A program made the translations under genes and the position numbers. The notes under the pieces were generated by a model. The model was not told the origin of the DNA and ran no database searches. It saw only the letters and a list, made by a program, of their open reading frames with translations. Below, in pieces: positions 1-21,757 of a stretch of 21,757 bases of DNA. This DNA is from a virus. Position 1 is the stretch's first letter. The number at the start of each line of letters is the position of its first letter. The stretch lies in IMG/VR virus record IMGVR_UViG_3300029448_000331, positions 1 to 21,757 of that record; one strand, written 5' to 3'.

Positions 1-2343
1 AAGAGTTACATTAGCACCTGATAAATTAGAACCTACTTCTGAAAAAGTTACTGCACTATCTGATGAACCTGCGATTGTTGCTACTGTTCCTGAGAAGTTA
101 CCTGCAATAGAGCCAAGTGACCCTGCATTTGTTGAAAATGTAGGTGCAGTAGATGCTGTTAAAATATTGTTTGTACTTCTACCTGCGTTACCATCTGGAT
201 TTTCTATTCTTACATAGTAGTTACCTGTAGCTAAAGTAACATTAACTGAAAGCGTAGTTGCGTTAGTTAAGCTAACTGTATTTGCTACTGTATGTACCCC
301 AGTTGTAGGATTAATAAATTCAACAATAGGTATTGCAACAAAGTTTGTTCCTGTAATATTTATAGTTGTAGCTGTGGCAGGTGCAATCGTTTGAGATACA
401 TCTGCTACTGTAGGCTTAGTTTCTGTTGCATCTACCCAAGATAATTGATTTGTTGAATTACCATTGGTAGCTAATACCTGTCCATTAGTTCCTACGTTTG
501 TAGGTAATATTAAATCATAACTTTGACCTGCTGAATGTGCAGGAGAAGCGATTGAAACCCCATGACTATTTTGTGAACAGTTAAGTGTAATCTTACCATC
601 TGCTGAAGAACCATCTCCTCTAGCAACTAAAGTATTTGCATTAACAATAGCTGTATTAAGTGTTTTACCTGCCATTGTTGTAGGTAATCTTGCATCATTA
701 ATCGTTCCTGAATTAATTGCTGAACCTGCAACTGACGCTACATTAAATGTTCCGTAAGCAACAATATCAACAACATCTCCATTTGCTAAATTACCACCTG
801 TAAAAACTACAGAAGTACCAGAAGTAATTGTAATATCTGATGAAGATAATCTAACTCCATTAACATAAACGTCAGCGTATCCTGCGTCATAAGCTAAAGT
901 ATTTCCGTTTGCATCACTTCCTGTTACAGAAGAAACTGCACTTGTAATATTGTATGTGTATCTTTGGCTTGTTCCGTTTACTGTAGAACCTGCTGAAGCC
1001 CAACCTGATGATTTGTAAACTTTTAATTCGTTAGCTGTAGTATCAAAATATAAATCTCCAACATCTAAAGAATTTGTTGGTGCTGAACTTGCAATTCTGT
1101 ATTTTTCAGCAAAGTTATTTACTGAAGCTAAATTAGTTGCAACAGTATTAATATTAGTTAATCCACCTGCAACATTTGTAATATTAGTGTTAGCTCCTGC
1201 TACAGTATTAATGTTAGTAGAGTTTGAGTTTACAGTAGATATTGCTGAAGATAATCCTGCAACAGTATTAATATTTGAACTGTTAGAATTTACAGCATTA
1301 ATATTTGTTGCGTTAGAATTAACTGCTGATACTGCTGAACTTATTCCTGCTACTGAAGTAACATCTGAAGAAATATTTGCTACAGAAGTTATATTAGAGC
1401 TTATACCTGCAAGTGTAGATATATTAGAGTTTGCACCTGCTACAGTATTTATATTAGTATTATTTCCTGCAACTGTATTGATATTAGCAGAATTAGAATT
1501 TACTGCATTAATATTTGATGAGTTATTATTTACTGCTGTAATCGCAGAAGATAGACCTGCTACTGTATTTACATTAGCTATAGCACCACCAACTGTATTT
1601 ACATTAGTTATTGAACCTGCAACAACATCTATTTCTGAACTTGTTTCGTTTAAATCATCTGCAACTGTTTCAATTTCTGAAACTGCTTCTGCTAAATCAT
1701 TAGCTACTGCAATTACTTTTGTAATATCTGTTGCTACAGTATTTACTGAACCAATGTTGGTAGCTACAGTATTAATATTTGTAGCGTTTGTATTCGCTGT
1801 ACCGATAGCTGTGATGTTACTATTAACAGTATTAATTGCCGATAGGTTACTATTAACATTATTAAGAGTAGCTTTGTCTGTTGTTGATAACCAAGTGTTT
1901 TCTAAATAATTTTTTGTTGCAACATCTTGAGCTGACGTTGGGTCAGCAACATTTGATATTTTTAAATTTGAGCCAGTAGCACTGGCATCATAAACATTAG
2001 AAGTATTAACACCTAATTTAGATTGTACTTCATCACTTGTTTCTTGAGCTATATAAAAGTTTTGATTAGCTGAAGTATCTAAGTCTGAAGAACTTAAAAC
2101 TGAGCCATCTTGAAAATCTACTAATCTTGCTTGAGGATTACTTATTCTTTTAATTAAAACCGTAGCACCATTAGTAGGCGTGCTAGATAGTGTAACTGTC
2201 GAAGATGTTGGAAATGTAATACTATTGTCTTCTACTCCATTTACATAAGCTTTTACGTAGCTAGTTGAAATGTAAGGAAATGAAAAACTAAAGGTACTCG
2301 TACTACCATTAGCTGTATAAGTTGCTCTTGCATAAAATGACAT
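1..2343 (-). CDS. T7-like tail fibre protein, C-terminus beyond window
   Basis: Forms the adhesive tail fibre that binds the host surface. The frame is open from the ATG at 2343 to the window edge (781 codons, no stop), so the gene is cut at its 3' end. The N-terminus (MSFYARATYTANGSTSTFSF, then the VLIKRISNPQARLVDFQDGS region) matches the T7 gp17 N-terminal tail-attachment domain. Residues 169-406 are 23 decad-type repeats (separate entry). Next come a DLYFDTTANELKVYKSSGW segment, common in marine phage fibres, and an LPTNVGTNGQVLATNG motif at about 605-625. An IPT/TIG-like beta domain at about 641-730 is followed by the start of an SLGSIAGNFSGTVATIAGSS-type Ig-like repeat. No Shine-Dalgarno (SD) sequence precedes the ATG; two promoter-like motifs do. 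The T7 gp17-type call is firm; the domain names further along are by pattern only. Confidence 0.93.
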   Translation of the reverse strand, partial: MSFYARATYTANGSTSTFSFSFPYISTSYVKAYVNGVEDNSITFPTSSTVTLSSTPTNGATVLIKRISNPQARLVDFQDGSVLSSSDLDTSANQNFYIAQETSDEVQSKLGVNTSNVYDASATGSNLKISNVADPTSAQDVATKNYLENTWLSTTDKATLNNVNSNLSAINTVNSNITAIGTANTNATNINTVATNIGSVNTVATDITKVIAVANDLAEAVSEIETVADDLNETSSEIDVVAGSITNVNTVGGAIANVNTVAGLSSAITAVNNNSSNINAVNSNSANINTVAGNNTNINTVAGANSNISTLAGISSNITSVANISSDVTSVAGISSAVSAVNSNATNINAVNSNSSNINTVAGLSSAISTVNSNSTNINTVAGANTNITNVAGGLTNINTVATNLASVNNFAEKYRIASSAPTNSLDVGDLYFDTTANELKVYKSSGWASAGSTVNGTSQRYTYNITSAVSSVTGSDANGNTLAYDAGYADVYVNGVRLSSSDITITSGTSVVFTGGNLANGDVVDIVAYGTFNVASVAGSAINSGTINDARLPTTMAGKTLNTAIVNANTLVARGDGSSADGKITLNCSQNSHGVSIASPAHSAGQSYDLILPTNVGTNGQVLATNGNSTNQLSWVDATETKPTVADVSQTIAPATATTINITGTNFVAIPIVEFINPTTGVHTVANTVSLTNATTLSVNVTLATGNYYVRIENPDGNAGRSTNNILTASTAPTFSTNAGSLGSIAGNFSGTVATIAGSSDSAVTFSEVGSNLSGANVTL
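1126..1839 (-). repeat. 23 degenerate decad repeats (30-bp period) inside the tail fibre gene
   Basis: Residues 169-406 split without remainder into 21 units of 10 residues and two units of 14 residues (238 in total). The consensus is N-I-N-T-V-A-G-x-x-(S/T), for example NINTVAGANT, NITNVAGGLT, NINTVATNLA. Hydrophobic residues sit at unit positions 2 and 5, and often 9 in the first units, giving a 3-4-3 spacing; the two 14-residue units (EAVSEIETVADDLN, ETSSEIDVVAGSIT) fit two heptads each. Similar blocks recur at a larger scale: the units NINAV...NINTVAG near 12 and near 18-19 are nearly the same. This is probably an elongated trimeric fibre shaft. Confidence 0.9.
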
Positions 2344-2344
2344 A

Positions 2345-2357
2345 TATCTAAAGTGGG
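2345..2357 (-). promoter_or_regulatory. Candidate phage RNA polymerase promoter, proximal to tail fibre gene
   Basis: On the minus strand this reads CCCACTTTAGATA. It shares the 11-base CACTTTAGATA with the copies at 2375-2387 and 17092-17104. CACTNTAG is the conserved core of promoters of single-subunit phage RNA polymerases (T7 CACTATAG, SP6 GACACTATAG). By analogy with T7 the first transcribed base would be G at 2348, leaving only a 5-nt leader before the tail fibre ATG. The assignment is inference from the repeat and its position; T7 has its phi17 promoter in the same place. Confidence 0.55.
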
Positions 2358-2374
2358 TGTTTTTCCTTGTTAAT

Positions 2375-2387
2375 TATCTAAAGTGTC
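2375..2387 (-). promoter_or_regulatory. Candidate phage RNA polymerase promoter, distal to tail fibre gene
   Basis: On the minus strand this reads GACACTTTAGATA, identical over 13 bases to the copy at 17092-17104 and one base away from the SP6 core GACACTATAG over the first ten. It lies exactly 30 bp upstream of the second copy, in the 54-bp gap between the internal core protein gene and the tail fibre gene. Start by T7 analogy: G at 2378, giving a 35-nt leader. Confidence 0.65.
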
Positions 2388-2397
2388 TTGTTTTTGG

Positions 2398-5300
2398 TTA
2401 TCTTTTCTCTTCTATGAAGTCGTAGATACCTTTTTTAAGACCTTTAGGGTATTTGTTAGTTGAAGTACCAATCTTTTTAATTAGAGATTGATTAATAAAT
2501 GCTGAAGCTAAGTTAATTTCAGGGTTTTCTATAGACTTAAACTTAGAATTAAATTGTACTTTATTAAATTGTAACTTTCTGTGAAAAGCTACTTTCTCTA
2601 TAACCATAGCTTTCTTACCACCATATTGATTATTAGGGTCAATTTTAATTTGGTCTGGTGCATTTTTGTAAGCATCAGATTTCATTAAAGTAGTAATATC
2701 TTTTCTTAAATTTGAATTAGCTATTTCTTCATTCCAATATTCATAAGCTGTTTTACCATCTTTATCTTTAAATTTAGTTAAGTCTACTCCTTGTTTAACT
2801 TTAGGTAATACAGGAATATTAATTTCATGTTCAATAGTATTCATTAAAACTAAATCATCTGTATTTCTTTTAGTAACTGTTACAGGATTAATCATAGCAT
2901 TAAACATTCTTAGTATTCCGTTACCTTGATATTTAACTGGCTCTCCAAGATAGTTATAAGTTTTCATAACATCTTTTTGTAAACCAAAACCTATTCTCAC
3001 TTTTGCTCTTTCTAATAAAGTTTGAGCATCTCTTAGATAAGGGTCATTAGTTACTTTACTTGCTATGTTAGGCCAAAAAGAAGTTGCTTTGTTTTGTAAC
3101 CACCAAGCTCCTCTTTTATCAACATCATCTCCATTAATAGCAGTAGTGAAATCAATAAGACTTCTAAGATAAGTTTTAGAACCAATATTCTTAAACATAC
3201 TTTTGTAACCTGCTAAAGCCATGTTAGAAATCTTTTCGTCATATCCTATGTTATCTTGGCCTTCGCCTTCCATTACTCCGAGTAAATGGTTCATTAAATT
3301 ATTTTCAATAGCTAATCTGTCTTTTTCATTTAAGTCATGATAAATTTCATTAAAGTCAGCTACAGTACCTATTAACATTCCTATAGGGTCTAGTCTTCCA
3401 TACTCATACCAAGTCTCTCCAATTTTAACAGAGTAAGGTTGTATGTTAGCGTTCTTCTGTGCGTTCTTAATTGCTTTATCAGGATGGCCACCTCCAGTAA
3501 TTCTACCGTTCATAGATAATATAGAAGCACTTAATAAAATTGTTGAACCTATTGCAAATCTACCTCTAGTCTCTGCTATTCTAACTGCATCAGCACTTTT
3601 ACCTGTGAAGTGTTTCCAGTTCTTACCCATAACTCCAAACGGTGTTCTTTCAATAGCTTGAATTGCTAAGTTAGCTGGTGTTTTAATAAAAGGTAATATT
3701 TGTTTTAATATAGGAGCTTCATTAACTGCTTCTTGTATTTTACCTAAGAAACCACTTAAATCTTTTGTAAATGTAACTTCTTGTGCATATCTCTTAGCTT
3801 CTTTATCTACACCTATAAGACCAGTTTCATCAAAACCTGCTTTAAATCTTTGAGCTATAAAAGCGTCATATTCACTTACTTTTGTACCATTTTTTAATGT
3901 AACAACAATTTTAGTTTTACTTAATTTTTTACCAGCTTGGTCTGCTTCTCTCGTAGCAATAGCCATTAGTTTAGATTTATAATTAACTTGCTTGAATAAT
4001 TCATCCATAGCAGTAAGACCTCTTAGTGGTATTCTAACTGCTCTAGCTATTCTACCATTACCTAAAGCTTTTGTTGTTCGGTCAAATTTTGTACTACCAG
4101 CAAATAAGATACTGTCTTCATCATTAAAAGCTTTCTTAGCAAATAAAAGTCCTTCATCTAAATATGTTTTTAAACCTGCTAAAGTTTGTCTAGCAACTTT
4201 ACCTTCAGCTTCAATTAATTTAGCTGTTTGTGGGTCAACACCCCAAGTCATTTTAGAGCCTACAAAACTATCTAAAGGTTTTAATATAGAGTTTACTCCA
4301 GTAGATATTACGTTGACAGCTTGAGTTTTAATATTGGATAGAGCTGAAGACATCCATACTTCATTAACTTTATTCCAAAAATTATTGAAGAATAAATAAT
4401 CCATAATTTTCATTAAGGCATTTTTATCTTTTACTAAGGCTACGCCTTCTATAAACTCTTTAAAGTTACCATCAAATTTATCTAAGTTTTTAACCATTTT
4501 AAGAATACTGTCGTTACTTAAATCAGTATTCATATCTTTCATAATACTTCTTAATCTTAAACCTCTACCTAAATTAGAAGTAACCTTTTCATCAAATCTT
4601 AATAGTTTCATAGTTAAAGCTGTAACCATTTTCATTTGATTTTCAGTATAAGTCTTTTCTCCTTTACGTAAGGAGTTAGCCATCTTGTATAAATTTTCTG
4701 CTAAATTCATTTGTAATGATTGTGAAGCCCACATATATTTAAGGCCACCTTCTAGTTTGTCTCCTAGTTCTCCAATCATTTTAGTAGTTTGAATAATATC
4801 TCCACCTGACCTTAGAGCTTGTTGTTCAATTAATCCGTCACTAATTTTTTCAAATTTCTTTTCAACTCTAGCTATTTTCATCATAGCTTCTAAAGCTACA
4901 ATACCAAAGTTACCATCAGCATAAGCTCTAGGAGATAAATCAAAACCCATTTCATCATTAATGTTTCTTAGGTTTATTCCTTTTTCTCCTTTTTTAATTC
5001 TTGAAATTAATCTGTCGAAGTTTTCTACTAACTTTGTATTTAATTCTTCAGCAGAAGTTATATCTTTTAATTTCGTAACTATTTGTGCAGTCTTCTCATC
5101 TCCTGCTTCTTTAACAATTTGTTTCTTTAATTTTTTTGTACTTGCATGATAATTACCTTTACCTACAACTTCTTCCTGTACGTTACGTAATAAACCTTCT
5201 TCAATTTCTTTCATTCTATTGGCATCAACTTTTTCTCCACCAATCATTTTCTTTTTAGTTTTTAACCACTTAACTGTGTTTAAAACTGTATCTGAATTTA

Positions 5301-6048
5301 AACCTTTAAATACACCTTCCATAACACCACCAAGAAATACACCCTCGATAGCATTTTTTAATCTAGCTTCGTAAAAACCTTCGTCTTTACCTTCTGAACC
5401 TAAGTAATCAAAAATAGGATTTTGTAATACAGGAGCATGAGTATTTATAATATCTGCAAATCTACCTGTCTCTTGACCAAATGCTTGAAAATCTGCAACT
5501 GCACCTCTAGCTAACGATTTAGTTACCTTACCAGTTTTAGTTACTGCTTTTACAGGTTTTAAAAGTCTACCACCAGTGTACCAACCAGTTACAAACTGAG
5601 AGATACTTTTAGCAAATTCTCCTACAGTAGTATCAGGCGTGTCCATCTCAGGAATAAACTCAGCCATTTTACTGTCGCCTACTGTTTTTTGGTTTCCTAG
5701 AAATCTTTCACTATCTGGTACATTTTTAGCATCTTCATAAGATACATATTTAGGCATACCATCTTTAAATGTAAAACCACCTATCTTAAATTTTTCTTTA
5801 GTATCTTGAGCTATACCTTCAATTAAATTAGAAGTTTCTTTAATAGCATCTTTAGCACCGACAGCACTAGAGTAAACTAAATCAGATAACATACCTCTTT
5901 CTTCTTCAGGTTTCTCTTCTGTAGTAGATTGTGTTTCTGTTTTAGTATCTCTTATTTTCTTTTCTTCAAAATATTTATTAATAGTTTCTTCTGTATCATC
6001 ATCTTTAAAGAAATATTCTTTACCATCTCTTACTACTATTTTAGCCAT
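2398..6048 (-). CDS. Large internal virion protein (T7 gp16-like)
   Basis: A 1216-residue protein in the position of T7 gp16, the largest ejected core protein, which crosses the envelope to help carry DNA into the cell. It begins with a short DGKEYFFKDDDTEETINKYF motif, an N-terminal signature seen on many phage virion proteins. Around 870-890 there is a hydrophobic segment (FAIGSTILLSASILS). The C-terminal third (GYKSMFKNIGSKTYLRSLID onward, WWLQNKATSFWPNIASK) is typical of podoviral internal core proteins. T7 gp16 is about 1318 aa and starts with a lytic transglycosylase domain; I see no E-S...G-M-Q...A-Y-N signature here, so that domain appears to be missing. The ATG overlaps the stop of the upstream gene as TAATG and has the SD AAAGGA 9 nt upstream. 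Confidence 0.85.
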   Translation of the reverse strand: MAKIVVRDGKEYFFKDDDTEETINKYFEEKKIRDTKTETQSTTEEKPEEERGMLSDLVYSSAVGAKDAIKETSNLIEGIAQDTKEKFKIGGFTFKDGMPKYVSYEDAKNVPDSERFLGNQKTVGDSKMAEFIPEMDTPDTTVGEFAKSISQFVTGWYTGGRLLKPVKAVTKTGKVTKSLARGAVADFQAFGQETGRFADIINTHAPVLQNPIFDYLGSEGKDEGFYEARLKNAIEGVFLGGVMEGVFKGLNSDTVLNTVKWLKTKKKMIGGEKVDANRMKEIEEGLLRNVQEEVVGKGNYHASTKKLKKQIVKEAGDEKTAQIVTKLKDITSAEELNTKLVENFDRLISRIKKGEKGINLRNINDEMGFDLSPRAYADGNFGIVALEAMMKIARVEKKFEKISDGLIEQQALRSGGDIIQTTKMIGELGDKLEGGLKYMWASQSLQMNLAENLYKMANSLRKGEKTYTENQMKMVTALTMKLLRFDEKVTSNLGRGLRLRSIMKDMNTDLSNDSILKMVKNLDKFDGNFKEFIEGVALVKDKNALMKIMDYLFFNNFWNKVNEVWMSSALSNIKTQAVNVISTGVNSILKPLDSFVGSKMTWGVDPQTAKLIEAEGKVARQTLAGLKTYLDEGLLFAKKAFNDEDSILFAGSTKFDRTTKALGNGRIARAVRIPLRGLTAMDELFKQVNYKSKLMAIATREADQAGKKLSKTKIVVTLKNGTKVSEYDAFIAQRFKAGFDETGLIGVDKEAKRYAQEVTFTKDLSGFLGKIQEAVNEAPILKQILPFIKTPANLAIQAIERTPFGVMGKNWKHFTGKSADAVRIAETRGRFAIGSTILLSASILSMNGRITGGGHPDKAIKNAQKNANIQPYSVKIGETWYEYGRLDPIGMLIGTVADFNEIYHDLNEKDRLAIENNLMNHLLGVMEGEGQDNIGYDEKISNMALAGYKSMFKNIGSKTYLRSLIDFTTAINGDDVDKRGAWWLQNKATSFWPNIASKVTNDPYLRDAQTLLERAKVRIGFGLQKDVMKTYNYLGEPVKYQGNGILRMFNAMINPVTVTKRNTDDLVLMNTIEHEINIPVLPKVKQGVDLTKFKDKDGKTAYEYWNEEIANSNLRKDITTLMKSDAYKNAPDQIKIDPNNQYGGKKAMVIEKVAFHRKLQFNKVQFNSKFKSIENPEINLASAFINQSLIKKIGTSTNKYPKGLKKGIYDFIEEKR

Positions 6049-7691
6049 TAATTATTATCCTTTGCTGTTATAGGTATTCCGTATTTTTCAAAAGCTGTTC
6101 TAAAAGTATCCTCAGCATTTTTAACAACCATACTGTCACTAAATAATTCTCCTGCAAAAGCTTTTACTTCAGCATTAAATTGTTTTTGCATTGCAATTCC
6201 TGTATAATTATTTTTATTATCATTATACCATTGAAGCATATGCTCTTCGAAAGAACCCATCATTAAATTTAGTTCGCCTTTTAAAACACCTTCGCTTGTT
6301 AAAAGAGGGTCTTTAAACATATTACTTATGTTGTCGAAAGGTATACTGTTAGTAAAGAAAATATTGTTTTTAAGTATATTGTAAGTTCTAGGACTATTAT
6401 AAAAATTCATAAAAGTAGTTCTAGTTAATTTACCATCATTAAATAATTCTAAAGCTCTAGCTTGTACTTCGTAAATGTTAGTATCTTTTAATGCTGTTAG
6501 TTCTACTACAGCTACATCATCATCTTCTGTAACTTTATTATTTTTCTCTACTGCATTATGAAATTCTAATAAATATGCTTTTTCTTCATTAGTAAATTTA
6601 TCTCCAACAACTTCTGCTAAATCAGTATTATCTGAATATTCTTTTTGATTAACAAAATCAGTTATACTAAATACATCTTGGTTATTTACTGTATCCCAAT
6701 AATTTTCAGTTAAACCTAAATTTCTATTTGTTGTTGTTACTTCTGCTTTTTTAGTTGCTAAGTTTAAATAGTCATATTCTTTTATAGCTATCTTAGTCAT
6801 TAATTGTTGTTTAATAGCTTTACCTCTTGCAGTACCAGCCCAATAACCAGTACCTAGTTTAAATTCTTCTAAACCTATTAATAATTCTTTAGCATATTCA
6901 AAACCAGCTTCGTCATTTACAGTGTCTATATAAGCTTCAATACCTTCTACTAAATATTCATTAGTTCTTGAGTTTGATACTCCTAAACCTGTAAAACTAT
7001 CTGTTTTTGTTTTTAAACTTTGTAATACATCTTCTATAGATTGGTCAGTATCTTGAGCATCTATAATAGTTCCTGTAAAATCCATTACAGCATTATCTTT
7101 TGTACGACCCTCTATTATTTGCATCCTTTTAGCAAAATGTTGTTGGTCTCTTTGATTTCTAAAATTAGAAGTTTTAGTAAAAAATGATTTTTCTAAAGCA
7201 ACCTTATCAAATTTATCTAGTTGATTATCATTAAAAAATTTCTTTATAAAACCATCATAAGCTACATTAAAAGCATTAGGGTCTTCACTGTCAGCTATAC
7301 TATTATTAAGATAAAATTCATCCCATTGTGCACTAAAAGCTCTAGCTTTATTACCTAGTTCTAATTCCATTAGTTTATTGTAATAATGTGGACTAGCACC
7401 TGCTGGTATTTTTCCATTTTTAACTAAGTTTTTAAACATATTTTTATTTAAGTTAAAATCTGAAACAGCTCTAGCTTCATCTGCTTTACTAGCTTTTACA
7501 TCTTCTGTTACTTGATAATTAATTAATGAAGGTACTACATTACTTAAAGAAGCAACAAGAGAGTTAAGAGCTTTATTTTGAGGTTTAGCTTCAGGTCTAT
7601 AAAATAAATTAAAGTCTTGAGAAACTACTTCAGGAGCTACAGCTTGTGCTCCTAATAAATACGGAGAAGGGTCGTTAGGTTTTCTAGCCAT
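6048..7691 (-). CDS. Internal virion core protein (T7 gp15-like)
   Basis: A 547-residue, mainly helical and charged protein between the gp14-like and gp16-like genes, the position of T7 gp15. T7 gp15 (about 747 aa) is a core protein that is ejected and forms part of the periplasmic DNA conduit. Recognition rests mostly on gene order, on size class and on the absence of membrane segments or signal peptide; this version is about 200 residues shorter than T7's. The start MARKPNDPSPYLLGAQAVAP overlaps the gp14 stop as TAATG, with GGAG 9-10 nt upstream, so translation is probably coupled. The stop overlaps the next ATG in the same way. Confidence 0.75.
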   Translation of the reverse strand: MARKPNDPSPYLLGAQAVAPEVVSQDFNLFYRPEAKPQNKALNSLVASLSNVVPSLINYQVTEDVKASKADEARAVSDFNLNKNMFKNLVKNGKIPAGASPHYYNKLMELELGNKARAFSAQWDEFYLNNSIADSEDPNAFNVAYDGFIKKFFNDNQLDKFDKVALEKSFFTKTSNFRNQRDQQHFAKRMQIIEGRTKDNAVMDFTGTIIDAQDTDQSIEDVLQSLKTKTDSFTGLGVSNSRTNEYLVEGIEAYIDTVNDEAGFEYAKELLIGLEEFKLGTGYWAGTARGKAIKQQLMTKIAIKEYDYLNLATKKAEVTTTNRNLGLTENYWDTVNNQDVFSITDFVNQKEYSDNTDLAEVVGDKFTNEEKAYLLEFHNAVEKNNKVTEDDDVAVVELTALKDTNIYEVQARALELFNDGKLTRTTFMNFYNSPRTYNILKNNIFFTNSIPFDNISNMFKDPLLTSEGVLKGELNLMMGSFEEHMLQWYNDNKNNYTGIAMQKQFNAEVKAFAGELFSDSMVVKNAEDTFRTAFEKYGIPITAKDNN

Positions 7692-8239
7692 TAGTCGTCT
7701 GCTCCATCATAGTTGTAATCATAATAAGATTTTTCTTGTCCACTTGCGTTCTTTTTAGCTTTGTAATCATAATAACTACCAGCAAATGATAAAGCTGAAG
7801 CACCTGCTGTATATAGATAGTCAGGAGATTGAACGTAAGTTGCTTGTGCATCATAATTAGTTTGTAAAGCTTCTTGAGTTCTATCAAATTGAAATACGTT
7901 CTTTTCTATATTTCCCATTACAGTATTTCTATATTGTGCTTCACTGTCATAATAATTACCTAATAACATCTCGTATGTATTACCTGTGTAATTTTTATTT
8001 GTTCTAAAAGTAGCTCTATCTCTTCTACTTTTTCTTTCTGCTAATCTTAATTTTTCTAAATTTGCTTCTGTTGATTGTTTTAATTTTAAACTTTCAGCTT
8101 TACTTCTTTGTATTTGATTTGTTTTAGCTATCTCATTTTGTCTATTAGCTCTTTGTTCAGCAATTTTTTGTTGAGTAATAGATGCTTGATATTGCATACC
8201 AGCACTAAGGCCAGCTACTATTAATGTTGGGTTACACAT
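7691..8239 (-). CDS. Internal virion protein (T7 gp14-like)
   Basis: A 182-residue protein matching T7 gp14 (about 196 aa) in size, position and character. The N-terminus MCNPTLIVAGLSAGMQYQAS is a short hydrophobic stretch, followed at about 22-80 by a long charged helix (QQKIAEQRANRQNEIAKTNQ onward, rich in K, R, E, Q). The C-terminus contains a small A/G/S-rich segment (TAGASALSFAGSYYDY) and a Tyr/Asp-rich tail. T7 gp14 is ejected and forms the outer-membrane part of the channel. The start lacks a recognisable SD sequence (AT-rich leader). The end overlaps the gp15 start by one base. Confidence 0.82.
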   Translation of the reverse strand: MCNPTLIVAGLSAGMQYQASITQQKIAEQRANRQNEIAKTNQIQRSKAESLKLKQSTEANLEKLRLAERKSRRDRATFRTNKNYTGNTYEMLLGNYYDSEAQYRNTVMGNIEKNVFQFDRTQEALQTNYDAQATYVQSPDYLYTAGASALSFAGSYYDYKAKKNASGQEKSYYDYNYDGADD

Positions 8240-8243
8240 AATT

Positions 8244-8711
8244 TTATATTTTTACAAATTCGTAAAATAATTTTCCTTCTATTCCATATTGATTGTGTTT
8301 ATTAATAAACGTAAATCCCATCCACTTTAACCATGTAATATGTAAAGTGTTTCTAGCATCTACAAAATTGTAAAGAAGTTGGTATTTGTCTTTCATAACA
8401 TCACATACGTCTTTAGAATTTCTTAAAAAACTTAAACTTATCTTTTTTAAATCGTCAGTACCTACCATCCAAATAAAACCTAAGAGGCCTTGAGGTACTA
8501 CACCAAGCATAGCTACTGGTATATTTTGTTCATTACAAATAACCATAGGTACATCACTAAGATATAAACCTGCTAATAAACTTTCTAAAGCAGGATAACC
8601 TGTCATAGCTTTTATTTCTTGGTAATCATCTTCTCTCAATCTAGTAGATAAATAATGACAATCTTTTTCTGTAGCTAATCTTAGATGAGGTTTAATTCGT
8701 TCCACTTTCAT
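8244..8711 (-). CDS. Internal virion protein (T7 gp13-like)
   Basis: A 155-residue protein beginning MKVERIKPHLRLATEKDCHY. It resembles T7 gp13 (138 aa), with a diagnostic C-terminal match: T7 has LWNYVWVGNTSHIRFLKTIG, this protein has LLYNFVDARNTLHITWLKWM. The fold looks like a GNAT acyltransferase relic (MVICNEQNIPVAMLGVV beta strands), but there is no evidence of catalysis; T7 gp13 is needed for virion assembly. An in-frame ATG exists at 8768, but the 19 extra residues (MLMTVTYLLILLMLNGKAI) are encoded inside the gp12-like frame. The ATG at 8711 has a good SD (GGGAAGG), so I chose it. It overlaps the gp12 end by 20 nt. Confidence 0.82.
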   Translation of the reverse strand: MKVERIKPHLRLATEKDCHYLSTRLREDDYQEIKAMTGYPALESLLAGLYLSDVPMVICNEQNIPVAMLGVVPQGLLGFIWMVGTDDLKKISLSFLRNSKDVCDVMKDKYQLLYNFVDARNTLHITWLKWMGFTFINKHNQYGIEGKLFYEFVKI

Positions 8712-11082
8712 AATAGCCTTCCCATTCAGCATTAACAAAATTAGAAGGTAAGTGACTGTCATTAACAAGACTAATACTTAATCCTTCGTTTCTACTCTGC
8801 ACTGCAAATGTAAAAGAACCATCTTCAAGATTAACTGTACCAGCTAAACCTGTGCCAACTATCGTTCCAGTAAAAACTGTTGTAGAAGAACTTCTGGCTT
8901 GAGGTGTTACTGTTGATACAAAATATGCTGTATCATTATAACTTACTGTCCAGTTTCTTATTTGTAATCTACCTTGTCTTACTCTTGTTCTACTTCCTGA
9001 AGAGAATTGGTCTCCTAAGGCCATGTATTGTTGAGAAAATTGGTAAGTAAAAGTATATTGTTCTCCTATAAAATAATTAAAAGAAGTTATATCTCCTGCA
9101 ACAACTATACTTGTTCCTGATTGAGATATTATACTAATTTCTTGGCCAGCTACATTTGAAGCTTGAGCTGAACCTACTAACTTCATAGTATTATCTATAG
9201 TATACGGTAAAGTTATAGTTGTTCTATCTGTTCCACTACTATAACTTTCGCTAACACCTGTAGTAGTGTTTGAAACTTTTCTATCTAAATGAGTTAAAAA
9301 AGTAGCACCTGCATCTATAACAGCAGGAGATACATCTACAGTTTCTATATAAACACCATCTGACCGTTCTATTAATATGTATAAAATAGAACCAATAAAT
9401 TCTACATTAAGAATTGTAGTGTTTGAATTTGCACCATATTCCCATTTATGCCATGAACTTTGTAATCTTTTACCATCAGCATAAAACCATTGATAAACAT
9501 ATAAACAATTATTTTCTGAAGATGTTGAACTTAATGCAACTAACGTATTATCGTTATTTGCTAAAGCTATTTTAAATAAATTAGAAGGAATATACTTAGG
9601 TATATTAGCTGTTATATCTTCTCCTCTATTTGTTTCTCCATCACTTTCTACATAGTATTCTCTAAAGCCACTATAAGCACCTCTATTATAAGAAAAGAAT
9701 ACATTACTACCAGTACCTACTGGACTAACAATTTCTGTATTATTTTCATATTCAGTTGTTACTGAAACTGAAACATTAGAAGGTGTTAAGTTTGTAGAGC
9801 CATCTAATACAAATTGTGTTTGGTCTGAAAATAAAAGTAAACTTTCATCAAAAGGTATAGCTGAACGTAATATACTAACTTTAGTGTGACTAACATTTAA
9901 GTCTATATTATCTGTATCTAAAACATCTGTAACTGTTTCAGGAAAAAATTCGAAAAATTCACTAGACCTAGATAAGATAACATTCTCATCTGAAATCATT
10001 CCTAATCTATTATTAAAAAAGAAAATATCATTTATTTTACTGTCAACAAAACTAGGGTTTGGAGCACTGTCTAAGTCTCCTACTAATCTATCTCCCCATG
10101 CTGGTACAGTGTAATTAGTACCTGATATTGTATATTGACTACCATCTGCTTGAGATAGTCTAAAATTTCCGTCTGCTGTTCTTATCAATAATATAGGCAT
10201 TAAATCATAATTAAATCTAAATGAAATATTAGGTGCTATAGTTTCTTCCCATACACCTGTAGCATCTTGCCATTTAACATAATAATTATCAAAATTATTT
10301 GTGCTATCTCCTTTAATTTCTACTACTTGACCATCAATACCTGTAGCTGGTAAATCAGAAAAGTTTTGAACACCGTCATAAGTTATTGCACTAGCTTGGT
10401 TTCCATAACCATCAGAAGCACTAACAGCAAGTGTACCAGAAGATTTAACTATTTTAAAACTACTGTCTCCAATATTTGTTAAAGTAATATTTGTTGGAGA
10501 ACCTACTGCACTTTTTAATCCATCCCTAATAGTTTTAGTATTAGTTGTTGTAGAAGTGTAACTGTAAGTCGTACCATCAATAGTTATTGAATAGATGTTG
10601 CTAGTTGTTGAACTACCTACACCTGTAGTAACTTGATAAATAGCTTGTTCAATTTTACTTGGACTTACAGAATTTGACATTGCTACAGTTTTAGATTTAT
10701 TAACTATAAAAGTGTAATCATTAACTGTTAGACATTTAAAATCTGTTCTTGGTGCAGAAGTTGATAAATAATTTGTAGCATTTGAATTAGCAACTACTGT
10801 TTTAGCGTTACCATCAATATCATAAACTTGTATAGCTCCATTACTAATAACAACTATGTACCTTTCATTAGCATCTCTATTTATAGTATGTATATAGGCA
10901 TTAGATAAACTACTGTTTGTTATCTTTGCTACATAGTTGGATGGTGGCCTCTTTTTTAAACCTTCTACTACGTTAGAAAAACCATTAACTTGTAAAGTTG
11001 CTTGGTTATCAAGACGTAATATTTCTGGTTGTTGGCTTACACCTCCAATTAAATTTGAAATATTTCGTGATATTAAAGGCAT
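8692..11082 (-). CDS. Tail tubular protein B (T7 gp12-like nozzle)
   Basis: A 796-residue protein, practically the length of T7 gp12 (794 aa). The N-terminus MPLISRNISNLIGGVSQQPE with following QATLQVNGFSNVVEGLKKRP closely parallels T7 gp12 (ALISQSIKNLKGGISQQPDI ... QVNGWSSETEGLQKRPP). Other typical segments are FFNNRLGMISDENVILSRS near 355-375 and a C-terminal FVNAEWEGYYES end. Six copies form the nozzle of the short tail, below the gp11 ring, and the fibres attach at this level. The start sits 2 nt after the gp11 stop and has no SD, only an AT-rich leader, so it may depend on coupling. Its last 20 nt overlap the next gene. Confidence 0.95.
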   Translation of the reverse strand: MPLISRNISNLIGGVSQQPEILRLDNQATLQVNGFSNVVEGLKKRPPSNYVAKITNSSLSNAYIHTINRDANERYIVVISNGAIQVYDIDGNAKTVVANSNATNYLSTSAPRTDFKCLTVNDYTFIVNKSKTVAMSNSVSPSKIEQAIYQVTTGVGSSTTSNIYSITIDGTTYSYTSTTTNTKTIRDGLKSAVGSPTNITLTNIGDSSFKIVKSSGTLAVSASDGYGNQASAITYDGVQNFSDLPATGIDGQVVEIKGDSTNNFDNYYVKWQDATGVWEETIAPNISFRFNYDLMPILLIRTADGNFRLSQADGSQYTISGTNYTVPAWGDRLVGDLDSAPNPSFVDSKINDIFFFNNRLGMISDENVILSRSSEFFEFFPETVTDVLDTDNIDLNVSHTKVSILRSAIPFDESLLLFSDQTQFVLDGSTNLTPSNVSVSVTTEYENNTEIVSPVGTGSNVFFSYNRGAYSGFREYYVESDGETNRGEDITANIPKYIPSNLFKIALANNDNTLVALSSTSSENNCLYVYQWFYADGKRLQSSWHKWEYGANSNTTILNVEFIGSILYILIERSDGVYIETVDVSPAVIDAGATFLTHLDRKVSNTTTGVSESYSSGTDRTTITLPYTIDNTMKLVGSAQASNVAGQEISIISQSGTSIVVAGDITSFNYFIGEQYTFTYQFSQQYMALGDQFSSGSRTRVRQGRLQIRNWTVSYNDTAYFVSTVTPQARSSSTTVFTGTIVGTGLAGTVNLEDGSFTFAVQSRNEGLSISLVNDSHLPSNFVNAEWEGYYESGTN
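8717..8723 (-). promoter_or_regulatory. Ribosome binding site deciding the gp13-like start
   Basis: GGGAAGG on the minus strand, 5 nt before the ATG at 8711, inside the last codons of the gp12-like gene. It is the reason for preferring 8711 over the in-frame ATG at 8768. Confidence 0.7.
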
Positions 11083-11084
11083 AT

Positions 11085-11702
11085 TTATGAGCTAAATTTA
11101 ATTACATTACTTCTATTAACTATCTGTTGCTGGTCTAAACTATTAAATACGTTATGGTCAGCAGTGTCAGCTTCGGTTTGTTTAAGTAAAGCTAGTGAAG
11201 CTAATTCATCTTGTTGAGAATATTTATGAATTGCATTAGCTCCTAGAGTTCTATCGTGAAATATTCTACTAGCTCTTATAGTTATATATCTTCGAGCTTG
11301 TTCAGGAATAGTTTCAAATTCTAATAAGTATATTATCGTTGCGTAATCAAAATCTCTATCCCATATATTTGTTTCAGTAGCTAAGTTAAATAAATAACTA
11401 CCTCTCATTACTGGGTCATAAGAAATTTTTGAATATCTTAAATGGTCTAATTCTATATGAAGTACATCATTAGCTATAATAATTCTGTTGTTAGTATCTC
11501 TAACTAACTTTGCTTTCCAAGATGTATTAAATTTCCATCCTGCACTTTGTATTTCTCTATTTACTTCGTTAAGTATATTTACAGCCATACTAGCATCAAC
11601 TGGTAAACTTCCAGTTAGTGAGTTTACTGGAGCTTCTCCTATAGTAGAAAGAATTGTATTAACTGCTTCTAATTGTGTTGTTCTAGTTGTTATTGTTGCC
11701 AT
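11085..11702 (-). CDS. Tail tubular protein A (T7 gp11-like adaptor)
   Basis: A 205-residue protein matching T7 gp11 (196 aa) in size, order and sequence style. It opens with TTQLEAVNTILSTIGEAPVN and continues with a Leu/Glu-rich helix and SAGWKFNTSWKAKLVRD, all typical of this family. Twelve copies form the adaptor ring between portal and nozzle. It follows the capsid gene after a 69-bp gap containing a hairpin. The 5' leader is very AT-rich (AAAATTTATATAAAAAATT before ATG) and lacks an SD sequence. Confidence 0.93.
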   Translation of the reverse strand: MATITTRTTQLEAVNTILSTIGEAPVNSLTGSLPVDASMAVNILNEVNREIQSAGWKFNTSWKAKLVRDTNNRIIIANDVLHIELDHLRYSKISYDPVMRGSYLFNLATETNIWDRDFDYATIIYLLEFETIPEQARRYITIRASRIFHDRTLGANAIHKYSQQDELASLALLKQTEADTADHNVFNSLDQQQIVNRSNVIKFSS

Positions 11703-11723
11703 AATTTTTTATATAAATTTTGT

Positions 11724-11754
11724 GGAGAGGCGAAACTTTTGTCTCGCCTACTCC
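11724..11754 (-). terminator. Hairpin downstream of capsid gene; possible terminator or processing site
   Basis: On the minus strand AGGCGAGAC-AAAA-GTTTCGCCT forms a 9-bp stem (one G-T pair) with a 4-base loop, extended by GGAG/CTCC beyond a one-base bulge. It lies 18 bases past the capsid stop, where T7 has its main late terminator (Tphi). There is no run of T directly after it in either direction, so it is not a standard intrinsic terminator. It could be a phage-polymerase terminator, an RNase III site, or a 3' end stabiliser. Confidence 0.5.
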
Positions 11755-11771
11755 CTTACGTTTTAAGTCAA

Positions 11772-12722
11772 TTACTGTGCTTTGATTGTACAAGCTGACT
11801 CAGGCCTTAAAATTCCGTGACCTAAGGCAAGCTTACCAACCATTAATGTACCTTGTCTTCTGATGTCATATTCTGACTCCATTCCCAAGTCCATTAACTT
11901 AACAGTACCAATCGCAGATTTATGAAATACAACAGCACCAATATGTTGAGCATCAACATTGTAAGTGTTATTTGTACCAGAAATTGAAGACGACTGGTCA
12001 GTAAAAGCTGTTACTGCTGTGTTACTTTTTACTATGTTGATACCTGCAACTTTAATTACAGTTCCATCAGAGTAAACACCATTAGTACCACCGAAGTCTC
12101 TGTTTAACAGTTTATCAGTTTGTACTAATTGGTAGTAAACATCAGGTGTAACAATCGCATATCTGTCTTCTGAAGGTACATCTTTCTCATCCATTGCCTG
12201 AGCACATTCAAAGATTGAAGTTACCATAGAAGTAGCATTAGTCTTACAATCAGCATCAGTAATTTGAGTACCACCGTTAGATAGTCCTGAAATTGTAGTT
12301 GATGCTTGAGAAGCAAGAACAGCTAATTGAAGTAAATGTTGGTCTACTTTATTAGCCAATGCTCGACCCATCTCAGAAGAATATGTACTTCTTACGTCAT
12401 AATGATTTTTAGCTTCATCTATATTAGCTAAGAAAGCATTAGAAATAAGCAGGTCATCTATTGAGATAGTTTTCTCTGCGTGTTTTACTGCAGTACCAAC
12501 GATTTCATTACCTACTGTATGGTATGAAGCTGAAGTAGTTCCAATTACTGGAAACTGAGCTGACTTACCATTTGCGATTGAACGCACAGTAGACATTCCT
12601 AACATCTTATTCTCTCTAGCAAAAGTAGCAAGAACCTCGCCACTAAATACTTTTAAGAAAAGAGCATTAGTATCATTAGCACCGTTTACTTGACCTAAAC
12701 GTGATACAGTAGCGTTAGCCAT
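11772..12722 (-). CDS. Major capsid protein (T7 gp10A-like)
   Basis: A 316-residue HK97-fold-type shell protein, slightly shorter than T7 gp10A (345 aa). The N-terminal half (NGANDTNALFLKVFSGEVL, TVRSIANGKSAQFPVIGTTS, then KAEKTI-like KHAEKTISIDDLLISNAFLA) aligns well with T7 gp10. Also visible are EMGRALANKVDQHLLQLA and the C-terminal DIRRQGTLMVGKLALGHGIL. It has the best translation signals of the window: AAAGGA 7 nt before the ATG, a 135-bp leader carrying a hairpin, and a second hairpin just downstream. This fits very high expression. I see no second frame that would give a gp10B-like extension. Confidence 0.96.
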   Translation of the reverse strand: MANATVSRLGQVNGANDTNALFLKVFSGEVLATFARENKMLGMSTVRSIANGKSAQFPVIGTTSASYHTVGNEIVGTAVKHAEKTISIDDLLISNAFLANIDEAKNHYDVRSTYSSEMGRALANKVDQHLLQLAVLASQASTTISGLSNGGTQITDADCKTNATSMVTSIFECAQAMDEKDVPSEDRYAIVTPDVYYQLVQTDKLLNRDFGGTNGVYSDGTVIKVAGINIVKSNTAVTAFTDQSSSISGTNNTYNVDAQHIGAVVFHKSAIGTVKLMDLGMESEYDIRRQGTLMVGKLALGHGILRPESACTIKAQ

Positions 12723-12831
12723 GATTATATCCTTTACGTTTAAGTTTATTTAACACCATACATACTTTAACTGTTATCTCTTATTTATTACTCGCAAGTA
12801 ACTATTAAAAGGCAATCTATCTTTGTAAGGG

Positions 12832-12852
12832 CACTCCTCTTTAAGAAGAGTG
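12832..12852 (-). promoter_or_regulatory. Hairpin in the capsid 5' leader region
   Basis: On the minus strand CACTCTTC-TTAAA-GAGGAGTG forms an 8-bp stem (one G-T pair) and a 5-base loop. It sits 110 bp upstream of the capsid ATG and just past the stop of a 33-codon ORF. No T-run follows, so it is more likely an mRNA processing or stability element than a terminator. Confidence 0.5.
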
Positions 12853-12857
12853 AGTGA

Positions 12858-12959
12858 TTATAAATAAAATAAAATTAGTAAACCTATTATTTTAATAATG
12901 TTTTTATACCTGTTACTTCTGTGAAACCATAGTAAATCCAAAGTATCAGGAAATGTCAT
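12858..12959 (-). CDS. Very small hydrophobic-tailed ORF (33 aa), unknown
   Basis: ATG follows directly on the TAA of the preceding 20-codon ORF (TAAATG). The peptide reads MTFPDTLDLLWFHRSNRYKN followed by IIKIIGLLILFYL and a TAA stop, that is, a basic middle and a hydrophobic C-terminal end long enough for a short membrane segment. There is no SD; expression would depend on re-initiation. The promoter-like site at 12931-12947 falls inside it, which is an argument for either element alone. I do not recognise it. It may be a chance ORF in AT-rich DNA, although its exact junction with the upstream ORF continues the coupled chain. Confidence 0.4.
   Translation of the reverse strand: MTFPDTLDLLWFHRSNRYKNIIKIIGLLILFYL
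12931..12947 (-). promoter_or_regulatory. Weak candidate phage promoter upstream of capsid
   Basis: On the minus strand GATACTTTGGATTTACT matches 13 of 17 bases of the corresponding stretch at the 17092-17104 copy (GACACTTTAGATATAAT). It lies about 210 bp upstream of the capsid ATG, where T7 has phi10. Two positions of the CACTNTAG core differ, so this is tentative. Confidence 0.3.
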
Positions 12960-13022
12960 TTAGTATTTTTTCTTATACGTAGGTTTTTTTGGTTTAACTT
13001 TTTTAGTTTTTTTCTTTTTCAT
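12960..13022 (-). CDS. Lysine-rich 20-aa ORF, unknown
   Basis: Encodes MKKKKTKKVKPKKPTYKKKY and a TAA stop: 12 of 20 residues are Lys. The ATG overlaps the TGA of the preceding 35-codon ORF (ATGA), and its stop abuts the next ATG. A purine-rich stretch (AAGAAAGAAG) precedes the start. A peptide this basic could bind nucleic acid or the acidic interior of a virion, but that is speculation. I cannot assign a family; A-rich DNA produces Lys codons by chance, which is the main alternative. Confidence 0.4.
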   Translation of the reverse strand: MKKKKTKKVKPKKPTYKKKY

Positions 13023-13126
13023 TTTTTCTTCTTTCTTTTTTTAGGTTTTGGAAAAAATAAATTATCTATCCACTGAGTATAATTATCTAACCAACCTAAA
13101 AAACTTAAAATAATTTTATCAATCAT
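13019..13126 (-). CDS. 35-aa ORF with amphipathic N-terminus and basic tail, unknown
   Basis: Starts by one-base overlap with the upstream stop (TAATG) and ends in an ATGA overlap with the next ORF. The N-terminal 25 residues (MIDKIILSFLGWLDNYTQWI then DNLFF) look like a membrane-surface amphipathic or short hydrophobic helix with two Trp, and the tail PKPKKRKKKK is strongly basic. This hydrophobic-plus-basic layout is seen in small phage membrane effectors such as short holin-like peptides, and it lies right after holin-type genes. Function is unknown. Confidence 0.5.
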   Translation of the reverse strand: MIDKIILSFLGWLDNYTQWIDNLFFPKPKKRKKKK

Positions 13127-13347
13127 TAATCTAAACTTGAAATGCTTGTTATCTTTTTATTACCTGAGTATTCATCTGTAATTACTGTAGCATTAACTCT
13201 AGCACACTGGTATTTTGCATTACTAGACCTCTCAGCAATCCTTTTCATTTTTAAACAAGTTGCCATTTTCTGGTCTTGTATATAAAGATGTTCTTTCAAA
13301 ACAGAAGGTTCGCCTAGAAATAACAGTAGACTAATGACTATTTCCAT
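13126..13347 (-). CDS. Small protein with hydrophobic N-terminus and two cysteines, unknown
   Basis: A 73-residue protein starting MEIVISLLLFLGEPSVLKEH. The hydrophobic start could be a weak signal peptide or anchor. The rest has two Cys 18 residues apart (ATCLKMKRIAERSSNAKYQC), which could form a disulphide outside the cytoplasm. It overlaps the 3' end of the coiled-coil membrane gene by 17 nt with AAGG about 9 nt upstream. That nesting resembles Rz/Rz1 spanin pairs, but no lipobox cysteine is present, so I do not call it a spanin. Similar short proteins with paired Cys occur in marine phages; their role is unknown. Confidence 0.65.
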   Translation of the reverse strand: MEIVISLLLFLGEPSVLKEHLYIQDQKMATCLKMKRIAERSSNAKYQCARVNATVITDEYSGNKKITSISSLD

Positions 13348-13693
13348 TTGCTCTAACCTTATCTTTTAATTGTTCTATATCTTCTAAAGCTTTTTCTAAC
13401 TGCTTTTCAATATGCGTTAGCATAACTTGATTGTGAATATTTTTATCTAAAAGTTCTTGGTGTTTGTCTGTTTGTTTAAAAAGTTCTTCTAATAAGATGT
13501 ATTGCTCTTTATCTACGGTAGTTTGTTCACTTGCTTTTAACAAGTCAGAGTTCATTAATTCTCTTGAAGTTTCTAACGAAGTTAGCCTAGCTGTCACTTC
13601 CGTATAACCAAACACACCCATTGCAACTGCAATAACAATTCCAATCATATTTTTAATTGGCATAGCTACAGATGTATTTTCAGATACTTTCAT
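13331..13693 (-). CDS. Membrane-anchored coiled-coil protein, possible lysis-associated
   Basis: A 120-residue protein with a short N-terminal tail, one transmembrane segment at about 14-30 (KNMIGIVIAVAMGVFGY) and a long charged coiled coil from about 33 to 115 (ARLTSLETSRELMNSDLLKA ... EKQLEKALEDIEQLKDKVRA). The layout of an N-terminal anchor with a periplasmic coiled coil is that of inner-membrane spanins (Rz type), and it lies directly after the holin-like gene. Sequence alone does not prove spanin function, and an outer-membrane lipoprotein partner is not evident. It starts 9 nt after the holin stop. No good SD is visible. Confidence 0.7.
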   Translation of the reverse strand: MKVSENTSVAMPIKNMIGIVIAVAMGVFGYTEVTARLTSLETSRELMNSDLLKASEQTTVDKEQYILLEELFKQTDKHQELLDKNIHNQVMLTHIEKQLEKALEDIEQLKDKVRANGNSH

Positions 13694-13702
13694 GGTATAA
13701 TA

Positions 13703-14086
13703 TTATTTCTTCTTGAGTTTATTCATTGTAGTTACACCAAATGATGCACCCACGATTGTTAAAATAATATACCAAAACATAGGGTCAGCTTTTTGTAATA
13801 TTGACCAACCACGTTCCATTGTGTCTTGAGCTGGTGGCCAAAAATGGAGACCCATTAAAATTGTGAAAAAAAGACAAAGCCATTCATCTTTTAGAGAGTT
13901 ATCCTGTTGTCGTACTTGTTCTAATTGTACGCCAATTTTTGCAATATCAGCTTTACTTGTAGCTTCTATTTCTTTAGCTCGAATAATTTTATCCTTCTCC
14001 ATCTTATGCTGTATTCCTCCAATAATTTTTGAAGACACCATCCTTGTGAGAGGATTTTTTAAAATTGGTAATATAAAATTAAGCAT
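13703..14086 (-). CDS. Holin-like membrane protein (3-TM holin, GTA type)
   Basis: A 127-residue protein. The C-terminal half fits the family of 3-TM holins first named from gene transfer agents (PF11351): KDEWLCLFFTILMGLHFWPP near 66-85, an amphipathic AQDTMERGWSILQKADP segment, then MFWYIILTIVGASFGVTTMN near 103-122. The N-terminal half holds a basic charged helix (HKMEKDKIIRAKEIEATSKA). Holins permeabilise the inner membrane to time lysis. An ATG at 14155 would add 23 residues that lie within the HNH frame; the ATG at 14086 has AGG 7-8 nt upstream and overlaps the HNH stop by 8 nt, so it is preferred. No endolysin is visible next to it. Confidence 0.72.
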   Translation of the reverse strand: MLNFILPILKNPLTRMVSSKIIGGIQHKMEKDKIIRAKEIEATSKADIAKIGVQLEQVRQQDNSLKDEWLCLFFTILMGLHFWPPAQDTMERGWSILQKADPMFWYIILTIVGASFGVTTMNKLKKK

Positions 14087-14303
14087 TTTTTGACCTATTA
14101 TAATTTTTACTTGTTGCAGATAAATTACTTGGACTGTTGTTACTTGGGTTGCCATCTTTATGATGAACGTCTTTTCCTGCGACAGCTTTCACTCCAAGTT
14201 TTTTCTTAGCAATTCTTCGAGCTAAATTTCTACTAGCTCTGTTTTTCTTTTGCTCTGGCTTGGAGTGATAATTATTGTATTCGCTTTTATAGTCTCTACC
14301 CAT
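14079..14303 (-). CDS. Small HNH endonuclease-like protein
   Basis: A 74-residue protein. Residues 1-35 are basic (MGRDYKSEYNNYHSKPEQKK, then RRIAKKKLG). Residues 44-70 carry an HNH-type core: DVHHKDGNPSNNSPSNLSAT followed by SKNYNRSKN, with His47-His48, Asn60 and a terminal Asn in place of the last His. Stand-alone proteins of this length with the same MGRDYK...EQKKNRA start are common in marine phages. HNH proteins nick or cut DNA and can be homing enzymes or packaging helpers; the role here is not known. The ATG overlaps the scaffold stop (TAATG), implying coupled translation in the structural operon. Confidence 0.72.
   Translation of the reverse strand: MGRDYKSEYNNYHSKPEQKKNRASRNLARRIAKKKLGVKAVAGKDVHHKDGNPSNNSPSNLSATSKNYNRSKNA
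14094..14096 (-). promoter_or_regulatory. Ribosome binding site deciding the holin start
   Basis: AATAGGTCAAAAAATG on the minus strand: the AGG core stands 7 nt before the ATG at 14086. The upstream in-frame ATG at 14155 has no comparable site. Confidence 0.5.
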
Positions 14304-15061
14304 TAAATAACATTAGAAGCTTTTATTTTTTGAGCTACATCTTCTCTAAAAGCACTATCATCTTTGTATTTTGGATTGTTTATATCAGCTAGCATTTCTC
14401 CAATAGACCTATAAGCACCACTTGAAGCATCATTCTTTTGACCAGATAATAAATTAGGCTCATTATTAACTGAATTATATTTGGCTTGAATACCAGATAT
14501 AGCTAATTGAGCTTGGTCTAATGAACCATTATCCATAGTATCATTAAAAGCTTTTACTTCATTTGGAGCTAAATTATCTGAAGCCCATTGAACAATATTG
14601 TTATAATTTTCTGCACCACCTACTACAGCATGAACACTATTAACGTGCTTATCAGCTAAAGCAGATTGACCAGCAATATAACTGTCTACTAATTGTTTAT
14701 CTAATCCTAAATTTTCTAAATCTTTATATGATTTATCTGATAAAGAGCCATCTTTAGCATACTCATCATAGTAATTATCTAATTTAAAACCAGTTGCTTT
14801 TTCAGCTTCTTCTTTATTTATTTTTAGTTCGTCAGTTGTTACAGGTTTTTCTTCTGTAGACTTTGACATCTTTTGTTCTAACGCACCATAAGCTTTCGCT
14901 AATTCTTCTGCATTAGAAAATTTCTCAGGTAGCCATTCAGGTCTTTGCTCAGAAGTCTCACTCGCTTGTGGAGTTTGAGTTTCTTGATTGTCTTGAGCTT
15001 TGGCCTGTTCTTCTACTGAGGGATTTTCTTCTTCTTGATTTATTGTGATTGTATCAACCAT
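14303..15061 (-). CDS. Scaffolding protein (T7 gp9-like)
   Basis: A 252-residue acidic protein between portal and the head genes. It has a Gln/Glu/Thr-rich disordered N-terminus (EEENPSVEEQAKAQDNQETQ ...), a conserved RPEWLPEKFSNAEELAKAYG motif near 40-60 that is typical of T7-like scaffolds, and a positively charged C-terminal end (FREDVAQKIKASNVI) that usually contacts the capsid protein. Scaffold directs procapsid assembly and is lost on maturation. T7 gp9 is about 307 aa. It starts 2 nt after the portal stop and ends in a one-base overlap with the HNH gene. Unlike in T7, the capsid gene does not follow directly. Confidence 0.9.
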   Translation of the reverse strand: MVDTITINQEEENPSVEEQAKAQDNQETQTPQASETSEQRPEWLPEKFSNAEELAKAYGALEQKMSKSTEEKPVTTDELKINKEEAEKATGFKLDNYYDEYAKDGSLSDKSYKDLENLGLDKQLVDSYIAGQSALADKHVNSVHAVVGGAENYNNIVQWASDNLAPNEVKAFNDTMDNGSLDQAQLAISGIQAKYNSVNNEPNLLSGQKNDASSGAYRSIGEMLADINNPKYKDDSAFREDVAQKIKASNVI

Positions 15062-15063
15062 TA

Positions 15064-16671
15064 TTATTCCTCTGTTGGTAAGCCTTGTTGTTGAGCTAGT
15101 GCTTGTCCTATTGACTTCGGAGGTATGTTACCTGCGATTTTACCACCAGCTTGTGTTAAGGCTTGATTTTGTTGTTGCTCTTGCATTTGCTCTTGTTGTT
15201 GTTGAGCCTCAGCTTGAAGGTCTTCTTGAGATTTAATTAATCCCTTCACTTCAATCCCATCAGCAGTTGCAAGACGAGCTATAGCTTCAGAAACATCTAC
15301 GTATTTAACTAATGCTTCTGCACCTAAAGTACCTGCTAATGTTTGCAAAAATTGTACTAATCTATTTCTATCGTTACCTCTACCTAGAGCTTCAAGACCA
15401 GTTACAATTTTAGGTCTTACAACATCTTTAGGAAGTTTAGGTAACTTATTACCTTTTTCTAATATAGCTATTTTTCTTCTAACAAATGGTAATTGAAATT
15501 CTTGAGATAAAATTCCATAGATACCACCTAAGCTATCTTGTAATTCTTGTGCAGTTAATTTTACTTCTTCTGCTGTAGTTCTTTCACTATCTCTAATAAC
15601 AGAAGCATTTAATAAAAAGGCATAAGATAATCTTTGCTCTATCTTAGCCATAGTTTCTTGAGCTACTCTAAAGTCTGCAAATTTTTGTACTTGTAATACA
15701 GAAACATCATTTGCACTACCTTCTATAATTGCACCATTTTCTGATTGTGCTAAAGCTCTAGCTCTCGTAGTACCGTTTGGACTAACCATGAAAAGAGTTT
15801 TAGCTGAAGCAGAAGAACCTTCTACTATTGCTTTTGTTAAACCTTCTAATGATTTTAAGTCTCCTAAATACTCTTCAGCATAAGAACGACCATAATTTTC
15901 TGCGTCAACTCTTATCATTCTTAAAGGCATATAAGGAGTTTTATCTAAAGGATAACTACCTGCACTCTCAGGTATAATAATGCCTTTAACTTCTTGCATT
16001 ACTTCAAATTTATTTTTAGTTCTTTTTACACAAGTATATAAGTCACAAGATTTTTCTCCTACTTGTCCTTCATCACTTGCATTATAAACAGCTTTTCTAA
16101 CTTCTTCAGGAAGAATATTTATATTAACTGTTTCTTTAGTTATAATTTCTAATACGTTACCCATAGGGTCTCGTTTAACTGTGTATCTTGATAATGGAAA
16201 AACTCTTAGGCCTTCTTTTGCTACAAATAATAAAACATTACCACCAACAATAAGATGTTTAATAGCTTCAAATAAAGCAACTCTGTCTGATGAAATTTCT
16301 ATAGCTTCCATGACAGCTTTCTCTACTTGTACTAAACCTGTATCTATTTCTGTTTTTAAATTTTCATCTCCTTCCATATCTTTCAATACAAAGTTATCTA
16401 TTGAAAATCTAAAGAATGGAGCATTAGGGGGAAGTAAAGTAAGAAGAAGTTTTGATGCTAGATTGTTCACACCTCTAGCTCCAACTCCTTGATATGTAGT
16501 GTAATATTTAGTAGCTGAAGAATGACCTTCATCTGGTATAAGAGTAGGGATTGTATATTGAGAGCAATCTCTTCCTCTTTCGAGGAATAATTCCCTATCT
16601 CTGGCTTGGGTATTGTAACGACCTTCTATTGTGTCATTGTTATATCCAACACCATAAGTTTCACTCGCCAT
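15064..16671 (-). CDS. Portal (head-tail connector) protein (T7 gp8-like)
   Basis: A 535-residue protein, almost the exact length of T7 gp8 (536 aa). The diagnostic N-terminal block CSQYTIPTLIPDEGHSSATK followed by GVGARGVNNLASKLLLTLLP parallels T7 gp8. Further typical segments are RMIRVDAENYGRSYAEEYLG near 255-275, the RLSYAFLLNASVIRDSERTT helix near 345-365, and a Gln-rich C-terminus (EAQQQQEQMQEQQQNQALTQ). Twelve copies form the DNA entry and exit channel. A strong SD (GGAGGTG at 16681-16687, 9 nt before the ATG) lies inside the end of the preceding small gene. Confidence 0.96.
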   Translation of the reverse strand: MASETYGVGYNNDTIEGRYNTQARDRELFLERGRDCSQYTIPTLIPDEGHSSATKYYTTYQGVGARGVNNLASKLLLTLLPPNAPFFRFSIDNFVLKDMEGDENLKTEIDTGLVQVEKAVMEAIEISSDRVALFEAIKHLIVGGNVLLFVAKEGLRVFPLSRYTVKRDPMGNVLEIITKETVNINILPEEVRKAVYNASDEGQVGEKSCDLYTCVKRTKNKFEVMQEVKGIIIPESAGSYPLDKTPYMPLRMIRVDAENYGRSYAEEYLGDLKSLEGLTKAIVEGSSASAKTLFMVSPNGTTRARALAQSENGAIIEGSANDVSVLQVQKFADFRVAQETMAKIEQRLSYAFLLNASVIRDSERTTAEEVKLTAQELQDSLGGIYGILSQEFQLPFVRRKIAILEKGNKLPKLPKDVVRPKIVTGLEALGRGNDRNRLVQFLQTLAGTLGAEALVKYVDVSEAIARLATADGIEVKGLIKSQEDLQAEAQQQQEQMQEQQQNQALTQAGGKIAGNIPPKSIGQALAQQQGLPTEE

Positions 16672-16675
16672 CTAA

Positions 16676-16879
16676 TTAGACACCTCCGACAATAGGTATT
16701 CGTAACTTAGATGAGCCAACTCTTTTCTTATCATAAGATGATGCTTTTGCACTTGTTCCTGTGTATCCAGCAGGTTTAGCCATTGCTTGTTTGTTTTCTA
16801 CAACAGCAGGAGCTTGAACTACTGGCTCAGGAGCAGGTGGTGGAGCAGGCATCTTTGGTCTAAAAATTGAACCACACAT
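16676..16879 (-). CDS. Small Pro/Ala-rich protein in the T7 gene 7.3 position
   Basis: A 67-residue protein with MCGSIFRPKMPAPPPAPEPV at the start (Cys at position 2), a Pro/Ala/Val-rich low-complexity middle, and a basic end (SSYDKKRVGSSKLRIPIVGG). Marine podoviruses often have such an MCG...PPPAP...G-V protein before the portal, and T7 gp7.3, a virion tail-associated protein, has a similar basic, Gly-rich C-terminus (recalled from memory). The match to gp7.3 is by position and character only. A strong SD (GGAGGA, about 8 nt upstream) lies within the last codons of the preceding gene. Confidence 0.7.
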   Translation of the reverse strand: MCGSIFRPKMPAPPPAPEPVVQAPAVVENKQAMAKPAGYTGTSAKASSYDKKRVGSSKLRIPIVGGV

Positions 16880-16880
16880 A

Positions 16881-17087
16881 CTATTTATCCTCCAATATAT
16901 TTTCTGATTGTTCTTTATGTTTATCGTGTAAAAATCTTACTACACTTCTTTGACCACTTCTGAAGCATATTTCCTTGTATTCCATATTAATATCTGGAGT
17001 TTTTTCTGGAAATAAAACATCTAAAGCATCCAATAAATCCTTAGGGATTGCTGGTATTTTAACGTCTTCTATTGTTTTTTGTTTCAT
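16881..17087 (-). CDS. Small conserved-type phage protein, unknown function
   Basis: A 68-residue soluble protein (MKQKTIEDVKIPAIPKDLLD ... PEICFRSGQRSVVRFLHDK-like end; actual segment EICFRSGQRSVVRFLHDKHK). The pattern of IPKDLLDALD-LFPEKTPD followed by a GQRSVV-RFL helix looks like a compact conserved family seen upstream of portal in T7-like marine phages; I cannot name it. It is the first gene after the promoter-like motif. If transcription begins at 17095, its leader is only 8 nt (GATATAAT) with no SD between the transcript start and the ATG. Confidence 0.7.
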   Translation of the reverse strand: MKQKTIEDVKIPAIPKDLLDALDVLFPEKTPDINMEYKEICFRSGQRSVVRFLHDKHKEQSENILEDK

Positions 17088-17091
17088 ATTA

Positions 17092-17104
17092 TATCTAAAG
17101 TGTC
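17092..17104 (-). promoter_or_regulatory. Candidate phage RNA polymerase promoter before the structural genes
   Basis: GACACTTTAGATA on the minus strand, identical over 13 bases to the copy at 2375-2387. It takes up most of the 27-bp gap between the DUF3310 gene and the next gene. The first ten bases differ from the SP6 promoter core GACACTATAG at one position. T7 has its phi6.5 late promoter in a comparable place. Probable first base by T7 analogy: G at 17095. Confidence 0.68.
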
Positions 17105-17114
17105 CTTTTTATTG

Positions 17115-17468
17115 TTATGTTTTCTTAGTGTCTTTTAGTTTTTTAATTTCCAACTCACAGTAGTGAATAACTTTTTCTAAGTCTTGTATTGCTGTGCCTT
17201 TAAATAAATATCTACAAACATATTTAACAACACATCCTTGAAAGAAAGATAAATTATTTTTAGAGATAAACTCATAAGGTTGAATAGGAAACTCTTTATA
17301 GTGTGTTCCTCCCACTTGTTTATCTTGAGGAAAGGCTTCATCAAATATGCTTTTATCTGTCATAATTTTACTTTTAATAGGTTTAGGTTTTACTTCATTT
17401 TCATAAGTTAAATCTTCATCTTTAGGAAAATTTATTCTATGAGTGTTTAGATTTTTGGAGCTTGCCAT
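17115..17468 (-). CDS. DUF3310 family protein
   Basis: A 117-residue protein with the hallmark VGGTHYKEFPIQPYEFISKN at 52-71 and FFQGCVVKYVCRYLFKG at 75-91, then DLEKVIHYCELEIKKLK. This is the DUF3310 (PF11753) pattern found in many phages; the biochemical role is not established, and links to nucleotide metabolism have been suggested. The 50 N-terminal residues are polar and probably disordered. The chosen ATG overlaps the exonuclease gene by 22 nt and lacks an SD. An internal Met at residue 36 (position 17363) is the main alternative start. The promoter-like motif follows its stop. Confidence 0.85.
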   Translation of the reverse strand: MASSKNLNTHRINFPKDEDLTYENEVKPKPIKSKIMTDKSIFDEAFPQDKQVGGTHYKEFPIQPYEFISKNNLSFFQGCVVKYVCRYLFKGTAIQDLEKVIHYCELEIKKLKDTKKT

Positions 17469-18223
17469 AATATAGGTTTTTTTGTTTTTTCATTCCAATC
17501 AGTAGACCTTAATATTCTGGCCATACGTGCTTGAAGTAAAGCTTCTTTAGCTGTTTGATTATTTCTTTTATATTCATCAACAACTGCTTTCCACATCTCT
17601 GGTAAAGTCTTATTAACTTTACTTAAAACTCGTTCAGCTTTAACAGCTCCAACAGTTTTACATCCTTTAAAATTATCTGTGGCATCTCCAACTAAACTTT
17701 GAAACATAAAGTTATAATCAGCAGTAGGCTCATCTACAAGTTCAGTATGATTGTCATGTATGAAATGATGGAAACAAGGAATAGTTCTCATATCTTTATC
17801 AGCAGACAAAATAATACAATTATCTTTATACTTATCTGAAGTAGATAAAATACCTAATGTATCATCTCCTTCTAATGTAGGATATGTAACGGTCTCATAA
17901 TTTTTCTGCAAAAATTCTTTTAGAGGTTTTAATATAATAGGTTTTCTTACTTTTTTTCTATTAGATTTATATTCTGGTAAAAGAGCTTTTCTAAAATTAT
18001 CTTTATCATCTAAAGCAATAACTATATCTTTACAGTTTAATACTTTTAAATAATTAGCTAACCCTTGTTCTACTAATTGTTTACCTAATTTAGCGTCAGC
18101 ATGGAGTGTCCACATATCGTTTTCCCATTCTGTAGCTACTTCAATAGCAGATGCAACTCTATAACAAACTATAGAACCATCTACTAATAATGTTCTTTTC
18201 TTAGCTCTAATCTTTCTAACCAT
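17447..18223 (-). CDS. 5'-3' exonuclease (T7 gp6-like, FEN/PIN-like nuclease)
   Basis: A 258-residue nuclease with the acidic clusters of the FEN/Pol I 5' nuclease fold: LLVDGS (Asp15), the region LDDKDNFRKALLPEYKSNRK at 71-90 with its helical arch lysines, TLEGDDTLGI (Glu118, Asp120, Asp121), LSADKDM (Asp142, Asp144) and LVGDATDNFKGCKTVG (Asp180, Asp183) leading into a helix-hairpin-helix. T7 gp6 (about 300 aa) removes RNA primers, degrades host DNA and assists recombination and concatemer processing. It starts 2 nt after the upstream stop with GAGG 6-7 nt before ATG. All expected catalytic acids appear present. Confidence 0.92.
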   Translation of the reverse strand: MVRKIRAKKRTLLVDGSIVCYRVASAIEVATEWENDMWTLHADAKLGKQLVEQGLANYLKVLNCKDIVIALDDKDNFRKALLPEYKSNRKKVRKPIILKPLKEFLQKNYETVTYPTLEGDDTLGILSTSDKYKDNCIILSADKDMRTIPCFHHFIHDNHTELVDEPTADYNFMFQSLVGDATDNFKGCKTVGAVKAERVLSKVNKTLPEMWKAVVDEYKRNNQTAKEALLQARMARILRSTDWNEKTKKPILWQAPKI

Positions 18224-18225
18224 AG

Positions 18226-18570
18226 TTACCTCAGTTCAAGTTTTATTTTTTCTATTCGGATAACATTGCTCATAGGAATAGTAGTAGTGTTTCCACCTTC
18301 CTTGTTTGAACCATCATCCTCCCAAGTGAGGTCACTCATAACTGTGACTTCAGTTGAATTTTTTGTAATTAAAAAACCTGTTGATAAACAGATACTTAAT
18401 TTATTTTTCTTAGCTTTATTAATATTTTCCCAGCTAGAGTTTGAGTTTGCATCAACCCAATATACAAACACGAAGTCATCTACTTCTGGAAATGTTTCTC
18501 TACTAAAAAATGGTATTGAATACTTTTTTAATAGTTTAAGATTTTTGTATATGGTCTTCCATATTTTCAT
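18226..18570 (-). CDS. Conserved-type phage protein, unknown
   Basis: A 114-residue soluble protein. A basic N-terminal helix (MKIWKTIYKNLKLLKKYSIP) precedes a beta-rich region: VDDFVFVYWVDANSNSSWEN near 30-50, LSICLSTGFLITKNSTEVTV near 58-78, then SDLTWEDDG and TIPMSNVIRIEKIKLE. The VYWVDA...W...G.L pattern recurs in small phage proteins of unknown function. The first 35 nt overlap the preceding gene, yet a good SD (GGAG about 9 nt before the ATG) supports this start. It lies between nuclease genes, so a role in DNA metabolism is possible but unproven. Confidence 0.7.
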   Translation of the reverse strand: MKIWKTIYKNLKLLKKYSIPFFSRETFPEVDDFVFVYWVDANSNSSWENINKAKKNKLSICLSTGFLITKNSTEVTVMSDLTWEDDGSNKEGGNTTTIPMSNVIRIEKIKLELR

Positions 18571-18967
18571 TTTTATATGCTCCGTGATTTAATAAGATTT
18601 CTTTTTTAACTATTAGGCATTTGCTTCTATAGCCATCTCCTACCATTCTGGTTTTAAACCCAGCTTTCAGTAGGTTTTTAACTATCTTTTTTAAAACTTT
18701 TACTGGAAGAATAACTAAGCTAAATAATTTACCTTCGTCTTGAAATACATGAACCCAATACTTAGCTTCAGTAACATTGATACCAGAAGGTTTTTTATTA
18801 CATTCTATTTCAATAGCTATGTTACCTGTCTTAGCCCACCAATTTCTCTCTGTCTTGACTTCAAATTCTTTTCCGTCTAAACCTAAGATATTTGCAATCG
18901 TTTTCTCACTGTCCGTGCCAAACTTTAGGTCAGTAATAAAATCGTATTTGCTAAAAGGTTTGTTCAT
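18536..18967 (-). CDS. Putative PD-(D/E)xK-type nuclease-like protein
   Basis: A 143-residue protein located between the DNA polymerase and exonuclease genes. GTDSEKTIANILGLDGKEFE then VKTERNWWAKTGNIAIEIEC contains an E-V-K (Glu36-x-Lys38) after a helix with Glu21, and a following beta strand (IAIEIE). This resembles the alpha-beta core of PD-(D/E)xK nucleases, and KPSGINVTEAKYWVHVF is a typical continuation in phage homologues. It is not recognisably T7 gp3. The assignment is fold-pattern inference. An in-frame ATG at 19024 would run through the tRNA gene on the other strand, so the ATG at 18967 (MNKPFSKYDF) is chosen; it has no SD. Confidence 0.6.
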   Translation of the reverse strand: MNKPFSKYDFITDLKFGTDSEKTIANILGLDGKEFEVKTERNWWAKTGNIAIEIECNKKPSGINVTEAKYWVHVFQDEGKLFSLVILPVKVLKKIVKNLLKAGFKTRMVGDGYRSKCLIVKKEILLNHGAYKNENMEDHIQKS

Positions 18968-18974
18968 AGTTTTA

Positions 18975-19061
18975 GGGCGTATGGCGAAATTTGGTAGACG
19001 CAACGGACTTAAAATCCGTGCCATTTATGGAGTGCCAGTTCGAGTCTGGCTACGCCCACCA
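18975..19061 (+). tRNA. tRNA-Leu, anticodon UAA, with encoded CCA
   Basis: A complete class II tRNA on the strand opposite to every protein gene. The acceptor arms GGGCGTA/TACGCCC pair over 7 bp, followed by discriminator A and encoded CCA. The D-arm region is GGCGAAATTTGGTAGACGC. The anticodon stem ACGGA/TCCGT encloses the loop CTTAAAA, giving anticodon TAA (UUA/UUG leucine codons). The long variable arm has a CCAT-TT-ATGG stem, and the T arm is GCCAG-TTCGAGT-CTGGC. It fills the gap between two genes: 7 nt from the nuclease-like start and 0 nt from the polymerase stop. No clear promoter is visible before it. It could be a functional cargo tRNA or a phage attachment site carrying a host tRNA. 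Confidence 0.95.
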
Positions 19062-20825
19062 CTAATGTGTCTCTGACCAATTATTCCCTATGTGATATTC
19101 GGCATCTAAAGGACACCTAAAATTAAAATGCGTACCTGCATCTTTAATTGATTGTACTGCTAAGTTTCCTATTGTGTCAGCAATACTAGGTTTAACTTCA
19201 AGTTGTAGCTCATCATGAATATGAGCAACCATAGAAACATCTTCTTGTTTGTAATCATTTTCTTTTAATTTCTCATGTAATATTATTGTTGCTTGTTTTA
19301 TTATTAGAGCACCAGCAGATTGAATTAAAGTATTTAAGCTACTATGCTCACTACGAATTAGTAATTTTCTTTTATCTAAACCATATAAAAAATTATTGTT
19401 TTTAAATTTAACTAAAACATCATCTTTTAATTTTTTTAATGCTGGTAAATTTTCTAAGAGTTTTCGTCTGAGTTCTCTTCCTTCTTTGAGGCCTCCGTCA
19501 ACAACTGAACCAAGCCTCGAATTTCCTGCTCCGTAAATGAAAGCATAAATAATAGTTTTAGCTTGAGCACGTGAGGTAAGTCCGAGAGCTTTTTGGTTTT
19601 GGGTATGGATATCGCCTTCAAGTAATATTTGTTTAAAACTCCCACTATCGTAATTGCTAAGAAAATGGGCAAGACAACGTAACTCGAGACCACTAGCATC
19701 ACAGCCGATAAGCTTGTTGCCAATACTAGGAATAAATAAACTCCTACACTCTTTACCAAATGGTACATTATTTGAGGGAGTTTGAGCAACATTAGGGTTT
19801 TGGTGCGTACACCTGCCTGTAACTGCTCCATTCGTGATGACTTGTCCATAAATTTTGTTATCCTTTTCTAATTTTAACCAACCGTTTTTACCTTCAGCTA
19901 ATTGTGCAATTCTTTTTTGTACTAAAAAATGTTCAGCTAATATTTTAGCTTCTTTAAATTCAAGACTACTTAAAACTGTTTCATCTACTTTAGGTTTACC
20001 ATCTGGTGTAAACATTGTAGGTTTCCAACCTTTAGCCATTAACCTATCTGATATGTGGTCTCGACTATTAGGATTAAATGTAATCTCTTTATATTTCTTT
20101 ACTGGTACACCAGCTTTATAACCTCTAGTTTTATTATCTCTTTTAGGTATTAAAACACCTACGCATTTTTCCCAATTAGGGAAGGCTGAAGTTAGAAGAG
20201 TTTCCAACTCCAACCTTCTATTTGCAAGTGAGGCATACAGCTTCTTTGCAGAAGCCACATCAAAAGAAAATCCATGTGCTTCTTGACGAATAATACATTC
20301 GGCAAATTTATGCTCTAGCTCAATCGCCTGTGGAGAATAGTTTTGGTTTTGTATTAATTTATATAATTCATACGTAACCTTAACATCCAACTCACAATAG
20401 TCTTGCATCTCTTGAGACCACTGAGAGAAATCTCCAGTTTTTATAAAGTCTCCTTTTAGTATACCTAGTCTATGACCCCATGCTTCTAACGAGTGTCTAC
20501 CTGTTAATTTACTAGGTACGTTTTTAAGTTTAAAATCTTCGTCTGTTCTATTAGTCCATATCAGCCTGCTAACTAACAACGTATCATAGACTTGTCCAAC
20601 GTAAGTAAACTCTGGGTATAACTTTTTAATTACTGGTAAATCATATTTAAGAATATTGTGACCAACTAGAAGAGTTGCATCACTAAGTAATTTTAAACCT
20701 TTATGTACTTCATTAAATTTAAAAGAATATAATTTATTTGTTTCTACATCTTTTAAAACTATAGAGTGGATTGTAGTTACATCTGATAAGAAACCATCTG
20801 TTTCTAAATCAAATATTAATTTCAT
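19062..20825 (-). CDS. DNA polymerase, family A with 3'-5' exonuclease (T7 gp5-like)
   Basis: A 587-residue replicative polymerase. Proofreading domain: Exo I FDLETDG (Asp6, Glu8), Exo II GHNILKYDLP (Asp62), Exo III YCELDVKVTYELY (Asp147). Polymerase domain: GAVTGRCTHQNPNVAQTPSN near 333-352, motif A GCDASGLELRCLAHF (Asp376), motif B RAQAKTIIYAFIYGAG (Arg419, Lys423, Tyr427) and motif C AHIHDELQ (Asp538, Glu539). Tyr427 aligns with T7 Tyr526. All catalytic residues are present. It is shorter than T7 gp5 (704 aa). Part of the difference is in the thumb insertion that binds thioredoxin in T7: only 31 residues lie between Trp218 and FNPNSRDHI. There is no SD. It ends flush against the antisense tRNA. 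Confidence 0.96.
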   Translation of the reverse strand: MKLIFDLETDGFLSDVTTIHSIVLKDVETNKLYSFKFNEVHKGLKLLSDATLLVGHNILKYDLPVIKKLYPEFTYVGQVYDTLLVSRLIWTNRTDEDFKLKNVPSKLTGRHSLEAWGHRLGILKGDFIKTGDFSQWSQEMQDYCELDVKVTYELYKLIQNQNYSPQAIELEHKFAECIIRQEAHGFSFDVASAKKLYASLANRRLELETLLTSAFPNWEKCVGVLIPKRDNKTRGYKAGVPVKKYKEITFNPNSRDHISDRLMAKGWKPTMFTPDGKPKVDETVLSSLEFKEAKILAEHFLVQKRIAQLAEGKNGWLKLEKDNKIYGQVITNGAVTGRCTHQNPNVAQTPSNNVPFGKECRSLFIPSIGNKLIGCDASGLELRCLAHFLSNYDSGSFKQILLEGDIHTQNQKALGLTSRAQAKTIIYAFIYGAGNSRLGSVVDGGLKEGRELRRKLLENLPALKKLKDDVLVKFKNNNFLYGLDKRKLLIRSEHSSLNTLIQSAGALIIKQATIILHEKLKENDYKQEDVSMVAHIHDELQLEVKPSIADTIGNLAVQSIKDAGTHFNFRCPLDAEYHIGNNWSETH

Positions 20826-20829
20826 ATTT

Positions 20830-21111
20830 TTAATTCATAACTTGTATTTTTATGTCCTTTATTCTTGGTATTATGTCTTCAATTTCTTCGAAGGCTTTTT
20901 CTATTATTGTTTTTGATACTGAGTTTTGCACTAACAGTATTGGATATACATTAGGATATTTTATAACTTGATAAATTAATCCTAACAATTTTTTTAGTAC
21001 ACTGTAAACATAGAGCTTATCTTCATCATCTAGTTTTCTAAAGTCTGGACTAAATTCTAAGAAAGCTACAATGAAATCGTTAATGTGTTTTTCTAATTTC
21101 TTCTTGTTCAT
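20830..21111 (-). CDS. Small helical protein, unknown
   Basis: A 93-residue, mostly helical and charged protein (MNKKKLEKHINDFIVAFLEF ... AFEEIEDIIPRIKDIKIQVM) without membrane segment or known motif. It sits between helicase and polymerase, so a role in replication is possible. The longer reading from an ATG at 21150 would add 13 residues, but the ATG at 21111 has a strong SD, which decides the start. It overlaps the helicase end by 32 nt and lies 4 nt before the polymerase ATG. T7 has small genes such as 4.3-4.7 in this place; I see no clear match. Confidence 0.65.
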   Translation of the reverse strand: MNKKKLEKHINDFIVAFLEFSPDFRKLDDEDKLYVYSVLKKLLGLIYQVIKYPNVYPILLVQNSVSKTIIEKAFEEIEDIIPRIKDIKIQVMN

Positions 21112-21757
21112 CAAACTTCCCCTCAGATAATCTCCCAGTGTCTTTGTCATAATGTAAGTAGGTACAAATACCTGTTTCTCCTGTGTATCTATTTTTTAAA
21201 CATCTAACTGTCATAATATCTTTTTGTTCATCTGATTGCTGGTTACGTTCACATCCTAAAACTATATCTGACAGTTGAGCTATAGCGTGACTACCTCTTA
21301 AATGACTAAGAGAAGTAACTGCACCTTCTTCATGACCTCTATTTTCAGCAGGCCTTTTTAAATGTGAAACTAAAATTAAACCAAAGTTTAACTCTTCTAC
21401 TAATGACCTTAAATTAGTCATTGTCTGGTCAATAACTCTACGTTCATCTCCTTCTAAACCAGAGATAACAATAGATAAATGGTCAAGCACTATGTACTTA
21501 CAATCACATCCTCTAACTAAGTATCTAATTTTATTTAAAAGATTATTACTTTCAGTAGACCCAAAGTGGTCTAAGAAATAACATCTACTTTTTATTTTAT
21601 CAAATTCGTCTTTTAAATTTTTTTCTGAAATCTTTTTACGTTCTTCTGGTAAGTGTAGTAGAGTGTTCAAGGGAATAGAGAGTAAACCTCTAGCACTTCT
21701 ACCTACACTTTCTTCCAAAGCTACATATCCGACAGTGTTACCTTGTCGTATTAAATC
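21080..21757 (-). CDS. Replicative DNA helicase / primase-helicase (T7 gp4-like), C-terminal part
   Basis: 225 visible residues of a hexameric DnaB/gp4-type helicase; the 5' part lies beyond the right edge and the frame is open to the last base. Visible motifs are VGYVALEESVGRSARGLL (motif H1a region), the Walker B strand KYIVLDHLSIVISG, the LILVSHLKRP motif, LRGSHAIAQLSDIVLGCERN (DNA-contacting motif H4) and LKNRYTGETG with the arginine finger. The block from HLSIVISG to TGETG follows T7 gp4 closely. It unwinds DNA at the fork together with the polymerase downstream. Whether a primase domain is attached cannot be seen. The C-terminal tail is short, ends KTH, and lacks the terminal Phe that T7 gp4 uses to contact its polymerase. 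Confidence 0.93.
   Translation of the reverse strand, partial: DLIRQGNTVGYVALEESVGRSARGLLSIPLNTLLHLPEERKKISEKNLKDEFDKIKSRCYFLDHFGSTESNNLLNKIRYLVRGCDCKYIVLDHLSIVISGLEGDERRVIDQTMTNLRSLVEELNFGLILVSHLKRPAENRGHEEGAVTSLSHLRGSHAIAQLSDIVLGCERNQQSDEQKDIMTVRCLKNRYTGETGICTYLHYDKDTGRLSEGKFDEQEEIRKTH
21117..21124 (-). promoter_or_regulatory. Ribosome binding site deciding the start of the 93-aa gene
   Basis: GAGGGGAA on the minus strand, 5 nt before the ATG at 21111 and inside the helicase coding region. It supports this start over the ATG at 21150. Confidence 0.65.

Follow-up and report, generated by a model that had tools for sequence, protein, structure and literature searches.

What is the function of a 13-mer, GACACTTTAGATA, that is repeated without change in two gaps between the late genes of this virus, and which polymerase, if any, would read it? 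The DNA analysed here (the window, 21,757 nucleotides) covers bases 1–21757 of a virus record 27,535 bases long, whose remainder is labelled L085. The closest annotated genomes are Autographiviridae, namely, the marine podoviruses HTVC025P, HTVC011P, and HTVC041P, Fussvirus, and Chosvirus KM23C739 (KT997847), the latter from the Ionian Sea at a depth of 3010 m. The window phage is a marine Chosvirus-like podovirus of temperate type within the Autographiviridae, and its host, judging from these relatives, is probably SAR11. Taking into account the position of the motif, its conservation, the presence of a polymerase gene and covariation with the latter, we estimate the probability that the motif serves as late promoter for a phage-encoded, T7-type single-subunit RNA polymerase at roughly 93%.

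Motif copies in the window

Scanning of the window finds GACACTTTAGATA at 17092–17104 and 2375–2387, and the variant CCCACTTTAGATA at 2345–2357, all three in intergenic regions and on the minus strand, which is the coding strand for all large genes of the window. The sequence-only reading, which had reported two exact copies and one variant on the coding strand between genes, was thus right in coordinates, strand, and gaps. Exact GACACTTTAGATA occurs twice, and exact CACTTTAGATA three times, compared to zero copies of either in 100 dinucleotide shuffles. If three mismatches are allowed, the count (21) barely exceeds the chance expectation (14.2), and hence only near-exact copies are informative. 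The remaining 5.8 kb of the record contain no additional exact copy; three strong sites in 27.5 kb are fewer than in T7, which counts against the promoter reading.

The pre-portal site lies in a 27-bp gap between ORFs 17115–17468 and 16881–17087, and the tandem sites, 30 bp apart, in the 54 bp that separate the internal virion protein gene (end at 2398) from the tail fibre gene (start at 2343). The features are as follows.

17091..17112, minus strand: predicted phi6.5-like late promoter upstream of the portal region, spanning −17 to +5, exact motif, predicted +1 at G 17095
2374..2395, minus strand: first of the two tandem sites upstream of the tail fibre gene, a predicted phi17-like late promoter, exact motif, predicted +1 at G 2378
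2344..2365, minus strand: second of the two tandem sites, carrying the variant CCCACTTTAGATA, with +1 predicted at G 2348, 5 nt before the ATG
16881..17087, minus strand: first gene downstream of the pre-portal promoter, 68 aa, PHROG 4970 (function not assigned), start codon 8 nt from the predicted +1
15064..16671, minus strand: portal (head–tail adaptor), gene 8-like, PHROG 449, E=4.5e-178
2398..6048, minus strand: internal virion protein, gene 16-like, PHROG 6651, E=1e-49
1..2343, minus strand: tail fibre gene, gene 17-like, running off the record end, PHROG 21412, E=2e-84, match from residue 3

The phage polymerase and promoter base −10

In addition to an integrase fragment and SSB, L085 encodes a T7-type RNA polymerase as two overlapping ORFs on the minus strand, the C part at 4341–6062 (573 aa; Pfam RNA_pol, E=2e-93; T7 RNAP in PDB, E=1.3e-95) and the N part at 6037–6933 (298 aa, matching RPOL_N). 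The pair occupies record positions of about 24340–26932 and is split near T7 residue 290. The single-subunit polymerase gene that the sequence-only reading had proposed to look for is therefore present in the same record, outside the window, as two genes. The C part can be aligned to T7 RNAP over nearly its full length and retains the equivalents of T7 D537, K631, Y639, and D812. It has its own Shine–Dalgarno sequence, AAGGAG, and the split is conserved in many relatives; together, this suggests a working two-chain enzyme. A polymerase gene in two parts has also been reported in the HTVC019Pvirus group III pelagiphages, in a paper that does not mention promoters (PMC6811365).

The gap between the RNAP and SSB genes of the window phage contains a weaker middle site, AACAGACACTATATGACAATC (also given as GACACTATA, AACAGACACTATATGACA), at about 4310–4320 of L085, minus strand (record positions of about 24309–24319, outside the window); it lacks G at +1, which counts against the promoter reading. 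In nearly all relatives this gap has a related word: GGACACTATAGATGA in most of the 58%-RNAP clade, and GACACTTTACGACAATC or GACACTATATGACAATC in the window phage's own clade. More complete relatives carry an extra site after the terminase gene, GGACACATTAGATA in G007 and G009 and GGACAGTATAGATA in G011, and the four site places in these fuller genomes are those of T7 phi2.5, phi6.5, phi17, and phiOR. No phiOR-like site is visible in the window phage, as its record is too short at the tail-fibre end. In the Fussvirus early region (L089, 15219–15228; L090, 5404–5413), we observed a palindromic double CACTATAG (ACACTATAGTGT) adjoining CACTACAGGAGATAACACTATAG.

Residue 748 of the T7 RNAP specificity loop reads approximately base −10/−11, the known pairs being N748 with A−10 in T7 and R748 with T−10 in SP6. 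We compared this residue with the promoter in the RNAP/SSB gap in 81 IMG/VR loci and seven named genomes. N748 is paired with a purine at −10, K748 with G−11 T−10, and Y/W748 with C−10. Of 25 distinct N/S748 sites, an automatic picker assigned a purine at −10 to 24, and of 15 K748 sites it assigned T to 13; the exceptions, judged by eye, look like mis-picks. HTVC019P (R748) and HTVC021P (K748) have T−10, in agreement with the known pairs; as the repeated-word search in HTVC019P, HTVC021P, and HTVC200P returned low-complexity words only, promoters in these genomes were read by eye from the gaps, and HTVC200P showed no clear fit to the pattern. The pre-portal sites of L005–L007 have C−10 and fit the W/Y type, their cognate polymerase not being on the contig. 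Comparison of the specificity loop with T7 and SP6, suggested from the sequence alone, thus shows residue 748 tracking base −10 across relatives in the N, K/R, and W/Y groups, although, the sequences being related, the covariation represents few independent changes. It would be hard to explain unless the sites are read by this polymerase.

The polymerases of L214 and L215 have Y or W at the position of T7 residue 748, and C at promoter position −10. To our knowledge, the pairing of Y/W748 with C−10 has no precedent among characterised enzymes.

The same data bear on initiation by the host RNA polymerase, which could start at the pre-portal site if this were a sigma-70 promoter. The window pre-portal copy indeed runs into TATAAT (TTTAGATATAATATG), a perfect −10 box. 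However, this box is present only in the window copy, the relatives having GATATATG or GATAGTTTATG, whereas GGACACTTTAGATA is conserved; by eye, no TTGACA-like hexamer is seen about 17 bp upstream, so that conserved −10 and −35 hexamers are absent; and covariation with residue 748 of a phage polymerase would not be expected of host promoters. We therefore consider sigma-70 promoters very unlikely.

Conservation at the late junctions

The phage promoter reading also predicts conservation at late-gene junctions. The pre-portal site was found in all 50 related marine phage contigs, 420–470 bp before the portal gene: 42 of the 50 IMG/VR portal loci have [..]ACTTTAGATA 421–466 bp before the portal start, and the other eight have GGACAGTTTAGATATATG at that place. 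KT997847 has GGACACTTTAGATAG before the portal region and, ahead of the tail fibre gene, GACACTTTAGATA and CCCACTTTAGATATATG in tandem at a spacing of 29 bp. Among 2.9 million viral contigs of IMG/VR, the exact 17-mer GGACACTTTAGATATAT has 55 matches, 44 of them pre-portal, ten at the junction of the internal virion protein and tail fibre genes, and one, by chance, inside an unrelated ORF; the reversed 17-mer, used as a control, matched three contigs. Random placement relative to genes in relatives, which had been named as an outcome that would speak against the motif, is thus not observed, as 54 out of 55 exact 17-mers lie at the two late junctions.

The matrix scan proposed in the sequence-only reading gives the same picture: with a matrix built from relatives only, the two top window matches are the pre-portal site (29.1) and the first tandem site (16.8), compared to 300 first-order Markov shuffles, whose maxima average 10.5, stay below 15.2 in 95% of cases, and never exceed 22.1. 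The second tandem site, deviating at −9/−8 (CC instead of GA), scores 8.1, too weak to stand alone.

In 22 distinct pre-portal sites aligned on the predicted +1, the information content is 1.81 bits per base at −11..−1 and 1.85 at +1..+5, 1.2 bits at −17..−12 with peaks at −14/−13, and 0.6–1.0 elsewhere, though the flanks include coding sequence; since the sites were found by CA[CG]TTTAGATA, conservation at −7..+4 is partly built in, and the rest is not. Conservation is confined to the T7-promoter footprint (−14 to +5), and its shape is that of a T7-family promoter. The sites conform to the T7/SP6 type, with about 23 bp from −17 to +6 and a start at G, and the core CACTTTAG differs from CACTATAG at −3 only. 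As in T7-type genomes, they precede genes on the coding strand, at the two late junctions here, and also at middle and phiOR-like places in relatives.

Since the word is short, conserved, and placed at gene junctions immediately ahead of start codons, it could also be a binding or RNA processing site of late-gene boundaries, such as a repressor operator, an RNase cleavage site, or a translation element. Yet the sites follow T7-promoter architecture base by base, with the CACTNNNG core, AT-rich −17..−13, and G at +1, the pre-portal site of the sister phages comes close to the SP6 consensus, and differences in the upstream half go along with differences in the polymerase specificity loop; hence we give a boundary element of this kind very little credence. 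Least probable, to the point of being negligible, is the absence of any function, i.e., common intergenic ancestry, which the related contigs do share at the pre-portal site, plus a chance or duplicated tail-fibre copy, since conservation of the flanks, even of coding ones, is far below that of the 16-bp core, and tail-fibre copies unlinked to the pre-portal site are kept in KT997847, G001, G007, G009, G011, and G014.

Base −3, short leaders, and known systems

All pre-portal loci examined in this clade have TTTA at −4..−1. Among 24 distinct middle sites of the N748 clade, 18 have A−3 and five have T−3. HTVC025P and HTVC041P have CACTTTAG before the portal gene and CACTATAG after the terminase gene, and the same tendency is seen in HTVC019P and HTVC021P, whose late sites read CACTTTTAG and whose sites in the middle gap or at the right end read CACTATTAG; phiOR-like sites are mixed at −3 (CACATTAG, CAGTATAG). 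The proposal, made from the sequence alone, that T instead of A reflects a polymerase with altered specificity is not supported, as the middle promoter of these phages reads CACTATA; with late T−3 and middle A−3 in the same phages, the polymerase must accept both. T−3 is better read as a sign of a tolerant melting region, possibly with the promoter class set by −3. That variation is possible in this region is already evident from T3 promoters (CACTAAAG). The T3 promoter sequence is given in PMC9596486. As a strict late-promoter marker, T−3 fails in KM23C739, L216, L218, L243, and L249, where middle sites also have T−3.

The distance from the predicted +1 to the start codon is 5–12 nt. In all 44 pre-portal 17-mer matches, the start codon lies 5 nt after the predicted +1 (GATATATG), its final G being outside the search word; in the window, this distance is 8 nt for the pre-portal gene and, counted from +1 of the second tandem site, 5 nt for the tail fibre gene. 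These start codons are credible, because the family matches of the two proteins start at residues 10 and 3, respectively, and the late mRNAs are therefore predicted to be near-leaderless. Absence of a Shine–Dalgarno sequence is not a special mark of the promoter-proximal genes, as many other genes of the phage also lack one. It is conceivable, but in our view rather doubtful, that pelagiphages use a two-class promoter code with one split T7-like polymerase, in which −3 sets the class beyond drift, late T−3 (TTTA) promoters being fused to the start codon and yielding near-leaderless mRNAs, and middle A−3 (TATA) promoters yielding normal leaders with Shine–Dalgarno sequences.

Compared to phi6.5 and phi17 of T7 (and phi2.5 and phiOR), the genome places, the single-subunit polymerase family, the −17 to +6 layout, the CACT..AG core, and the G start are alike, whereas the window phage has TTTA instead of TATA at −4..−1, AGGA instead of GACT at −11..−8, a predicted RNA start of GATA instead of GGGAGA, and a leader of 5–12 nt instead of 58–60 nt. 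No sites were found at the places of T7 phi9, phi10, and phi13. With SP6 (ATTTAGGTGACACTATAG), the sites share the GACACT..AG core and G−9 A−8, and the polymerase has an SP6-like specificity loop around RVxT...G...ETxxxD; in HTVC025P, HTVC011P, and HTVC041P the site is ATTAGGTGACACTTTAGG or close, one base from SP6 over the core. On the other hand, the window phage combines A/G at −10 with N748, and SP6 combines T−10 with R748; instead of GGTGACACTATAG with G−11 T−10, as in SP6 proper, the window sites read AGGACACTTTAG and AAGACACTTTAG, GGTGA being seen only in K748 relatives. The initial description as an SP6-like phage promoter at phi6.5 and phi17 positions thus holds for the T7/SP6 type, the places, the SP6-like core, and G−9 A−8, while window bases −12 to −10 are not those of SP6. 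The sites are almost certainly T7/SP6 promoters in a local spelling, not a switch of a new kind. In HTVC phages, the internal virion protein gene itself contains an SP6-like copy, which was rejected as a promoter; this copy encodes a conserved LGDTLG peptide and may reflect coding constraint.

A distantly related integrase-bearing T7-like phage, LUZ100 of Pseudomonas, with a capsid protein 55% identical, has phage promoters before SSB and in the late region, mapped by ONT-cappable-seq (PMC10134795). Its polymerase is one chain, whereas that of the window phage is split, and its motif, AATTACCACACAGTTATGGA, lacks CACTTTAG and thus could not serve as a template. In the open literature on pelagiphage promoters, we found no report of the motif and no promoter map for pelagiphage polymerases; an earlier computational listing may exist, and a systematic survey deriving T7-like promoter specificity from phage genomes (Zhu et al., 2025, NAR, gkaf140) is cited in PMC12272871.

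Binding, start point, and timing can be proposed as follows. Early genes, including that of the phage polymerase, would presumably be transcribed by the host RNA polymerase, as in T7, and the phage polymerase would then bind the T7-style promoter, its N-terminal half contacting the A-rich part near −17 to −13 and its specificity loop reading approximately −12 to −8, (A)(A/G)GA in this clade. DNA would melt at TTTA (−4 to −1) and RNA would start at the G of GATA. Transcription of the portal, scaffold, and capsid genes would depend on the pre-portal site, and that of the tail fibre gene on the tandem pair. Pelagiphages are among the most abundant ocean viruses, and the predicted sites open their late transcription programme to testing, supply natural polymerase–promoter pairs with different −10 readers, and indicate that TATA of T7-family promoters can be TTTA.

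A weak match before the capsid gene (12935–12947, GATACTTTGGATT) was rejected as a promoter, as it is not conserved and relatives carry a conserved structured leader instead. In the window this 5′ leader (12735–12925, minus strand, upstream of the capsid gene; no Rfam match) consists of hairpin CACTCTTCTTAAAGAGGAGTG, AAAGATAGATTGCC, hairpin TTACTTGCGAGTAA, GAGATAAC, and GAAGTATG, in this order, and it is retained, with changed stems, in KT997847, G001, G007–G014, and HTVC025P/011P/041P. The Rfam scan of the window yielded a tRNA only, a complete tRNA-Leu with anticodon TAA at 18975–19061 on the plus strand, opposite to all genes, between the DNA polymerase gene and the next ORF.
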